64,000 nucleotides of DNA from Candidatus Siliceabacter maunaloa. GTDB lineage: Bacteria; Actinomycetota; Thermoleophilia; Solirubrobacterales; Solirubrobacteraceae. Below are positions 1 to 64,000 of the stretch, in pieces (within the stretch, counting starts at the first letter, position 1; every line of letters begins with the position of its first letter). Under the pieces are notes generated by a model. The model did no database searches. It was not told where the DNA came from and saw nothing but the letters and a program-made list of their open reading frames with translations. The stretch covers positions 1 through 64,000 of the forward strand of contig JANDLV010000012.1 of assembly GCA_024330185.1 (NCBI GenBank). The letters run 5' to 3'. The translations under genes and the position numbers were made by a program.

Positions 1-1065
1 GCCGGAGTTCTCGCGTCCCGAGGTCGTCAAGGTACTCATAGACGGTCTGCGAGACGAGGAGCGAGTGATCAAACAGCGGTCGCCCTGCTGGTCCTCTTCC
101 CCCAGCCGGGGACCGAGCCGTTCGCGGCCTCGGCGTTCTGGCCCGCGCTGGCGGCGGCGGTCGCGGTCGCGCTGCTCGTGCCGCGTGAGGTGCGCGCGCT
201 GCGTGCGGGGGCGGTGGTCTACGCGGTGCTGCTGGTGGCGGCCTTCGCGGTGCCCAACGCGCTGGGCGGCAACGCGACACGGATGGGCGCGCTGGTGGCG
301 GGGCCGGCTCTCGTCGCGGCGGCGTGGGATCACCGCCGGTGGGCGGTGGCGCTGCTGGCTCCCGCGTTCGTCTACTGGGCGCTGTACCCCCCGATCCGCG
401 ACTGGGAGCGCGCGGCGGGGGATCCGGCGGTGGAGGCCTCGTTCCACGCGCCGCTCGTCGGCTTCCTGCGCGCGCAGGGGGGCGCGGAGCCCTTCCGCGT
501 GGAGGTCGTGCCCACCGCCGACCACGGGGAGGCCCGCTGGGTGGCCCCCGAGGTGCCCATGGCCCGCGGGTGGCTGCGCCAGCTTGACCGCGCCGAGGGC
601 GCGCTCTTCTACACGCCGCGCCTGGACCCCGTTGCCTACCGGCGCTGGCTGGCCGACCGCGCGGTGCGCTTCGTCGCCCTGCCCCGCCGGGCGCCGATCG
701 ACGCGGGCGGGCGCAGCGAGGCCGCCCTCCTACGCGCCGGACCGCCCGGCTGGCTGCGCCCCGTGTGGCGCACGGAGGACTGGATGGTGTGGGAGGTCCG
801 CGCGCCGGGGGCATTCGTGCGCGGCGACCTCGCCGGCGTCACCGTGGCGCCCGATCGCGTGACGCTGCGCGCGCCCGCGCCCGGCGCTGCGGCCACGGTG
901 GCGCTGCGCTGGACCCCCCACCGGGCCGTCGTCGAGGGCGCCGGCTGCGTGCGCCGCGCGCCCGGCGGGTGGACGCGGGTGGAGGCGGGTGCGGCGGGTT
1001 CGTTGACCCTCGGCATCGCGGTGTCGCCCACGCGGGGGCGGGCGGAGGGGCCGCGCTGCACCTGA
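1..1065 (+). CDS. C-terminal part of a polytopic membrane protein (5' end outside window)
   Basis: The reading frame is open from base 1 and ends at a TGA. The first GTG is at 178, but protein-like sequence already starts near base 76, so the gene begins upstream of it. Several hydrophobic helices are followed by a soluble C-terminal domain of about 200 residues. That domain is clearly homologous to the C-terminus of the gene at 2329-4089, with shared blocks such as ARGWL..QLD, YR.WL and RTEDW. The two are therefore paralogues in the same orientation. The function is unknown; the general build recalls GT-C type membrane glycosyltransferases, but no catalytic motif can be named. Bases 1-75 read better in another frame. 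Confidence 0.6.
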   Translation, partial: AGVLASRGRQGTHRRSARRGASDQTAVALLVLFPQPGTEPFAASAFWPALAAAVAVALLVPREVRALRAGAVVYAVLLVAAFAVPNALGGNATRMGALVAGPALVAAAWDHRRWAVALLAPAFVYWALYPPIRDWERAAGDPAVEASFHAPLVGFLRAQGGAEPFRVEVVPTADHGEARWVAPEVPMARGWLRQLDRAEGALFYTPRLDPVAYRRWLADRAVRFVALPRRAPIDAGGRSEAALLRAGPPGWLRPVWRTEDWMVWEVRAPGAFVRGDLAGVTVAPDRVTLRAPAPGAAATVALRWTPHRAVVEGAGCVRRAPGGWTRVEAGAAGSLTLGIAVSPTRGRAEGPRCT

Positions 1066-1086
1066 GCGTCCTGCCGCGCTGCCTAA

Positions 1087-1130
1087 GCGTCCTGCCCTGC
1101 TGTTGCAGGAGAACAGTCAGGCAGGACGGT
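1087..1130. repeat. 44-bp palindromic repeat, copy A
   Basis: The outer arms GTCCTGCC and GGCAGGAC are perfect inverted repeats. Inside them CTGTT and AACAG pair after a 3-base mismatch, leaving a short loop. Copy B (2001-2044) matches at 36 of 44 positions in the same orientation, and the reverse complement of copy C (14753-14796) matches at 39 of 44, differing almost only in the loop. A half copy with the left arm lies just before it at 1067-1086. The repeat sits between two convergent genes and contains the stop codon of the minus-strand gene. Confidence 0.8.
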
Positions 1131-2022
1131 TCGGGGAAAGGAGCCGGCGGAGCTCGCGCAGCACGACCTGTGGTGACTCGAAGACGTCGCCGTAGGTGTA
1201 GCGGCGGAAGTCGTCCCCGCGGGCGTAGGCCTCGCGCTCGCGGCGGCGGTCCTGCTCCCAGGCGTGGCGGGAGCTGTGGTAGCGGTAGCTGTCCAGCTCG
1301 ACGGTGAGCCGCTGCTGGGCCCAGCGGCAGTCGACGCGGCGCCCACCGGCGGGCCGGTTGGTCGTCGGGAGCGCGAGGCCGCCCTCGCGCAGCAGCGCGA
1401 GGAAGCGACGCTCCAGTGCGCTGAGCGTCACGTGGACATCGCCGTGGACGATCCGGCGCAGCTTGGCCGCGCCAGGGCTGCGCGGCCGTCGGGCGAGCAC
1501 GGCCTCGATGTCGCGGGGCGTGGTGCGGTAGCGCACGCCGGCCTCGTGACAGGCGCGCGCGAGCTCCTCCTCGCCCAGAACGGCGGCGAGGTCCACCAGC
1601 GTGCGCGCGACCGTGGTGACCGGGATGCGCCGCCACGTCGTCGCGTCGCGGAGGTCGATGGCGTACCGCGCTCGCCTCGTGACGATGCCCTCGATGCGCC
1701 GCTGGGTCGGCGCCGTGACCTCGGGAGGTGGCGGCGCGCCCCTGACGAGAACCAGAAGGCGAGCCGCCGCCGCCCCGGTCAGCAACGCGCCCTCGCCGCA
1801 CGCACGCACTGCCGCGAGGTAGGTCGCCTCCATGCTCGGCGCCTGGTGTCCGAGCCGGTAGACCCCCGGGTACTCCACCAGGAGCGCACCGGTCCGCAGC
1901 CGCCACCGGATCTCCTCGGGCGTCACCCCCTGGGCCAACGCCTCCCTGCGCGTGACCACGCCGTGCGCGGTTCCCGCGATTTTCGCGAGCACGCGCTCAA
2001 CCGTCCTGTCCTGCTGTTCCAT
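1117..2022 (-). CDS. AbiEi-type N-terminal domain with DUF559-like endonuclease domain
   Basis: The protein has 301 residues. The N-terminal region (about 1-60) has the winged-helix pattern of AbiEi antitoxin domains, with GVVTRREALAQGVTPEEI followed by an R-W-R-L-R-T-G-A stretch and a Y-P-G-V-Y-R motif. The C-terminal part (about 200-290) resembles DUF559/Vsr-like nucleases, with an ERRFLALLREGGL helix and a VDCRW...LTVELDSYRYH core. Such fusions are common in actinobacteria and are often listed as type IV antitoxins, although no AbiEii toxin is adjacent here. Start and stop codons both lie inside copies of the 44-bp repeat. AGGTG 5 bases before the ATG could be a ribosome site, and the overlapping TAGGTG could be a -10. 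The substrate is unknown. Confidence 0.8.
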   Translation of the reverse strand: MEQQDRTVERVLAKIAGTAHGVVTRREALAQGVTPEEIRWRLRTGALLVEYPGVYRLGHQAPSMEATYLAAVRACGEGALLTGAAAARLLVLVRGAPPPPEVTAPTQRRIEGIVTRRARYAIDLRDATTWRRIPVTTVARTLVDLAAVLGEEELARACHEAGVRYRTTPRDIEAVLARRPRSPGAAKLRRIVHGDVHVTLSALERRFLALLREGGLALPTTNRPAGGRRVDCRWAQQRLTVELDSYRYHSSRHAWEQDRRREREAYARGDDFRRYTYGDVFESPQVVLRELRRLLSPNRPA

Positions 2023-2044
2023 GACAACACCTAGGCAGGACGGT
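2001..2044. repeat. 44-bp palindromic repeat, copy B
   Basis: This is the second copy of the element described at 1087-1130, in the same orientation and less perfectly palindromic in its inner arm. It contains the ATG, the first seven codons and the upstream region of the AbiEi-DUF559 gene read on the minus strand. The gene is therefore bracketed exactly by two direct copies. Confidence 0.75.
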
Positions 2045-2088
2045 GGGTGTTCTCGCCCCCCTCACCTGGATTCGCCGATGCTCGGGGC

Positions 2089-2140
2089 GGCTCGTTCGGC
2101 TCGTTCGGCTCGTTCGGCTCGTTCGGCTCGTTCGGCTCGT
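2089..2140. repeat. 9-bp tandem repeat (GGCTCGTTC, 5.8 copies)
   Basis: The unit GGCTCGTTC is repeated without variation in the 284-base gap between copy B and the start at 2329. The surrounding gap (2045-2328) is open in a plus frame as repeated SFG and in a minus frame as repeated NEP. Neither continuation resembles a known protein, so I treat the gap as non-coding with a microsatellite-like array. Confidence 0.7.
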
Positions 2141-2313
2141 GGGGTGTGGCGGGTCGGGCGAACGGCAGGACGCGCCTCGCTGCCTTCCCTCGATGCCGCC
2201 GTTCGCTGAGCTCGCCGGCACGCCCCAGCGAAGGCCGCCGGCGGGGGAGCCGTCCGCGGCGATCGGTGGAGCCAGGCTTAACCAAGGCCAACCGATTTCC
2301 AACCCCGCCGTTC

Positions 2314-2319
2314 CTAGCC
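2314..2319 (+). promoter_or_regulatory. -10-like TAGCCT, leaderless-type start
   Basis: TAGCCT lies 8 bases before the ATG at 2329 and no SD sequence is visible. The same arrangement recurs at more than twenty starts in the window, which supports choosing 2329 over the longer frame that opens at 2047. Confidence 0.45.
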
Positions 2320-2328
2320 TTCAGCGCG

Positions 2329-4089
2329 ATGCTCCTCGACACGCATGAGGTGGCCCGCAGCCATGAAGGTGCGCGTGCCGCCGGCTGGATCGCCGACCAC
2401 GCCTGGGTGGTGACGGCGTTGTTGTGCGCGGGATGGATCGCCGCTGGGTGGCGCACCCCGGACCTCGCCGCGCAGGCCTTCCGTGCGGACCTGTTCGAGC
2501 GCGAGGGCTTCGCGCTGTGGAACAACGCCTGGTACGGCGGCCACCACACCGTCGGCTACTCGCTGCTGTTCCCGCCGCTGGCCTGGATGACAGGGATCTG
2601 GATGCTCGGCGCGCTGTCAGCCGTCGCGGCCACCGCGCTGTTCCAGCGCCTCGCCGGCGCGCACCTGCCCCCGGCCGGCGCCCGTGCGGGGGCGCTGCTG
2701 GTCAGCCTGGCCTCGGTCGCCGACCTGGTCATCGGCCGCCTCACCTACGCCCTGGGCGCGGCGATCGCCCTCGCCGCCGTGCTCGCCCTCGACCGACGCC
2801 GGCCCGTTCTCGCCGCCGCCCTGGCCGTCGCGACCACCGCGGCGAGCCCCGTGGCGGGCCTGTTCGTCGCGATGGCGGGGGTGAGCATCGCGCTGGCGAG
2901 TGCGCGCCGCGGGCGGGCGCGAGACGAGGGCGTGAAGGGTCGCTGGCGCGACGAGGGCATGGAGGAGCGCCGACCAGGCGAGGGCGTGAAGGCCCGCCGG
3001 CGCGACGACGACGTGAAGGCCCGCCGGCGCGACGACGACGCGGAGGGCGGGCGCCGAGCCCCGCCGGCATGGCACGGCCTCGCCCTCGCGGCCGGCGCCT
3101 TCATCCCCGCCGTCGCGCTCGCCGTCGCGTTCCCCGCCGGTGGGCGGCAGCCGTTCTGGACGGTCGGCTTCCTCGTCACGCTCGCCGCCGCATTCACCGT
3201 GCTCGCGCTCCTTCCGCGTGGGTGGCGCACCGTGCGCACCGGCGCCACGGTCTACGCCGTCGCCGTCGTCGCCGCGCTGCTCGTGGACTCCCCCATGGGC
3301 AGCAACGTGAGCCGCCTCGGGGTCACCTTCGCCGCGGCGCTCCTGGCGTGCGCGCTGCCCTTCCTGGCCGGCCGCCGCACCGCGCTCGCCACGGCGGCGA
3401 TCCTCGCGTTCACCGTGTGGACGCTGTGGGGACCCGTGCGCGAGGTGGCCAAGGTGGTCGACGACCCCTCGACGGCCGCCGCCTACAGCGCTCCACTCAT
3501 CGACGCCGTGCGGGCACGAACGCAGGCACCGGTGCGCGTCGAGGTCCCGTTCACCAGAGCGCACTGGGTCGAGAACCACGTGGCCCAGCAGCTCCCGCTC
3601 GCCCGGGGCTGGATGACCCAGATCGACACGCGCCGCAACGCGCTCTTCCGCGACGGGACGCCGCTCACCGCGGACGAGTACCGCGCCTGGCTGCACGACA
3701 GCGGCGTGGCGTTCGTCGCGCTCCCCGACGTCCCGCTCGACCCAACCGGCCGTCGGGAGGCCGAGCTCGTCGAGAGCGGAGGCGCGCCCTACCTCGACGA
3801 GGTCTGGCGCGACGAGGACTGGCGCCTGTTCGCGGTCGACGGCAGCCCGGGCCTGGCCACGGGCGCGGCCACGGTCACCGCCCTGGAGCCGCAGGCCGTC
3901 ACCCTCGATGCCCAGCGCCCCGGCGAGACCCTCCTGCGCGTCCGCCCCAGCCCCTACTGGCGCGTGACCCGGGGAGAGGCCACGATCGCCCCCGCCGGCG
4001 ACTGGCTCAGCGTGCGCGCTGCGCGCCCCGGCACGATACGCCTCGAGGCGCGACTGATCCCCGCGGGTAAGCTCCGCGACCGTCCATGA
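2329..4089 (+). CDS. Polytopic membrane protein, GT-C-like, with repeat-containing loop
   Basis: The protein has 586 residues from the ATG at 2329; the frame is open further upstream but runs through the tandem repeat there. Multiple hydrophobic segments fill residues 20-200 and 245-390, followed by a soluble domain homologous to the end of the gene at 1-1065. Between the two membrane blocks, residues 198-242 form five copies of a charged nonapeptide of the type RDDDVKARR, probably a cytoplasmic loop. The stop overlaps the next start as ATGA, so it is translationally coupled to the lipid genes. This could be a membrane glycosyltransferase acting on lipid products, but no catalytic residues are recognised. 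Confidence 0.7.
2920..3054 (+). repeat. 27-bp in-frame tandem repeat (5 units)
   Basis: Five 27-base units encode nonapeptides rich in Arg, Asp, Glu and Lys inside the membrane protein gene. Units 3 to 5 are the most alike, and all lie between two hydrophobic blocks. Confidence 0.75.
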
Positions 4090-4856
4090 CCGCCCGCGCG
4101 CTGCCCCTGCAGGCTCGCTTCCTGCCGCACGGGCCCGGCGACCTGGCCCGCCAGGTTCTCATCTTCGCCGTGGCCTACTACGCCTACCGCCTCACGCGGG
4201 GCGCCGTCGACGATCCCGCGGTCGCCACGCAGGCCTTCGAGAACGCGCGCGCGCTGATCTCCATCGAGCGCACGCTGGGGCTGTTCGTGGAGCCCACGCT
4301 CCAAGCGGCCACCGGGGGCCTGCTGCTGGACTTCGCGAGCTGGATGTACATCAACACCCAGACCACGGTGACCGTCGGCGCGATGCTGTGGATCTACCTC
4401 TTTCGCAACGAGAGCTTCTACTTCGTTCGCAACATGTTCCTCGTGGCCTTCGGGCTCGCGCTCGTCGGCTACGTGGCCTTCCCGACCGCGCCTCCGCGCT
4501 TCATGCCCGAGTGGGGCTTCACGGACACCGTCGCGCAGTTCACCGGGGTGCCGTCGGACAGCGTGATGGTCGACGCCCTGTTCAACCCCTACGCCGCCGT
4601 GCCGTCGATGCACGTGGCCTTCGCGGTGATGATCGCGGCCCCGCTCATGCGCCTGGTGCGCCATCCGGCCGCGCGCGCGTTCTGGGCCGTCTACCCCCTG
4701 CTCGTCACCTGGGTCATCGTGGTCACCGCCAACCACTGGCTCGCCGACGCCTTCCTGGGCGCGATGGTCGCGGGCATCGGCGCGTACGCTGCGCGCTGGA
4801 TGGGCCACGCGCACACGACCTGGGCCTTCTCGCGCCCGCACGTCATCACCCTGTAG
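4086..4856 (+). CDS. PAP2-superfamily phosphatase / inositolphosphotransferase-like membrane protein
   Basis: The protein has 256 residues with about six hydrophobic helices. Motif PSMHVAFA (His176) and motif [10 protein letters not shown] (His217, Asp221) match the C2 and C3 motifs of the PAP2/Aur1-like group, and TAPPR near 134-138 fits C1. The family removes or transfers phosphate on lipid phosphates at the membrane. The gene overlaps the upstream gene by ATGA and abuts the CDP-alcohol phosphatidyltransferase, with inositol-3-phosphate synthase next. Dephosphorylation of phosphatidylinositol phosphate to phosphatidylinositol, or transfer of an inositol-phosphate group, is an inference from that context. 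Confidence 0.85.
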
Positions 4857-5498
4857 ATGCCGCCCGCCCCACGCACCACGCAACGGCCGCCGCGCGGCGC
4901 CCGGCCGCTCATCTCCGAGCGCACGCGGGCGACGTACCGCAACCGGCTGATCGAGTCGCGCCTGACGCCCAACGCGATCTCGATGACCGGCCTGGCGCTC
5001 AACCTGCTCGCCGCCGTGCTGGTCACCCAGGACCAGCTCCTGCTCGCCGGGCTCAGCTTCGTCGTCGGCTCGGTGATGGACACCCTCGACGGCCGCTACT
5101 CGCGCATGAGCGGCAAGGGCAGCCCCTTCGGCGCGTTCCTGGACTCCACCCTGGACCGCATGGAGGAGGGCGTCGTGCTGGCCGCGGTGGCCTCGCACTT
5201 CGCCCAGGAGGGCGAGAGCCTCGCCGTGGCGGCGGTGGTCATCGCCGTGCTGGGCTCGCTCATGGTCTCCTACACCCGCGCCCGGGCGGAGGCGCTGGGG
5301 GTGGAGTGCAAGGTCGGCCTGGCGACCCGGCCCGTGCGTGTGGTCATAATCTCCATCGGCCTGCTGTTCGGCGGCCTGGGGCTGCTGGAGGTCGCCATCT
5401 ACGTGCTGGCGGTCCTCACCGTGGTCACCACGGGCCAGCGCGTCGCACACGTGCGCCGGGCCCTCAACGCCCCGGCGCCGCCCCCTCCGACGGCGTAA
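4857..5498 (+). CDS. CDP-alcohol phosphatidyltransferase, probable phosphatidylinositol-phosphate synthase
   Basis: The protein has 213 residues with about six membrane helices. The family motif is present as D75-x2-D78-G-x3-R83-x8-G92-x3-D96-x3-D100; the usual Ala before Arg83 is Ser. These enzymes join CDP-diacylglycerol to an alcohol and release CMP. The inositol-3-phosphate synthase gene begins 74 bases downstream, so inositol 1-phosphate is the likely acceptor, as in actinobacterial PgsA1. A di-myo-inositol-phosphate-phosphate synthase of the Rubrobacter type is the main alternative. The ATG follows the upstream stop directly, so the genes form one operon. Confidence 0.85.
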
Positions 5499-5572
5499 CT
5501 CGCGGCCCCGCACGGGTTAGGGGGTGCCGGGGGCCGTCATCGACGTCCGATCCAGATAAGGAACCACCCGAC

Positions 5573-6778
5573 TTGACCCCATCCAACCCAAACGGCGCCT
5601 CCCACGACGGCGCCCCCCGCTACCAGCGCGACAAGGTCCGCGTGGCGGTCATCGGCGTGGGCAACTGCGCCTCGGCCTTCGTCCAGGGCGTCGAGTACTA
5701 CAGGGACGCCGGCACGACCGAGCCCGTGCCGGGCCTCATGCACGTCGACCTGGGCGGCTACCACGTCGGCGACATCGAGTTCACCGCCGCCTTCGACATC
5801 GACGCCGACAAGGTCGGCAAGGACCTGGGCGAGGCCATCTGGGCCGGGCAGAACAACACGATGAAGTTCGCCGAGGTGCCGGCGAAGATCGGCGTGCCGG
5901 TGTACCGCGGCATGACCCACGACGGGCTGGGCAAGTACCTCAAGCAGCGGATCACCAAGGCGCCGGGCGAGACCGCCGACATCATCGAGATCCTGCGCGA
6001 GACGCAGACCGACGTCGTCGTCTCCTACCTCCCGGTGGGCTCCGAGACCGCCACCAAGTGGTACGTCGAGCAGATCCTCGACGCGGGCTGTGGCTTCGTG
6101 AACTGCATCCCCGTCTTCATCGCCCGCGAGGACTACTGGAACAAGCGCTTCCAGAAGGCCGGGCTGCCCATCGTGGGCGACGACATCAAGTCCCAGGTCG
6201 GCGCGACGATCGTCCACCGCACGCTGGCCCGCCTGTTCGGCGACCGCGGCGTAAAGATGCTGCGCACCTCGCAGCTCAACGTGGGCGGCAACATGGACTT
6301 CTTCAACATGCTCGAGCGCGAGCGCCTGGAGTCCAAGAAGATCTCCAAGACCAACGCGGTCACCTCGATCATGGACCACGAGCTGTCGGCCGACGACGTC
6401 TACATCGGCCCCTCGGACTACGTGCCGTGGCTGACCGACCGCAAGTGGGCGCACATCCGCGTCGAGGGCCAGGCCTTCGGCGACGTGCCGCTCAACCTGG
6501 AGATGAAGCTCGAGGTCTGGGACTCGCCCAACAGCGCTGGGATCGTCATCGACGCCGTGCGCTGCTGCAAGCTCGCGCTGAACCACGACGTGAGCGGCCA
6601 GCTCGACGGGCCCAGCTCCTACCTCATGAAGTCGCCGATGAACCAGCGCCCCGACAACCTCGCCCGCGAGGCCACGGAGCGCTTCATCGCCGACCACGCG
6701 CGCGACGCGAAGGCGGGCGCGGCGGCCAAGAAGGCGGCGCAGAAGGCCGCGAACAGCCCGAGCGCGGTCGAGCACTAG
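5573..6778 (+). CDS. ino1: Inositol-3-phosphate synthase
   Basis: The protein has 401 residues. It converts glucose 6-phosphate to inositol 3-phosphate with [12 protein letters not shown] near residue 25 is the nucleotide-binding loop, and the blocks [32 protein letters not shown] and NVGGNMDF are characteristic of the actinobacterial/archaeal enzyme. The start chosen is TTG at 5573, with AAGGA about 11 bases upstream; no ATG or GTG lies nearby in frame, and the longer open frame reads across the upstream gene. The C-terminus ends in an Ala/Lys-rich tail. It supplies the head group for the preceding phosphatidyltransferase. Confidence 0.95.
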
Positions 6779-6794
6779 CGGCGAGGAAATCGTC

Positions 6795-7631
6795 ATGCCC
6801 GCGCTGCCCCGTGGGCGCACGCTGACGTTCAGCTCGTTCGACCGCAACCTCGTTGACGGAGCGACAACTTGCGACCTCACGGGACTCGCGTTCATCGATG
6901 CCTACGGCTTGGTGGGGTCCGCCTGCGCCCTCCTCGGCACAAGACGCCGTCCCGTGGAGCAACAGGTCGTCCTGCCAGCGGAACCGAAGCCACGAGCGCA
7001 CCTCGCCGCGATGGGCCTGACCGACTTCTTTGCGGAGGTCGACGGGAACATGGGTCGGTCGGCGAGCGCCGCCGAGAGGTTCACCGAGATCGTCGTACCA
7101 CTGACACTGGTGAAGGACACTGCGGTGGCCGAGCGTGTCTCACATCTGCTCTGGGCGCAGGTTCGCCAGCATGTGGATCCCGCAGTCCTTCAGGCGCTGA
7201 GCGAAGGCCTCTGGGAGCTGATCGCCAATGCCCTTGAGCACTCCGAAGCGCAAGCGATCCTCATGGGCCAGGTCTATCGCGGCGGGGAGCCGCCCGATCA
7301 TGACGATCGGGTGCAGGTCGTCATCGGCGACGCTGGACGGGGCATCAGAGCGTCCTTCGCAAGAGACGACGCAGCGGAGCCCATGGAGGATGGCGAGGCG
7401 ATCGAGCACGCACTCGAATACCTCGTGAGCTCCGTGGACGACCCCGGCCGCGGGCAGGGGCTGACGACCACGCTCGAGCAGGTGACCGAGCTCGAGGGCA
7501 AGTTCGCCGTCCGCAGCGGAGCCGCCAAGGTGACGGCTGACGGCAGCCGTCGGCGCGTCGAACGGGTCACAGCGATGTGCGGCACCATCGTTGCGATGTC
7601 GCTTCCGCTCTATCCTGGCTTGGCTTCATGA
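6795..7631 (+). CDS. STAS-like domain fused to GHKL ATPase
   Basis: The protein has 278 residues. Residues 20-50 read as a STAS-type fold (TCDLTGLAFIDAYGL), but where a classic anti-anti-sigma factor has the phosphorylated Ser this protein has Ala-Tyr. Residues 130-275 form a histidine-kinase-like ATPase with an N box at ELIANALEHS (Asn145), a G1 box DAGRGI (179-184) and a G2 box GRGQGLT. There is no H box, so it resembles SpoIIAB/RsbW rather than a sensor kinase. The stop overlaps the DUF4325 start by ATGA. Third-position GC is lower than in its neighbours, suggesting acquisition by transfer. An SD (GAGGAAA) precedes the ATG. Confidence 0.7.
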   Translation: MPALPRGRTLTFSSFDRNLVDGATTCDLTGLAFIDAYGLVGSACALLGTRRRPVEQQVVLPAEPKPRAHLAAMGLTDFFAEVDGNMGRSASAAERFTEIVVPLTLVKDTAVAERVSHLLWAQVRQHVDPAVLQALSEGLWELIANALEHSEAQAILMGQVYRGGEPPDHDDRVQVVIGDAGRGIRASFARDDAAEPMEDGEAIEHALEYLVSSVDDPGRGQGLTTTLEQVTELEGKFAVRSGAAKVTADGSRRRVERVTAMCGTIVAMSLPLYPGLAS

Positions 7632-7921
7632 CTTCTCTCCGCCTCGACCCGCCGTCTCACTCGGGCTCGCGCGACCAGGCGCAGAAGCTGCTGCGCCCGC
7701 TTCCCACCGATCTCTCGGGTCGGCCGGTGACTCTGGATTGCACCCGTATGGACGTGAGCTCACCCTCCTTCCTCGACGAGATGGTCAAGGAAGTCTTGGT
7801 GCTCCGAACTGCTGACGTGCTCGAGATCGAAGGAGCGTCCGATCGCGCCAAGTCGCTCCTCCAGCGAGCCGCGGACAATCGCGGCGTGAGCGAGCGCCTC
7901 CGTATCGCCACGAATGCATGA
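7628..7921 (+). CDS. STAS-like DUF4325 protein
   Basis: The protein has 97 residues and starts at the ATG overlapping the upstream stop. The pattern LDCTRMDVSSPSFLDEM, followed by a strand and a helix with SDRAKSLLQRAADNRG, fits the DUF4325 family, a STAS-like domain usually found beside or fused to a GHKL ATPase. In Bacillus the ATPase/STAS combination is a partner switch. Here both the ATPase and this small partner are present, but no sigma factor is adjacent. The target of the pair is unknown. Confidence 0.7.
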   Translation: MTSLRLDPPSHSGSRDQAQKLLRPLPTDLSGRPVTLDCTRMDVSSPSFLDEMVKEVLVLRTADVLEIEGASDRAKSLLQRAADNRGVSERLRIATNA

Positions 7922-7971
7922 GAGAGCATCGCCTGTGATCGTCGGACGGGCGATCTGAAGGGACGGTAGCC

Positions 7972-9885
7972 ATGGCGTTCTCTGTCGCGCAGGTCACCCC
8001 CCATGCGTGGGACGTGGAGGGGTCCGAGCTCAACACGTGGGTGGCGCGCGTCGGCGGGGAGCTGGCCGCGCGGGGCCACCGCGTGGTGGTGCTCGCCCCC
8101 GCGCGCTCGCACGACCTGGTGCGGGCCACCCGGGCGGCGCTGCGCGAGGGGGGAGCGGGGGCGGATTGCCTGCTGCCCGCGCCGGGCGAGCCGCCGCGGG
8201 TGCTGGCCGTCGGCGAGGTGCTGCCCGCGCCCACCGCCGCACGCCGGGTGCCCGCGCTGCCCATCGACGTCTCGCGCACGGTCGAGGACGCCCTGACCCA
8301 CCTGCCCCTCGACATCTGCCACGTCCACGAGCCCTTCGCGCCCAGCGTGGCCTCGGCCGCGCTGCGCCACTCCCGCGCGCTGAACGTGGGCACGTTCCAC
8401 CTGCCCAGCGAGCACGGGCTCTCGACCCAGGTCGCGCGCAGGGTCGTGCGGCTGGTGTTCGGGCGCCTGGACGCACGGACGGCCTCCTACCGGGCCACCG
8501 CCAACCTCATGGCGCGCTACTTCCCCGGCGACTACGCGCTGCTGGGCCCGGGGGCCGACGCGCCCCTCCCGCGTGTGGCCGGTGAGCCCGGAGCCCCCGT
8601 GCGCATCGCCTTCCTGGACGACGAGGAGCGTCCCGCGCTGCGCCTGTTCCTGCGCGCGCTGCGCGGCATGGCGGCCGCGGGCCCGTGGGAGGCGGTGGTG
8701 CGCACGGCGCGCGGGCCGGCCGGCGGGGCGGCCCTGCGCGCCGACCTGCGCGAGCGGGTGCGCTTCGTGGCCCCCGCCGAGGCCTCCGAGGCGCAGGTGC
8801 TGGCCGGCGCCGACGTGGTCTGCTGCGCCTCGGACGGCGCGTTCCCCGCGCCCGGCACGCTGCTGCGCGGCCTGGTGGCCGGGGCGGTGGCGGTGGCCTC
8901 CTCTCTGCCCGTCTACGAGGAGTTGCTGGACGACGGCACGGCGGGCCTGACCTTCCACCCCCGCGACGACGCCACGCTGGCCGCCCAGCTCAGCCGCCTC
9001 GTCGACGACGCATCGCTGCGCGCCCGCCTGCGCGACGGCGCCGCACCCGCGCGCGAGCAGGCCGCCTGGCGGCGGGTGGCCGATGACTGCGAGGCGCTCT
9101 ACGAGGGGCTGGGGGCCCGGCGCCACACGGACCCCGGCGACGAGCTCGTGCGCCGCCGCCTGGCCGCCCGCCCCCTGCTGGACGTCGACCTGCACATGCA
9201 CACCGACCACTCCCACGACTGCGCGACGCCGGTCGAGGTGCTGCTGGCCGCCGCGCGCGACCAGGGCCTGGGCGCGATCGCGGTGACCGACCACAACGAG
9301 GTCTCGGGCGCCCTGGAGGCCGCGGAGAAGGCCGCCGGCTACGGCGTGAAGGTGATCGTCGGCGAGGAGGTCAAGACGGCCGACCAGGGCGAGGTCATCG
9401 GCCTCTTCCTGCGCGAGAAGATCCCGCGGGGCATGACGCTGGAGCAGACGGTCGCGGCGATCAAGGCCCAGGGCGGCCTGGTCTACGTGCCCCACCCCTT
9501 CGACCGCATGCACTCCGTGCCCGACTACGAGCACCTGCTCACCGTGCTGGAGGACATCGACGCGATCGAGATCTACAACCCGCGTGTGGCCATCGGCTCC
9601 TTCAACGAGGAGGCCGAGCGCTTCGCGGCCAAGTACCGCATCGTGGCCGGCGCGGGCTCGGACTCCCACGTCGCCCAGGGGCTGGGCTCGGTCCGCGTGC
9701 GCCTGCGCGACTTCAACGGCCCCCAGGAGTTCCTGGAGGCACTACGGGCGGCGGAGATCCACACCAAGCCGGCCAGCCTGCTCTACGTGCAGGCCCTGAA
9801 GTTCCTCGAGACCAGGGCCACGCCCTCCAGCGCCCGGGCGGCGCGCCGGGCGCGGCGCGTGGCCCGCGCCACGCGCAAGTCGTGA
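7972..9885 (+). CDS. PimA-like GT4 domain fused to PHP phosphoesterase domain
   Basis: The protein has 637 residues. Residues 1-390 follow the GT4 fold and align best with the mannosyltransferase PimA: an N-terminal Rossmann start, CHVHEPFAPS near 117-125 and TFHLPSE at 141-147 (the His equivalent is kept). The Arg/Lys pair and the E-x7-E motif that bind the sugar nucleotide are missing; the region reads FLDDEERP and DGAFPAPGTLLRG. Residues 400-610 form a PHP domain with a full metal set: HMH (408-410), D440-H441, E465/E466, H508 and D564-S-H566. The start has AAGGGA upstream. The glycosyltransferase may be inactive or divergent. It lies downstream of the inositol lipid operon and overlaps the next gene. 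Confidence 0.8.
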   Translation: MAFSVAQVTPHAWDVEGSELNTWVARVGGELAARGHRVVVLAPARSHDLVRATRAALREGGAGADCLLPAPGEPPRVLAVGEVLPAPTAARRVPALPIDVSRTVEDALTHLPLDICHVHEPFAPSVASAALRHSRALNVGTFHLPSEHGLSTQVARRVVRLVFGRLDARTASYRATANLMARYFPGDYALLGPGADAPLPRVAGEPGAPVRIAFLDDEERPALRLFLRALRGMAAAGPWEAVVRTARGPAGGAALRADLRERVRFVAPAEASEAQVLAGADVVCCASDGAFPAPGTLLRGLVAGAVAVASSLPVYEELLDDGTAGLTFHPRDDATLAAQLSRLVDDASLRARLRDGAAPAREQAAWRRVADDCEALYEGLGARRHTDPGDELVRRRLAARPLLDVDLHMHTDHSHDCATPVEVLLAAARDQGLGAIAVTDHNEVSGALEAAEKAAGYGVKVIVGEEVKTADQGEVIGLFLREKIPRGMTLEQTVAAIKAQGGLVYVPHPFDRMHSVPDYEHLLTVLEDIDAIEIYNPRVAIGSFNEEAERFAAKYRIVAGAGSDSHVAQGLGSVRVRLRDFNGPQEFLEALRAAEIHTKPASLLYVQALKFLETRATPSSARAARRARRVARATRKS

Positions 9886-10538
9886 TGCACCGCGAGGAGC
9901 GCCCCTCCGCGCCGTCGAACCCCCTCGCCGGGATGCCGGCCACCGATGACGAGATCCGCGAGAAGTACCTCGAGCGCGCGATCCGCGAGCTCAACCTCCT
10001 GACGCGCGACGTCCAGGGCTGCGAGCTGTGCCCGCGTGGCTCGCGTGCGCCCGTGCTGGGCTCGGGCCATCCGCAGGCCGACGTCTTCATGCTCAAGCAC
10101 GCGCCGGTGCCCGCGGAGATCGAGGAGGGCGTGGCCTTCTACGGCCGCTCGGGCACCGCGCTGATGAAGTCCCTGCGCCGCCTGGACATCGATCCGCTGG
10201 CCGTGTACGGGACGGTCTGCGTCAAGTGTCCGGTGCCCGACACCGACCAGGCCGACCCCGCCTGCGTGGCTCGGGTGGTCGAGGAGCTGGCCATCGTGCA
10301 GCCGCGCATCGTGGTGGTCATGGGCACCGGGGCGCTCGAGGCCCTCAACGACCTCGCCGTGCCGCTGGCCGAGGAGCTCGCCCCGCGGCCGGGCGCCATC
10401 CAGCGGCTGACGCCCTCGATCGAGGCCCTCTACGTGCCCCTCATCGACGAGGCCCTGGACGAGGAGGGCGCCAAGAAGGCCTTCTGGTCGGCGTTCAGGA
10501 TGCTGGGCACGTGGTACGCGGATCTGCCGCCTTACTGA
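9885..10538 (+). CDS. Uracil-DNA glycosylase superfamily protein, divergent iron-sulfur type
   Basis: The protein has 217 residues from the ATG in the TGATG overlap with the upstream stop. Cysteines C46 and C49 (CELC) plus C115 and C127 fit the [4Fe-4S] ligands of family 4/5 uracil-DNA glycosylases, and RIVVVMG is the central strand. The usual motif A (GEAPG...) is replaced by LKHAP, and the usual FxGxxG is FYGRSG. Base-excision activity therefore cannot be taken for granted. Translational coupling with the GT-PHP gene suggests a conserved pair, although the functional link is unclear. Confidence 0.7.
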   Translation: MHREERPSAPSNPLAGMPATDDEIREKYLERAIRELNLLTRDVQGCELCPRGSRAPVLGSGHPQADVFMLKHAPVPAEIEEGVAFYGRSGTALMKSLRRLDIDPLAVYGTVCVKCPVPDTDQADPACVARVVEELAIVQPRIVVVMGTGALEALNDLAVPLAEELAPRPGAIQRLTPSIEALYVPLIDEALDEEGAKKAFWSAFRMLGTWYADLPPY

Positions 10539-10662
10539 CCACGGGGCCCGCCTCCGGCGACGTCTCCTGTCGCCTTCGGCACCCCTAGCCCTCCCCGGCG
10601 CCGCCCTCGCCTACTTCCTCCTCGCCCCGGCGCTGCCCGCGCTGCCGCCGGGCGGGCCGACG

Positions 10663-11280
10663 GTGCTGGTGGGCGGGTCGGTGGGGATCCTCGCCGTCGC
10701 GGCGGCGACGCTGGCCCTCCTGCCGGCGCGCGGGACGGTGGCCGCGCCGCTGCTGGTGGCCCTCGGCGCCGGGCTCATGGTCGCGGGGCTCAACGCCGCC
10801 GGCGTCGGGGCGGGGGCCAACGCCTTCGAGGCGCTGCTGGCCGCGGCCGCAGGGCTCCTCCTCGCGCGGGTGCTGGGCGCCCCGGCGGTCGCTGTGGCCG
10901 TCCCGATGTTCGTGGCCGCGATCGACCTCTACAGCGTGCTCACGGGGCCCGCGCGGCGGCTGCTGGACAGCGGCGGCGGCGTCGTCGACGCGCTGAGCTT
11001 CGCCCTGCCGGCCTGGGGCGGCGGCCTGGCCGGGCGGCTGGGGGTCAGCGACGCGGTCTTCCTGGCCATGTTCGCCGCGTGGGCGTGGGACTTCGGGCTG
11101 CGCCGCCGCGCCACGATCGTCGCGATGGTCAGCGGCCTGGTGGCCGCGCTGGTGCTCAGCGTGGCCCTGGACACAGCGATCCCCGCCCTGCCCCTGCTGG
11201 TCGCCGGCTACCTGCTGCCCAACGGTGACCGGCTGCTGGATCTGCTGCGCGGGCGGGAGGGCGCGCCGGGGGCCGGGTAG
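10663..11280 (+). CDS. Small polytopic membrane protein, unknown
   Basis: From the first GTG the protein has 205 residues, nearly all Ala, Leu, Val and Gly, with about six hydrophobic helices. The frame stays open upstream and encodes another hydrophobic stretch from about 10591, so the true start may be an unusual codon near there. No family is recognised. GC-rich repeat sequence sharing CGCCTCCGGCGACGTC lies on both sides (about 10549-10586 and 11281-11372). The convergent oxidoreductase frame overlaps its last 73 bases. Confidence 0.5.
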   Translation: MLVGGSVGILAVAAATLALLPARGTVAAPLLVALGAGLMVAGLNAAGVGAGANAFEALLAAAAGLLLARVLGAPAVAVAVPMFVAAIDLYSVLTGPARRLLDSGGGVVDALSFALPAWGGGLAGRLGVSDAVFLAMFAAWAWDFGLRRRATIVAMVSGLVAALVLSVALDTAIPALPLLVAGYLLPNGDRLLDLLRGREGAPGAG

Positions 11281-12296
11281 GGCCCCGGGAGACCGGCTTT
11301 CGCCTGCGGTCCTCGCAAGCTCGGACCTCCGGGGAGAAAGGCTTTCGCCTCCGGCGACGTCAGAAGAACCAATTTCCCCACCTTGCCGCCCGCGCTGAAG
11401 CGCTCGTAGGCCTCGGCCACGCGGTCGAGGGGGAAGGTCTGCGCGACGGGCACCTGCAGGGCCCCGCGCTCGAACTGCGGCAGGACCTCGCGCTCCATGG
11501 CACGGGCGGTGGCCGCCTTGTCCTCCAGGGGCCGCGAGCGCAGCGTCGAGGCGTGGATGGCCGCGCGCTTGGCCATGAGCGCGGCCAGGTTGAGCTCGCC
11601 CTTGGCGCCGGCGCCGACCCCGATCACCGCGATGCGTCCGCCGGTACGCAGGGCCTTGACGTTGGCGCCCAGGTTGGTGGCGCCGACCAGCTCCAGGATG
11701 ACGTCGAAGGGCCCGTGCTCCTCGAAGCCCTCTGGGTCCAGGACCTCGTCGGCGCCCAGCTCGCGCACCGCGTCGCGGGCCTCGGCGCGGCGGACGGTGG
11801 CGGTGACGTGCGCGCCGAGCGCGCGGGCGATCTGGACGGCAGCGGTGCCCACGCCGCCCGCGGCGCCGTGCACGCACAGGCGCTCGCCGGCGCGCAGCCG
11901 GGCCTGCGTGGCCAGGGCGTCGTGCGCGGTGGTGAAGACCTCGCAGAGCCCGCCCGCCGCCGGCCAGTCCAGGCCGTCGGGGACCGCCATGAGCTGACGC
12001 TCGTGGACCACGGCCAGCTCGGCCTGCCCGCCGCCGCCGACGATGCCCATCACCCGGTCGCCGCGGGCGAACCGCTGCGCCCCGGGGCCCAGCTCCATGA
12101 CCTCCCCGGCCAGCTCCAGCCCCGGGATGTCCGGCGGCGAGCCGGGCGGCGCGGGGTAGCGCCCGGCGCGCTGGAGGAGGTCGGCGCCGTTGATGCCCGC
12201 CGCGCGTACCGCGATCAGCACCTGGCCGGCTCCGGCCTCGGGGTCGGGATGTTCCTCGAGGACGACCTGTTCGTCGCGGATGGTGGCGGCGCGCAT
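11208..12296 (-). CDS. Quinone oxidoreductase-like zinc-independent alcohol dehydrogenase
   Basis: The protein has 362 residues. About 315 residues match the medium-chain reductase fold: GroES-like N-terminus with AAGINGADLLQRAGRYP, a nucleotide-binding loop VHGAAGGVGTAAVQIA, and the C-terminal HKLS-like GGKVGKLVL. It is an NADPH-dependent quinone or enone reductase by family; the structural zinc cysteines are absent. The start is the ATG at 12296, supported by TAGACT 8 bases upstream, rather than the frame start at 12332. The final 48 residues are encoded by the dispersed repeat and by the opposite strand of the neighbouring gene, so the native protein probably once ended near 11365. Confidence 0.85.
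   Translation of the reverse strand: MRAATIRDEQVVLEEHPDPEAGAGQVLIAVRAAGINGADLLQRAGRYPAPPGSPPDIPGLELAGEVMELGPGAQRFARGDRVMGIVGGGGQAELAVVHERQLMAVPDGLDWPAAGGLCEVFTTAHDALATQARLRAGERLCVHGAAGGVGTAAVQIARALGAHVTATVRRAEARDAVRELGADEVLDPEGFEEHGPFDVILELVGATNLGANVKALRTGGRIAVIGVGAGAKGELNLAALMAKRAAIHASTLRSRPLEDKAATARAMEREVLPQFERGALQVPVAQTFPLDRVAEAYERFSAGGKVGKLVLLTSPEAKAFLPGGPSLRGPQAKAGLPGPYPAPGAPSRPRSRSSSRSPLGSR
11281..11372. repeat. Dispersed repeat related to the array in thiG
   Basis: The core GGTCCTCGCAAGCTCGGACC and the flanking TTCGCCTSCGG and CGACGTCA blocks match the unit of the three-copy array at 22373-22498. A partial copy lies at 10549-10586. The sequence lies in the tail of the oxidoreductase reading frame and adds about 40 residues with no resemblance to the family. 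Confidence 0.55.
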
Positions 12297-12398
12297 GGTC
12301 GCGGAGTCTAGGCCCAGCGCCAGCTCGAGCATCCCGGCTGGGGCGTACCCGCCGGGGGCGATACGAATCCGGAACCTAGGCTCCGGATTCGGGTCGGA

Positions 12399-12602
12399 CT
12401 ACGGGCTGAGCGTCTGCTTCAGGAAGAAGCCGGCGACAGCGGCGGCCACCAGCATGAGGAAGCCGAGCAGCCCGCTGATCACGAACAGCACCACGAGACC
12501 ACCCACCCCGAGGCCTGCCGTGGCCACGATGAGCTTGTACGAGCGGTCCACGCGCTGCTTGCGGCTCAGGCCGCCGCCGGGCCTGCGTGCTGGAGATCCC
12601 AT
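12399..12602 (-). CDS. Small two-helix membrane protein
   Basis: The protein has 67 residues from the ATG at 12602, chosen over the upstream frame start because TACCGT lies 7 bases before it, the leaderless pattern of this window. A basic N-terminus (RRPGGGLSRKQR) is followed by two hydrophobic segments of about 20 residues. The function is unknown. It lies upstream of the oxidoreductase on the same strand. Confidence 0.6.
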   Translation of the reverse strand: MGSPARRPGGGLSRKQRVDRSYKLIVATAGLGVGGLVVLFVISGLLGFLMLVAAAVAGFFLKQTLSP

Positions 12603-12664
12603 GGCCGGGACGGTAGCGCACCCCCGGCCCGGCCCGTCGGCCACGGTGCGCCAACATTGCGCAC

Positions 12665-13549
12665 GTGCACGAGGAGAGCGACCCGATCGTCGTCGGACTG
12701 ATCGCCGCGCCCGGCGCGCCGGCGCGCGTGGCGGCGCAGGTGCGCGACGAGCTGGCGGGGGACCTGGCGCGCAGCTACCCCGAGGTGCGCTGGCGCGTCG
12801 CGCTCGTGCAGGACGGGCTCGTGGAGCCCGGGGCCGCCGGCCTCGAGGTGGTCGAGCGCGGCCGTGAGCGGCTGCTGGCCGAGGACTGGGACTTCGCGAT
12901 CTGCCTGACCGACCTCCCGCTGCGCATCGCGCGCCGGCCCGTCAAGGCCCACGCCAGCTCGATGCACGCGGTGGGCATCATCGCCCTGCCCGCGCTGGGT
13001 GTGCGCGGCGTGCCGCGCAAGGTGCGCGACACGTCGGCGCGACTGGTCGAGGGGCTGTCGCGCGCCCTGGCGGCGGCCGGCGCCGCGGTGGTCTTCGCGC
13101 TGGTGACACCGGACCTGTGGTCGCTGGCCGACTCGCTGGGCTGGGGCCGGCTGACCGGCCTGAGCATCGCGTCGGTGGTCGGCGTCTGCGCCACCCTCAT
13201 CGTCGCCCACGGCTTGTGGGAGCGCGCCCGGGCCGGCCGGGTGCGCGAGCAGATCGTGCTCTTCAACATGGTCACGCTGGTGACGGTGTTGATCGGCGTG
13301 CTGGCCCTGCACGCCGCCCTCTTCTTCCTCACCGCAGCCGGTGCGGCGGTCCTGCTCACTCCCGGCGTGCTCGAAGAGGCCCTCGGCCACGCCGTCGGCC
13401 CGTTGGACTACGCGCAGCTCTCCTGGCTCATCGCGTCGCTGGCCACGGTCGGGGGCGCGCTGGGCGCGGGTATCGAGCAGACCGACCGCGTGCGCGAGGC
13501 GGCCTACGCCTTCCGGCCCGACGAGCAGGTCGAGGAGGCCGAGACGTAG
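12665..13549 (+). CDS. Membrane protein, unknown
   Basis: The protein has 294 residues from a GTG. Residues 1-130 are soluble with alternating strands and helices (PIVVGLIAAPGAPARVA, DFAICLTDLPLR); four hydrophobic helices follow at about 135-270 and the C-terminus is acidic. Proteins of this shape are found in actinobacteria without an assigned function. It is divergent from the small membrane protein at 12399-12602, with 62 bases between the starts. Confidence 0.65.
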   Translation: MHEESDPIVVGLIAAPGAPARVAAQVRDELAGDLARSYPEVRWRVALVQDGLVEPGAAGLEVVERGRERLLAEDWDFAICLTDLPLRIARRPVKAHASSMHAVGIIALPALGVRGVPRKVRDTSARLVEGLSRALAAAGAAVVFALVTPDLWSLADSLGWGRLTGLSIASVVGVCATLIVAHGLWERARAGRVREQIVLFNMVTLVTVLIGVLALHAALFFLTAAGAAVLLTPGVLEEALGHAVGPLDYAQLSWLIASLATVGGALGAGIEQTDRVREAAYAFRPDEQVEEAET

Positions 13550-13647
13550 ACGCACATCGGAGCCGGCACAGGTCTGAGGGCCTTCGGGAACGCTCTCGTG
13601 ACAGAGCGGGGTGGACCCGTCACAGCTCGGGTGCCAGGATGGGGCCC

Positions 13648-14112
13648 GTGACCGAGGACGAGTTCCGCGAGCGGTTCGACAGGCGCGAGGCGCGAATGGA
13701 CATGCACATGACGCGGATGGACGAGCACATGGCGCGCGGCAAGGAGATCCTCGCGCGCAACAACGAGGTCGTTGCCCAGGCCTCGGAGCGGATGGAGAGG
13801 ATGGATGCCAGGTTCGACGACATGGGCCTGCGATCCGACGACATGGGCCTCAGGTTCACTGACATGGGCGTCAGGCTCGACCAGATGGGCATCAGGCTCA
13901 ACGACATGGGCGTGGAGCTGCGCCAGAGCAGCCTGCGCAACGAGCGGGTGCTGGGTGAGGTCGCGGAGGCGATGGGCGTTCTGGCCGCCGAGGCGCGCGC
14001 GGGGCGCGAAGCGATGGTAGAGCTGGCCGCCGAGGTTCGCGCGGGGAGCGAAGGTCTGCTCATCGCCCTGGACCGCTTCTCCGGCGGGCCGGGGACGGCG
14101 CCCAGCACCTGA
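13648..14112 (+). CDS. Coiled-coil protein with DMG heptads
   Basis: The protein has 154 residues from GTG 13648; CAGGAT stands 7 bases upstream. An ATG three codons earlier is the alternative start. Residues 10-60 are Met- and Arg-rich helix, then about five heptads of the form xDMGhRx (near 55-95) give a regular 21-base DNA repeat. The rest is helical. Such a long amphipathic helix suggests a coiled-coil oligomer. No catalytic domain or membrane segment is visible. Confidence 0.6.
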   Translation: MTEDEFRERFDRREARMDMHMTRMDEHMARGKEILARNNEVVAQASERMERMDARFDDMGLRSDDMGLRFTDMGVRLDQMGIRLNDMGVELRQSSLRNERVLGEVAEAMGVLAAEARAGREAMVELAAEVRAGSEGLLIALDRFSGGPGTAPST

Positions 14113-14115
14113 GTC

Positions 14116-14730
14116 TCAGGCCTGGCGCCAGCGCTGGGCCAGGCGCTCGCGCAGGCGCTGGGAGCGTACGCGCACGTCGCCGAACCACGTACCGCCGGTG
14201 AGCACCACGCGGGGCGCGCCCGGGTCGGCCGCGTCGCCGGCCTCCTGGCGCACCGACCCGAAGAAGGTCCTGGTGCGGACCTCCACGTGCACGCCCTCGG
14301 GGACGAGGAGCTGGATGTCGCCGAAGATGGTCCCGGCCTCGATGGTCGTCTCGCCGGCGCCCACCCGGGCCTCGCGCAGGTCGAGCACGACGTCGCCGAA
14401 GGTGGTGCGCCAGCGGCTGGCGGCGGGGACCGTCCACTCGCCCGCGCGGCGCAGGTCGCCGAAGACGGAGCTGGACTGCGCGGGCGCCTTCGCGGGCGCG
14501 GTGGCGGCGGCCGGGACGAGCGCGTCGGACCCCACGGGCAGATCGGCGGTCAGCCGCCCGAGCTCCTCGCGCGTCGTCGCACGGCCCGCAGCCTCGATGC
14601 GATCGGCCAGCTCCTCGAAGGTCAGGCGGCCCTCGGCCGCCGCGTCGCGCAGCAGATCCTGGTTGCGCTCACGCTCGGCGTCGGAGGCGCGCACCGCCGG
14701 CGTCTCGCTGTCGTTGTCGTCGGCGGTCAC
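14116..14730 (-). CDS. DUF1707 protein with LiaF-like C-terminal domain
   Basis: The protein has 204 residues from a GTG. Residues 13-65 match DUF1707 (RASDAERERNQDLLRDAAAE, RLTFEELADRIEAA, ELGRLTADLP). The C-terminal half has repeated FGD strands (VFGDLRRAG, TTFGDVVLDLREA, TIFGDIQLLVPEGV, TFFGSVR) like the LiaF/DUF2154 envelope-stress fold. There is no membrane helix, unlike many relatives. A role in cell-envelope stress sensing is inferred from the family only. The start lies next to copy C of the 44-bp repeat. Confidence 0.75.
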   Translation of the reverse strand: MTADDNDSETPAVRASDAERERNQDLLRDAAAEGRLTFEELADRIEAAGRATTREELGRLTADLPVGSDALVPAAATAPAKAPAQSSSVFGDLRRAGEWTVPAASRWRTTFGDVVLDLREARVGAGETTIEAGTIFGDIQLLVPEGVHVEVRTRTFFGSVRQEAGDAADPGAPRVVLTGGTWFGDVRVRSQRLRERLAQRWRQA

Positions 14731-14752
14731 GAGTCCGTGCAGTCTCTCAAGA

Positions 14753-14796
14753 CCCGTCCTGCCTGACTGTTGTGGAGCAACAGCAGGGCAGGACGC
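14753..14796. repeat. 44-bp palindromic repeat, copy C
   Basis: The reverse complement matches copy A at 39 of 44 positions; almost all differences are in the loop. It stands alone between the divergent DUF1707 gene (start 14730) and the M48 peptidase gene (start 14832), inside the shared upstream region, with no AbiEi-DUF559 gene nearby. Confidence 0.8.
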
Positions 14797-14831
14797 TTGC
14801 TCGACTGGCGGTCATCTAGCCTCTGCCGACG

Positions 14832-15842
14832 GTGTCCGCGCTCCCCGAACCCGCTTTCAGGCTCGAGGGCATCTCACCGCGGGCCTACCAGCATCCGGCC
14901 GACCGAGCCGCCACCGCTGCGTTGGCCGCCATCCCCAAGCTGGACCAGGTCGTGGGCAAGCTGGTCGAGCTTGGCTACGAGCGCGCGCTGCGCCAGAACT
15001 ACATGGGCAGCGCGGTGCGCCTGGGCGAGCGCCAGCTCCCGCGGGTGTGGACGCTGCACCGCCAGGTGCTCACCGCTCTGGACCTCGAGTCCGTGCCCGC
15101 CCTCTACCTCACCCAGTATCCGCTGGCCAACGCGCTGACCTTCGGCACGGCCGACCCGATCGTCGTGCTCAACAGCGAGCTGGTCACCCTCTTCGACGAG
15201 GCCGGGCTGCAGGTGGTGCTGGCCCACGAGGCGGCCCACATCCACTCCGAGCACGTGCTCTACCGCACGGCGCTGGCCATCCTGCTCGCGCTGGGTACGA
15301 CGATCGCGCGCCTGCCGTTCGTCGCCGGCATCCCGCTGCTGGCCGTGCGCGCGGCGCTGCTGGAGTGGTCACGGGCGGCCGAGCTGAGCTGCGACCGCGC
15401 CTCCGCCCTGCTCACCCGCCGGCCCGAGCAGGTGTGCCGGACCCTGATGGTGCTGTCGGCCGGCGCGGCCGCCGAGCAGCTCAGCCTCGACGCCTTCATG
15501 GCCCAGGGGCTCGACTACGAGGAGAGCGGCAAGGGGCTGGGGCGCATCTCCCGCCTACTCTCCGATCTCAACCTCACCCACCCGATGCCGGTGCGCCGCA
15601 CCCACGAGCTGATGCGCTGGGTGCAGTCGGGCGCCTTCGACCGCATCGTCGGCGGCGAGTACCCGCGCCGGGGCGAGGAGGCGCCGCCGCGCGAGGAGGC
15701 GGGAGCGGCGGCCGGCCACTACGGCGAGCGGGTTCGCGGCGCCTTCGACGACGTCCTGCGCACCGCCGGGGAGGCGGGCGACCAGCTCTCCGACGCGCGG
15801 CGGCGCATGGAGGACTGGCTGGGCGGCAGGCGCGGCGGCTGA
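14832..15842 (+). CDS. M48-family zinc metallopeptidase
   Basis: The protein has 336 residues from a GTG with TAGCCT 9 bases upstream. The zinc motif HEAAH lies near residue 134, and the third ligand is probably Glu in WSRAAELSCDRAS, as in the HtpX/Ste24 group. One hydrophobic stretch of about 30 residues (ALAILLALGTTIARLPFVAG...) lies between the two motifs, so the enzyme is probably membrane-anchored. The C-terminal 70 residues are charged and helical. By family it degrades or processes membrane or envelope proteins. Confidence 0.85.
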   Translation: MSALPEPAFRLEGISPRAYQHPADRAATAALAAIPKLDQVVGKLVELGYERALRQNYMGSAVRLGERQLPRVWTLHRQVLTALDLESVPALYLTQYPLANALTFGTADPIVVLNSELVTLFDEAGLQVVLAHEAAHIHSEHVLYRTALAILLALGTTIARLPFVAGIPLLAVRAALLEWSRAAELSCDRASALLTRRPEQVCRTLMVLSAGAAAEQLSLDAFMAQGLDYEESGKGLGRISRLLSDLNLTHPMPVRRTHELMRWVQSGAFDRIVGGEYPRRGEEAPPREEAGAAAGHYGERVRGAFDDVLRTAGEAGDQLSDARRRMEDWLGGRRGG

Positions 15843-15859
15843 GCGGTTGCGCGAGTCCG

Positions 15860-16255
15860 TCAGGCGAACACGCGCAATGCCGTACAGCCGGCGAGGCGGT
15901 CGAAGTCCGCGTCGCCGTGGAGGATCGCCACGTCCTCGCGGACGCAGACGGCCGCGATGAGGCAGTCGAGGGTGCGACGGACGGTGACGCCCTGGTGCCG
16001 AGCCGTCCTGTAGAGGGAGGCGGCGAGCGCGAAGTCCTCAAGTGCTTGCAGCCGGAGGATGGGGAAGGCGCGGAGCCGGCTCGCGACGAGCTGTGCCTCA
16101 CGGTCTGTCCGCAGGCCTTGCAGCACTTCGGTCAGCACGATGTCGGTGAGCGCGACGGGCGCGCCGTCCCGGATGAGCCCGGTACAGCGGACGGCGCGCT
16201 CGGACTCGACGCCGTTGAGCAAGTCGATCCAGACGCTGGTGTCGACGACGATCAC
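15860..16255 (-). CDS. VapC-family PIN toxin
   Basis: The protein has 131 residues. The PIN-domain acidic residues are visible in VDTSVWIDLL at the N-terminus, in LTEVLQGL, and in LDCLIAAVCVREDVAILHGDADFD near the C-terminus. PIN toxins are magnesium-dependent ribonucleases that cut tRNA or rRNA. The GTG start overlaps the vapB stop as GTGA, the usual coupling for vapBC. Confidence 0.85.
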   Translation of the reverse strand: MIVVDTSVWIDLLNGVESERAVRCTGLIRDGAPVALTDIVLTEVLQGLRTDREAQLVASRLRAFPILRLQALEDFALAASLYRTARHQGVTVRRTLDCLIAAVCVREDVAILHGDADFDRLAGCTALRVFA

Positions 16256-16449
16256 AGACGCCCGCGGCGGGAGACGTCCAGGTCACCCTCCCAGCGGACC
16301 TTGCCGCTCAACTCGAGGATGCCCCTGCGCTCGTGACGGGCGACGAGCTCGCGGAGGGCAAGGTCCACCGTCTCGCGCTTCGTCGTCGTGCCCGCGACGC
16401 GCTGTGCCTCGGCCATCACGCCGTCATCGATCTCGATGTTCGTCCGCAT
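16252..16449 (-). CDS. VapB-family antitoxin
   Basis: The protein has 65 residues, with a ribbon-helix-helix N-terminus (MRTNIEIDDGVMAEAQRV followed by TKRETVDLALRELVARHERR) and a C-terminal toxin-binding tail. It neutralises the downstream VapC and should repress its own promoter. TATCGT lies 7 bases before the ATG, so the transcript is probably leaderless. Confidence 0.85.
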   Translation of the reverse strand: MRTNIEIDDGVMAEAQRVAGTTTKRETVDLALRELVARHERRGILELSGKVRWEGDLDVSRRGRL

Positions 16450-16466
16450 ACACCTGACGATACACC
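16448..16466 (-). promoter_or_regulatory. Candidate VapB operator (direct repeat)
   Basis: On the minus strand GGTGTAT occurs twice with a 12-base period, over the putative -10 and start codon of vapB. The position and spacing suit a ribbon-helix-helix autorepressor binding one helical turn apart. Confidence 0.4.
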
Positions 16467-17006
16467 GGCGGTCGAAGATATCTACACCTCCAGAACCTTG
16501 GCCTTCCTGGACGGACGGTCACGGCATTGCCCGTCTCTCTGTCCGCCCTGGAACTGGCACATGCCCGGCCGCTGACCGCGCCCGCGGCGGGCGCTCACCC
16601 ACTCGCTTCCTCGATGCTGCTCTTCGCCGAGTACGCCGCCACGCCCGGCAGGCAAACGCGCGGGCTCGGAAGGCGCCCAACGATGTACTCAAGATCTGCG
16701 ACGCAACAGCCGAGGAAGCTGGCATGGCTCGGATGAACTGGGATCGAGCGCGGCAGCAGTCCGACGCGGGACTTCGCCAACACGTCGATGCGGCTGGGCT
16801 AATGAGGGACCGTCGGAGGACCATTTGCCACGAAGACATGAAGAAGAACCACCGACTCCTTGCTTTGCTCAGCATGGGATCGTGGGCGACGGTCGGGTGC
16901 ATGCGGCCGCGATAGCGAGGGCTCTGCCCTCGTCATATACAAACCGTTGCGGCTATCTCGCTACGAGGTGCATCGAAGCCCTACATGCTTGGCACCCGTC
17001 GCCGGC
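16467..17006. other. Gene-free stretch of lower GC
   Basis: About 540 bases between vapB and the rRNA methyltransferase hold only short frames without family resemblance or good third-position GC on either strand. Composition is visibly more AT-rich (for example near 16480 and 16935). The stretch looks like decayed sequence. The only structured element seen is a small hairpin at 16916-16932. Confidence 0.5.
16916..16932. terminator. Small perfect hairpin, possible terminator
   Basis: CGAGGGC and GCCCTCG pair perfectly around a 3-base loop, about 75 bases downstream of the minus-strand methyltransferase stop. No run of T follows on either strand, so a terminator role is only suggested. Confidence 0.25.
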
Positions 17007-18383
17007 TCACCCCGACCTATCGAAGGACGCCACGCACTCGATGTGGGGCGTCTGGGGGAACATGTCGACGGGGCTAACGCGGCGCAGGGCGTAGCCGGCC
17101 TCGGCGAGCTGGGCGGCGTTGGGCGCCAGCGTGGTGGGGTTGCAGGAGATGTAGACGATGCGCCGCGGCGAGGCCTCGATGATGCGCCGCACGATCTTCT
17201 GGGACATGCCGGCGCGGGGCGGGTCGACCACCAGCACGTCGGGGCGCCCGGCGCGCTCGACGAGCTCGCGCATGGCCAGGCGCACGTCGCCGGCGAAGAA
17301 CCGGGCGTTGGTGCGCTCGTTCTCGCGCGCGTTCTCGATCGCGTCGGCCACGGCCTCCTCGACCACCTCGACGCCCCACAGCTCGCCGGCTCGCGCGCCA
17401 ATGGACAGCCCGACCGTGCCGATGCCGCAGAAGAGGTCGAAGAGGCGCTCCCAGCCCTGCAGCGCCGCGTGCTCGCCGGCCACGGCGTAGAGGCGCTCGG
17501 CCATCTCGGTGTTGGTCTGGAAGAAGGCTGTCGGCGAGATGGCGAAGCGCAACCCGCCCAGCTCCTCGTGGAGCTTCTCGGCACCGCCAACCAGCTCGTG
17601 CTCGCCGACGGAGGTGCTCTCGCTCACCGCGGCCGTGCGGGTGAGCAGCAGGCTGTCACACTCCACGGCGCGCTCCAGGGAGTCGACGTCGAGCTCGGGT
17701 GGGTGGGACGAGCTCACGACGAGGCGGACCTGCAGCTCGCCGGTGCGTCGGCCCTCGCGCACGACGAGGTTGCGCAGCAGTCCCGCCCGGGTGCGGGGGT
17801 CCTGCGCGGCGAGGCCCTGGTCGCGCGCCCAGGCCAGCACCTGCTCGCGCGCCGCGTTGCCGCGCTGCGTGGCCAGCATGCAGTCGACCAGCGGCTCGAT
17901 GCGCTCCCAGCTCCCCGGCGCGTGGAAGCCGCAGACGAGCCCTCCCTCGTCGCCGGTGCCGAAGGAGTACTCGAGCTTGTTGCGATAGCGCCACTGCTCG
18001 ACCGCCGGGACGATGTCGTCCAGCACGAAGCCGTCGAGGTGGCCGATGCGTGCCAGCGCGTCGGCGACCTGCTCCTGCTTGACGGCGAGCTGGCGCTCGT
18101 AGGGCAGCACCTGCCACGGGGCGCCCGGGTGGTCGGCCACAGGTGCGATGCGCTCGGGGCTCGGCGCGAGCACCTCGGTTAGGCGCGCCTCGCCGTACCC
18201 GCGCTTGCGCTTGGTCACCACCGCGCGTACGCGGTCGCCGGGGATCGCGCCCTGCACGAAGAGCACGAAGCCCTCGTGGCGCGCCACGCCCCGCCCGCCG
18301 AAGGCGAGCGCGTCGACGCGCAGGTCGAGCTCCTGGCCGCGCTCGGGGCGCGGCGGTCGGGTGGCGGCCCGGGGGGCGGTCAC
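17007..18383 (-). CDS. TRAM-domain 23S rRNA (uracil-C5)-methyltransferase, RlmD/RumA family
   Basis: The protein has 458 residues. A TRAM domain is at 15-75, then the SAM-dependent domain with SPTAFFQTNTEMAERLY, DLFCGIGTVGL, VVDPPRAGM and the catalytic Cys loop YISCNPTTLA, ending in DMFPQTPHIECV. The enzyme methylates uracil at C5 in rRNA. The region where RumA carries the [4Fe-4S] cysteines reads HPGAPWQVLPYERQL, so the cluster is absent, as in RlmCD-type enzymes. The gene overlaps the preceding phasin-like gene by 4 bases. Confidence 0.9.
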   Translation of the reverse strand: MTAPRAATRPPRPERGQELDLRVDALAFGGRGVARHEGFVLFVQGAIPGDRVRAVVTKRKRGYGEARLTEVLAPSPERIAPVADHPGAPWQVLPYERQLAVKQEQVADALARIGHLDGFVLDDIVPAVEQWRYRNKLEYSFGTGDEGGLVCGFHAPGSWERIEPLVDCMLATQRGNAAREQVLAWARDQGLAAQDPRTRAGLLRNLVVREGRRTGELQVRLVVSSSHPPELDVDSLERAVECDSLLLTRTAAVSESTSVGEHELVGGAEKLHEELGGLRFAISPTAFFQTNTEMAERLYAVAGEHAALQGWERLFDLFCGIGTVGLSIGARAGELWGVEVVEEAVADAIENARENERTNARFFAGDVRLAMRELVERAGRPDVLVVDPPRAGMSQKIVRRIIEASPRRIVYISCNPTTLAPNAAQLAEAGYALRRVSPVDMFPQTPHIECVASFDRSG

Positions 18384-19045
18384 GCCAACTGCTTCTCCAC
18401 CGCCGCGAGGACGGACTTGCGGTTGGCGTTGCGCTTCTCGTGGTCGCGGACCTTGCGCAGCTCGGCCGGCGAGAGTCCGTCGAGGCGGCCGGTGACCTGC
18501 GCCGCGGTGAGATTCTCGTAATCGGTGATGGGGAAGCTTTGCCCGAGGCCTGCGGCGCGGCGGGCGCGGTCGACCTCCTTGAGGACGCGGTCGGTCCCGG
18601 GCGCCTTGCGCGCGCGGCCCGCGGCGGTGCGGGCGGTGTCCTCGATCGTGCCCCGCCCGCGGGTGAGCAGCTGCTCGACCTCGTCGAGGAGGTCGCGCGT
18701 CTGCTGGCGGCCCGCATTGACCAGGCGGGTGACGATGTCCTGCGCGTCGTCGGCGGTCACCTTGCCGCGGCGGACCGCGTCGTCCATCGCCTCCTGGAGG
18801 CGCTCGCCGGTGATGACCACGCCCTCGGCGAGGGTCTCGCGCAGCGCCGAGAGGTTGGCCAGCACGGCGTCCTCGCGCTGCTCCTGGCTGCGCCCGCCGC
18901 TGCCGGCGCTGGAGGGTGAGGATCTGGCGGAGCGCGACTGGCCCGAGCGCGAGCCGCCGCTCGACGAGGACTTGCGGGGCGTGCTCTTGGACGTGGATGA
19001 AGAGCGCTTGCCCTGTGACGAGCCGCTGCGCTTCTGCTGGGGCAT
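18380..19045 (-). CDS. Phasin/histone-like helical protein with DUF8129-like C-terminus
   Basis: The protein has 221 residues from ATG 19045, chosen for the AGGAGGGA ribosome site upstream; the open frame to 19288 crosses the neighbouring gene region. Residues 1-55 are Ser/Lys/Arg-rich and disordered, 55-150 form amphipathic helices with phasin-like spacing, and the end (ITDYENLTAAQVTGRLDGLS, ELRKVRDHEKRNANRK) matches a short actinobacterial C-terminal domain found in several uncharacterised proteins. DNA or granule association is inferred from composition only. Confidence 0.6.
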   Translation of the reverse strand: MPQQKRSGSSQGKRSSSTSKSTPRKSSSSGGSRSGQSRSARSSPSSAGSGGRSQEQREDAVLANLSALRETLAEGVVITGERLQEAMDDAVRRGKVTADDAQDIVTRLVNAGRQQTRDLLDEVEQLLTRGRGTIEDTARTAAGRARKAPGTDRVLKEVDRARRAAGLGQSFPITDYENLTAAQVTGRLDGLSPAELRKVRDHEKRNANRKSVLAAVEKQLA

Positions 19046-19106
19046 TGTCCGTCCCTCCTGGTGGGTTCCCGCTAGGCGGGATTCCCGCTCCCGGCGCGCG
19101 CGAACC

Positions 19107-19985
19107 TCAGGCCTCTTCGACGAGCAGCTCGAGCAGCGCCTTCTGCGCGTGACGGCGGTTCTCGGCCTGATCCCAGATGCGCTGGCGGGCGCCGTAGAGG
19201 ACCTCAGCGGTGATCTCCTCCCCGGGGTGCGCGGGCAGGCAGTGCAGCGCGATGGCGCCCTCGACCGCGGCGTCCAGCAGCGCGTCATCGAGGCGGTAGG
19301 GCGCCAGCGCGCGACGGCGCTCCCGGGCGGTGGCCTCGTCGCCCATGGAGACCCACACGTCGGCGTAGACGGCGTGCGCGCCCCGCACCGCCTCGCCCGG
19401 GTCGCGCACCAGGGTCGCCTCGGGGGCGTCGGTCAGCTCGAAGCCCCCGGGGGAGGCGACCACGACCTCCACCCCGGCCGCGGCGCCCAGGAGCGCGAGT
19501 GAGCGGGCGACGTTGTTGCCGTCGCCGACGTAGGCCAGGCGCAGGCCCTCCAGCGTGCCGAAGGCCTCGCGCAGCGTGAGCAGGTCGGCCAGGGCCTGGC
19601 ACGGGTGGTGGCCGGCGGTGAGCATGTTGACCACGGGCACCGTCGCGTGCCGCGCGAGCTCGCGCAGGTCCTCGTCGGCGCCCGTGCGCATGCCGATGGC
19701 GGCGACGTGGCGGGAGAGGACGCGCGCCGTATCGCCCAGCGACTCGCCGCGGCTGACCTGCAGCTCGCCCGCGCGCAGGACGATCGAGTGGCCGCCCAGC
19801 TCGGCGATGCCTGCCTCGAAGGACAGGCGCGTACGCGTGGAGGGCCGCTCGAAGACCAGCGCCACGCTGCGTCCGGTCAGCACGTCGCAGGACAGCGGGG
19901 CCGCCTTCAGCGCGACGGCACGGTCCAGCAGCGCGGCCAGCTCGGCGGGGTCGAGCTCACCGCCCGTGAGCAGGTGGCGGGGCAT
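19107..19985 (-). CDS. argF: Ornithine carbamoyltransferase
   Basis: The protein has 292 residues. The carbamoyl-phosphate loop STRTR is in FERPSTRTRLSFE, the HPCQ motif is in AGHHPCQALADLLTL, and the ornithine-side motif HCLPAHPGEE lies near the C-terminus. It makes citrulline from ornithine and carbamoyl phosphate in arginine synthesis. No other arginine genes are adjacent. TAGCCT lies 9 bases upstream of the ATG, pointing to a leaderless transcript. Confidence 0.95.
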   Translation of the reverse strand: MPRHLLTGGELDPAELAALLDRAVALKAAPLSCDVLTGRSVALVFERPSTRTRLSFEAGIAELGGHSIVLRAGELQVSRGESLGDTARVLSRHVAAIGMRTGADEDLRELARHATVPVVNMLTAGHHPCQALADLLTLREAFGTLEGLRLAYVGDGNNVARSLALLGAAAGVEVVVASPGGFELTDAPEATLVRDPGEAVRGAHAVYADVWVSMGDEATARERRRALAPYRLDDALLDAAVEGAIALHCLPAHPGEEITAEVLYGARQRIWDQAENRRHAQKALLELLVEEA

Positions 19986-20048
19986 GGGCGCGCGAGGCTA
20001 TACGTGCGCCGCGGAGCGGCGGGCCGGTGCAGGTCATCCTGCGAGGCG

Positions 20049-20336
20049 GTGCGCGTGCTCACCTGGAACCTCTTTCACGGCCGCTGCGTTCCCGCTGCGG
20101 GCCATCCGCTGAAGCGCGAGTTCGCCGCCGCGCTGGCCGGGTGGGACTGGGACGTCGCGCTGTTGCAGGAGGTCCCGTCGTGGTGGCCCGAGGCGCGTTG
20201 CGCGAGTCAGCGCGAGGCGACGCAGCTGCGCCGCCGGCCCGAGCGGCGCGTCGTACACGCCGTGCGCCTTGCCGGCGGGCAGTGGGTCGGGAACCTGCAC
20301 GCCCACCGACCACGCTCCGGTCGTCGTCGAGGCTGA
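20049..20336 (+). pseudogene. Endonuclease/exonuclease/phosphatase-family remnant with internal deletion
   Basis: The 95-codon frame begins like an EEP-family protein (VLTWNLFHGR, then WDVALLQEVPSWWPEA), then jumps to sequence typical of a point about 90 residues further on (RRPERRVVHAV, QWVGNLHA) and ends in Arg-rich nonsense. The metal-binding Asp/His residues of the second half are missing. The beginning and part of the middle therefore remain after an internal deletion and later frame loss. Confidence 0.6.
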
Positions 20337-20370
20337 ACCGGCGGTGGGTCGCGGCGCGTAGGCTTGGATG

Positions 20371-20736
20371 ATGAAGCGAGCGCTGAGCATCCTCCTGGCC
20401 GCCGGCCTGCTGGCCGGCTGTGGCGGCGGCGACGACGGGCCCGCCGCGGGCGAGGGCACCGCCAACGGCGCGGAATCCGAGGGCGGCGGGGTGCAGGTCG
20501 CCATGGAGGGGATCGCCTACGCGCCCACGGACGTCGAGGTGCGCGTCGGCCAGCCGGTGACCTGGACGAACAACGACGAGGTCATGCACGACGTCATCGC
20601 GTCCGGCGGAGAGTTCGAGTCCGAGCTGTTCGGCGAGGGCGAGACCTACTCGTTCACCCCGACCGAGCCGGGCACGATCGACTACGTGTGCTCGATCCAC
20701 CCCAACATGATGGCGAGCATCACCGTAGTCGAGTAG
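20371..20736 (+). CDS. Cupredoxin (plastocyanin/azurin-like) lipoprotein
   Basis: The protein has 121 residues from the second of two adjacent ATGs, which has TAGGCT 6 bases upstream. A signal peptide ends in the lipobox LLAGC (Cys17), followed by a Gly/Glu linker. The cupredoxin domain carries type-1 copper ligands His73, Cys107, His110 and Met113 (MHDV; YVCSIHPNM). It should be an exported, lipid-anchored electron carrier. Its partner is not evident in the neighbourhood. Confidence 0.9.
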   Translation: MKRALSILLAAGLLAGCGGGDDGPAAGEGTANGAESEGGGVQVAMEGIAYAPTDVEVRVGQPVTWTNNDEVMHDVIASGGEFESELFGEGETYSFTPTEPGTIDYVCSIHPNMMASITVVE

Positions 20737-20745
20737 CGGCGGCGT

Positions 20746-20991
20746 TTAGGCGGCCGCTGGCTCTACTGCTTCCGCGCTGATGTAGATGCCCGGGCGGGAG
20801 GGTTCAGGAATCGCCTCGCCGTCCTCGGCCAATCCCTCGAGGTGGAAGGAGATCGCCTGGCGCATTTCGGCTACGCCGTCGTTGAAGCTATCGCCAAGGG
20901 CGACGCAGCCCGGCAGGTCGGGCGACCACGCGCCCCAGCCACCGTCGCTGGCGCGCTCTAGGAGGGTCGTGTAGCGCTCTGGGTCGGTCAT
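20746..20991 (-). CDS. HicB-family antitoxin (toxin partner decayed)
   Basis: The protein has 81 residues with the HicB partial RNase H fold: YTTLLERASDGGWGAWSPDLPGC, then GDSFNDGVAEMRQAISFHLEGL. It lacks a C-terminal DNA-binding domain. HicB proteins neutralise the HicA mRNA interferase. Here the upstream hicA is only a remnant, so this antitoxin is probably an orphan. Confidence 0.8.
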   Translation of the reverse strand: MTDPERYTTLLERASDGGWGAWSPDLPGCVALGDSFNDGVAEMRQAISFHLEGLAEDGEAIPEPSRPGIYISAEAVEPAAA

Positions 20992-21124
20992 CGGTCTGGC
21001 CGGATCCTGCCTGTTGAAGGATGCTCTTCTCGAGCCCCGGTGGCAAGTCCCACGGGGCAGGCGCAGAGGCCCAGACGGTCACGGACATACGAGCGCTCGG
21101 ATCTGGTGGATGAGTTCCGTACAC
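20990..21124 (-). pseudogene. hicA toxin remnant
   Basis: The minus frame contains MSVTVWASAPAPWDLPPGLEK followed by SILQQAG, which resembles the second half of HicA (strand, then DLPPGTLRSILRQAGLS in typical members). The first half with the conserved G-S-H-x-x-Y and its catalytic His is not present upstream. The position directly before hicB is the expected one for hicA. Confidence 0.5.
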
Positions 21125-21130
21125 CGGCCC

Positions 21131-22696
<1,566 letters not shown>

Positions 22697-22700
<4 letters not shown>

Positions 22701-23908
22701 GCGAGGGCCTCCGCGTCAGCGTGAGCGAAGCGCGCCGGGGCGAAGGCGGGCGCGGCGGGCTCGCCGTCGAGCGCGCGCAGGACGGCGTCACCGGTGACCG
22801 GGGCGAGCAGGACGCCGTTGCGGTGGTGGCCGCCGGCCCAGATCAGGCCGTCGACGCCTCGGGGGCGGCCGAGCACCGGCGCGTTGTCGGGCGTGGCGGG
22901 TCGCAGGCCGGCGATGGCCTCCTCGAGCTCGAGCTCGAGCACTCCGGGCACCAGCTCGCTCGCGTCGCGCAGCAGCTCGTACAGGCCGCCCGCGGTGACC
23001 GTGGTGTCGAAGCCGCGCTCCTCCTGGGTGGCGCCCAGCACGTAGCGCCCGTCCGCGCGCGGGACGAGGTAGCCGCCCTCGAAGCGCACGGTGCGCTCGA
23101 TCAGGCCGGGGCCCTCGGGGTCGCGCAGGCGCAGGAGCTGACCCTTGACCGGGCGCATGGGCACGCGAGCGGCGGAGGGAAGGCCGGGCAGGTCGCCGGC
23201 CCAGGCGCCGAGCGCGACGACGGTGTCGGTCGCGGTGAGGCGCTCGCCGGAGGTCAGGCGCAGACCGGTGATGCGCGGGCGGTCGCCATCGGCGGTGGGC
23301 TCGCGGCCGTTCGACACGACTGCGCCGTCGATGAGCGCCTCGCCGACCTCCTCCCCGCAACGCAGCACGGCCCCCGCGCGACGCGCCGCCTCGGCGAGGG
23401 CGGCGGTGATCAGGCGCGGGTCGACGCTGTGGTCGTCGGGCGCGTGCAGGGCGAGGCGGACGGTCGGCGCCAGCGCGGGCTCCAGCCGCCGCGCGGCGCT
23501 GGGCAGCAGGCGCTCCATCGTGACGCCGAGACCGGCCGCCACCTCGCGCACCCGGTCCAGCGCCTCGGCCTCGTCGCGGTCACGGGCCACGACCAGCGAG
23601 CCGGTGCGCCGCAGCGCGACGCCCATGCCGGCCGCGCTCTCGAGCTCCTCGGCGAAGCCCGGCCAGCGCCACGCGGCCTCCAGGCCCAGCTCGAGCAGCG
23701 CGGGCTCGCGCGGGTCGGCCTCGGTGACCGGCGCGAGCATGCCCGCGGCGACGTGCGAGGCGCCCGCCCCCAGCTCGCCGCGGTCCACGAGGCAGACCGC
23801 GCGCCCGGCCTGCGCGGCGCGCCAGGCGGCGACCAGGCCGGCCACGCCGCCACCGGCGACGAGGACGTCGAAGGTGTCGGTGGGTGTGTGGTCTCGCTTC
23901 GCCGGCAT
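22697..23908 (-). CDS. thiO: Glycine oxidase ThiO
   Basis: The protein has 403 residues from ATG 23908. The FAD-binding motif VLVAGGGVAGLVAAWRAAQ is at residues 15-33 and the C-terminal GLIWAGGHHRNGVLLAP is typical of the DAO family. ThiO oxidises glycine to dehydroglycine for ThiG. Both possible starts, ATG 23908 and GTG 23947, lie within the TPP aptamer; the next possible start lies after the FAD motif. Thiamine pyrophosphate binding should therefore act directly on the start region. Confidence 0.92.
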
Positions 23909-23981
23909 GATCCGGATCAGCTGCTGACGGTCGGCGCGTCTGGTCACGCGCCCTCTCAGCCGTGGTCGGCTCCCGTACCAC
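23888..23981 (-). ncRNA. TPP riboswitch (THI element)
   Basis: On the minus strand a 5-bp closing stem GUGGU/ACCAC encloses the conserved pieces ACGGGAGCC, GGCUGAGAGGGC, GACCGUCAGC, CUGAUCCGGAUCAUGCCGGC and GAAGCGAGA. These correspond to the THI box consensus. The element precedes thiO-thiS-thiG. The sequence TAAGCT at 23983-23988 sits just outside, so transcription probably begins at the first base of the aptamer. The AUG of thiO is the AUG in the conserved 3' strand. Confidence 0.92.
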
Positions 23982-24106
23982 GAGCTTACCCGGCGACTTC
24001 CTGCTCCCCCGGCGTGGCCGGGACGTCCCTCCCGAGCGACGCGGAGGCGGCGGCTCCCCTGGGCCGCGTCGGCGGCCCCACCAGAGCCGGTCTTATCCTG
24101 CCCGCC

Positions 24107-24980
24107 GTGGACGTCTTGCCGCGCCTGGGGCGGTGGATCGCGACGCTTGCCGGAGCGGGCCTGCTGGCATCGCTCTTCGCTGACTGGTACGGCCAGCAGA
24201 TCTTCTGCATCCTGGCCCCCTGCCCCCAGCCGGGCGTCTCCGGCTGGGAGGCGCTCTCGGGCGACGATCTTCTGCTTGCCGTTGCTGCGGCGCTCGGTCC
24301 ACTGCCATTGCTCCTTGGCTTGGTGTGGCGCCCGGCAGCGCGTGTCTCAGCGGCCGTCGCGCTGCTTGGTGGCCTCCTCGCGGCGCTGCTCGTGGTCCAC
24401 CGGATATCCGTGGTTCCCGAAGCGCCCGGCCTCGATGAGGTCTCCGTCAGGCTCGTGGGCCGTTCCTCGCCCTGGCCGCAGCGCTGGCTCTGGCCGACGG
24501 CGGAATGCTCGCGACCACGGGTGATCGTCTGTTCCAGCGCAGGCGAGCCGCCGTACCTCTGATCGCGACCGCGGCCGCCGCGGGAGCGCTCGTCGCATCC
24601 CTCTTCCTGCCGTGGATCGATGCGACGAGCGCCACTGGCGGGACCTTCCCGAGCGGCAGTGGCGCCAGCCTCAGCGCCTGGGAGGCGTTCCGTGTCGCCG
24701 ACGTACTCCTGGTGGTTATCGGCCTCGCCCTGCTGACCGGCGTGGCGCTCGCGGCCGTACTTGGCTGGAGGGTCTCCACCTCACCCTGGCGCTCGGCGGC
24801 TGGCTCGGCGCCGCGATCGCGGTGTTCGGCGCTCCGTGGCCCAGTGCTGTTGGTGGCCGGATCGAAGGCGGCTACGGAGCCGGCTACCACTTGTCCCTTG
24901 CGGCGTGCGCGGCGGTGGTGCTCGCGGGTGTCTGGGCGGGAGCTGGCCCGGGAAGCATCGAGAGACGCGTTCCCGGCTGA
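24107..24980 (+). pseudogene. Membrane protein gene broken by two frameshifts
   Basis: From GTG 24107 (TATCCT 7 bases upstream) the frame encodes four hydrophobic helices with FADWYGQQIF and VSGWEALSG, and continues coherently only to about 24450. The sense protein then continues in a second frame (GPFLALAAALALADGGML, a duplicate of the first pattern with SAWEAFRVADVLLVVIG) to about 24775, and in a third frame (EGLHLTLALGGWLGAAIAVF) to TGA 24980. Each switch fits loss of a single base. The intact product would be about 290 residues with two similar four-helix halves. Sequencing error is an alternative. Confidence 0.6.
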
Positions 24981-25043
24981 GGCCTTCGCGGACGGAGCGA
25001 TCGCTTCGATGCGCTGCGCGCCGTCGCGCGCGACAATGGGTCC

Positions 25044-25700
25044 ATGACCTCCGACCGTCACGCCCGGCTGCTCGCCGCGCGGCTGTACTTCGTGGCCGGC
25101 GCGCGGCCGGGCGGCCGGCCGCTGGCCGAGGTGCTGCGTCCTGCGCTGCGCGGCGGCGTGGACCTGTTCCAGCTGCGCGAGAAGGACGCGGGCGACGAGG
25201 CCGTGGTGGCCGCCGCCCGCGAGGCGCGCGCGCTGTGCGACGAGGCCGGCGCGCTGTTCATCCTCAACGACCGGCCCGAGCTCGTCGACGCGGCGGGCGC
25301 GGACGGCGTGCACGTCGGCCAGGACGACATGCCGGTCGCTCAGGCGCGGGCGATCCTCGGCGCGCAGCGCATCGTCGGGTGGTCCACGCACGAGCCCGCC
25401 CAGCTCGCGGCCGTGGGCGGCGCCGACTACGTCGCTGTCGGCCCGGTGCACGCGACGCCGACCAAGCCGGGGCGCCCCGCGACCGGCGCGGCGTACGTGC
25501 GCCACGCCGCCGCCAACGAGCCGGGCGTCCCGTGGTTCGCCATCGGCGGCATCGACGAGCACACCGTCGGCGAGGTCGTCGCGGCGGGCGCGCGGCGGAT
25601 CGTCGTCGTGCGCGCGATCGCCGAGGCGGCCGACCCCGAGCGTGCGGCGCGCACGCTGCGGGCCGCGTTGGAGCAGGGGGCGCTGCGTGGGGCGGCGTAG
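25044..25700 (+). CDS. thiE: Thiamine phosphate synthase
   Basis: The protein has 218 residues. It couples the thiazole phosphate to hydroxymethylpyrimidine pyrophosphate. The TIM-barrel motifs [31 protein letters not shown] (pyrophosphate-magnesium site), [21 protein letters not shown] and WFAIGGID are complete. It lies about 1 kb from the thiO-thiS-thiG operon on the opposite strand. No riboswitch is seen before it; GACAAT lies 6 bases before the ATG. Confidence 0.95.
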
Positions 25701-26235
25701 GCGCAAGCAGCGCCCGGGCGCCGGTGGAGAGCAGGGCCGCGCGCAACCCACCGGGATCCCCCCCACCGTCGAGCCGCCCCCCGAGGCCCGTCCCGACGAC
25801 GCCATGCGCCGCGGCTACGCCCGCGGGCACGAGCGCGACGAGGCGATCCGCGCCGAGTTGGAGCCCCTGGGCCCCGACGAGCGGCCGCCGGCGCTCGTGG
25901 CCTCCGTGGTGCTGGCCGCGGTTCTCGCGCTGGCCAACTTCATGCTCTGGGTCACGGGGTTCGAAGTCCGCGGCGAGCAGCCGGGCGTCGTCGGCGTGGT
26001 CCTCTTCTGCGTGCTGATGACGGCCGCCGCGATCGGGATGTGGCTGAAGCGCTACTGGGCGGTGCTGGGCTGGCAGGCGCTGCTCGCCGTGAGCATGGTC
26101 GTGGCCTTCCTCTCCCTGCTGCAGGCCGCCAACCTCCTCGCGGTCGTCGTCCCCCTCGTCGTGCTGACCGTCTGCGGGTGGCTGTTCTGGAAGCTCATCC
26201 GCGTCATGTCGCGGTTGCAGATGCCCTCGCGATAG
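25687..26235 (+). CDS. Four-helix membrane protein, unknown
   Basis: The protein has 182 residues from the GTG that overlaps the thiE end by 14 bases; ATG 25804 is an alternative. The N-terminus is basic and Pro-rich. From residue 70, four hydrophobic helices follow, including [20 protein letters not shown] and [20 protein letters not shown]. Similar short membrane proteins occur beside thiE in related actinobacteria in my recollection, but no function is known. Confidence 0.6.
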
Positions 26236-26248
26236 GCTCGGCCGGCGC

Positions 26249-27622
26249 ATGGCCGACCGCTCCTACGACTGCGTCGTCATCGGCTCCGGGCCGGGCGGCT
26301 ACGTGGCCGCCATCCGTGCCGCGCAGCTCGGGATGAAGACGGTGGTGGTGGAGAAGGACAAGGTCGGCGGGCGCTGCCTCAACTACGCGTGCATCCCCGC
26401 CAAGGCGGTGCTGCGGGTGGCCGACGTCCTGCAGGAGGTCCGCGACGCCGGTGAGTTCGGCATCACGGTGGCCGACCCCACCGTCGACTACGCGGCGGTC
26501 TGCGAGCGGCGGCGCAAGGTCGTCGAGACGCTGACCGGCGGCGTGGCCGGGCTGCTCAAGAAGAACGGCGTCGACGTTCTCGAGGGTCAGGGCACGCTGG
26601 CCGGCGACGGCACCGTGCAGGCCGGTGGCGAGACGCTCACGGTCGCCAGGGCCACCATCCTGGCCACCGGCTCGGTCAAGAAGCCGATTCCCGGCACGCG
26701 GTTCGGCGGGCGCGTGATCGGCACCGAGGAGGCGTGGGCGTTCGACGATCTCCCCGGGCGCCTCGCCGTCGTGGGCGCGGGCGCCAGCGGCACGGAGATC
26801 GCGTCGGCCTACGTGCGCCTGGGCGTGGAGACGCTCCTGTTCGAGGGCCTGGACCGCGTGCTGCCGTCCGAGGACGCCGACATCTCCAAGGCCGCGCAGC
26901 GGATCTTCAGGCGCCAGGGCATCGAGGTCCACACGGGCACGTTCGTCGAGGACGTCCAGGACGCCGGCGACAGGGTCACCTTCACCCACGGCGACCAGCG
27001 CGACGAGGCCGACTGGCTGGTCATCGCCGCGGGCCGCGGGCCCGACGTCGAGGGCCTGGGACTCGACGCGGCCGGCGTGAAGCTCGACGGCCGCGGACTG
27101 ATCGCCGTCGACGGAGCGCTGCGCACGTCGGCCGGCCGCGTCTACGCCATCGGCGACCTCGTCGCCGGCCCCGCGCTGGCCCACAAGGCCTCAGACGAGG
27201 GCATCATCGCCGTCGAGGACGCCGCGGGCAGGCAGACCCACCCGCTCGTCCAGGTCGACATCCCGCGCGCGACCTTCTGCACCCCCAACGTCGCGTCCTT
27301 CGGGCTCACGGAGGAGCAGGCCCGCGAGGCCGGCCACGACGTCGTGGTGGGCAGGGTCCAGTACGGAGCGGTCGGCGCCGGCACGGTCTACGGCGACCGC
27401 ACCGGGATCATCAAGATCGTGGGCGACAAGCGCTACGGCGAGCTGCTGGGCGGCCACATCGTCGGCTCCAAGTCGACGGAGATGATCCAGGAGCTCGTCA
27501 ACGTCAAGGCGCTGGAGGGCGGCTACCCCGAGGTCGCCCGCATGGTCCACGGCCACCCCACCCTCTCCGAGGCCGTCATGGAGGCCGCGCGCGCGGCCGA
27601 CGGCTGGCTCATCCACGGGTGA
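26249..27622 (+). CDS. lpdA: Dihydrolipoyl dehydrogenase
   Basis: The protein has 457 residues. The FAD loop VIGSGPGGYVAAIRAAQLG, the redox disulfide GGRCLNYACIPAK, the NAD loop VVGAGASGTEIA and the C-terminal HGHPTLSEAVMEAA are all present. It is the E3 component that reoxidises dihydrolipoyl groups in 2-oxoacid dehydrogenase or glycine cleavage complexes. TAGGCT lies 10 bases upstream of the ATG. A DsbA-like gene overlaps its stop, and an E2-like gene lies 2.3 kb downstream. Confidence 0.95.
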   Translation: MADRSYDCVVIGSGPGGYVAAIRAAQLGMKTVVVEKDKVGGRCLNYACIPAKAVLRVADVLQEVRDAGEFGITVADPTVDYAAVCERRRKVVETLTGGVAGLLKKNGVDVLEGQGTLAGDGTVQAGGETLTVARATILATGSVKKPIPGTRFGGRVIGTEEAWAFDDLPGRLAVVGAGASGTEIASAYVRLGVETLLFEGLDRVLPSEDADISKAAQRIFRRQGIEVHTGTFVEDVQDAGDRVTFTHGDQRDEADWLVIAAGRGPDVEGLGLDAAGVKLDGRGLIAVDGALRTSAGRVYAIGDLVAGPALAHKASDEGIIAVEDAAGRQTHPLVQVDIPRATFCTPNVASFGLTEEQAREAGHDVVVGRVQYGAVGAGTVYGDRTGIIKIVGDKRYGELLGGHIVGSKSTEMIQELVNVKALEGGYPEVARMVHGHPTLSEAVMEAARAADGWLIHG

Positions 27623-28263
27623 GCCTGCCCCTCACGCGCGCCGGCGGGCAGGGCGAGCCCGAGCACCCCTGCCTCTACTTCGACCTCGCCAGCGCCGAGG
27701 CCTACCTGACCGCCGAGCGCATCCTGGGCCTGATGCCGGTCGCCGTGGAGTGGGTGCCGGTGCGCGCCCACGACCTTGCCCACGCCGTCGCGCCCGAAGG
27801 ACTGCGCTGCGCGGAGGAGGAGGCGATCTGGCGTGAGGAGCTGGAGCGCACGGCGCACGAGCGCGGCCTCCAGTGGGTCCGCTGGCCCGCGGAGGTGCCC
27901 TTCGACAGCGAGGTCGTCCTGCGCGCCGCGACCTTCGCCAGGTCGATCGGCAAGGGCGTGGCCTTCACCCAGGCCGCCTTCCGCCAGGCCTACGCCGGCG
28001 GCGGCGACCTCACGAGCCCGGACACCGTCGTCATCGCGGCGGCGGCCTGCGAGATGCATCCGCGCGCCGTCATGGCGGCGCTCGAGCAGCGCTCCGTCGT
28101 CGCGTCGCTGGACCGCGCCACGGCGCGGGCACGCGAGCACGGCGTGCTGTCGGTGCCCGCGATCTGGACGCCACCCCGGGCCGCAGCGCCGGCACGGGTC
28201 TTCCACGGCGACGACCAGCTCGAAGCCGCCGCCGCGCACCTGGCCGAGTACGCGCCGCGCTGA
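27619..28263 (+). CDS. DsbA-like / 2-hydroxychromene-2-carboxylate isomerase-like protein
   Basis: The protein has 214 residues from the GTG overlapping the lpdA stop as GTGA. The thioredoxin-like start CLYFDLASAEAYLTAERIL and the later IGKGVAFTQAAFRQAYAGGG helix and VLSVPAIW strand match the DSBA-like isomerase group. There is no CxxC, so it is not a disulfide oxidoreductase; a glutathione-transferase-kappa or isomerase type of activity is more likely. The substrate is unknown. Confidence 0.75.
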   Translation: MSLPLTRAGGQGEPEHPCLYFDLASAEAYLTAERILGLMPVAVEWVPVRAHDLAHAVAPEGLRCAEEEAIWREELERTAHERGLQWVRWPAEVPFDSEVVLRAATFARSIGKGVAFTQAAFRQAYAGGGDLTSPDTVVIAAAACEMHPRAVMAALEQRSVVASLDRATARAREHGVLSVPAIWTPPRAAAPARVFHGDDQLEAAAAHLAEYAPR

Positions 28264-28303
28264 GCCGGAGCACGGGCTCCGGCATCTGTGAGAAGGTGGG
28301 CGC

Positions 28304-29740
28304 GTGACCGCTCGCGCGCTCACGCTGTTCCTCGCCGTCATGGCCGTCGCCGGAGTGCTGCGCGTGGAGGACGCGTTCGCGTGCTCGTGCGCGTTCCAGG
28401 AAGCCGACGAGAAGGTCGCCGACGCCGACGCGGCCTTCGAGGGCAAGGTGATCGGCACCACCGATGCGCCGGACAACGGGCCCGTCGATGAGGTCGACGT
28501 TCGCTTCGCTGTGGAGCGCGTCTTCAAGGGGCCCCTGGGAGAGCAGGTCACCGTGCGCACCTCCGTCAGTGGCAGTTCGTGCGACCTGGGGCCCCTCGAG
28601 CCCGGCACGCGGATCGCGCTGACCCTGTCACGCGACGAGGAGGGCCGCTGGCAGGGCTTCACGTGCAGCCAGTTTGACCCCGACGACCTCGACGACCCCG
28701 GCTCGCGGCCACCGCCCTCCCTGGAGCCCGCCACCCTCGCGCAGCTCGCGCGCCCCTCGCCGGTCTCGGCATGGGCCGACATCGCGGTGTGGAGCGCTTA
28801 CGACGCGGGCATCGATGCCTACCGTCTCACCGCGCTGGTGGGCGCGGAGGTACGCACCCTGCCCGTGGACCCGTCGCCCGTGCCCTTCGACGCCGACGTC
28901 GGCCCCGACAGGGACAGCAACCCGGCGGTCGTGTACTCGCGGTGTGCAACAGCGCCCGAGCCGCCAGCCGACCGGACCAGCGCCGACTGTGACCTGTTCA
29001 TCGTCGCCATCCCGGACGGCCGGGAGCGTCCGATCCGCAACGCCAACAGCGCGGGCTCGGAGTTCAGCCCGACGCTGTGGGGTGGCAAGGTGGCGTGGGC
29101 GCGCACATACGAAGGGCGCCCCGACGAGCCGTTCGTCTACACCCGGCCGCTCGTCGCCCCGCGCGAGCGCGCTTCCCAGCGGCTGCCCGGGGTGCCGACG
29201 CGGCGCTGCAGCGTGCAGACCACGACCGAGCCCGGACCGCGCGCCTCGTGCGCGACGATGAACCGGCGCATCGACGACCTCGAGCTCTACGGCCGCCGAC
29301 TGGCGCTCGATGTCAACTACTCCGTCGAGGACCAGGCCGGCTTCGTCACCAGGGAGGTGCGCCTCGATGACGTGCGCGACAAGACGGCGCGCCTGGTCGC
29401 GCTGGGCGTTTCGGGCGAGGGCGGGCAGGACCACATCGGCCTCTCGATCGACGCGGGGCGCCTGAGCTGGTATCGCACCTGCTTCGGCGACCCGGGCGGG
29501 TGCACCAGCAACGCGGGCTCCTTCCGCTATCGCATCGCCACCGGGGACTACGAGCGCGACGAGGAGCGCACGCAGCTCGCCGGCTATTCGTGGCTCCAGG
29601 GCGGCTCCTACCGCGTGCGCAACGAGGAGCTGACCGACTGCGACGAAGTGGCCCGCCCCGATCGACCCGACGCCACCTGCCCCGTCCTGCGCACCGGCCC
29701 GCTGGACTGGCGCCCGATCGACGCCGACCGCGTTCGCTGA
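28304..29740 (+). CDS. Secreted protein with NTR/TIMP-like N-terminal domain
   Basis: The protein has 478 residues from a GTG. A signal peptide (about 1-25) ends before CSCAFQEADEKVADADAAF, the N-terminal Cys-x-Cys hallmark of netrin/TIMP-like domains, continuing to about residue 125. The remainder (130-478) has repeated WxxK/WS strand patterns, many Cys and a beta-propeller-like look. In animals the Cys-x-Cys chelates metalloprotease zinc; a similar role here is untested. The function is unknown. Confidence 0.7.
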   Translation: MTARALTLFLAVMAVAGVLRVEDAFACSCAFQEADEKVADADAAFEGKVIGTTDAPDNGPVDEVDVRFAVERVFKGPLGEQVTVRTSVSGSSCDLGPLEPGTRIALTLSRDEEGRWQGFTCSQFDPDDLDDPGSRPPPSLEPATLAQLARPSPVSAWADIAVWSAYDAGIDAYRLTALVGAEVRTLPVDPSPVPFDADVGPDRDSNPAVVYSRCATAPEPPADRTSADCDLFIVAIPDGRERPIRNANSAGSEFSPTLWGGKVAWARTYEGRPDEPFVYTRPLVAPRERASQRLPGVPTRRCSVQTTTEPGPRASCATMNRRIDDLELYGRRLALDVNYSVEDQAGFVTREVRLDDVRDKTARLVALGVSGEGGQDHIGLSIDAGRLSWYRTCFGDPGGCTSNAGSFRYRIATGDYERDEERTQLAGYSWLQGGSYRVRNEELTDCDEVARPDRPDATCPVLRTGPLDWRPIDADRVR

Positions 29741-29884
29741 GCCCGCCGCTCGCAGGCAACCAGTCGGCCATCGCCGCGTGCGACGACAGCATCGACGGGG
29801 GCACGGGCCTCGTAGGTGAGCCTCGTCCGCCCGCGCCACCCGGCGCCCGGCCGGGGGCGACCGCCCTGCGCTAGGTTCGGCTTC

Positions 29885-30574
29885 GTGAGCGCGCGACCCC
29901 AGCCGACGGCCAAGGGCGAGGTCGCCGTGGAGGAGCTCTCGCGCGGCGGGCGGACGGTGGCCCGGCGCGTGGCCGAGGCCAAGGCGACGGTGCCCGAGCA
30001 CACGCTGTCGGTCGAGGTCGACATGGAGGCCTGCGCCGCGCTGCGCGCACGAGGAGAGGGAGGCCCGCCCACCCCGACGTACGAGGACATGGTCGTCCGG
30101 GGCTGCGCGCTGGCCCTGCGCGAGCACCCGCGGGCCAACGGCGCCCACCGCGACGGGCACCTCGAGGCCTACGGGCGGGTCAACGTCGGGCTGGCCATCC
30201 ACGGGCCCGGTGCGCTCACCGTCCCCACCGTCTTCGACGCCGACCAGCGCTCGCTGGCCGAGATCGCCGCGACGACGCGCGGGCTGGCCGAGCGGGTCGC
30301 CCGGGGCACGATCACCTCCTCCGAGCTGGGCGGCGCGACGTTCACCGTCTCCAGCCTCGACGTCCGCGCGTTCACGGCGATCCTCACCCCCCCGCAGGCC
30401 GGGGTCCTGGCCTGCGGCGCGGTCGAGCCGCGTGCCGTCGTCCACGAGGGCGAGGTGGCCGCCCGCCGGCGCATGGACCTCACGCTGACCTGCGACCACC
30501 GCATCCTGTTCGGTGCGGACGCCGCGGCGTTCCTGGGCCGGGTCCGCGAGCTCCTGGAGAGCGCGGCGCTCTAA
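29885..30574 (+). CDS. Stand-alone E2-type acyltransferase catalytic domain
   Basis: The protein has 229 residues from the GTG that follows TAGGTT by 7 bases. It matches the catalytic domain of 2-oxoacid dehydrogenase E2: VNVGLAIHGPGALTVPTVFDA, SELGGATFTVSSLD and TCDHRILFGADAAAFL. No lipoyl domain or peripheral-subunit-binding domain precedes it. The catalytic H-x3-D-G is H-x3-F-G; plastid and cyanobacterial E2 have Tyr at this site, so activity is still possible. It lies near lpdA, lipB and lipA. Confidence 0.8.
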   Translation: MSARPQPTAKGEVAVEELSRGGRTVARRVAEAKATVPEHTLSVEVDMEACAALRARGEGGPPTPTYEDMVVRGCALALREHPRANGAHRDGHLEAYGRVNVGLAIHGPGALTVPTVFDADQRSLAEIAATTRGLAERVARGTITSSELGGATFTVSSLDVRAFTAILTPPQAGVLACGAVEPRAVVHEGEVAARRRMDLTLTCDHRILFGADAAAFLGRVRELLESAAL

Positions 30575-31312
30575 CTAAACGCCGCGCAGCAGCAGCCCGA
30601 TCGTCGAGCCCAGAGGCCCGACCGCGTCGCCCAGGATGTCGCCCGTGCTCTCCACCGTGTCGCCCAGGTCGTCGGTCAGGCCCTCCACGGCCCCGCCCGA
30701 GCCGGGCAGGAGCTCGTCGGTGGGGGGCGAGAGCGTCCTGCCGGTGCCTTCGAGCAACTCGTCCGTCAGCTCCGTGAGCTCGCGCACGGGCTCGTCCACC
30801 CCCAGCACGAGAAGGTCGTCATCGTCCGGATCGGGCGTCGGCGTCGGCGTCGGCGTCGGCGGGGGCGTGGGCATCGGGGCCGATGCGGGCGGGTCGGGTG
30901 TGGGTGCTGGGTCGGGAGTCGGGGTCGTCGGCGGAATGGGAGCGGGCTCGGTCCCGCCTGCCGGCGCAGGATCGCCGGCGACCGGCGGCGGATCGTCGTC
31001 CGCGGTCGGCTCGGCGACGGGCGCGGGGGCCTCCTCCTCCTCCTCGGGGGCGTCGGCCATGATCACGGGGCCGTCGTCCACCGGCTCGGCGGGCTCGCTG
31101 CGCGGTATGGTCAGCTCGCCCACGGACAGCGTGCGCCCCTCGGCGTCACTCCCCAGGCCGGGCCAACCCTGCATCGCGACGACCGCGCTGATGGCCAGCA
31201 GGGCGAGCGCGCCTGCGGCGGACAGCGAGACGCTGGCGCCGAGGCTCGCGAACAGACCACGAAAGGCTGGCATCTGTGAGGTAACGGCAGGCCTCGACGG
31301 GGACTTGAGCAT
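30575..31312 (-). CDS. Membrane-anchored Pro/Thr-rich protein
   Basis: The protein has 245 residues from the ATG five bases after the upstream stop. One hydrophobic helix at about 20-45 is followed by acidic and then Pro/Thr-rich sequence (PTPTPTPDPDDDD) with an underlying GTCGGC-type DNA repeat. The end is helical and Leu/Gly-rich. It appears to be an anchored extracellular or periplasmic stalk protein; no family is recognised. It forms an operon with the gene at 31318. Confidence 0.6.
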   Translation of the reverse strand: MLKSPSRPAVTSQMPAFRGLFASLGASVSLSAAGALALLAISAVVAMQGWPGLGSDAEGRTLSVGELTIPRSEPAEPVDDGPVIMADAPEEEEEAPAPVAEPTADDDPPPVAGDPAPAGGTEPAPIPPTTPTPDPAPTPDPPASAPMPTPPPTPTPTPTPDPDDDDLLVLGVDEPVRELTELTDELLEGTGRTLSPPTDELLPGSGGAVEGLTDDLGDTVESTGDILGDAVGPLGSTIGLLLRGV

Positions 31313-31317
31313 CGCTG

Positions 31318-31971
31318 TCAGGCTCCTGACATGATCGACCGGATCGGGTACACGAGCTCGAACCCGCCCGGGCGGTTGAACGAGGCGTTGGACTCCCGGT
31401 TGGCGTCCGGCGTCGCCCCCGGCGGGGCCGTCGAGGTGTCGACGAACAGGCACAGCCAGCGGTCCGGATCGTCCCCCGGGACGCACGTGCGAAAGAGCTG
31501 CTCCTCGACCTGCAGCGTGGTCATCTCGTGCACGCGCGCCTGGTGGTCGGGCGGGCCCTGCGCTGCCACATACCGGCCCGCGACCGCGGCCTGCAGCGCC
31601 ATGGCGTCCCGGGAGGCCAGGATGGTCGAGCGGTGCGACAATCCGACGGCCAGGAACGTCGCCGTCACGCCCAGCAGCAGCACCGTGCCCACGTAGTCGA
31701 CCGCGACGACCCGTGGCAGGTCCGGGCGGCGGCGGCGCACGAGGATCGCCACCAGCGGTGCGACGACCGCGATGGCCAGCAGGTTGAAGAAGGCGCCCAG
31801 CAGCAGGCCACCGACCAGCCCCGTCGCCTCCCCGGCCAGCGGGAAGGTGTGGATGAGCACCCCGTCCACGAGGGTGAGGACGGCGAAGGCCGGCCACATC
31901 CACGCGCCGCGCAGGCGCCAGCGCATCCGCCGCGCCGCATCGCGCCACTCCTCCTGCGCTGCAGCCTCCAT
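31318..31971 (-). CDS. Three-helix membrane protein with extracytoplasmic domain
   Basis: The protein has 217 residues. The basic N-terminus is followed by hydrophobic segments at about 25-45, 50-75 and 90-110, and then a soluble domain with two Cys (RTCVPGDDPDRWLCLF) that could form a disulfide outside the membrane. The function is unknown. It is cotranscribed with the Pro-rich anchored protein. Confidence 0.6.
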   Translation of the reverse strand: MEAAAQEEWRDAARRMRWRLRGAWMWPAFAVLTLVDGVLIHTFPLAGEATGLVGGLLLGAFFNLLAIAVVAPLVAILVRRRRPDLPRVVAVDYVGTVLLLGVTATFLAVGLSHRSTILASRDAMALQAAVAGRYVAAQGPPDHQARVHEMTTLQVEEQLFRTCVPGDDPDRWLCLFVDTSTAPPGATPDANRESNASFNRPGGFELVYPIRSIMSGA

Positions 31972-31987
31972 GAAATCAGGGTAAGCC

Positions 31988-32017
31988 CCTCCTAGACCCT
32001 CCTAGACCCTCCTAGAC
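31988..32017. repeat. 10-bp tandem repeat with SD-like core (3 copies)
   Basis: CCTCCTAGAC is repeated three times. On the minus strand each copy reads GTCTAGGAGG: the first carries the TAG stop of the upstream 72-residue gene and each contains AGGAGG. The last AGGAGG is 16 bases from the next ATG, rather far for efficient initiation. Confidence 0.7.
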
Positions 32018-32230
32018 CTGGTCCTCCAGCCCCAGGTGCTCGGGCCAGCTGCGGTCGATTGCGTTGAGGGTCTCGACGACGTCGACCTCGTGCTCCTCGG
32101 AGCCGAGGTGGTAGATCCGTCCCGCCCCCGCGGGCTCTGCGCGCAGACCCGTGCGCTGCTCGAAGCGGTTCATGATTCGCTGTGCCTGCTCGCTTCCGTC
32201 AACGGGAAGCATGGTGACGTGGTCGTCCAT
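32012..32230 (-). CDS. Small acidic protein, unknown
   Basis: The protein has 72 residues. It has predicted strand-helix content (RIMNRFEQRTGLRAEPAGAG; HLGSEEHEVDVVETLNAI), no membrane segment and no known motif. Third-position GC is high, and its stop is embedded in the 10-bp repeat, so it reads as a real gene in the same transcription unit as 31318. Confidence 0.55.
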   Translation of the reverse strand: MDDHVTMLPVDGSEQAQRIMNRFEQRTGLRAEPAGAGRIYHLGSEEHEVDVVETLNAIDRSWPEHLGLEDQV

Positions 32231-32263
32231 GGCCGGGGTTCTACCCCGCCAGGCCGACCCCGA

Positions 32264-32986
32264 TCACCTCGAGACGGCGCGACCGGTTTGACAGAGTGCC
32301 ACGCGACGGCGGTGCACCTGGGCCGCGCGCTCCGCGTCGACGCCGCGCAGGCCCCAGGCGCGGGCCGCGCACTCGCCCCGGGCCAGCAGGGCCTCGAGCT
32401 GCTCGACGGCCAGCCCCGCGTCCTGCAGGCAGCGCACGCCCAGGCCGACGTGCCAGCGCTCGTCGGCCTGCACGCGGGCCGCGCCCGCGCGCACGCCGTC
32501 CAGGTCGGTGTCGCCCAGCGCTTGCACCAGCGCCTCCTGGCCCGCGGCGAAGACCACGCCCTCCAGGATCAGGTGGTAGAGCGCTACGCCGTCGGCCAGC
32601 GTCGCGTCCCCGCGGGCCAGCGCCATCGCCGTGTCGGGCAGGCGACGGGTGAAGAGGTCGCGGACGGCGCGCGGCGCGTCGTGCGGGTGGACACCAACCA
32701 CCTCGTCGGCCACCCGCGCGAAGAAGCGCGCGTGGCGCTCCTCATCGGCCTGCTGGGCGGCGAAGCACGCGCGCACGACCGGATCGCCGGCCGCGGCGAC
32801 GAACGGGTGCAGCGCGGCGGCCACCGCCTCCTCGGCCACCAGGAAGCCGGCCATCAGCCGGCGCAGCGGTGCGCGCCGCACCTCGTCGAGCGCGGCCCAC
32901 GCGCGGGTGTCGCCGCGCAGGTCGATGTCCGCCTCGTCCCAGCGCAGCCGGTCGGCGGCTCTCAGCAGATGCTCATAGCCCGTCAG
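32264..32986 (-). CDS. Ferritin-like diiron protein, ribonucleotide-reductase R2-like
   Basis: The protein has 240 residues from GTG 32986, supported by TACCCT 9 bases upstream. Metal-ligand pattern: Glu in VAEEAVAAAL, E-x-x-H in DEERHARFF, Glu in LILEGVVFAAG and E-x-x-H in ADERWHVGLG. All six ligands of a carboxylate-bridged diiron (or Mn/Fe) centre are thus present. It is shorter than R2 and lacks a clear radical-tyrosine context, so an oxidase like R2lox or another ferritin-like oxygenase is more likely. The gene is divergent from lipB with only 28 bases between the starts. Confidence 0.75.
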   Translation of the reverse strand: MTGYEHLLRAADRLRWDEADIDLRGDTRAWAALDEVRRAPLRRLMAGFLVAEEAVAAALHPFVAAAGDPVVRACFAAQQADEERHARFFARVADEVVGVHPHDAPRAVRDLFTRRLPDTAMALARGDATLADGVALYHLILEGVVFAAGQEALVQALGDTDLDGVRAGAARVQADERWHVGLGVRCLQDAGLAVEQLEALLARGECAARAWGLRGVDAERAAQVHRRRVALCQTGRAVSR

Positions 32987-32999
32987 CACGCGATCGCGA

Positions 33000-33008
33000 G
33001 GGTAGCCT
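33000..33008. promoter_or_regulatory. Overlapping divergent -10 elements
   Basis: On the plus strand TAGCCT (33003-33008) lies 6 bases before the lipB GTG. On the minus strand TACCCT (33005-33000) lies 9 bases before the GTG at 32986. The two hexamers share bases 33003-33005. Each -35 region would lie inside the opposite coding sequence. Confidence 0.45.
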
Positions 33009-33014
33009 TGCCGG

Positions 33015-33785
33015 GTGGTCGCGACGCCTGACCTGTGGACGGTGCACCTGCGCACGGTGGAGTACCGCGCGGGGGTGGCGCTGCAGGAGCGAGTGCGTGC
33101 CGCGCGGCAGGCCGGGGCGATCCCGGACGTGCTGCTGCTCCTCGAGCACTGGCCCGTCTACACGCGCGGGAAGCGCACGGCCGATGGCGAGCTGCCCATG
33201 GGACGCGACCGGTACGTGCTCCGGGGCGTCGACGTGGTCGACACCGACCGCGGCGGGCGCGCGACCTACCACGGCCCGGGCCAGCTCGTCGGCTACCCCA
33301 TCATGGGCGTCGGCGACGTGCTCGACCACGTGCGCGCACTGGAGGGCGGCCTGGTCGCGGCCTTGGCGCAGGAGGGCGTCGCCGCGCGCGGGCGCGTGGA
33401 CGACGGTGCCGACTTCACGGGCGTCTGGGTGGCGGAGCGCAAGATCGCCTCGGTGGGGTTGCGCGTCGCTCGCGGCGTGAGCATGCACGGCTTCGCGGTC
33501 AACGTGCAGAACGACCTGCAGCCCTTCGAGTGGATCGTTCCCTGCGGGCTGGACGGCGTGAGCATGACCTCGCTGCTCGAGGAGACCGGGCGGAGCGGGC
33601 ACCCGCTGCGCTGCTTCCGCCGCCGCGCGGCCTTCCAGGTGGCCGCCGCACTGGGGCGCCGGCAGCGGCTGGTGTCGCCGGCCCGGCTGGAACGCGCGCT
33701 GGAGGCCGCCGAGCGCGAGGGCGCCGCGGGCGCTCTGCCCGCGCCCTCTCCGGCCGCGCGCCAGGGCTCCGCGCCCGCGAGGTGA
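33015..33785 (+). CDS. lipB: Octanoyltransferase LipB
   Basis: The protein has 256 residues. It transfers octanoate from acyl carrier protein to lipoyl domains. The signature RGGRATYHGPGQLVGYPI near 75-92, the Lys in VAERKIASVGL and the catalytic Cys in PCGLDGVSMTS are present. The C-terminal 45 residues are an extra Ala/Arg-rich tail. The gene is followed directly by lipA, so both lipoate-synthesis steps are together. Confidence 0.95.
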   Translation: MVATPDLWTVHLRTVEYRAGVALQERVRAARQAGAIPDVLLLLEHWPVYTRGKRTADGELPMGRDRYVLRGVDVVDTDRGGRATYHGPGQLVGYPIMGVGDVLDHVRALEGGLVAALAQEGVAARGRVDDGADFTGVWVAERKIASVGLRVARGVSMHGFAVNVQNDLQPFEWIVPCGLDGVSMTSLLEETGRSGHPLRCFRRRAAFQVAAALGRRQRLVSPARLERALEAAEREGAAGALPAPSPAARQGSAPAR

Positions 33786-33844
33786 CGCCCGCGCGCCGTT
33801 CTCGCCCTCCTGTGCAGGGCTTGAGCGGGAGGTACGCTGCGGTC

Positions 33845-34834
33845 ATGGCCAGCACCCAGGAGCGCACGCACGCAACCCGCTCACGCGCCAACCCCGGCGG
33901 CATGGACGTGCTCCAGGTGCTGGGCCCCGAGGTGCTGCCGCTGCGCGCGCGCAAGCCCTCGTGGTTCAAGGTGCCGGCGCCCGGCGGCGCGCGCTACCGC
34001 GAGCTCACGCGGCTCATCCGCGACGAGAACCTCCACACGGTCTGCCAGGAGGCAGCGTGTCCCAACGTCGGCGAGTGCTGGGAGCGCGGCACGGCCACGT
34101 TCATGATCCTGGGCGACACGTGCACGCGGCGCTGTGGCTTCTGCCACGTCAAGACGGGCAAGCCGACCTGGGACGACCCGCTGGAGCCCGCGCGCGTCGC
34201 GCGCTCCATCGCCAAGATGGGCCTGCGCCACGCGGTCGTCACCTCGGTGGACCGCGACGACCTGCCCGACAAGGGCGCCGGCGCGTTCGTCGGCGTCATC
34301 CGCCAGGTGCGCGCACAGGCGCCCCGCTGCAAGGTGGAGGTGCTCACGCCCGACTTCCAGGGCCACGAGATGCCCCTGGCCCGTGTCATCGCGCAGCGCC
34401 CCGACGTCTTCAACCACAACGTCGAGGTCGTCCCGCGGCTGTACCCGGTGGCCCGGCGCGGCTCGCGGTGGGAGCGCTCCCTGCGCGTGCTGCGCAACGC
34501 CAAGGAGATGGGCGGCGACGCGGTGACGACCAAGTCGGGGTTGATGGTCGGCCTGGGCGAGACCCACGACGAGATGGTCGACGCCTTCGGCGATCTGCGC
34601 GAGCACGGCGTGCAGGTGCTCACCGTGGGCCAGTACCTACGCCCCACCGAGGAGCACCTGCCGGTCGTGCGCTGGTGGCACCCCGACGAGTTCGCGGCGC
34701 TGGAGCGCGCGGCCTACGCCCTGGGCTTCGACCACATCGCCGCCGGCCCGCTCGTGCGCTCGTCGTACCACGCCGACCAGCATGTGGTGCAGAGCGAGCC
34801 GGGCTCGGGCCCGTTGGCGGTCGCTCGGGCGTAA
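33845..34834 (+). CDS. lipA: Lipoyl synthase
   Basis: The protein has 329 residues. It inserts two sulfurs into protein-bound octanoate. The auxiliary cluster motif CQEAACPNVGEC, the radical-SAM motif CTRRCGFC and the C-terminal RSSYHADQ (serine ligand) are intact. TACGCT lies 6 bases upstream of the ATG. Together with lipB, lpdA and the E2-like gene it gives this region a lipoate theme. Confidence 0.97.
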   Translation: MASTQERTHATRSRANPGGMDVLQVLGPEVLPLRARKPSWFKVPAPGGARYRELTRLIRDENLHTVCQEAACPNVGECWERGTATFMILGDTCTRRCGFCHVKTGKPTWDDPLEPARVARSIAKMGLRHAVVTSVDRDDLPDKGAGAFVGVIRQVRAQAPRCKVEVLTPDFQGHEMPLARVIAQRPDVFNHNVEVVPRLYPVARRGSRWERSLRVLRNAKEMGGDAVTTKSGLMVGLGETHDEMVDAFGDLREHGVQVLTVGQYLRPTEEHLPVVRWWHPDEFAALERAAYALGFDHIAAGPLVRSSYHADQHVVQSEPGSGPLAVARA

Positions 34835-34851
34835 GCGCGTTCACCGCGCCC

Positions 34852-35610
34852 GTGTTCCCGCTCAAGGACAACATCCCCACCGACCGCTTGGCGGTGGTGA
34901 CGCTGGTGCTGATCGGGATCAACGTGGTCATGTACTTCCTGTTCCAGGAGGGGACGATCTTCGGGGGACCCGACCCTGGCAACGTCCTCGAGTACGGCGC
35001 GATCCCCTACGAGGTGACCAACCCCGGCGAGCAGTGCGTCCCGGCGCAGGGCGGCACGGAGATCGCCTGCGGAGAGGGCGGGGAGGGCCTGGCGCCGACC
35101 TGGCTGACGCTGCTGACCTCGATGTTCATGCACGGGGGCGTCGTGCACCTGGGCGGCAACATGCTTTTCCTGTGGATCTTCGGCAACAACGTCGAGGACA
35201 GCATGGGCCGCGGGCGGTTCGTCGCCTTCTACCTGCTGGGCGGCGCGGCGGCCATCGCGCTGCAGGTCGCCATCGGCCCGGACTCGGAGATCCCCACCAT
35301 CGGCGCCTCGGGGGCGGTCTCCGCGGTGCTGGGCGGCTACATCCTGCTCTATCCCCGCGCCCGCGTGGTCACGCTGATCTTCATCATCATCCTCTTCACG
35401 ATCCTGGAGCTGCGCGCGCTGGTCGTGCTGGGTCTGTGGTTCGCCCAGCAGATCGCCTTCGGGGCCTTCGACCTGGTCAACCCGACGGGCGGCGGAGGGG
35501 GCGTCGCGTACTTCGCGCACATCGGCGGCTTCGTCTTTGGCCTGCTGGCGATCAAGCTCTTTGCGCAGCGCGTGAAGAAGACTCCAACCGCCCGCTATCC
35601 CGTCTACTAG
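34852..35610 (+). CDS. Rhomboid-family intramembrane serine protease
   Basis: The protein has 252 residues from GTG 34852 (MFPLKDNIPTDR, the usual start of this subfamily). Six hydrophobic helices are visible. The catalytic dyad is Ser153 in GASGAVSAVLGGY and His223 in AYFAHIGGFVFG; HLGGNMLFLWIFGNNVED is the conserved second-helix motif. A 50-residue loop after helix 1 holds two Cys. The enzyme cleaves membrane proteins; its substrate here is unknown. Confidence 0.9.
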   Translation: MFPLKDNIPTDRLAVVTLVLIGINVVMYFLFQEGTIFGGPDPGNVLEYGAIPYEVTNPGEQCVPAQGGTEIACGEGGEGLAPTWLTLLTSMFMHGGVVHLGGNMLFLWIFGNNVEDSMGRGRFVAFYLLGGAAAIALQVAIGPDSEIPTIGASGAVSAVLGGYILLYPRARVVTLIFIIILFTILELRALVVLGLWFAQQIAFGAFDLVNPTGGGGGVAYFAHIGGFVFGLLAIKLFAQRVKKTPTARYPVY

Positions 35611-35617
35611 GGTCGTG

Positions 35618-35791
35618 GTGCGCTCGCTCTCCCCGCTCGCCGCGCTTGCCTTCATCGGCCGGCTGGCCTTCCCGACCATCCAAGTGGCGCTGCGCAGCGG
35701 GTTCTCCGTGCTGACCGCCGTATCAACCCTCGTGCTCGCGCTGCTGGACGTCGGCATCGTCGGCGCGCTCACCAACCCGTTCGACGCATAG
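35618..35791 (+). CDS. 57-residue membrane protein
   Basis: This short gene runs from GTG 35618 (or GTG 35615) to TAG 35791. It encodes a basic N-terminus and two hydrophobic segments (LAALAFIGRLAFPTIQVAL and VLTAVSTLVLALLDVGIVGA). Third-position GC is high and the stop shares its G with the GTG of the next gene, which argues for a real coupled gene between the rhomboid protease and the carboxypeptidase. No family is recognised. Confidence 0.5.
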   Translation: MRSLSPLAALAFIGRLAFPTIQVALRSGFSVLTAVSTLVLALLDVGIVGALTNPFDA

Positions 35792-36846
35792 TGAGCGCAC
35801 CTCCCTTCCTGCGCCCCTCCAACCAGTCCGCCCAGCAGGCGGCGCGGCGCCAGCGGGTCGTCCGCCGGCGGCGCACCGTCGCGGTGGCCTTCGCCCTCCT
35901 GCTCGCCGGGATCGCGGTGGCCGGGGCGGCGCTGGGCGGCAGCGACCGGACGGAACGACAGGCCGTGGCTCCCGGCGCGGGCGGCCCGGGCGGGAGCCCC
36001 CCTGCGGCCGCGGCCGCGGCCGGGCAGCTGGCCAACGGGCCGCTCGCCACGCCGCCCGGCGGCGGGCTGGTCGACCTGGACACCGAGGCGGGCGACGATG
36101 CTGTCGAGTACGACTCGCGCAAGCCGCCCAAGGCCGGCCTGCTGATCGACCTCGACAGCGGCGAGGTGCTGTGGCGGCGCAGGGCCGACGACGTGCGGCC
36201 CATCGCCTCCCTGACCAAGATGATGACCGCGATGGTGACCGTCCAGCGGCTGGAGGCCGATGACGACGCCAAGGTCACCGAGGAGGTGCTGGCCTACTCG
36301 GGCTCGGGCGTCGGCGTCCTCCCGCGCGGCAAGCGCGTGCCGGTGGAGGGCCTGCTGTACGGGCTGATGCTGCCGTCGGGCAACGACGCGGCACGGGCGC
36401 TGGCCATCCGCGCCACCGGCTCGCAGCGGCGCTTCGTGGCCGCCATGAACGCCCAGGCCCGGGGCTGGGGGCTGAGCTGCACCAGCTTCGCCTCCGTGGA
36501 AGGGCTGTCGGAGCGCAACCGCTCCTGCGCGGCCGACCTGGCCGCTCTGGGCAGCCGGCTCCTGGCCGAGCCGCGCCTGGCCGAGATCGTCGGCACGCGG
36601 CGGGCCTCGGTGCCCTTCCCCATCGAGGGCGGCCGCCTGGAGCTCAACAACAACAACCCGCTGCTGCGCAGCGAGTACCGCGGTGTGATCGGCGTGAAGA
36701 CGGGTTACACGCAGGAGGCCGGGCGCTCGCTGGTGGCCGCCGCAGAGCGCGGCGACGAGCGCCTGCTCGTCGTGCTCCTGGACTCCTACGACCCCGGGCG
36801 CCAGGCCGAGCAGCTCCTGGACCGCGGGTTCAAGGCGCTGGACTGA
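35791..36846 (+). CDS. D-alanyl-D-alanine carboxypeptidase, S11 family
   Basis: The protein has 351 residues from GTG 35791. A membrane anchor at 28-50 is followed by a Pro/Ala/Gly linker, then the penicillin-binding fold with S140-L-T-K143, S196-G-N198 and K303-T-G. It trims D-Ala from peptidoglycan side chains outside the membrane. The C-terminal domain of DacA/PBP5 is absent, so this is the short form. A hairpin follows the stop. Confidence 0.92.
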   Translation: MSAPPFLRPSNQSAQQAARRQRVVRRRRTVAVAFALLLAGIAVAGAALGGSDRTERQAVAPGAGGPGGSPPAAAAAAGQLANGPLATPPGGGLVDLDTEAGDDAVEYDSRKPPKAGLLIDLDSGEVLWRRRADDVRPIASLTKMMTAMVTVQRLEADDDAKVTEEVLAYSGSGVGVLPRGKRVPVEGLLYGLMLPSGNDAARALAIRATGSQRRFVAAMNAQARGWGLSCTSFASVEGLSERNRSCAADLAALGSRLLAEPRLAEIVGTRRASVPFPIEGGRLELNNNNPLLRSEYRGVIGVKTGYTQEAGRSLVAAAERGDERLLVVLLDSYDPGRQAEQLLDRGFKALD

Positions 36847-36853
36847 CCCCCGG

Positions 36854-36881
36854 GCCGACGGCTACTTGCGGTACCGTCGGC
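36854..36881. terminator. Hairpin after carboxypeptidase gene
   Basis: GCCGACGG and CCGTCGGC form a perfect 8-bp stem around a 12-base loop, 8 bases after the stop at 36846. No T-run follows, as is common in high-GC actinobacteria. It could equally be an operator for the genes downstream. Confidence 0.4.
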
Positions 36882-36888
36882 ATCCCTC

Positions 36889-37098
36889 GTGGCGCCGTCT
36901 GCGTACTTGTCCACGATGGCCCGCCTGGCCGAGCGTAAGGCCGACTACCTCCAGCACCTCCAGCACGCAGCACGACCCGACGTCGTGCACTTGCGGCCGG
37001 CCGGCCTGGCCGGGGTCCGCCTGCGTCATCGTGCCCTGCCCCAGCGCGACCTGGTCGACGTGCGCCCCGAGCACCTCGCGGAAGACGGCGGCACGTGA
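36889..37098 (+). CDS. Possible small protein upstream of crtI
   Basis: The frame has 69 codons from GTG 36889, and its stop overlaps the crtI start as GTGA. Third-position GC is about 87 percent. The product is basic with no known motif. Coupling to crtI favours a real leader gene, but an antisense frame of similar length exists and no homology is recognised. Confidence 0.35.
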   Translation: MAPSAYLSTMARLAERKADYLQHLQHAARPDVVHLRPAGLAGVRLRHRALPQRDLVDVRPEHLAEDGGT

Positions 37099-38573
37099 GC
37101 CGCGTCGTGGTCATCGGGGCGGGCCTGGGCGGCCTGGGCGCCGCGCTGCGCCTGCAGGGCGTGGGCCACGACGTGACCGTGCTCGAGGCGCGTGCCAGGC
37201 CGGGCGGGCGCGCCTACCAGCTCCAGGACGCCGGCTACACGTGGGACACCGGACCCTCGCTGATCACGATGCCCTGGGTGCTGGAGGAGACCTTCGCCGC
37301 GGGCGGGATGGACCTGCACAGCGAGGTGGAGCTGCTGGAGCTCGACCCCTTCTACCGCATCGCCTGGGCCGGCGAGGAGCGCACGCTGGACTTCACCGCC
37401 GACCGCGATCACATGCGCGAGCAGCTCGCGCGCTTCGACCCGCGCGACGCCGCGGCCTTCGACGGCTTCCTCGAGACGCTGCGCCCCATCTACGAGCAGG
37501 GGATCCTCGACGCGGGCCGGCGGCCGTTCCTGCGCGCGCGCGACCTCGCCGCGTTCACGCCGGCGATGGTGCGCCTGGGCGCTGCACAGCCGCTGTGGAC
37601 CATGGTCGCCCGTCACTTCCGCAATCCCCGCGTGCGCGAGGCCTTCTCCTTCCACTCCCTGTTCATCGGAGGCAACCCCTTCCGCGTGCCGGCCATCTAC
37701 GCGGCGCTGGTGTACCTCCAGTTCCTCGACCGCGTCTGGTACGCCCGCGGCGGGGTGTACGCCCTCATCGAGGCCATGGCGCGCCCGCTCGACGTGCGCT
37801 GCGACGCGCGCGTGGAGCGGGTGGAGACCAGCGGCGGGCGGGTGACCGGCGTGGTCACGCAGGGTGGAGAGCGCTTCGCCGCCGACATCGTGGTCTCCAA
37901 CGCCGACGTGCTGCGCACCCACGAGCTGCTGGGCCGCCACCCGCCGCGCCGGCGCCTGCGCGCGACGATGTCCTGCCTCCTGCTCTACCTGGGCACCGAC
38001 CGTGTCTTCGATCAGCTCCTTCACCACACCCTGCTGGTGGGCAGCGGCTACCGACGCTTCATCGGCGACGTGACGCGGCGCGGGCGCCTGGCGCCGACGT
38101 TCTCCACCTACCTGCATGCGCCCGCGCGCACCGAGCCCGGGATGGCCCCGCCGGGCGGCGACTCGATCGCCGCGCTGCTGCCCGTGCCCAACCTGCGCCG
38201 CGGGCGCGTGGACTGGGCGCGCGAGGCCGACCGCGTGCGCGACGCGCTGATGGCCGACTTCGAGTCGACGTTCGGCCTGGGCGGCCTGGCCGACTCGGTG
38301 CGCGTCGAGCACCGCATGACCCCGGTGGACTTCGAGCGCGACCTGGGCGCGCTGCACGGCAACGCCTTCGCCGTCGAGCCCGTGCTGCACCAGTCGGCGT
38401 GGCTGCGCCAGCACAACCGCCACCGCGACGTGGGCGGGCTGTACTTCGTGGGCGGAGGCACCCATCCAGGCGCGGGGATCCCCGGCGTGCTGCTGGGCGC
38501 CGAGGTCACCACCGGCCTGATCGCCGCCGACGGCCACCGGGGGGTGAAGCGTGCTCCTGCAACGCTCGCCTGA
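37095..38573 (+). CDS. crtI: Phytoene desaturase
   Basis: The protein has 492 residues. VVVIGAGLGGLGAALRLQ is the FAD motif, followed by ARPGGRAYQL, TWDTGPSLITMPWVLEE, YARGGVYALIEAMAR and the C-terminal GLYFVGGGTHPGAGIPGVLLG characteristic of bacterial CrtI. It converts phytoene stepwise to lycopene or neurosporene in the membrane. crtB overlaps its last 23 bases, so the two are coupled. Confidence 0.92.
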   Translation: MSRVVVIGAGLGGLGAALRLQGVGHDVTVLEARARPGGRAYQLQDAGYTWDTGPSLITMPWVLEETFAAGGMDLHSEVELLELDPFYRIAWAGEERTLDFTADRDHMREQLARFDPRDAAAFDGFLETLRPIYEQGILDAGRRPFLRARDLAAFTPAMVRLGAAQPLWTMVARHFRNPRVREAFSFHSLFIGGNPFRVPAIYAALVYLQFLDRVWYARGGVYALIEAMARPLDVRCDARVERVETSGGRVTGVVTQGGERFAADIVVSNADVLRTHELLGRHPPRRRLRATMSCLLLYLGTDRVFDQLLHHTLLVGSGYRRFIGDVTRRGRLAPTFSTYLHAPARTEPGMAPPGGDSIAALLPVPNLRRGRVDWAREADRVRDALMADFESTFGLGGLADSVRVEHRMTPVDFERDLGALHGNAFAVEPVLHQSAWLRQHNRHRDVGGLYFVGGGTHPGAGIPGVLLGAEVTTGLIAADGHRGVKRAPATLA

Positions 38574-39366
38574 CCCCGTCCTCGCCGAGGCGCGCGCGAC
38601 CACGCGGCGCGTCGCGCGCACGTTCGCGATGGCGTGCCGGCTGCTGCCCCGGGAACTGCGTGACGACGTCCACCTGCTCTACCTGGTGTTCCGCACGCTC
38701 GACGACCTCGTGGACGACGGGGAGCCGCAGGCGGCGGCGCGGGTGGAGGCCGTGGAGGCGTGGTGCGCCGACGGGACCGTAGGGTCGCGCGAGGCGGGGC
38801 TGCTGGCCGACCTGGCCACCCGCCACCCGCTGCCGCGCGATGCGGTGCGCGACTTCTGCGCGGGCATGCGCGACGACCTGGCCGGCGCGCCGGTGCGCAC
38901 CGAGGCGCAACTGGACCGCTACTGCTACCGCGTGGCCGGGACGGTCGGCGTCGTGATGGCCGAGGTGCTGGGCGTGCGCGACCGCGGGGTCGCGCTGCCC
39001 GCCGCCGCCGCGCTGGGCATGGCCATGCAGCGCACGAACATCCTGCGCGACATCGACGAGGACCTGGCCAACGGGCGCGTCTATCTCCCCACGCAGACCA
39101 TCGCGCGCTCGGGGTGCACGCTGGAGCCCGGCTGCCGCGAGGCCCTGCTGCGCGACCAGATCGCCCGCGCCGACGCGCTCTACGAGCACGGTGTGGAAGG
39201 CGTCGGGCTCCTGCTGTGCGGCCGGCGCGCGATCGCCGCCGCGGCGGCGATGTACCGCGAGATCCTGCGCCAGATCGAGCGCGAGGGCTACGGCGCCCGG
39301 ACGGGCCGCGCCGTGGTGCCCCGCCGGCGCAAGCTGCTGGTCGCCGCGCGGGCGCGGCCGGGGTGA
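38551..39366 (+). CDS. crtB: Phytoene synthase
   Basis: The protein has 271 residues from GTG 38551. The first Asp-rich motif is in RTLDDLVDDGE and the second in LRDIDEDLANGRVYLP; YCYRVAGTVGVVMAEVLG is a family block. It joins two geranylgeranyl diphosphates to phytoene. No geranylgeranyl diphosphate synthase lies in the window. It is the last gene before the vapBC pair on the other strand. Confidence 0.93.
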   Translation: MLLQRSPDPVLAEARATTRRVARTFAMACRLLPRELRDDVHLLYLVFRTLDDLVDDGEPQAAARVEAVEAWCADGTVGSREAGLLADLATRHPLPRDAVRDFCAGMRDDLAGAPVRTEAQLDRYCYRVAGTVGVVMAEVLGVRDRGVALPAAAALGMAMQRTNILRDIDEDLANGRVYLPTQTIARSGCTLEPGCREALLRDQIARADALYEHGVEGVGLLLCGRRAIAAAAAMYREILRQIEREGYGARTGRAVVPRRRKLLVAARARPG

Positions 39367-39414
39367 GCGCGGCATGCCCAGGGTGCTCTCGATGAGCCTC
39401 TTGAGCGCCGGCGC

Positions 39415-39819
39415 TCAGGGCAGTGAGCCCAGCGGTGCGAGCGCTTCGACCGTCGCGGCGAGATCGGTGTTCGCGGCGAGGCGCTCGAAGTCGGCGTCGT
39501 AGTGCAGGATCGACGCTCCGTGGTCTTCGGCGACGGCCGCGACGAAGTAGTCGAGCGGGGGAACGCCGAGGTGCTGGTGGGCGGCGCGCAACTGGTGCTG
39601 CAGGTCGGTGGCGCGGCGCTCGGCACGCTCGGTGATCCAGAGCCACGGCAGCTCGCCTGGATCGGCGGGGGGAAGGTCGCGACCGGCTCGGGTCTCGAGC
39701 AGCAGAGGCGTGCTCGCGGCGACGATGCCTCTCGCGATCCATTCGGCCACCTCGCGACGGCGATTCGGGTCGAGCTGGGGGCTGCTCAGTCGCCAGAACG
39801 CGCTGGCGTCGAGCAGCAC
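39415..39819 (-). CDS. VapC-family PIN toxin (second module)
   Basis: The protein has 134 residues from GTG 39819; the frame extends upstream but crosses the antitoxin gene. PIN acidic residues lie in LLDASAFWRL, LLLETRAG, LDYFVAAVAEDHGASILHYD and DADFERLA. It is convergent with crtB and sits between the two halves of the carotenoid region. Confidence 0.8.
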   Translation of the reverse strand: MLLDASAFWRLSSPQLDPNRRREVAEWIARGIVAASTPLLLETRAGRDLPPADPGELPWLWITERAERRATDLQHQLRAAHQHLGVPPLDYFVAAVAEDHGASILHYDADFERLAANTDLAATVEALAPLGSLP

Positions 39820-39829
39820 CAGCGCCTCT

Positions 39830-40096
39830 TCACGGATGCCGGCTGGCGTGGCGGATGCGGCGGATCTCGTCGAAGTCAGGCTCCGGACCGGCGCAGAGCC
39901 GATCCACGAAGGTCTCGAGTGCTCGCGCGTGGGCTCGATCCTGCGCCTCGAGCTCGCGCAGCTTTGCCTCCGCGCCTCGGACGACGAGTTCGGCGAGCGT
40001 CGGAGCGTTCGTGCCCAAGCGGGTGCGAAGCGGCTCGAGAGCAGCCGCAAGCGCGGGAGTCTCGGTGATCGAGTGTCGATGGTGAGACGTCGGCAC
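39830..40096 (-). CDS. VapB-like antitoxin (second module)
   Basis: The protein has 88 residues from a GTG with TACACT 6 bases upstream. The helix-rich start (ETPALAAALEPLRTRLG, PTLAELVVRGAEAKLRELEA) and acidic tail (GPEPDFDEIRRI) fit small antitoxins encoded just before a PIN toxin. Its stop is 10 bases from the toxin start. Confidence 0.7.
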   Translation of the reverse strand: MPTSHHRHSITETPALAAALEPLRTRLGTNAPTLAELVVRGAEAKLRELEAQDRAHARALETFVDRLCAGPEPDFDEIRRIRHASRHP

Positions 40097-40103
40097 CGGC
40101 CAA

Positions 40104-40123
40104 GTGTAGCACCGTACAGCACC
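40104..40123 (-). promoter_or_regulatory. Candidate operator of the second vapBC (10-bp direct repeat)
   Basis: GTGTAGCACC and GTACAGCACC are adjacent direct repeats matching at 8 of 10 positions. They overlap the putative -10 TACACT of the antitoxin gene, consistent with autorepression. Confidence 0.4.
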
Positions 40124-40224
40124 GCAAGCCGTGCAAGCCGATCGTCAGGCGGGACGCTGCAATGGCGTACCTGACCCGGACATGGGCCTGAGGTGCGACA
40201 CGCGCGGCCGTAGGCTGCGCCGCC

Positions 40225-40950
40225 GTGCGCACCTTCCGCGTCCTCTTCGCCGCGCTCGTGGCCGCCCAGCTCGCCTACGGCAAGGTGCCGGGGCAGCGCA
40301 CGCGAGGGCAGACGCTGGGCGTGGTGGGGCTGCTCGCGGCGACCTCGGCGGCCGAGGCCGCCGCGGCGCGCGGTGCGCGGCGGGGGCTGGGCCTGCTGGC
40401 CGCGGCGGCTGGCGCCGGGTACGCGGCCGAGGTGGTCGGCGTGGCAACCGGGCGGCCCTTCGGGCACTACCACTACAGCCGCCTGCTCGGCCCGGGCTGG
40501 CGCGGGGTGCCCTTCCTCGTCGCCGTCGCCTGGATGCTGATGGCCCGCCCGGCGTGGGTGGTCGCCGGGCTCGTGTCGCGCACGCCGGCCGCACGCGTGG
40601 CGCTGGCCGCGGGGGCGCTCACGGCCTGGGACGTCTTTCTCGACCCCCGCATGGTGCACGAGGGCTACTGGCACTGGCCCGAGGGCGGGCGCTACGAGGG
40701 CGTGCCCGCGACGAACTTCCTGGGCTGGCTGGTCACGGGCGCCGGCGTGTTCGCGCTGTGGGCGGCAGCCGACGGCGGTGACGACCCGCGCAAGGGCGAC
40801 GGCGCGCTGGCGGTCTACGTGTGGACCTGGGTGGGTGAGAGCTTCGCCAACGCGGTGCTGTGGGGGCGCCCGCGGGTCGCCCTGGCCGGCGGGACCGCCA
40901 TGGGCGCGTTCGCCGTGCCGGCGCTCGTGCGCCGGGTGCGCGGCGCGTGA
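40225..40950 (+). CDS. cruF: Carotenoid 1',2'-hydratase, CruF family
   Basis: The protein has 241 residues with about seven hydrophobic helices. The family blocks FGHYHYSRLLG, AWDVFLDPRMV, GYWHWPEGGRYEGVPATNFLGW and WTWVGESFANAVLWG are present. CruF adds water to the psi end of acyclic carotenoids. TAGGCT is 8 bases upstream of the GTG. The next desaturase gene overlaps its stop. Confidence 0.88.
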   Translation: MRTFRVLFAALVAAQLAYGKVPGQRTRGQTLGVVGLLAATSAAEAAAARGARRGLGLLAAAAGAGYAAEVVGVATGRPFGHYHYSRLLGPGWRGVPFLVAVAWMLMARPAWVVAGLVSRTPAARVALAAGALTAWDVFLDPRMVHEGYWHWPEGGRYEGVPATNFLGWLVTGAGVFALWAAADGGDDPRKGDGALAVYVWTWVGESFANAVLWGRPRVALAGGTAMGAFAVPALVRRVRGA

Positions 40951-42479
40951 GGATCGTCGTCGTCGGGGCGGGCGTCGGCGGCCTGGCCGCCGGGGTGCGC
41001 CTCGCCGCGGCAGGCCACAAGGTCGTGGTGATCGAACGGGCGCAGGCCCCCGGGGGCAAGGCGGGGCGGCTCGAGCTGAGCGCGTCCACCGCGCCGGTCG
41101 GTGCCGGAGAGCGCTTCCGCTTCGACACCGGGCCCTCGCTGCTGACCATGCCCTGGGTGCTGCGCGAGCTCTTCGCGGCGACGGGCGCGCCGCTGGAGGC
41201 CGAGCTCGAGCTGCTGCGCGTGGAGCCCGTCACCCGCTACCGCTTCGCCGACGGCTCGCAGGTCGACCTCAGCGCCGACCTCCCGCGCGCGCTGGAGGCG
41301 CTGGAGGCCTGGGCACCAGGGGCGAGCGCCGACTGGACGCGGTTCCTGGGCGTGTGCGCTTCCATGTGGGCCGCCGCGGTGCCCTTCCTCACGGCGCCGC
41401 CGCCGTGGCCGCCGCGCCGGCCCAAGCCGGGGGAGCCCGCGCCCAACCCGCTGGACGGCCTGCGCGTGCGCCCCTGGCACACGCTGTCCTCGCTGGCCGC
41501 GCGGTGCACGAAAGACCAGCGCCTGCGCATGGTCATCGAGCGCTTCGCCACCTACGCGGGCGCCGACCCCCGCCGCGCCCCCGCCGCCCTGGCCATCGCG
41601 GGCTGGGTGGAGCACGCCCACGGCGCCTGGCACCCGCGCGGAGGGATGTACGAGATCGTCCGCGCGCTGGCCCGCCGGCTCGAGACCCTGGGCGGCGAGC
41701 TGCGCACGGGCGTCGCGGTGCGGGGGCTCGTCGTGCGCGAGGGCCGCGTGCGCGAGGTGGCCACCGACGCGGGGAGCGAGCCCTGCGACGCGGTGGTGTC
41801 CAATCTGGAGCCCGAGGTGACGCGCGCGCTGGTGCGGGCCGGCCGTGGGGCATCGGGCCGCGGTAAGACGGTCTCGCGTACGAGCGCCGCCCTCCGCGCG
41901 GGCGCGCCGCGCGACCCCACCGTCTCCGGCCTGGCCCTCATGCTCGCCCTGCGCGGGCGGCCCGACGGCCTCGTCCACCACCGCATCGCCTTCCCCGCCG
42001 ACTACGCCGCGGAGTTCGACGACGTCCTCGTGGCGCGGCGTCCGGCCCGCCAGCCGACCGTGTACCTGTCCTCCTCGTGCGCAACCGATCCCGGCGAGGC
42101 ACCGGCCGACGGCGAGAACCTGTTCGTGCTGGTCAACGCGCCCGGTGACGCCGGACAGGACTGGGCGGCCGAGGAGGAGCGGGTCCTCGACCGCCTCGAC
42201 GGTGTGGGGTGGGGCGTGCGCGAGCGCATCGTCGCCCGCGCCCGGCGCTCCCCCGCCGACCTCGAGCGCGAGACCGGCGCGACCGCCGGCCACATCTACG
42301 GCCAGGTCGCACCGCATGGGCGGCTGCGCGGCTCCCTTCGTCGGCCCGGCAACGTCTCTCCCCACACCGGGGGGATCTACCTCGTCGGCGGGGCGGTCCA
42401 CCCGGGCGGCGGGCTACCGCTCGTGGTCCTGGGCGCCGGGATCGTCGCCCGCGCGATCGGGCCGGCCGTCGTCGGGTAG
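40947..42479 (+). CDS. CrtI/CrtD-family carotenoid desaturase
   Basis: The protein has 510 residues from the GTG overlapping the cruF stop. VVVGAGVGGLAAGVRLAAAGH, FDTGPSLLTMPWVLRELF, AWHPRGGMYEIVRALARR and the C-terminal GGIYLVGGAVHPGGGLPLV are CrtI-superfamily motifs. It is distinct from the first crtI. Pairing with cruF suggests a 3',4'-desaturase of the CrtD type acting on the hydrated carotenoid. Two insertions (near 145-165 and 295-320) are Pro/Arg-rich and poorly conserved. Confidence 0.85.
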   Translation: MRIVVVGAGVGGLAAGVRLAAAGHKVVVIERAQAPGGKAGRLELSASTAPVGAGERFRFDTGPSLLTMPWVLRELFAATGAPLEAELELLRVEPVTRYRFADGSQVDLSADLPRALEALEAWAPGASADWTRFLGVCASMWAAAVPFLTAPPPWPPRRPKPGEPAPNPLDGLRVRPWHTLSSLAARCTKDQRLRMVIERFATYAGADPRRAPAALAIAGWVEHAHGAWHPRGGMYEIVRALARRLETLGGELRTGVAVRGLVVREGRVREVATDAGSEPCDAVVSNLEPEVTRALVRAGRGASGRGKTVSRTSAALRAGAPRDPTVSGLALMLALRGRPDGLVHHRIAFPADYAAEFDDVLVARRPARQPTVYLSSSCATDPGEAPADGENLFVLVNAPGDAGQDWAAEEERVLDRLDGVGWGVRERIVARARRSPADLERETGATAGHIYGQVAPHGRLRGSLRRPGNVSPHTGGIYLVGGAVHPGGGLPLVVLGAGIVARAIGPAVVG

Positions 42480-42489
42480 GGAGCCGGTC

Positions 42490-42969
42490 ATGAGCCATCG
42501 CGCGATCTACCTGAACGACCACCTCATGACGGCCACCGTGGCCGTCGAGCTGGCCGGGCGGGCCGAGGGTGCGATGAAGGCCGGGCCGGCCGGCCCGTGG
42601 CTGGCCGCCGCCCACAGCGAGCTGACCGCCGAGCGGGACCTCCTGCTCAAGGCCATGCGACGCCTGGGCGTGCGTCGCAACCGCGTCAAGCAGGGGGCGG
42701 GCTGGCTGGGCGAGAAGGCGGGCCGCCTCAAGCTCAACGGCGCCCTGCGCCATCGCTCCCCGGTGAGCGACATCGTGGAGCTCGAGGGCCTCCTCCTGCT
42801 GGGCGAGCACAACCTCGCGGCCCTGCGCACCCTGCACGACCTGGCCGCCCACGAGCCGGCTCTGCAAGGTCTCGAGCTCGAGCCGGCGATCGAGCGGGCC
42901 ACCGCCCGGCGCGACACGCTCGAGGAGCAGCGCGTCGCCGCCGCGGCCAGGGCGCTCAGCGCGCAGTAG
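42490..42969 (+). CDS. Helical bundle protein in carotenoid cluster, unknown
   Basis: The protein has 159 residues with AGGGAG ahead of the ATG. It is almost entirely amphipathic helix ([58 protein letters not shown]), recalling ferritin-like four-helix bundles but without the E-x-x-H ligands. It is coupled to the desaturase operon, and its end overlaps the crtA end by 14 bases. Confidence 0.55.
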
Positions 42970-43753
42970 CGAGGGGGTCGCGTCCGTCCCAGGTGCCCTG
43001 CTGCGCGTAGGGGCGAAACCGGGCGAAGAGCTCCTCGGCGTACCAGTCCTCGGCCCGGGTGCGGCGCACGACCTCGGCGTGGGCGGGGGACCGGTAGGCG
43101 TAGGCCTGGGCGTCGGACAGCGAGCGCCACACGGAGAAGGTGGCCTGGCGGGCCACCGGCCACTCGCCGACGCCGACCGAGGCCAGGCGCCCGGAGGCGC
43201 GCAGCAGCTCCGTGGCCGGCGGCTGGATGGCGCCGTAGAAGGCGCGCAGGCGGGTGGCGCGGATGCGTGCGCGGGTGAGGATGGCGACGGGGCCGTCGTG
43301 GGCCGCGGGCGAGCCCGCGGACTCGCCCCCCGCGGCCGGCGCCGACGTTCCGCGCGGCCCTGCCGGCGCCAGCGGCCCCGCTCCCGGCGCCTGGGCCAGC
43401 GGGTCGCTCCCGCCCCATGCCCCGTGGGAGCGCAGCGGCTCGAGGCGCACGTGGAACGTCTCAGCCTCCAGCGCGCGCCAGCGGGCGGGCACCTGCGACT
43501 CTGCGAGGAACGTCTCGAGCGCCGCGACGTCCTCCCACACGCCGAACAGCGCCCAGCGGCGCAGGTCGGCGCCCAGGGTCATCGTCTCGCCGCGGCCCGT
43601 GCCCAGCAGCTTCCAGAAGCGCAGCCCGGGCGTGCGGCGCAGCGACGGGCGGTCGAGGCCCATGCGGGACAATCCCTGCGGTGCGGTCGCCCGCGGGTAG
43701 CGGACCAGATGGAAGGAGGCAAGGGGTGCGATGACGATCGTCCTCGCCGCCAT
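42956..43753 (-). CDS. crtA: Spheroidene monooxygenase-like ketolase, CrtA family
   Basis: The protein has about 265 residues. [71 protein letters not shown] and [21 protein letters not shown] match CrtA. CrtA uses oxygen to put a keto group at C-2 of acyclic carotenoids. A 30-residue Ala/Gly/Pro insert lies in the middle. The start is uncertain: ATG 43753/43756 overlaps the divergent plsY-like start, and the next ATG is 30 codons in (MGLDRPSL). Confidence 0.8.
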
Positions 43754-44264
43754 CATCGGGTATCTGCTGGGCTCGGTCCCCGTCTCCCTCCTCGTGGCAA
43801 GAGCCCACGGGGTCGACCTGTACGCCACCGGCGACGGCAACCCGGGCGCGTGGAACGCGCTCGAGCAGCTCGGCGGGCGCCGCGCCTGGCCGGCGTTCAT
43901 CGGCGACGCGCTGAAGGGGCTGCTGGGCGGCGTGGCCGGCTGGCTGCTGGCCGACGCGGCAGGCGCCTACACCGGAGTGGCCGCCGCCATGGTCGGCCAC
44001 GCGTTCCCCGCCTTCGCGCGCCTGCGGGGCGGCAAGGCGGTGATGACCTTCGTCGGCGGCGCCTTCGCGCTGGCGCCGATCGCGGCGGTGCTGTGCCTCG
44101 CGGTGTGCGCGGCACTTGGCCGGGCGCACTCCTTCGCCCTGGGCGCCCGGGTCGGGGTCTTCGCCTTCCCGTTCGTCCAGTTCGCCTTCCAGGGGATCGA
44201 GCGCGTCGCCGCCACCGGTGGGCTCATGTGCCTCATCGGCGCGCTGTTCCTCCTGCGGCGCTGA
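43731..44264 (+). CDS. PlsY-family acyltransferase-like membrane protein in the carotenoid cluster
   Basis: The protein has 177 residues with about five helices. The PlsY motifs are visible: [45 protein letters not shown] and [18 protein letters not shown]. PlsY acylates glycerol 3-phosphate using acyl phosphate. The second motif has GDGNPGAWN instead of GSGNPGATN. Its place between crtA and a carotenoid-type glycosyltransferase raises the possibility that it acylates a carotenoid glycoside; this is inference. Confidence 0.75.
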
Positions 44265-44277
44265 GTGACCCCCGTGG

Positions 44278-45384
44278 TCACGCGTACGTCCGCCCCCGCC
44301 ACGTACGCGTGGGGCGCACCGCCGACCACGTGAGGCGGGTCATGGTGGGCACGTCGGCCAGCGGGGAGAGCCAGAAGGGCAGGCCGCGGGGGCGGTAGGA
44401 GCGGGCGAGGGCGGCGGTCATGGCCAGGCGGACCGCGAGGAGGAGCCAGTCGATCGGGGTTCCGCGTCCCAGCAGCACCCGGGGGAGCGGAAGGCCCATG
44501 GCCAGCCAGAGCACCGCGAGATCCTCGGCGCGGCGCAGCGGCGGGTTGACGTCGGGAGCCAGCAGCGAGCGGCCCCAGCCCTCCCAGGTCTCGCGCGCCG
44601 ACGCGTACATGCGCACGTCGAGCAGGTCGGTGGCGTCGGCCATGGCCAGGTTCCAGCCGGCACGGCGCAGCGCGCGGGCCAGCGCGATGTCCTCGGTCAT
44701 GAAGCCCCGCACCCCCACCATCCCGCCGAAGGCCAGGAACGCCTCGCGCCCCAGCGCGAGGCACTGGCCGTTGGCGATCGCGCGACCGGGCGCGGGCTTC
44801 CGGCCCTCGACGTCGCCGGGCCCCACCCGGTAGGGGATGGTCGCGGCCATGCTGGGGTGCAGCAGCCGCTCGCCGGCCGTCCGGCACTCGAAGCGCGGGC
44901 TCACGGTGACGATGTCGGCGTCGCCCGCCAACCGCGCGGCCAGGGCGCGCAGCAGCCCCGGCCGTGGCCGCGTGTCGGCGTCCAGGAAGACCACGACGTC
45001 GCCGGTCGCCGCGCGCAGGCCCTGCTGCAGCGCCCACGCCTTGCCCACCCAGCCCTCGGGCAGCTCCTCGCCGGCGATCACCCGTGCGCCGCCCTCCCGC
45101 GCGACCTGCACCGTGGCGTCGGTGGAGCGATCGTCGACGACGAGGATCTCGGCGGCGTCGCCGTCGGCGCGCAGGCCCTCCAGGCACGGCGCGAGCCGCA
45201 TCTCCTCGTCGCGAGCCGGGATGACCACCGAGATGGTCTGCGCCGGGGCCTCCACCGCGCCGCTGAGCGGTGGCCGCCGTCGCCGGCCACGGGCCAGCCG
45301 CGCGAGCACGACCGCGGCGGCGCCCGCCTGGGCGGCGGCGAACGCGGCGCGCGCTAGGGTGGCGCCGACCGGCCGGTCAGCCAA
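44278..45384 (-). CDS. Family 2 glycosyltransferase, CruG-like
   Basis: The protein has 368 residues from TTG 45384; the longer frame to GTG 45417 would overlap the divergent gene. An N-terminal hydrophobic helix is followed by the GT2 domain: ISVVIPARDEEMRLAPCLEG, ILVVDDRSTDAT, VVFLDADTRPRPGLLRAL (DxD) and GFMTEDIALARALRRAGW, then C-terminal membrane helices. CruG in cyanobacteria glycosylates the hydroxyl made by CruF. The cluster context makes a carotenoid glycosyltransferase likely. Confidence 0.75.
   Translation of the reverse strand: MADRPVGATLARAAFAAAQAGAAAVVLARLARGRRRRPPLSGAVEAPAQTISVVIPARDEEMRLAPCLEGLRADGDAAEILVVDDRSTDATVQVAREGGARVIAGEELPEGWVGKAWALQQGLRAATGDVVVFLDADTRPRPGLLRALAARLAGDADIVTVSPRFECRTAGERLLHPSMAATIPYRVGPGDVEGRKPAPGRAIANGQCLALGREAFLAFGGMVGVRGFMTEDIALARALRRAGWNLAMADATDLLDVRMYASARETWEGWGRSLLAPDVNPPLRRAEDLAVLWLAMGLPLPRVLLGRGTPIDWLLLAVRLAMTAALARSYRPRGLPFWLSPLADVPTMTRLTWSAVRPTRTWRGRTYA
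44279..44311. terminator. Bidirectional hairpin between convergent genes
   Basis: CACGCGTACGT and ACGTACGCGTG make a perfect 11-bp stem around an 11-base loop. It begins 15 bases after the plsY-like stop and covers the last codons of the converging glycosyltransferase gene, so it could end transcripts from both sides. Confidence 0.55.
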
Positions 45385-45400
45385 CGCCGAAGGAGAGTGG

Positions 45401-46609
45401 ATGGACCTCAACGACACGCCGGAGCAGGCCGCCTACCGCGTCCGCGTCGCGGCCTGGTTGCACGAGCACCGAGACGAGGCGCCCGCCCTGGACCTCCCCG
45501 AGGAGGAGCTCGTCCCGGCGCAGCGGGCCTGGCAGCGCCGCCTGGCCGAGAACGGCATGGCGGGCGTGACCTGGCCCGAGGAGTTCGGCGGCCAGGGGCT
45601 GGGTCCGATCGAGTCGGTCATCGTTGGGCAGGAGATCGCCAAGGCACGGGTACCCGGCATCCTCGACGTGATCGGGGTCGGCATGCTCGGCCCCACCATC
45701 ATCGCTCACGGGACGCAGGAGCAGAAGGGCCGCTACCTGGGCCCCATGCTCCACGCCGACGAGGTGTGGTGCCAGCTCTTCTCCGAGCCCGCCGCGGGCT
45801 CCGACCTGGCGGCGGTGCAGTGCCGCGCGCGCCAGGAGGACGACGGCTCCTGGCGCCTGACCGGCCAGAAGGTGTGGACGACCAACGCGCAGTTCTCCGC
45901 CCACGGCCTGCTGCTGGCGCGCACCGACGCCGACGTGCCCAAGCACAAGGGCCTGACCATGTTCATCCTCCCGATGGACGCCGAGGGCGTGACCATCCGC
46001 GGCCTGCGCCAGATCTCCGGCGAGGCCGAGTTCAACGAGGTCTTCCTCGACGACGTGCGCGTGGAGGCCGACGCCGTCGTGGGTGGCCCGGGCAACGGCT
46101 GGGGCACCGCGCTCACGACGCTCATGTTCGAGCGCCTGACCATCGGCTCGGGCGCGGAGGGCCTGGGCTACCGGCCCGAGCGCTTCGTGGAGCTAGTCGC
46201 CCGCGACGAGCACGCCAGCGCCGACCCGGAGGTGCGCCGCCGCCTGGGCGAGATCTCGATCGAGCTGCTGGCCGTGCGCTTCGGTGGCTACCGCCTGCTC
46301 AGCATGCTCCAGCAGGGGACGATCCCGGGGCCGGAGGCCGGCCTGGCCAAGGTCACCACGGTGTCGGCGGCCATCGAGGCCTTCGATCTCGTCGCCGACG
46401 TGCTGGGGCCCGACGCCCTGGACGAGGCCGGCGAGACCGCCTACGGCATCTCCTTCCTGCCCGGGCTGAAGTCCGCCGGCGGCACCGAGGAGATCCTGCG
46501 CAACACGATCGGCGAGCGCGTGCTGGGGCTACCGCCCGAGCCACGCCTGGACAAGGGGATTCCGTTCAGCGAGCTGCGGGCGAAGGAGCGCGAGGCGGTG
46601 GCCAAGTGA
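45401..46609 (+). CDS. Acyl-CoA dehydrogenase, first subunit of a pair
   Basis: The protein has 402 residues from ATG 45401, preceded by AAGGAGAG. It has the N-terminal helical domain (ENGMAGVTWPEEFGGQGLGP), the FAD strand CQLFSEPAAGSDLAAVQCRA and KVWTTNAQFSAHGLLLARTD, and the C-terminal FLPGLKSAGGTEEILRNTIGERVLGLP. The stop overlaps the next acyl-CoA dehydrogenase by GTGA. Adjacent unlike pairs in actinobacteria form alpha2beta2 enzymes, often for steroid or branched side chains. The substrate is not deducible. Confidence 0.9.
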   Translation: MDLNDTPEQAAYRVRVAAWLHEHRDEAPALDLPEEELVPAQRAWQRRLAENGMAGVTWPEEFGGQGLGPIESVIVGQEIAKARVPGILDVIGVGMLGPTIIAHGTQEQKGRYLGPMLHADEVWCQLFSEPAAGSDLAAVQCRARQEDDGSWRLTGQKVWTTNAQFSAHGLLLARTDADVPKHKGLTMFILPMDAEGVTIRGLRQISGEAEFNEVFLDDVRVEADAVVGGPGNGWGTALTTLMFERLTIGSGAEGLGYRPERFVELVARDEHASADPEVRRRLGEISIELLAVRFGGYRLLSMLQQGTIPGPEAGLAKVTTVSAAIEAFDLVADVLGPDALDEAGETAYGISFLPGLKSAGGTEEILRNTIGERVLGLPPEPRLDKGIPFSELRAKEREAVAK

Positions 46610-47727
46610 ACCTCGAGCTCTCCCAGGAGCAGGAGTTCCTGCGCGACGCGGCGCGCAACGCGCTGGGCCGCGTGAAGACCGTCGAGGCCGCCCGCGAGGC
46701 GCTCGAGGATCCCGGCGCCCGCCCGGATCTGTGGCCGACCGCCTGCGAGGCGGGCTGGGCCGGGCTCATCGTCGACGAGGAGCACGGGGGCGCCGAGCTG
46801 GGCGCCTTCGACGCGATGCTCGTGATGATCGAGGCCGGCCGCGTGCTGGCCGGGATCGAGCTGCTGGGCCACCTGCCCGCGGCGGCGCTGCTCAACGCCG
46901 GCGGGTACGGCGACCTCGGGGCGATCGCCGAGGGGACGCAGCGCGCCACGTGGCTGCCCACCCGACCGCCGACCGACGACGTGCCGGCCTGGACCGTCGA
47001 GGCGCGGGGCGGCTCGCGCCGGGCGCCGGCTGTGGCGCTCGACGGCGACCGGCTGAGCGGCACCGTGGCCTGGGTCCCCGATGCCCCGGGCGCCGACGTG
47101 CTCGTCGTGATCGGCGTCGACGCCGGCGGCGAGGTCGCGGCGCTGGCCGTCGACGCGACCCAGGACGGCGTGTCGGTCGAGGCCGTCACCCGCTACGACG
47201 CGACGCGCGCGCTGGGCCACGTCACGCTCGACGGCGCCACCGGCCAGCGGCTTGCGCTGGACGCCGAGGGCATTGCCCACGCCTGGTACTTCGCCCAGAC
47301 GCTGCTTGCCGCGGAGGCGATCGGCACGGTCGAGACCTGCCTGGCCAGCTCCGTGGCGTACGCCAAGGAGCGGTTCACCTTCGGGCGGGCCATCGGCTCC
47401 TACCAGGCGGTCAAGCACGCGCTGGTCGAGGTGCTGCGCCGCCGGGAGAACGCCTACTCGCTGCTGGTCTACGCGGGCTGGTCGCACGAGGACCGCCGCG
47501 ACGAGTTCCCCCTGGCCGCCAGCGCGGCGAGGGCCGCGGCGAGCGCGGCGCTGGACTACGCGGCACGCGAGCTGATCTCCGTCCACGGCGGGATCGGCGC
47601 GACGTGGGAGCACGACGCCCCCCTGTTCTTCCGCCGCGCCCAGCTCTCGCGCCGCCTGCTGGGCGGCATGGGCGACGCGACCGACCGCGTGGCCGGGGAG
47701 CTGCTGGCCAAGGCGGGCGCCGTGTAG
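46606..47727 (+). CDS. Acyl-CoA dehydrogenase, second subunit of a pair
   Basis: The protein has 373 residues from the GTG overlapping the upstream stop. LSQEQEFLRDAARNALG, GWAGLIVDEEHGGAELG, KERFTFGRAIGSYQAVKHALVE and HGGIGATWEHDAPLFFRRAQ are family blocks, but the middle FAD strand domain is divergent (VAWVPDAPGADVLVVIG). Such divergence is typical of the beta partner in heteromeric dehydrogenases, where FAD and catalytic base come from different chains. The gene ends 66 bases before tRNA-Ala. Confidence 0.85.
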   Translation: MNLELSQEQEFLRDAARNALGRVKTVEAAREALEDPGARPDLWPTACEAGWAGLIVDEEHGGAELGAFDAMLVMIEAGRVLAGIELLGHLPAAALLNAGGYGDLGAIAEGTQRATWLPTRPPTDDVPAWTVEARGGSRRAPAVALDGDRLSGTVAWVPDAPGADVLVVIGVDAGGEVAALAVDATQDGVSVEAVTRYDATRALGHVTLDGATGQRLALDAEGIAHAWYFAQTLLAAEAIGTVETCLASSVAYAKERFTFGRAIGSYQAVKHALVEVLRRRENAYSLLVYAGWSHEDRRDEFPLAASAARAAASAALDYAARELISVHGGIGATWEHDAPLFFRRAQLSRRLLGGMGDATDRVAGELLAKAGAV

Positions 47728-47793
47728 GCGGCGGCGCGGCGACCGGAACGGTAGGCGCGAGGGGGCGCCGACTATCTTGCGTGCTGACCCGCC

Positions 47794-47865
47794 GGGGGCG
47801 TGGTGCTAACGGGAACACACGGCCTTTGCAAGGCTGAGTTGGGGGTTCGATTCCCCCCGCCTCCA
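47794..47865 (+). tRNA. tRNA-Ala (anticodon TGC)
   Basis: The acceptor stem GGGGGCG/CGCCTCC contains the G3:U70 pair that marks tRNA-Ala. The anticodon arm CGGCC-TTTGCAA-GGCTG gives TGC, and the T arm is GGGGG-TTCGATT-CCCCC, with discriminator A. The D arm is short (GTG/CAC). The CCA end is not encoded in full (the sequence continues ACTGG). Confidence 0.92.
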
Positions 47866-47953
47866 CTGGAGCCGGCGACTCGTAGCCCTTGCCGCCCGTC
47901 GAGGTCGGGGGAGGAGGCTCAAGTTGTTTTCGCGTCCTGCCGTAACTCAGGTG

Positions 47954-49555
47954 ATGCTCGGATCAAAGCCGCCCTGCGCTCGCGGAGATGATCCCCCCAC
48001 GTCACGGGCCCCCGAAAGTCGCGACGCCGCTGAAGGGCCTGAAGCGGTCCACCGCAAGGCCGCGCTCGTGGACTCCTCGGAGGATCCGATCATCGGCCTC
48101 ACGCTGGAGGGCGTGATCACGGACTGGAACCCCGCCGCACAGCGACTCTACGGCTATTCGTGCGAGGAGGCGCTCGGAGCGTCGATCGCCATGCTCGTAC
48201 CGCCGGAGCTGCGCGGCTCGACCAACCTGCTGGCGCGGGTGGGCGCCGGGGAGGTGCTGCGACAGGTGGACACCCAGCGCATGGCCAAGGACGGAGAGCG
48301 GATCGACGTCTCGATCTCGATGTCCCCGATCAGGGACGAGCGGCATGCGATCGTCGGCGCCGCGGCGTTCACGCGCGACAACCGCGTGCACAAGCAGACC
48401 GAGGCGATGCTCGAGCGCCAGCGCCGGCAGCTCGCCGAGGCGCAGTCGGTCGGTGGCTTCGGAAGCTGGGAGTGGGACATGGGCGCGGACACGGTCGAGT
48501 GGTCGGAGCAGCTCTGCCGCATCTACGGGCTCGAGCCAGGCCGTCACCCCGTGACCTTCGAGGGCTGCCTTCAGCGCATTCACCCCGACGATCGGGCCCG
48601 CGTGCAGGCCGACGCGGAGGCCGCCTATGCGAGGGGCACGCCCTTCTCGCTCGAGCATCGCATCGTGCGCCCCGACGGAGGCGTGCGCACCCTGCACGCC
48701 CGCGGCGAGGTCGCAACGGGCGAGCACGGAACTGCGCTGCGGATGCTCGGCACCGGGCAGGACATCACCGAGCGCCGCGAGATCGAGCGCGCGAAGGATG
48801 AGTTCACCTCGGTCGTGAGCCACGAGCTGCGCACTCCGCTGACCTCGATCCGCGGCTCGCTCGGACTGCTCGAGTCAGGCGTGCTCGGGGAGCTCCCGGA
48901 GCGGGGGCGGCGGATGGTCCGGATCGCTGCCGAGAACAGCGATCGCCTCGTGCGCCTGATTAACGACATCCTGGACATCGAGCGGATCGGCTCCGGCAAG
49001 ATCGACATGCAGCCTCAGCGCTGCGATGCCGCCGAACTGGTCGAGCGCGCGCTCGAAAGCGTAGGGCAGATCGCGGCGCAGGCGCAGGTGAGCGTGAGCG
49101 CAGACACCCAGCCGGTGACACTCGGCGCCGACCCCGACCGCGTGCTCCAGACGCTGACCAACCTGCTCTCGAACGCGCTGAAGTTCTCCCCCGCCGGCAC
49201 CGCCGTGCTTGTCTGCTCAGGGCGCCGCGGCGGCGAGGTGCTCTTCCAGGTCAGCGACGAAGGCCGCGGCATCCCGGCCGACAAGCTCGACTCGATCTTC
49301 CAGCGCTTCCAGCAGGTCGATGCCTCCGACTCGCGCGAGATGGGCGGCACGGGACTCGGGCTCGCGATCTGCCGCGCGATCGTCGAGCAGCACGGCGGGC
49401 GGATCTGGGCCGAGAGCGAGCTCGGGAAGGGAAGCACCTTCTCGTTCACGCTGCCTGCCCTGGTCGAACGGGAGCCGGCCCCGGCGCCCACCACCGCCGA
49501 CGGAGCGCCGGCAGTGGTCGTGTGCGAGGACGAGCGCGCGCGCGTGCCGGCGTAA
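47954..49555 (+). CDS. PAS-PAS histidine kinase, truncated hybrid type
   Basis: The protein has 533 residues from ATG 47954; a TTG at 47924 is also possible. PAS1 is near 35-145, PAS2 near 160-270, then the H box VVSHELRTPLTSIRGSL, N box LTNLLSNALKFSP, G1 DEGRGIP and G2 GGTGLGLAI. After the kinase core the protein ends in PAVVVCEDERARVPA, which looks like the first strand of a receiver domain (acidic pair) that then stops. It is therefore probably a truncated hybrid kinase. It lies right behind tRNA-Ala and has no response regulator beside it. Confidence 0.85.
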   Translation: MLGSKPPCARGDDPPTSRAPESRDAAEGPEAVHRKAALVDSSEDPIIGLTLEGVITDWNPAAQRLYGYSCEEALGASIAMLVPPELRGSTNLLARVGAGEVLRQVDTQRMAKDGERIDVSISMSPIRDERHAIVGAAAFTRDNRVHKQTEAMLERQRRQLAEAQSVGGFGSWEWDMGADTVEWSEQLCRIYGLEPGRHPVTFEGCLQRIHPDDRARVQADAEAAYARGTPFSLEHRIVRPDGGVRTLHARGEVATGEHGTALRMLGTGQDITERREIERAKDEFTSVVSHELRTPLTSIRGSLGLLESGVLGELPERGRRMVRIAAENSDRLVRLINDILDIERIGSGKIDMQPQRCDAAELVERALESVGQIAAQAQVSVSADTQPVTLGADPDRVLQTLTNLLSNALKFSPAGTAVLVCSGRRGGEVLFQVSDEGRGIPADKLDSIFQRFQQVDASDSREMGGTGLGLAICRAIVEQHGGRIWAESELGKGSTFSFTLPALVEREPAPAPTTADGAPAVVVCEDERARVPA

Positions 49556-49612
49556 GACATCCCACCCCGGCCACGATCTCCTCGACCACGCGCTCGCCGG
49601 TAGGTTGGGCCC

Positions 49613-50545
49613 ATGAGCGACGAGGGCGGCGGCGGGCACGGGGAGACCACGGGTGCGATCGCGGCGGCGTTCCTCGCCAACCTGGGGATCGCCATCGCGA
49701 AGTTCGTCGGGTTCCTCATCACGGGGTCCTCGGCCCTGCTGGCCGAGTCGATCCACTCCGTCGCCGACGCCAGCAACCAGGGCCTGCTGGTCCTGGGCGG
49801 GCGGCGAGCCCGCCGCGAGCCGACCCCCCTCCACCCGTTCGGCTACGGGCGAAGCCGCTACTTCTGGGCGTTCGTGGTGGCGGTGGTGCTCTTCTCGCTC
49901 GGCGGCCTCTTCTCGCTCTACGAGGGCTACCACAAGATCACCGAGCCGGAGGAGATCACCTCGCCCGCCGTCGCCTTCGCGATCTTCGGCGTGGCGATCG
50001 TCTTCGAGGCCGTCGCGCTGCGGACCGCCGTGCGCCACGCCACGCCGCAGCGCCGCGGACGCAGTTGGGTGGACTACGTGCGCACGTCGCGCAGCCCCGA
50101 GCTGCCGGTCCTCCTGCTGGAGGACTCCGGGGCGCTGATCGGGCTGATCTTCGCGACGGCCGGGGTGGCGCTGGCGATCGTCACCGGCAACCCGATCTTC
50201 GACGGCCTCGGAACGCTCGCGATCGGCGTCCTCCTCGTGGCCATCGCGATCGTCCTCGCGATCGAGATGAAGAGCCTGCTGATGGGCGAGGCGGCCTCGC
50301 CGGAGATGATCCAGCGGATCGAGGCCGAGCTCGGGCAGAGCCCGGGCGTTCGCCGGGTGATCAACGTGCTCACCCAGCACCTGGGCCCGGCCGAGCTCCT
50401 TGTGGCGGCCAAGCTGGAGTTCGAGAAGTCGCTCTCGATGGCGGAGTTGGCGGGCGCGATCAACGGCTGCGAGGCCCGGTTGCGCGCAGGCGTACCGATC
50501 GCGAGGTTCGTCTACCTCGAGCCCGACCTCCTCGCCCACGAGTAG
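49613..50545 (+). CDS. Cation diffusion facilitator transporter
   Basis: The protein has 310 residues with six membrane helices. The first metal site is in AESIHSVADASNQGLL (H-x3-D) and the second in LLEDSGALIG. The C-terminal cytoplasmic domain is of the usual ferredoxin-like size. An extended linker (TPQRRGRSWVDYVRTSRSPE) is typical of the ZnT9-like subgroup. It exports Zn, Co, Fe or Mn in exchange for protons. TAGGTT is 6 bases upstream of the ATG. Confidence 0.9.
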   Translation: MSDEGGGGHGETTGAIAAAFLANLGIAIAKFVGFLITGSSALLAESIHSVADASNQGLLVLGGRRARREPTPLHPFGYGRSRYFWAFVVAVVLFSLGGLFSLYEGYHKITEPEEITSPAVAFAIFGVAIVFEAVALRTAVRHATPQRRGRSWVDYVRTSRSPELPVLLLEDSGALIGLIFATAGVALAIVTGNPIFDGLGTLAIGVLLVAIAIVLAIEMKSLLMGEAASPEMIQRIEAELGQSPGVRRVINVLTQHLGPAELLVAAKLEFEKSLSMAELAGAINGCEARLRAGVPIARFVYLEPDLLAHE

Positions 50546-50582
50546 GACGGTCCCTTGCCATCGGTCCTACCATCGGGAGACC

Positions 50583-50873
50583 GTGCCGATCATCGAGACG
50601 GGTCCCCTGTGTGCCAGGCGGGGCTGCCGCCGGCCCGATTGGCGTGACGGGCTGTGTCACGCGTGCTGGCGGCTGGCCGTGTTGTTCAAGAAGGATCCGC
50701 GGATGTTCGCCTACAAGCCGCTGGACGACTACGGCGACGAGCGGGATGCGGTCGAGTTTCCGTGGGAGAAGTGGGAGCGCGCGGCCCAGTCCCGGGGGAT
50801 GAACCTCACGGACGTGATCGCTCAGGCGGGCGACGACGAGAGGCCCCCGCAGGAACCACGGCCCGACGCCTGA
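50583..50873 (+). CDS. Small Cys-rich (zinc-ribbon-like) protein
   Basis: The protein has 96 residues from GTG 50583, with TACCAT 9 bases upstream. Four cysteines near the N-terminus are arranged C-x4-C then C-x2-C (LCARRGCRR; GLCHACW) and could bind zinc. The rest is acidic and Pro-rich. The function is unknown. It stands alone between the cation transporter and glutamate dehydrogenase. Confidence 0.6.
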   Translation: MPIIETGPLCARRGCRRPDWRDGLCHACWRLAVLFKKDPRMFAYKPLDDYGDERDAVEFPWEKWERAAQSRGMNLTDVIAQAGDDERPPQEPRPDA

Positions 50874-50927
50874 GGCGGCCGCCGCCGCAGGTTGTCGGCC
50901 TTGACCACCTCCGGGTAGGCTCGCCGC

Positions 50928-52232
50928 ATGGCGACCCAGGCCCAGCCGGAGGGGAGGTCGCCGCGCGCGGAGGTCTCCAACCGCGAGATCGTCGACCACT
51001 GGTTCGACGTCGCGGCTGACCGGATCGGGGTGGCCGACGACGCGCGCGTGGTGCTGCGCTCGTCCTACCGCGAGGTGGCGGTGCAGGTGCCCCTGCGCCA
51101 GGCCGACGGGCGGATCCACTGCTACCAGGGCTTCCGCGTGCAGCACAACGGCGCGCGTGGCCCCTACAAGGGCGGCGTGCGCTACCACCCCGAGGTCGAC
51201 CTCGACGAGGTGCGCGCCCTCGCCTCGCTGATGACCTGGAAGACCGCGCTGGTCGACGTGCCCTTCGGGGGCGCCAAGGGCGGGATCGACTGCGACCCCT
51301 CCGAGCTGGTCAGCGACGAGCTGCAGAAGATCACCCGCTCGTTCATCGACAAGATCGCCAAGGTCATCGGGCCCCAGCGCGACATCCCCGCGCCCGACGT
51401 CAACACCAACGCCCAGGTGATGGCCTGGATGATGGACGAGTACGGAAAGCTCTACGGCCACACGCCGGCCATCGTCACCGGCAAGCCGATCTCCCTGGGC
51501 GGCTCCCTGGGCCGTGAGGCGGCCACGGGACGTGGCGTGGTGCTCTGCTTCCGCGAGGCCGCGCCACTGCTCGACCTGCGCCCCGACGGGGCGACCGTGG
51601 TCATACAGGGCTTCGGCAACGTCGGCGGCTGGGCCGGGCGGATCATGGCGCAGCTCGGCGCGAAGGTCATCGGCGCCTCGGACGCCCACGGCGCCATCCA
51701 CGGCGAGGCGGGCCTCGACGCCGAGGCGCTCTGGGCCCACGTGCGCGCCGGAGGCCGGCTGCCGGACTTCCCCGGCGCGGACGTCATCACCCCCGCCGAG
51801 CTGCTGGCGCTGGAGTGCGACGTCCTCATACCCGCCGCGCTGGGCGGCATGATCCACGCCGCCAACGCCGACGCCGTCAACGCACGCATGATCGTCGAGG
51901 GCGCCAACAGCCCGACCACGCCCAGGGCCGATGAGATCCTGGCCGACAAGGGCGTGCTCGTCGTTCCCGACGTGCTGGCCAACGCCGGCGGCGTGATCGT
52001 CTCCTACTTCGAGTGGGTGCAGAACCTGCAGCACCTCGCGTGGGACGAGCGCAAGGTCAACGACCGTCTGGGCACCCGGATGCGCAAGGCCTTCCGCGCG
52101 GTGCACCACCGGGCGCGGGAGGAGGGCGAGTCGCTGCGGGTTGCCTCCTACGCGCTGGCCATCGAGCGCGTGGCGCAGGCCGCGCGCGACCGCGGCTACA
52201 TCACCGAGGCCGACGTCCCCTACAAGCCGTAG
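50928..52232 (+). CDS. Glutamate dehydrogenase (Glu/Leu/Phe/Val family)
   Basis: The protein has 434 residues. The substrate region VQHNGARGPYKGGVRYHPEVD, the catalytic Lys in DVPFGGAKGGI, DVNTNAQVMAWMMDEY and the Rossmann motif VIQGFGNVGGWAG are all present. It interconverts glutamate and 2-oxoglutarate plus ammonium; cofactor preference is not visible from the motif alone. TAGGCT lies 6 bases upstream of the ATG with no SD, one of the clearest leaderless starts here. Confidence 0.95.
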   Translation: MATQAQPEGRSPRAEVSNREIVDHWFDVAADRIGVADDARVVLRSSYREVAVQVPLRQADGRIHCYQGFRVQHNGARGPYKGGVRYHPEVDLDEVRALASLMTWKTALVDVPFGGAKGGIDCDPSELVSDELQKITRSFIDKIAKVIGPQRDIPAPDVNTNAQVMAWMMDEYGKLYGHTPAIVTGKPISLGGSLGREAATGRGVVLCFREAAPLLDLRPDGATVVIQGFGNVGGWAGRIMAQLGAKVIGASDAHGAIHGEAGLDAEALWAHVRAGGRLPDFPGADVITPAELLALECDVLIPAALGGMIHAANADAVNARMIVEGANSPTTPRADEILADKGVLVVPDVLANAGGVIVSYFEWVQNLQHLAWDERKVNDRLGTRMRKAFRAVHHRAREEGESLRVASYALAIERVAQAARDRGYITEADVPYKP

Positions 52233-52236
52233 GGGC

Positions 52237-52466
52237 TCACAGCCAGACCGTGCCCTGCGCCAGCACGACCACGTCGCCGCCCACCCGCACGCGGTCGCCG
52301 TCCAGCGCGCAGCGCAGGGTGGACGGGCGACCCATCTCGACGCCCTGGGAGATGACGAGGGCGGCCACCGCCACCGCCGTGCCCAGCGAGGGATGCCCGG
52401 CGAAGCGCATATCGGCGTCGCGGTGAAGACGTCGAGCCAGGTCAGCCGGCGCGGCGTGGGGCTCAC
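52237..52466 (-). pseudogene. PhzF-family epimerase/isomerase remnant with internal deletion
   Basis: From GTG 52466 the frame begins like PhzF (LTWLDVFTATP), then the sense continues in another frame with DADMRFAGHPSLGTAVAVAALV and ends at VVVLAQGTVWL. An intact member has about 280 residues; here about 75 codons remain. The section with the catalytic Glu is missing. The remains of beginning and later sequence suggest an internal deletion plus frame loss. Confidence 0.6.
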
Positions 52467-52481
52467 GGACCGGACCGGGGC

Positions 52482-53372
52482 TCAGAAGTCGAAGTCGCGC
52501 GGCGGCTTCTGCTCGAACCAGAGCCGGTCGTGCTCCGGCGTCTCCTCGAGGAACTCGGGCGTCTCCTCGAGCAGCTCCTCGCCCTCCGGCTCATCGTACT
52601 CATCGGCGTCGGGCACGGAAGGCGGGGGCCCGGGCGGGCGGACGGCGTCCTCGACGTCCTCCAGGGCGTACTGCTGGGTGGGTTGGTCGGGCGCGGGCGG
52701 AGGCTCCGGCGCGGGAGGCGCGGGCGGAGGCTCCGGCGCGGGGGGCGCGGGCGGGGGCTCCGGTGGAGGCCCGTCGGCGTGGCGCTCGCCGACGCGCGGC
52801 TCGTCGACCGCGTCGGCGAAGATGTCCTCGTCCTCGTCGCCAAAGACGAAATCATCGGTGTGGGGCTCGTCGTCGGCGGGCTCCGGCAGGGCGTCGTCGG
52901 CGGGCTCCGGCAGGGCGTCGTCGGCGGGCTCCGGCAGGGCGTCGTCGGCGGGCGGGGGTGGGGACGGCGGCCCCGCCCCCCCGGGGATGTGCCCGCGCAG
53001 CTCGTCCTCGGTGATGCGCAGCCGGTGCTCGGCCGGTGGCGGCGCGCCCGTTGCGCGGTCCCCGCGCCCCTCGGGCGCCGGACGCGGCTCCTCGTGCTCG
53101 GGCGGCTCGGCGGCCAGGCGCAGTCGGGGCTCGCCGGGCTCGCGGCCGGCTCGCGGAGCATCATCGGCCGGCGCGAGCGCAGTGGCGGGCTCGTCGAGCG
53201 GGGCATCCTCGGACTCGCCACGCTCCTCGCGGGCGCGCTCGGCCTGCGGCTCCTGGGTGCGGGTCGGCGGCCCGAGGGCGTCCTTCTCCTCCCTGGCGAT
53301 CTCCGCCGGGTCGGCGCCGCGGCCGCGCTTGAGCGCGAGGTGCTCGCGGATGGCTTCGTCAAGCAATCCCAT
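52482..53372 (-). CDS. Low-complexity acidic/Pro-rich protein, lineage-conserved ends
   Basis: The protein has 296 residues from ATG 53372, with TAGGCT 11 bases upstream. The N-terminus MGLLDEAIREHLALKRGRGA and the C-terminus DRLWFEQKPPRDFDF look like conserved short modules. The 230 residues between are Asp/Glu/Pro/Ala-rich with tandem ADDALPEP and PPAPEPPPA repeats and appear disordered. Similar proteins are, to my knowledge, limited to this group of actinobacteria. The function is unknown. Confidence 0.65.
   Translation of the reverse strand: MGLLDEAIREHLALKRGRGADPAEIAREEKDALGPPTRTQEPQAERAREERGESEDAPLDEPATALAPADDAPRAGREPGEPRLRLAAEPPEHEEPRPAPEGRGDRATGAPPPAEHRLRITEDELRGHIPGGAGPPSPPPPADDALPEPADDALPEPADDALPEPADDEPHTDDFVFGDEDEDIFADAVDEPRVGERHADGPPPEPPPAPPAPEPPPAPPAPEPPPAPDQPTQQYALEDVEDAVRPPGPPPSVPDADEYDEPEGEELLEETPEFLEETPEHDRLWFEQKPPRDFDF
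52869..52940. repeat. 24-bp in-frame tandem repeat (3 copies)
   Basis: Three identical 24-base units encode ADDALPEP within the acidic low-complexity protein; a partial fourth unit follows. Confidence 0.85.
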
Positions 53373-53394
53373 CCCGGTCGGGGAGCCTAGATGA

Positions 53395-55329
53395 TCATTG
53401 GGTCCGCGCGCGGGCGATGGCCCTCGTGGTCCGATTCTTGCCGGCGCGCTTGGCCCGATAGAGCGCGGCGTCGGCGCCCGCCACCAGCGCCTGCTCGTCG
53501 TCGGCCGTCTCGGGCAGCGAGGCCACCCCGAAGCTAGCCGTGACCCGCACCGGGCGGCCGGCGCCTTCCACCGGCTCGATCTCCAGCGCCTCGATCTGCT
53601 CGCGCATCCGCTCGGCCAGCCGGAAGGCGCCGTCGAGGTCGGTGCCGGGCAGCACCACCGCCAGCTCCTCCCCGCCGTAGCGGGCAGGCTCGTCGATCTC
53701 GCGCGAGCTCTCGCGCAGCACGCGCGCGATCTCACGCAGCACCTCGTCGCCCTGGAGGTGGCCGCGGGTGTCGTTGACCATCTTGAAGTCGTCGAGGTCG
53801 AGCATGACCAGGCCGAGGCGACCCCCGAAGCGTCGCGAGCGCTCGACCTCCAGCTCGACCGCCTCGTAGAAGCGCCGGTAATTGGACAGGCCGGTCAGCT
53901 CGTCGGTGACCGACTCGTGGGCGGCGGTCTCGTGCAGGTCGACGTTCTCGATGGACACGGCCGCCTGCCCGGCCAGGTACTGGAACAGCTCGCGGTCGGG
54001 GTCGCTGAACGGCTGGCCAGCGCGGGCGACGCACAGGACGCCGTTGACCCTGCGGTGCTCCTCGTCGCCCTCGACGAGCGGATGGGCCAGCGCGCTGAGC
54101 CCGCCCTCGTCGACCTCGGCGAACGCGCCGCTGCGCAGCACCCGGGCCTCCCCCTCGCGCAGGACCGCCTCCAGCCCGCGCAGATTGCCCGCGCGCGCGG
54201 ACTCCTCCATCGGCCCCTCCCCGATCGGCCGGATGGTCACCCGCCCGGCCTGGGCGTCCACGCCCTCGAGCGCGGTGGTGACGACGAGGCGCAGCAGCGC
54301 ATCCCGGTCGAGGTTGGAGCCCACCGCCTCGCCCAGGCGGCGCACCGAGGTCTGCACGCGCTCGCGCTCGCGGGCCAGCTCCGCCAGACGCGCCGAGAGC
54401 TGGTCGGACATCTTGTTGAACTCCTCGCCCAGCGCCGCGAACTCGTCGCGCCCCTCGGTGGGGACCTTGGCCGAGAAGTCACCGGCGCCCAGGCGCCGCG
54501 CGGCGTCCAGCAGGCCGGCGATCTGCTGCTGGAGCTGACGCGAGACGGCGAGCGCGAAGACGAAGGCCAGCACGAAGAAGCCCAGGAGGATGCCGCCGGC
54601 CAGCAGCCGGCTGCGCGTCACCGCGCCGGACACCTGGTCGATGTCGGCCAGGACGGAGAAGGAGACGCGCTCGCCGCCGAAGCCGGGCACTTCGAAGGGG
54701 GGCGCCACGCGGAGGGCGTCGCCCTCCGGGCTCTCGACGGTCCCCAGGACAGGAAGCGGGGCCTCGCCCACCCCCTCCACCGAGGAGGCCAGGAGTCGGT
54801 CGTCGGTGCGCACGACGAGGTCGGTGCCCGCCAACCGCCCGACGCGGCGCGCGAAGCCCGCCGCCCGCGTCACGGAGACCTGCAGCCGGCCGAAGGACTC
54901 GCCCCCGGGTCCCTGCAGCTCGCGGGTGGCCGGGGCCACCGCGTCGTCGGGGCCCACGTCGAGGACGACCTCGCCCTCGTCGACGAGCAGGATGCGCGTG
55001 ATCGGCCCGCCCGCCGCGAGCTCCTCAGCGCGCTCGGTCGCCTGCTCCACGTCGCCGGCCTGCAGCGCCGCGACGAGCTCCGCGTCGGTGCCCACCTCCT
55101 CTACGGGGGGCCCGACGTCGGCCTCCCCCTGGGGGAAGAAGCTGGCGTCGGCGCGGGCCTGGCGGTAGAGGTTGAACACCACCTCGGTGCGCGCGGCCAC
55201 CGCCTCGTCGGCCTTTCCCGTCTCGTTGTCGGAGATCAGCCGGAACAGGACGACCGCCACCGACACCATCGGAACGAGCACGATGAGCAGGAAGAACAGG
55301 CTTAGTCGGTTGCGAAAGCTCACCTCCAT
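53395..55329 (-). CDS. Membrane sensor diguanylate cyclase (HAMP-GAF-GGDEF)
   Basis: The protein has 644 residues. Transmembrane helices are at about 8-30 and 243-265, enclosing an extracytoplasmic sensor domain. A HAMP linker (AARRLGAGDFSAKVPTEG), a coiled coil, a GAF domain (about 345-465) and a GGDEF domain with the active site YGGEELAVV follow. It should make cyclic di-GMP from GTP. No RxxD inhibitory site stands out next to the motif. TACGCT lies 5 bases before the ATG. Confidence 0.92.
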   Translation of the reverse strand: MEVSFRNRLSLFFLLIVLVPMVSVAVVLFRLISDNETGKADEAVAARTEVVFNLYRQARADASFFPQGEADVGPPVEEVGTDAELVAALQAGDVEQATERAEELAAGGPITRILLVDEGEVVLDVGPDDAVAPATRELQGPGGESFGRLQVSVTRAAGFARRVGRLAGTDLVVRTDDRLLASSVEGVGEAPLPVLGTVESPEGDALRVAPPFEVPGFGGERVSFSVLADIDQVSGAVTRSRLLAGGILLGFFVLAFVFALAVSRQLQQQIAGLLDAARRLGAGDFSAKVPTEGRDEFAALGEEFNKMSDQLSARLAELARERERVQTSVRRLGEAVGSNLDRDALLRLVVTTALEGVDAQAGRVTIRPIGEGPMEESARAGNLRGLEAVLREGEARVLRSGAFAEVDEGGLSALAHPLVEGDEEHRRVNGVLCVARAGQPFSDPDRELFQYLAGQAAVSIENVDLHETAAHESVTDELTGLSNYRRFYEAVELEVERSRRFGGRLGLVMLDLDDFKMVNDTRGHLQGDEVLREIARVLRESSREIDEPARYGGEELAVVLPGTDLDGAFRLAERMREQIEALEIEPVEGAGRPVRVTASFGVASLPETADDEQALVAGADAALYRAKRAGKNRTTRAIARARTQ

Positions 55330-55378
55330 CGGTGAGCGTACCTTCGTCGGAGGCGGTCTTCGCCGGGCCCTGGACGGC

Positions 55379-55384
55379 TAGACT
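55379..55384 (+). promoter_or_regulatory. -10-like TAGACT before tRNA-Ala(CGC)
   Basis: TAGACT stands 11 bases before the first base of the tRNA. The RNA gene cannot be explained by translation signals, so it independently supports TAGNCT as the -10 hexamer in this genome. Confidence 0.45.
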
Positions 55385-55395
55385 GCGCGATCCAC

Positions 55396-55468
<73 letters not shown>

Positions 55469-55574
55469 TCTTCGGCCGCAAGCGCCCACACGCCGGGACG
55501 GTCGAGACATTGTTCCCGCCGGTCGGTGCGTGATATGACCGGTAGTGGTCAGCAATCAACGCGAGGAGAGCCAT

Positions 55575-56717
55575 ATGCCGATCCCCACCGAGCTGGTCGG
55601 GTCGTTGCCCAGGCCGATGGAGCTGCAGGACGCCTATGAGAAGTACGACCAGGGGCAGATCACCTGGGAGGATCTCCAGGCCCTGCAGGACAAGTCGGCG
55701 GAGGATTCCATCCGCCGCCTGGAGCAGACCGGCGAGACCGCGGTCACCGATGGGGAGCAGCGCGAGTCGAGCTTTGCCACCTACCCGTTGACCCATACGT
55801 TGGCGGGCACGGGCCTGGCTCCGAACCTGGCCGGCGACGGGCAGTTCTTCGCGATCTTCGACGACGGCCATCACCGCCAGTTGCCACGTCTGACGGGTGG
55901 CCCGTTCAAGTACCAGACGTTCGCCTCCGAGTTCGTCGAGAAGAACAAGAAGCTCACCTCGCACCCGGTCAAGCAGGCGGTCATCGCACCCTCGATGCTG
56001 ATGCTCCTGTACCCCCTGGAAGATGAGATCGAGGGCTACTCCCGCGAGCAGTTCCTCGACGACCTCGTCGACGAGTGCGAGAAGGACATCCGCAAGTGCT
56101 TCGACGCGGGTGCGGTGCGGGTCTCGCTGGACTTCACCGAGGGGCGCCTGGCCAACAAGAACGACGCGCGCAACCCGTGGACGGGCAAGGACATGCTGCA
56201 GTCGTTCATCGACCTCAACAACCGGGTGATGGACCGCTTCAGCGCGCAGGAGCGCAAGAACATCGGAATCCACACGTGCCCGGGCGGGGACTGCGACTCG
56301 GTGCACTCCAAGGAGGTCCCCTACGAGAAGCTCCTGAACCACATGTTCAAGATCAACGCGGGCTACTTCCTCATCCAGTGCGCCAGCGAGGAGGACCGCG
56401 AGACTGTCTACAGGCTCTGCGGTGAGAACAGCCGCGCCGACGCCGACGGCGTCGCGCAGGTGTGCTTCATGGGCGTCATCAACCCGCTGTCCCCCGACGT
56501 CGAATCAGCCGAGCACGTCAAGAACGAGCTGGTCACCGCCGCGAAGCACATCCCCGTCGAGCGCCTGGGCGCCACCGACGACTGCGGCTTCTCCCCGTTC
56601 AGCCGCGACGTCAAGCCCAAGCACGGCTCGCCGGACTTCGCCCGTGACGTCGCCATGCAGAAGATCGCCAACCGCATCGAAGGCGCCCGCCTGGCCTCCG
56701 AGGAGCTCGGGGTCTAG
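55575..56717 (+). CDS. Cobalamin-independent methionine synthase family protein (MetE C-terminal type)
   Basis: The protein has 380 residues from ATG 55575, which follows GAGGAG; the GTG at 55545 is less likely. It is the size of the catalytic half of MetE only. The zinc ligands are suggested by GIHTCPGGDC and by Cys in TDDCGFSPFSRD, and VGSLPRP is the usual start. Core-MetE proteins can use methyl donors other than methyltetrahydrofolate. No MesX-like partner lies beside it. A strong hairpin follows the stop. Confidence 0.85.
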   Translation: MPIPTELVGSLPRPMELQDAYEKYDQGQITWEDLQALQDKSAEDSIRRLEQTGETAVTDGEQRESSFATYPLTHTLAGTGLAPNLAGDGQFFAIFDDGHHRQLPRLTGGPFKYQTFASEFVEKNKKLTSHPVKQAVIAPSMLMLLYPLEDEIEGYSREQFLDDLVDECEKDIRKCFDAGAVRVSLDFTEGRLANKNDARNPWTGKDMLQSFIDLNNRVMDRFSAQERKNIGIHTCPGGDCDSVHSKEVPYEKLLNHMFKINAGYFLIQCASEEDRETVYRLCGENSRADADGVAQVCFMGVINPLSPDVESAEHVKNELVTAAKHIPVERLGATDDCGFSPFSRDVKPKHGSPDFARDVAMQKIANRIEGARLASEELGV

Positions 56718-56736
56718 TAGCCGATGCCCGCCTTCC

Positions 56737-56763
56737 GGCCGCTCAGCACATCGCTGAGCGGCC
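56737..56763. terminator. Bidirectional hairpin terminator
   Basis: GGCCGCTCAGC and GCTGAGCGGCC form a perfect 11-bp stem with a 5-base loop between two convergent genes (stops at 56717 and 56775). No T-run is present. Confidence 0.65.
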
Positions 56764-56774
56764 CCCGGCCGCCC

Positions 56775-58436
56775 TCACACGATCTTCCCGGGGTTGAGGT
56801 TGGCGCCCGGGTCGGTTCCGTCGAACAGGGCACGCAGCATCGCGACGCCCGGGGCGGAGATGTCCTGCTCCAGCCACCGCGCGTGCTCGGTGCCCACCGC
56901 GTGGTGGTGGGACAGCGTCCCACCGGAGTCCACGAAGGCCTGCTGGATCGCCGACTTGACGACGTCGTAGGCCTCCAGTCCGTCGTCCTCCTCGTCGCCG
57001 GCCGGCCTGAAGGCGAAGGTGAAGTACAGGCACGCCCCCGCGTGGTAGGAGTGCGACAGGTGGCACATGACGTAGCCCATCACGCCCAGCCTGGCGAAGG
57101 CGCCGTTCGCGGCGGCCTCCACGTCGTCGTAGAGCTGGGGCAGCGTGCCCCAGGGGGCTGACGTCTCCGACACGTCCCCTAGCGCCCCGCGGTCCAGCAG
57201 GAAGTCGCGGATGTAGGGCGTGTCGAACTTCTTGGCGTCGTACAGCTCCCCCGGACCGGAGCCGATGCACAGCCCGCCGTGCTCGCGCACGATCCGCCCG
57301 ACGAGCCCGCGCTGGGCCTTCACGTGCTCCTGCGGCCCCTCATAGCCGATGAACGCCAGGCACATCGCCTCCGGGTCGATGCCACGCCGCTCCAGGTACC
57401 AGCGCAGCGCCCCGGACTGGACACGATCGGCGATCGACGGGCGCCTCCGTGTGGCGAAGGAGAGCTGCGTCTCGTGCGCGTCGGACACGCGCGTCACCGA
57501 GGGGGCGGCCTCGCTCTCGGCTATGGCGCGCATCGCCCGCACCGCTCGCCGCCAGTCCGGGAGCAGGTAGCCGAGGATGGTGCGCTGGGCCGGGAGGCGG
57601 TGGGCGTGGATCGTGGCCTCGGTGATGATGCCCAGCCGGCCCTCGCTGCCCAGCACCATCTCGCGCACGCTGGGTCCGGTCGACGTGCTGGGCACCGGGC
57701 GCGTGGCCAGCACACCGGCCGGGGTGACCACCCGCACGGCACGGGTGAGATCCGCGACGTCGCCGTAGCGGTCGGACTGCATGCCGCAGGAGCGCGTGGC
57801 GATCCAGCCGCCCAGGGTGGAGTGCGTGAAGCTGTCGGGGAAGTGGCCCGCGGTCCAGCCGCGGGCGTTGAGCTGCTCCTCCAGGCGGGGGCCCAGCACG
57901 CCGGCCTGCACCCGCGCAAGGCGTGAGGCCTCGTCTATCTCCAGCAGCCGGTCCATCCGGCCCACGTCGACGGACACCACCGGGCGCGGCTCGCCAGCGG
58001 GCGCCTCGAGGCTGCCCGAGATGTTGGTCCCCCCGCCGAAGGGGATGACCACGGCGTCCGCGGCCAGCGCCGCGCGCAGGACCGCCTCGGCCTCCTCCTC
58101 GGACCCGGGGCGCACGACGGCGTCCGGCAGACGCCCGATGTCGCCACGGCGGTGGCGCATCAGGTCGCGCAGGCTCTTGCCGCGCGCGTGCACGACGCGG
58201 TCCAGCGCGTCGACGGAGACGTGCTGGCCTCCCACGGCCGCCTCGAGCTCCGCACGCAGGTCGGTGGGCAGTGACGGCTCGGGAACGGTGATGTCGTCGA
58301 AGGCCACGCGCCGCGCTGTCGGGCCCTCCACGTCGACGCCCAGGTGGCGCAGGATGAACGCGCGCAGCTCGGGCTTGTCCTCGTGGGTGAAAGAGACGCC
58401 CGGCTCGCCCCAGCCCCACCAACGCATCGGCGCCAT
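56775..58436 (-). CDS. FAD-dependent alkylglycerone-phosphate synthase-like enzyme
   Basis: The protein has 553 residues from ATG 58436. The FAD-binding PCMH domain is at about 105-285 (VIPFGGGTNISGSL; STLGGWIATRSCGMQSDRYG). The C-terminal half has CHLSHSYHAGACLYFTFAF and GGTLSHHHAVGTEHARWLEQ, the motifs that distinguish alkyl-DHAP synthase from D-lactate dehydrogenases and hold its catalytic Tyr and His residues. It replaces the acyl chain of acyl-DHAP with a fatty alcohol to make ether lipid. The gene is divergent from an acyltransferase with starts 14 bases apart. Confidence 0.85.
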   Translation of the reverse strand: MAPMRWWGWGEPGVSFTHEDKPELRAFILRHLGVDVEGPTARRVAFDDITVPEPSLPTDLRAELEAAVGGQHVSVDALDRVVHARGKSLRDLMRHRRGDIGRLPDAVVRPGSEEEAEAVLRAALAADAVVIPFGGGTNISGSLEAPAGEPRPVVSVDVGRMDRLLEIDEASRLARVQAGVLGPRLEEQLNARGWTAGHFPDSFTHSTLGGWIATRSCGMQSDRYGDVADLTRAVRVVTPAGVLATRPVPSTSTGPSVREMVLGSEGRLGIITEATIHAHRLPAQRTILGYLLPDWRRAVRAMRAIAESEAAPSVTRVSDAHETQLSFATRRRPSIADRVQSGALRWYLERRGIDPEAMCLAFIGYEGPQEHVKAQRGLVGRIVREHGGLCIGSGPGELYDAKKFDTPYIRDFLLDRGALGDVSETSAPWGTLPQLYDDVEAAANGAFARLGVMGYVMCHLSHSYHAGACLYFTFAFRPAGDEEDDGLEAYDVVKSAIQQAFVDSGGTLSHHHAVGTEHARWLEQDISAPGVAMLRALFDGTDPGANLNPGKIV

Positions 58437-58450
58437 GGCCCTACTGTCGC

Positions 58451-59320
58451 ATGGTGACGCGTGAAACCGGATGGCGGCCACGGTGTTGTCCTGGCCAGCC
58501 GATGGGGGAGGACGTCGCACCCGGCTGCAACGAGGGCGCCACGTGCGCCCAGCTCGACCTGCCCTGGGCGCGCAGCCCGCCCGCCCGCGCCGCCCGCGAG
58601 GTCATCCTGCGCGGAGTGTTCAACGGCCTGCTGGCCTACTACACGCGCCGTCGCACGACCGGCGAGCAGCGGCTGTACGACGAGGCGACCCCGCCGGTCC
58701 TATTCGTGGCCAACCACTCCAGCCACATGGACACGCCGCTCATCCTGTGCGCCCTCCCTGCGCGCTGGCGGCGGCGCACCGCGGTCGCCGCGGCGGCCGA
58801 CTACTTCTATGGCGACCGGCGCTTGGCCGCGCTGGTCTCGCTGGCCTTCAACACGGTGCCGGTACGACGCAAGGGCGGAGGCATCGCGAGCCTGGAGCAC
58901 ATCGAGGCGCTGCTGGCAGACCGCTGGAGCCTGCTCCTCTACCCGCAGGGCACCCGGTCGCGCGAGGGTGACACGGGGCGCCTGCGCAGCGGGGCGGCCG
59001 TGCTCGCCGCCCAGCACCAGCTCGCGATCGTGCCGATCCGCGTCGAGGGGACCCACGCCGCCATGCCGCCCGGCCAGTCATGGCCGCGCCGGCGCGTGTG
59101 GCGCCGCCGCCACCCGGTCGCGGTGACCTTCGGGGAGGCGATCCGCCCGCGGTCCCCTCACGAACGCGATCAGGCGATGGAGCGTTTGCAGGCGTTCTTC
59201 GCCGGCCGCGAACCGGTGCCGGCGCCTCGGGGCGCAGCCATCGCCCCGGACCTCGCGTTTCCCTACGCTTCGGCCATGCCGTCGCCCGCAGCGCTCGATG
59301 AACGACGACCCCAGCTCTAG
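58451..59320 (+). CDS. 1-acylglycerol-3-phosphate acyltransferase-like protein (PlsC family)
   Basis: The protein has 289 residues from ATG 58451; GTG 58454 would place TACTGT 6 bases upstream. Motif I is NHSSHMD, motif II surrounds NTVPVRRKG, motif III is YPQGTRSREG and motif IV is VPIRVEGT. It acylates lysophosphatidate or a related glycerophosphate. Divergence from the ether-lipid synthase suggests that it works on alkyl-DHAP-derived intermediates, or on DHAP itself. The N-terminal 40 residues are not conserved. Confidence 0.85.
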   Translation: MVTRETGWRPRCCPGQPMGEDVAPGCNEGATCAQLDLPWARSPPARAAREVILRGVFNGLLAYYTRRRTTGEQRLYDEATPPVLFVANHSSHMDTPLILCALPARWRRRTAVAAAADYFYGDRRLAALVSLAFNTVPVRRKGGGIASLEHIEALLADRWSLLLYPQGTRSREGDTGRLRSGAAVLAAQHQLAIVPIRVEGTHAAMPPGQSWPRRRVWRRRHPVAVTFGEAIRPRSPHERDQAMERLQAFFAGREPVPAPRGAAIAPDLAFPYASAMPSPAALDERRPQL

Positions 59321-59362
59321 TTCGAGGCGCGCCCGTCACTGCCCGACGGAGGTGGGCGCGCG

Positions 59363-60718
59363 ATGATCGAGGCCCTGCTCATCGGAGCTTCACTGCTGCT
59401 GGTCGTCGCATGCGGGGCGTTCGTCGCGGCCGAGTTCGCGTTCGTGACGGTGGACCGGGCATCGGTCGACCGCGCCGTGGAGGAGGGCGATCGCAAGGCG
59501 CGCGGCGTGCAGAGCGCGCTGACCAGCCTCTCGACCCAGCTCTCGACCGCGCAGCTGGGGATCACCGTCACCAACCTGCTGATCGGCTTCATGGCCGAGC
59601 CGGCCATCGCCGCGCTGATCGACGGGCCGTTGGAGGCCGTCGGCGTGCCCGCAAGCGCGGTCACGAGCGTGGCGCTGATCATCGCCATCGCCCTGGCCAG
59701 CGCCGTCACCATGGTCCTCGGCGAGCTGGTGCCCAAGAACCTGGCCATTGCCAGGCCCCTCCCCACCGCCCGCGCGGTGCAGGGCTTCAGCCGCGGGCTC
59801 ACGCGCGCGACGGCGATTCCAGTGCGCTTCTCCAACGAGACCGCCAACCGCATCCTGCGCCGCCTGGGTGTCGAGCCCCGGGAGGAGCTGGCCTCCGCGC
59901 GTGCCCCGGACGAGCTGGCCTCGCTCGTGCGCCGCTCGGCCGAGCAGGGCACACTCGAGCTGGGGACCGCCACCCTGCTGCAACGTTCGCTGGCCTTCGC
60001 CGAGCGCCGCGCCGTCGACGTGATGACCCCGCGTGGGCGCATGACCACGCTGAGCCCAGACGACACCGTGGCCGCGGTGGTCGAGCAGGCACGCCACAGC
60101 GGCCATTCGCGCTTTCCGGTGCTGGAGGGCGACGAGGTGGCGGGCATCGCGCACGTCAAGCGCGCGGTCGGCGTCGCCTTCGAGCAGCGCGACACCGTCA
60201 GCGTCACCGAGGTCATGGACCCGCCGGTCCTCGTGCCCTCCAGCCTGGAGCTCGACGACCTGCTCGAGCAGCTTCGCCGGGGCGGCCTGCAGATGGCCCT
60301 GGTGGTCGACGAGTTCGGCAACGTGGACGGCATCGCCACGCTGGAGGATCTCATCGAGGAGATCGTGGGCGAGGTGCGCGACGAGCACGACGCGGGCGAG
60401 CAGCGCACGGTGCGAGAAGGCGAGCGGCGCTGGCTGGTGCCGGGCCTCATGCGCCCCGACGAGGTCGGGCACACCACCGGGATCGTGCTTCCCGAGGACG
60501 CGGAGTACGAGACCCTGGCGGGGCTGCTGGCCATGCACCTGGCGCGCATGCCCGAGGCCGGCGACAGCGTAGAGCTCGACGCGATCGACACCGAGCGCGC
60601 GGGCCAACGCGTCACCCTGACCGTCGTCGAGCTCGACGGCCTGCGCGTGGACAGCGTGCGCCTCGAGCACGAGCCGATCGAAGTGCCGGACGAGGACGAG
60701 GGCGAGGAGGAGCGGTGA
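59363..60718 (+). CDS. CNNM/CorC-type membrane protein with CBS pair, first copy
   Basis: The protein has 451 residues. The CNNM (DUF21) membrane domain is at 1-180 with VVACGAFVAAEFAFV, TAQLGITVTNLLIGFMAEPA and MVLGELVPKNLAIARP. Two CBS domains follow at 215-335 and a CorC_HlyC domain at 350-440. Family members affect Mg and Co homeostasis. The GTG of the next paralogue overlaps its stop. Confidence 0.9.
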   Translation: MIEALLIGASLLLVVACGAFVAAEFAFVTVDRASVDRAVEEGDRKARGVQSALTSLSTQLSTAQLGITVTNLLIGFMAEPAIAALIDGPLEAVGVPASAVTSVALIIAIALASAVTMVLGELVPKNLAIARPLPTARAVQGFSRGLTRATAIPVRFSNETANRILRRLGVEPREELASARAPDELASLVRRSAEQGTLELGTATLLQRSLAFAERRAVDVMTPRGRMTTLSPDDTVAAVVEQARHSGHSRFPVLEGDEVAGIAHVKRAVGVAFEQRDTVSVTEVMDPPVLVPSSLELDDLLEQLRRGGLQMALVVDEFGNVDGIATLEDLIEEIVGEVRDEHDAGEQRTVREGERRWLVPGLMRPDEVGHTTGIVLPEDAEYETLAGLLAMHLARMPEAGDSVELDAIDTERAGQRVTLTVVELDGLRVDSVRLEHEPIEVPDEDEGEEER

Positions 60719-61788
60719 GCGTCGGCCCCGCCATCGCCTTGTCCATCGCGCTGCTGGGGCTCAACGCCTTCTTCGTGGGCGCCGAATTCGCCCTTGTCTC
60801 CGCCCGGCGCTCGGCCATCGAGCCGCTCGCCGAGGAGGGCGGCTGGGCGGCCAGGATCGCGCTCAAGGCGATGGAGAACGTGTCGCTGATGATCGCCGGC
60901 GCACAGCTCGGGATCACGGTCTCCACGCTGGGGCTGGGCGTCCTGGGCGAGCCCGCCGTCGCCAACCTCATCGAGCCTTGGTTCGAGGCCGCCGGCCTGC
61001 CCGAGCCCATCCTGCACCCCCTCGCGTTCGCGATCGCTCTGTCCATCGTGGTCTTTCTGCACCTCGTGGTGGGCGAGCTGGTCCCCAAGAACCTCGCCCT
61101 GGCCCGCCCCGACCGTGCTGCGCTGCTCCTCAGCCCACCGCTGACCTTGATCGTGCGGGTGCTGCATCCGGCCATCTGGCTGCTCAACCAGATCGCCAAC
61201 GGGGTGCTGCGCCTGGCCGGCGTGACGCCCAAGGACGAGGTCACCAGCGCGTTCACCCGCGACGAGGTGGCCGGGTTCGTCGACGAGTCCAGTCGGGAGG
61301 GGCTCATCGAGCCCCATGAGGGGCGCCTGCTGGTCGGCGCGCTGAAGTTCGAGGAGCGCGACGCCCGGGTGGTGCTGCTGCCCGAGGACCGCTTGGAGAT
61401 GGTCGACCTCCACGTCACGCCGGCGCAGGTGGAGCAGGCGGCGGCGCGCACGGGCTTCTCGCGCTTCCCAGTGCGCGACGACGGCAGCCTGATCGGCTAC
61501 CTGCACCTCAAGGACGCCCTGGAGTTCGAGGACGTCCACCGCAACCGGCCCATCGCACGCTCGTGGATCCGGCCGCTGCCCACCGTGCGCGAGACCGCCC
61601 GCCTGCGCGCCGTGCTGGCCACGATGCAGCGCTCGGGCGCGCACCTGGCCCGCGTCAACGGCCCCGACGGGGCCCTGCTGGGCGTCGTCGCGCTGGAGGA
61701 CGTGCTCGAGGAGCTCGTGGGCGAGATCCGCGACGAGGCGGGAACGCGCGAGCACGAAGCCCTCCCCGCGCCCGCCCAGCGCGGGTAA
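60715..61788 (+). CDS. CNNM/CorC-type membrane protein with CBS pair, second copy
   Basis: The protein has 357 residues from GTG 60715. It repeats the upstream architecture (GAEFALVSARRSAIEPLAEE; GAQLGITVSTLGLGVLGEP; VVGELVPKNLALARP; CBS pair to residue 340) but lacks the C-terminal CorC_HlyC domain. Coupled tandem copies, one long and one short, are usual in actinobacteria and probably form a heteromer. Confidence 0.9.
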   Translation: MSVGPAIALSIALLGLNAFFVGAEFALVSARRSAIEPLAEEGGWAARIALKAMENVSLMIAGAQLGITVSTLGLGVLGEPAVANLIEPWFEAAGLPEPILHPLAFAIALSIVVFLHLVVGELVPKNLALARPDRAALLLSPPLTLIVRVLHPAIWLLNQIANGVLRLAGVTPKDEVTSAFTRDEVAGFVDESSREGLIEPHEGRLLVGALKFEERDARVVLLPEDRLEMVDLHVTPAQVEQAAARTGFSRFPVRDDGSLIGYLHLKDALEFEDVHRNRPIARSWIRPLPTVRETARLRAVLATMQRSGAHLARVNGPDGALLGVVALEDVLEELVGEIRDEAGTREHEALPAPAQRG

Positions 61789-61821
61789 AGCACTCCGCGG
61801 AGGACGAAGCCCCGCCGACAA

Positions 61822-62391
61822 TCAGACCGGCGGGCGATCGGCCTCGTCGGCGCGCTCACGGGACGACCGGGCCTCGTTGAGCGCGTCCTCGCGCTCGCGC
61901 TCGGCGGTGCGGGCGGCGTCCTGGGCCTCCTGGGCGCGGCGGTGGGCCTCCTGCGCGTCGCCCGCCTTGCGCTCCGCGGCGGTCTCGAGCTCGTCGGCGT
62001 GGCGGCGCTGCCCCTCGGCCTCGGCGTGGCGCGCGGCCGCGGACTGCGTGGACTCGTAGCGCGGCCCCTCGTCACCGGCGGGCGCCGGCAGATCGAAGTG
62101 GGCGAACACGGTCAGCTCCACGCCGCGCTCGAGGACACCCTCCTCGCCGGCCTCGGGCGCGTTCTCGAAGCGCTCCTTGGCGATGGTCACGCGGACGGCG
62201 TCGCGGGCAAAGGTAGCTTCGTGCAACGGCACGAGGCGGACCTTGCGCGCCAGCAGCCCGCTCTTGACCGCGGCCAGCCCGGGCTCGTCGGAGGCCAGGT
62301 CGACGTAGACGTCCTCGAGCTTGCCCAGCTTCTCCCCGTCGCGGTCCAGGACGTCCTGCCCCCGCCAGCTCTCGATGCGCTCGATGTCCAT
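61822..62391 (-). CDS. PRC-barrel domain protein with charged helical tail
   Basis: The protein has 189 residues from ATG 62391, with TAGTCT 7 bases upstream. Residues 1-100 form a PRC-barrel (GQDVLDRDGEKLGKLEDVYV; ARKVRLVPLHEATFARDAVRV). The remainder is Ala/Arg/Glu-rich helix, likely a coiled coil. PRC-barrels occur in RNA maturation and stress proteins. No partner is evident. It is divergent from the HAD gene, with 21 bases between the starts. Confidence 0.75.
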   Translation of the reverse strand: MDIERIESWRGQDVLDRDGEKLGKLEDVYVDLASDEPGLAAVKSGLLARKVRLVPLHEATFARDAVRVTIAKERFENAPEAGEEGVLERGVELTVFAHFDLPAPAGDEGPRYESTQSAAARHAEAEGQRRHADELETAAERKAGDAQEAHRRAQEAQDAARTAEREREDALNEARSSRERADEADRPPV

Positions 62392-62412
62392 ATCCGCGAG
62401 ACTACGGCAGGA

Positions 62413-63192
62413 ATGGCACCGGGAGAGGGACAGGGCCTCCAGGCGGTCGTGCTCGACGTCGACGGCACGCTCGTCGACAGCGAGCGCGACGGCCACCGCG
62501 TGGCCTTCAACCGGGCGTTCGAGGAGGCCGGTCTCGAGGACCGCTGGGATGTCGAGCTCTACGGGGAGCTGCTGGCGGTCACCGGCGGGGACCGCCGCCT
62601 CAACGCCTACTTCGAGCAGCGGGGCATGGCCGAGGACGAGCGCAGGGAGCTGGCCGGCCGCCTCCACGCCCGCAAGACGGAGATCTTCACCGCGATGGCC
62701 AGAGAAGGCGAGATCACGCCTCGCCCGGGCGTCGGCGAGCTGCTCGACGAGCTGGAGGCGGCCGACGTCCGGCTCTCCGTGGCGACCACTGGGTCCCGCG
62801 CGTGGGTGCGCCCGCTGCTGGACCGGCTGTTCGGGCTCGAGCGCTTCGAGACCATCGTGACCAGCGAGGAGGCGCCGGAGCGCAAGCCCGACCCCAGCGC
62901 CCACCGGATGGCGCTGGAGAACCTCGGGCTCCCGGCCTCGGCCGCCCCGGCCGTGGAGGACTCGCTCAACGGCCTGCAGGCCGCCATGGCGGCCGGCCTG
63001 GCCTGCGTGGTCGTCGTCAACGACTACACCCGCGAGCAGGGCTTCGACGGCGCCGACCTCGTCCTCGACGGCTTCGGGCGCCCCGACGACCCCGTCGCGG
63101 TCCTGGCCGATCCACACCACCTCGACCCACCGGGCCGCCTCGACGTTGAAACCTTGCGCCGCCTTGTGATCAGAGGTGGCTCTTCCGGGTAG
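62413..63192 (+). CDS. HAD-superfamily phosphatase, CbbY-like
   Basis: The protein has 259 residues from ATG 62413. Motif I is VVLDVDGTLVDSERDGHRVA, motif II is in VATTGSRAW, motif III Lys is in PERKPDPSAH and motif IV is VEDSLNGLQAA. The cap domain is helical, as in subclass IA. Similarity is closest to CbbY-type sugar phosphatases (xylulose-1,5-bisphosphate and similar), but no Calvin-cycle gene is near. The substrate is therefore open. Confidence 0.88.
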   Translation: MAPGEGQGLQAVVLDVDGTLVDSERDGHRVAFNRAFEEAGLEDRWDVELYGELLAVTGGDRRLNAYFEQRGMAEDERRELAGRLHARKTEIFTAMAREGEITPRPGVGELLDELEAADVRLSVATTGSRAWVRPLLDRLFGLERFETIVTSEEAPERKPDPSAHRMALENLGLPASAAPAVEDSLNGLQAAMAAGLACVVVVNDYTREQGFDGADLVLDGFGRPDDPVAVLADPHHLDPPGRLDVETLRRLVIRGGSSG

Positions 63193-63202
63193 CACCCCGG
63201 CC

Positions 63203-64000
63203 GTGAACGACACCGACACCAACGCCGGCTCCGGCCTGCGCCGCCTGATCCACGAGGTGCGTTCGCTGGAGTTCGGCGAGCGCACGTCCTACGAGGGCGG
63301 CCGGCTCATCGTCTCCCAGGACGAGGCGCGCGAGCTCTTCGACGAGCCCGCGCTGGCCGAGGTCCGCCTCGCGTGCGCCTCCCCCGGCGACTCGGTGCGC
63401 ATCGTCGGCGCGCTGGACGCCGTCCAGCCGTGCTCCAAGGCGCCCGGCGGAGGCGGCGTCTTTCCCGGCTTCGTCGGCCCCGCGATGCCGTCCGGCCAGG
63501 GGGAGACCCACATCCTGCGCGGCGCCGCCGTGCTCGCCGCAGGGCACCTCCCCCGCGCCCAGGAGGCGGTGATCGACATGGCGCCGCCCGAGCTGGCGAC
63601 CTCGGCGCTCTCGGAGACCCACAACCTCGTGGTCGAGTTCGAGCCCGCGCCCGACGCCGAGTGGGAGGAGGTCGAGGCGGCGCTTCGTCGTGTCGTCCTG
63701 CACCTGGCCGTGCACCTGGCCGACGCGGCGCTCGAGGTCGAGCCCGACGCCGTCGAGGAGCTTCCCGACCCCACCAGCGAGTCGCCCGACGGGCTCCCGC
63801 GGGTGGCCGTGATCACCAACATCCAGACCCAGGGGCGGTTCAAGGACGTCTTCGTCTACGGGCGCAGCCTGTCCGGCGGACTGGCCACGCTGATCTCCCC
63901 CAACGAGCTGGATGATGGCGCGGTGGTGTCCGGGCAGTACGGGCATCCCGCGCTCAAGAACCCCACCTACATGCACCAGACCCACCCCGTGGTCGCCGCC
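63203..64000 (+). CDS. Glycine/sarcosine/betaine reductase component B alpha/beta-like protein (3' end outside window)
   Basis: At least 266 residues are encoded from GTG 63203 and the frame runs past the window end. The N-terminal 230 residues have the GrdE/GrdG order: LRRLIHEVRSLEFGERTSYE, LACASPGDSVRIVGALDAV, PGGGGVFPGFVG, ILRGAAVLA and VVLHLAVHLADAALEVEPDA, followed by RVAVITNIQTQGRFKDVFVYG and QYGHPALKNPTYMHQTHPVV. In Stickland clostridia the proprotein is cleaved to give a pyruvoyl group; that site lies beyond the window. The gene starts 10 bases after the HAD gene. Confidence 0.8.
   Translation, partial: MNDTDTNAGSGLRRLIHEVRSLEFGERTSYEGGRLIVSQDEARELFDEPALAEVRLACASPGDSVRIVGALDAVQPCSKAPGGGGVFPGFVGPAMPSGQGETHILRGAAVLAAGHLPRAQEAVIDMAPPELATSALSETHNLVVEFEPAPDAEWEEVEAALRRVVLHLAVHLADAALEVEPDAVEELPDPTSESPDGLPRVAVITNIQTQGRFKDVFVYGRSLSGGLATLISPNELDDGAVVSGQYGHPALKNPTYMHQTHPVVAA

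What the first reader, a model, noticed from the sequence alone, without database searches (positions are those of the whole stretch)
1087..2044. AbiEi-DUF559 gene bracketed exactly by direct copies of a 44-bp palindrome
Copies A and B match at 36 of 44 positions in the same orientation, and the gene's stop codon lies in A while its ATG and first codons lie in B. The cassette sits between two paralogous membrane genes. A nuclease-fold protein delimited by a palindromic repeat suggests a small mobile or selfish unit in which the DNA-binding/nuclease protein recognises its own flanks, analogous to REP/RAYT pairs but with an unrelated protein. Mobility is inference.
Basis: partly seen in the sequence, partly recalled or inferred. 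Interest (0 to 1): 0.65.

Follow-up and report, generated by a model that had tools for sequence, protein, structure and literature searches.

The report
Nuclease genes with private palindromic repeats
A widespread actinobacterial gene for a DNA-binding, DNA-cutting protein starts inside its own roughly 46-base palindrome, is sometimes closed by a second copy, and the same palindrome is scattered without the gene through that genome only, which looks like an undescribed selfish enzyme-and-repeat pair that works like REP/RAYT but with an unrelated enzyme.

Summary
The gene (minus strand, 1117-2022) encodes an AbiEi-fold protein with a Vsr/I-Bth0305I-like nuclease domain. Its start codon lies in the loop of palindrome B and its stop codon in palindrome A. 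About 30 copies lie dispersed in this genome, intergenic and mostly near gene ends, without the gene. Y1 transposases (RAYT/IS200) are absent here.

Of 105 relatives from about 35 genomes of the order, 61-80% have a palindrome at the start, against 5% of neighbouring genes. Each gene has its own palindrome sequence, kept palindromic by compensatory changes. Eighteen of 105 have a matching 3' copy (0.1 expected). Fifty-nine palindromes were searched in 38 genomes: all 134 places found lie in the genome of the cognate gene. At least 24 palindromes have extra copies; 59 of 60 fetched solo copies have no such gene within about 3 kb, and homology stops at the palindrome ends. Bracketed cases also occur in other actinomycetote lineages.

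Best reading: each nuclease recognises a private palindrome that spreads as a REP-like element. Binding, cleavage and transposition are inferred; no base-precise empty site was found.

The parts
1117..2022 (-). AbiEi-fold DNA-binding part plus Vsr/I-Bth0305I-like nuclease domain, 301 aa
   Evidence: ORF; Pfam AbiEi_4 and sub-threshold MTES_1575; PADLOC AbiEi; predicted fold matches 6y8q (Z 12.3) and 3r3p (Z 9.0)
1999..2044 (-). Palindrome B, 5' copy, start codon ATG (2020-2022) in its loop, 3' arm codes for the N-terminus
1085..1130 (-). Palindrome A, 3' copy, same orientation, holds the stop codon (1117-1119); most dispersed copies resemble it
14755..14795 (+). Solo copy of the palindrome in an intergenic region without the nuclease gene
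2045..2060 (-). GGGGGCGAGAACACCC box just upstream of palindrome B; a G-rich box of this kind recurs upstream in the window subfamily
   Evidence: sequence and orthologue leaders; function unknown

Best explanation
The gene and its palindrome form an enzyme-repeat pair that works like REP/RAYT with an unrelated enzyme. The AbiEi-like part, probably as a dimer, recognises the private palindrome as a duplex or extruded hairpin, and the Vsr/EDxHD-like domain nicks or cuts it. Repair or copying then spreads the palindrome alone as a non-autonomous element of about 46 bp, and occasionally the gene with a palindrome at one or both ends. The 5' palindrome, with the start codon in its loop, probably also lets the protein or the hairpin restrain its own expression. 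Shown here: anatomy, bracketing, gene-specific sequence, private dispersal, sharp element ends, extragenic placement, compensatory maintenance, predicted domain folds. Inferred: binding, cleavage, mobilisation, autoregulation.
For: 5' palindromes (score 12 or more) in 16/20 window-subfamily genes and 52/85 other relatives, against 5/108 neighbouring gene starts (p 9e-13 and 1e-18). In 16 of 16 such subfamily genes an in-frame start codon is at the loop. Arms pair at 71% of positions within a gene but 43 +/- 2% when arms are swapped between genes (maximum of 2000 swaps 51%), with up to four pair types per position. 18/105 genes have a 3' copy of their own palindrome above the 99.9th percentile of mismatched gene pairs. 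134 of 134 places in 38 genomes lie in the genome of the cognate gene; 24/59 palindromes have at least two places; seven genomes whose palindromes were not in the query, five of them without detected relatives, have none. 59/60 solo loci lack a relative of the gene, and homology ends at the palindrome ends. 83 solo sites: 4 intragenic, 30 convergent, 6 divergent (p 5e-4 against random intergenic), the placement described for REPs (PMC3733652). No Y1 transposase in this genome or in 9 of 13 genomes tested. The predicted fold joins AbiEi (6y8q, Z 12.3) to the homing endonuclease I-Bth0305I catalytic domain (Z 9.0) and Vsr (Z 8.3). AbiEi proteins bind palindromes (PMC11062541); I-Bth0305I dimerises on a target of nearly 60 bp (PMC3943268). 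Other actinomycetote lineages: L333, L334, L335 bracketed by near-identical palindromes.
Against: No insertion polymorphism between close strains was seen. At three alignable sites the congener G001 lacks the palindrome, but its intergenic regions are shorter by more than the palindrome, so loss or wider turnover is as possible as insertion. No target-site duplication was noticed. Only a minority of genes have a recognisable 3' copy, some in inverted orientation. In other actinomycetote lineages only 6/24 relatives show a strong 5' palindrome. No binding or cleavage data exist.
Confidence: 0.6

Rival explanations
1. Solo palindromes are scars: the whole gene-plus-palindrome unit moves, and recombination between its flanking copies deletes the gene and leaves one palindrome.
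For: Direct flanking repeats in several genes; four places in this genome carry the gene's 5' leader, palindrome and first codons but no intact gene, and L294 keeps a truncated gene.
Against: Most solos have palindrome sequence only, with homology ending at both ends; about 30 solos to one gene; some genes have inverted copies, where recombination would invert rather than delete.
Confidence: 0.2
2. The protein is an autoregulated transcription factor; the palindrome is its operator and the solos are a regulon. The nuclease fold is a spectator or damage sensor.
For: AbiEi antitoxins autoregulate by binding palindromes in their promoters and can bind similar sites elsewhere, e.g. oriT (PMC11062541); the 5' palindrome overlaps the start codon.
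Against: Solos are depleted between divergent genes (6) and enriched between convergent ones (30); a 3'-end copy is not needed; an operator regulon should be conserved across species, whereas each palindrome was found in one genome only.
Confidence: 0.12
3. The palindromes are RNA hairpins that act as terminators or translational brakes; similarity between copies reflects shared RNA function.
For: Start codon in the hairpin loop with strong RNA folding (z -3.9); many solos lie just after stop codons (median 63 bp).
Against: No run of T follows; gene-specific sequences shared only within one genome at about 82-98% identity are not expected of terminators; the hairpin is at gene starts, not only at ends.
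Confidence: 0.08

Closest known systems
REP sequences with RAYT (TnpA-REP) transposases
   Same: Short extragenic palindromes dispersed in one genome, a dedicated gene flanked by the same palindrome, and a bias to gene ends and convergent regions (PMC3733652, PMC8266576).
   Different: The enzyme is an AbiEi plus Vsr-like nuclease, not a Y1 HUH transposase; no shared GTAG tag was seen in the palindromes examined; palindromes are longer (about 46 bp) with nested stems; the start codon lies in the palindrome; most of the genomes tested have no Y1 gene.
CGTC-tagged REPs (PMC3733652)
   Same: Dispersed REP-like palindromes for which no dedicated transposase is known; the window palindrome happens to begin with CGTC.
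   Different: Here CGTC is part of the stem and is not shared by other families of this system; a cognate gene is present; CGTC REPs were reported in other phyla.
EDxHD homing endonucleases (I-Bth0305I) and Vsr
   Same: Predicted nuclease domain fold (Z 9.0 and 8.3); a long target bound by a dimer is plausible.
   Different: Fused to an AbiEi part; stands alone in bacterial chromosomes; the gene is bracketed by whole palindromes rather than splitting one target site.
AbiE type IV toxin-antitoxin (AbiEi)
   Same: AbiEi fold over residues 7-195 (Z 12.3); binding of palindromes is likely.
   Different: No AbiEii toxin found in either flanking gene; a nuclease domain is fused; the palindrome is dispersed.

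Membership tests
REP/RAYT system | Y1 (HUH) tyrosine transposase as the dedicated enzyme | tested here: not met
   The protein has AbiEi_4 and MTES_1575 and no Y1_Tnp; PF01797 absent from this genome
REP/RAYT system | GTAG (or CGTC) tag unpaired at one end of the palindrome | tested here: not met
   Families differ at their ends; in the window the CGTC is inside the stem
REP/RAYT system | Dispersed extragenic palindromes cognate to a gene they flank | tested here: met
REP/RAYT system | Enzyme binds and cleaves the palindrome | not testable with these tools
   Needs protein
AbiE type IV toxin-antitoxin system | AbiEi antitoxin with a neighbouring AbiEii nucleotidyltransferase toxin | tested here: not met
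   The two flanking genes carry no AbiEii domain; neighbours of other loci were not scanned
AbiEi protein family | AbiEi winged helix and C-terminal fold | tested here: met
   PF13338 30.8 bits, cut-off 25; PADLOC AbiEi E 2e-22; 6y8q Z 12.3 over 182 residues
Vsr/EDxHD nuclease | Vsr-like nuclease fold | tested here: met
   3r3p Z 9.0 over 94 residues, 1cw0 Z 8.3, 3hrl Z 8.8 on a predicted model; MTES_1575 below its cut-off
Vsr/EDxHD nuclease | Catalytic residues conserved and active | tested here: inconclusive
   E204, D231, E242 and H249 are invariant in 13-15 relatives, but were not superposed on a known active site
Homing endonuclease gene | Target site interrupted by the gene; alleles without the gene carry the intact site | tested here: inconclusive
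   Flanks hold whole palindromes; sites in G001 lack the palindrome; no same-species allele was available

The most novel reading that the evidence does not exclude
A phylum-wide class of selfish elements in which AbiEi/Vsr-like nucleases each recognise a private, fast-changing palindrome that brackets the gene and is mobilised as a REP-like non-autonomous repeat: a second, independently evolved answer to how extragenic palindromes spread, with protein and palindrome co-evolving.
Probability: 0.55. Interest if true: 0.92.

Novelty: categorically new. Interest (0 to 1): 0.85.

Why it matters
REP-like palindromes are common in bacteria, but the only enzyme class tied to them has been the Y1 transposases, and one large REP class has no known enzyme (PMC3733652). 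A nuclease family with private palindromes, up to about ten members per genome, would give a new class of mobile repeat, explain scattered palindromes in actinomycetote genomes, give a function to a large set of AbiEi/DUF559 genes now labelled as antitoxins or unknown, and offer a natural series of nuclease/long-palindrome pairs for studying specificity. It can be tested directly with purified protein.

Tried and rejected
Ordinary terminator: rejected as sole explanation because similarity is gene-specific and genome-private and lies at gene starts. Mobilisation by a RAYT elsewhere in the genome: no Y1_Tnp here. Plasmid or phage carriage of the window protein: no match in either collection. 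CGTC-REP membership: CGTC here is stem sequence and not shared by other families. NCBIfam gave no family; no sequence relative in the PDB. First palindrome patterns found nothing in the window or genome because my gap lengths were off or too strict. A base-precise empty site could not be shown: G001 intergenic regions differ by more than the palindrome. The general outer-stem pattern gave chance hits as well as real ones (controls 0-5 per genome), so the concatenated-palindrome search was used instead. Only about seven candidate stretches per genome were scored in that search, so copy numbers are lower bounds and off-diagonal copies in genomes full of own copies could be missed; genomes with no own palindrome in the query are the clean controls.

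Full report
Observation. The window gene (1117-2022, minus, 301 aa) starts inside palindrome B (1999-2044) and stops inside palindrome A (1085-1130). A and B are direct repeats, 38/46 identical, far above chance (34/41 against a shuffled mean of 10.6), and both fold as hairpins better than any of 200 shuffles. The flanking membrane genes are paralogous.

The protein. Pfam finds AbiEi_4 at the N-terminus and a sub-threshold MTES_1575 nuclease domain at the C-terminus; relatives also score for DUF559. A model built from 13 sequences (mean pLDDT 83.7, pTM 0.70) matches the AbiEi antitoxin 6y8q over residues 7-195 (Z 12.3) and, over residues 201-300, the catalytic domain of the homing endonuclease I-Bth0305I (Z 9.0) and Vsr (Z 8.3). 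E204, D231, E242 and H249 are invariant in the alignments. Shared fold shows no activity by itself.

Dispersed copies in this genome. The palindrome occurs about 30 times on many contigs, reversed-pattern control 0, including 14755-14795 in the window. The five paralogues of the gene found in the genome have no copy of it within about 1.5 kb. Four other places carry the gene's 5' leader, palindrome and first codons but no intact gene; two of them are 97% identical over 161 bp. Most other copies resemble A rather than B.

Relatives with different palindromes. The closest relatives (50-68% identity, from Thermoleophilaceae, Solirubrobacteraceae and unclassified actinobacterial MAGs) have, at the same place, a palindrome of different sequence with an ATG or GTG in its loop. 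In a fixed register relative to the start codon, 71% of positions pair; swapping arms between genes gives 43 +/- 2% (maximum of 2000: 51%), and positions show up to four Watson-Crick pair types. So the palindrome is kept by compensatory change even where one arm is coding. In one syntenic pair (L130/L136; flanks 77-82% identical) the protein is 55% identical and the palindrome wholly different; in another (L135/L131) the protein is 62% identical and the inner stem is kept.

Generality. Among 105 genes from about 35 genomes of the order, palindrome scores of 12 or more at the start occur in 80% (window subfamily) and 61% (others), against 4.6% of 108 neighbouring gene starts and 3-9% inside the genes. 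Eighteen genes have a 3' copy of their own palindrome above the 99.9th percentile of mismatched gene pairs, where 0.1 is expected; orientation is direct in some and inverted in others. In other lineages of the phylum 6 of 24 relatives have a strong 5' palindrome, and three (L333, L334, L335) are bracketed by near-identical copies.

Private dispersal. Fifty-nine 46-nt gene-start palindromes were searched as one query in 38 genomes. All 134 distinct places lie in the genome of the palindrome's own gene; 24 palindromes have two or more places. Five genomes in which no relative of the protein had been found and two whose palindromes were not in the query gave none. Sixty solo loci were fetched: 59 have no relative of the gene within about 3 kb, and similarity among copies stops at the palindrome ends. 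Of 83 solo sites 4 are intragenic (82% of random positions are), 30 convergent, 41 tandem and 6 divergent. Gene calls were made by a simple codon-usage script, so distances are approximate. This placement is that reported for REPs (PMC3733652).

Mobility. The same-genus genome G001 has no copy of the window palindrome. At three alignable orthologous sites it lacks the palindrome, but more than the palindrome differs. This fits turnover and does not prove insertion. Y1 transposases, the enzymes of REP/RAYT, are absent from this genome and from 9 of 13 tested.

Mechanism. AbiEi proteins bind palindromes in promoters and related sites elsewhere (PMC11062541), and I-Bth0305I dimerises on a target of nearly 60 bp (PMC3943268). 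A dimer of an AbiEi/EDxHD fusion on a palindrome of about 46 bp is therefore reasonable. I infer that cutting or nicking of the palindrome drives its copying, with occasional spread of the gene. Rivals are scars of deleted units, a regulon, and RNA hairpins; each fails to explain at least one main result but may contribute.

Novelty. Searches of an open-access library found no description of AbiEi or DUF559 genes paired with palindromic repeats; subscription papers and preprints were not searchable. The system works like REP/RAYT but fails its defining tests (enzyme class, tag), so it is not filed as a member.

Noticed in passing
window 2088-2140 and 2922-3056: A 9-bp tandem repeat (GGCTCGTTC) upstream of, and a 27-bp tandem repeat inside, the right-hand membrane gene.
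   Followed up: no
window about 2073-2170; near solos L007, L014, L019, L022: Another dispersed repeat of this genome (CCGATGCTCG ... GCGGGTCAGGCGAACGGCAG) accompanies some palindrome sites.
   Followed up: no
L053, L088, L089, L092, L093; own L001, L007, L011: Several of these genes and solo palindromes lie beside tRNA genes (TTCGAATCCC...CTCCGC 3' ends); may be a preferred landing place.
   Followed up: partly
G026 C288, C284, C38, C35, C237 (palindrome of L070): Copies of this palindrome occur in arrays, about 130-470 bp apart, some next to the gene itself.
   Followed up: no
L001 1396-1555 and L006 1395-1554: 161-bp stretches, 97% identical, with the palindrome and a decayed 5' part of the gene, in unrelated surroundings.
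   Followed up: partly
loops of solo and 3' copies: In the window subfamily gene-start copies have ATG or GTG in the loop where many solo and 3' copies have CTG; whether this marks active and inactive copies is unknown.
   Followed up: no
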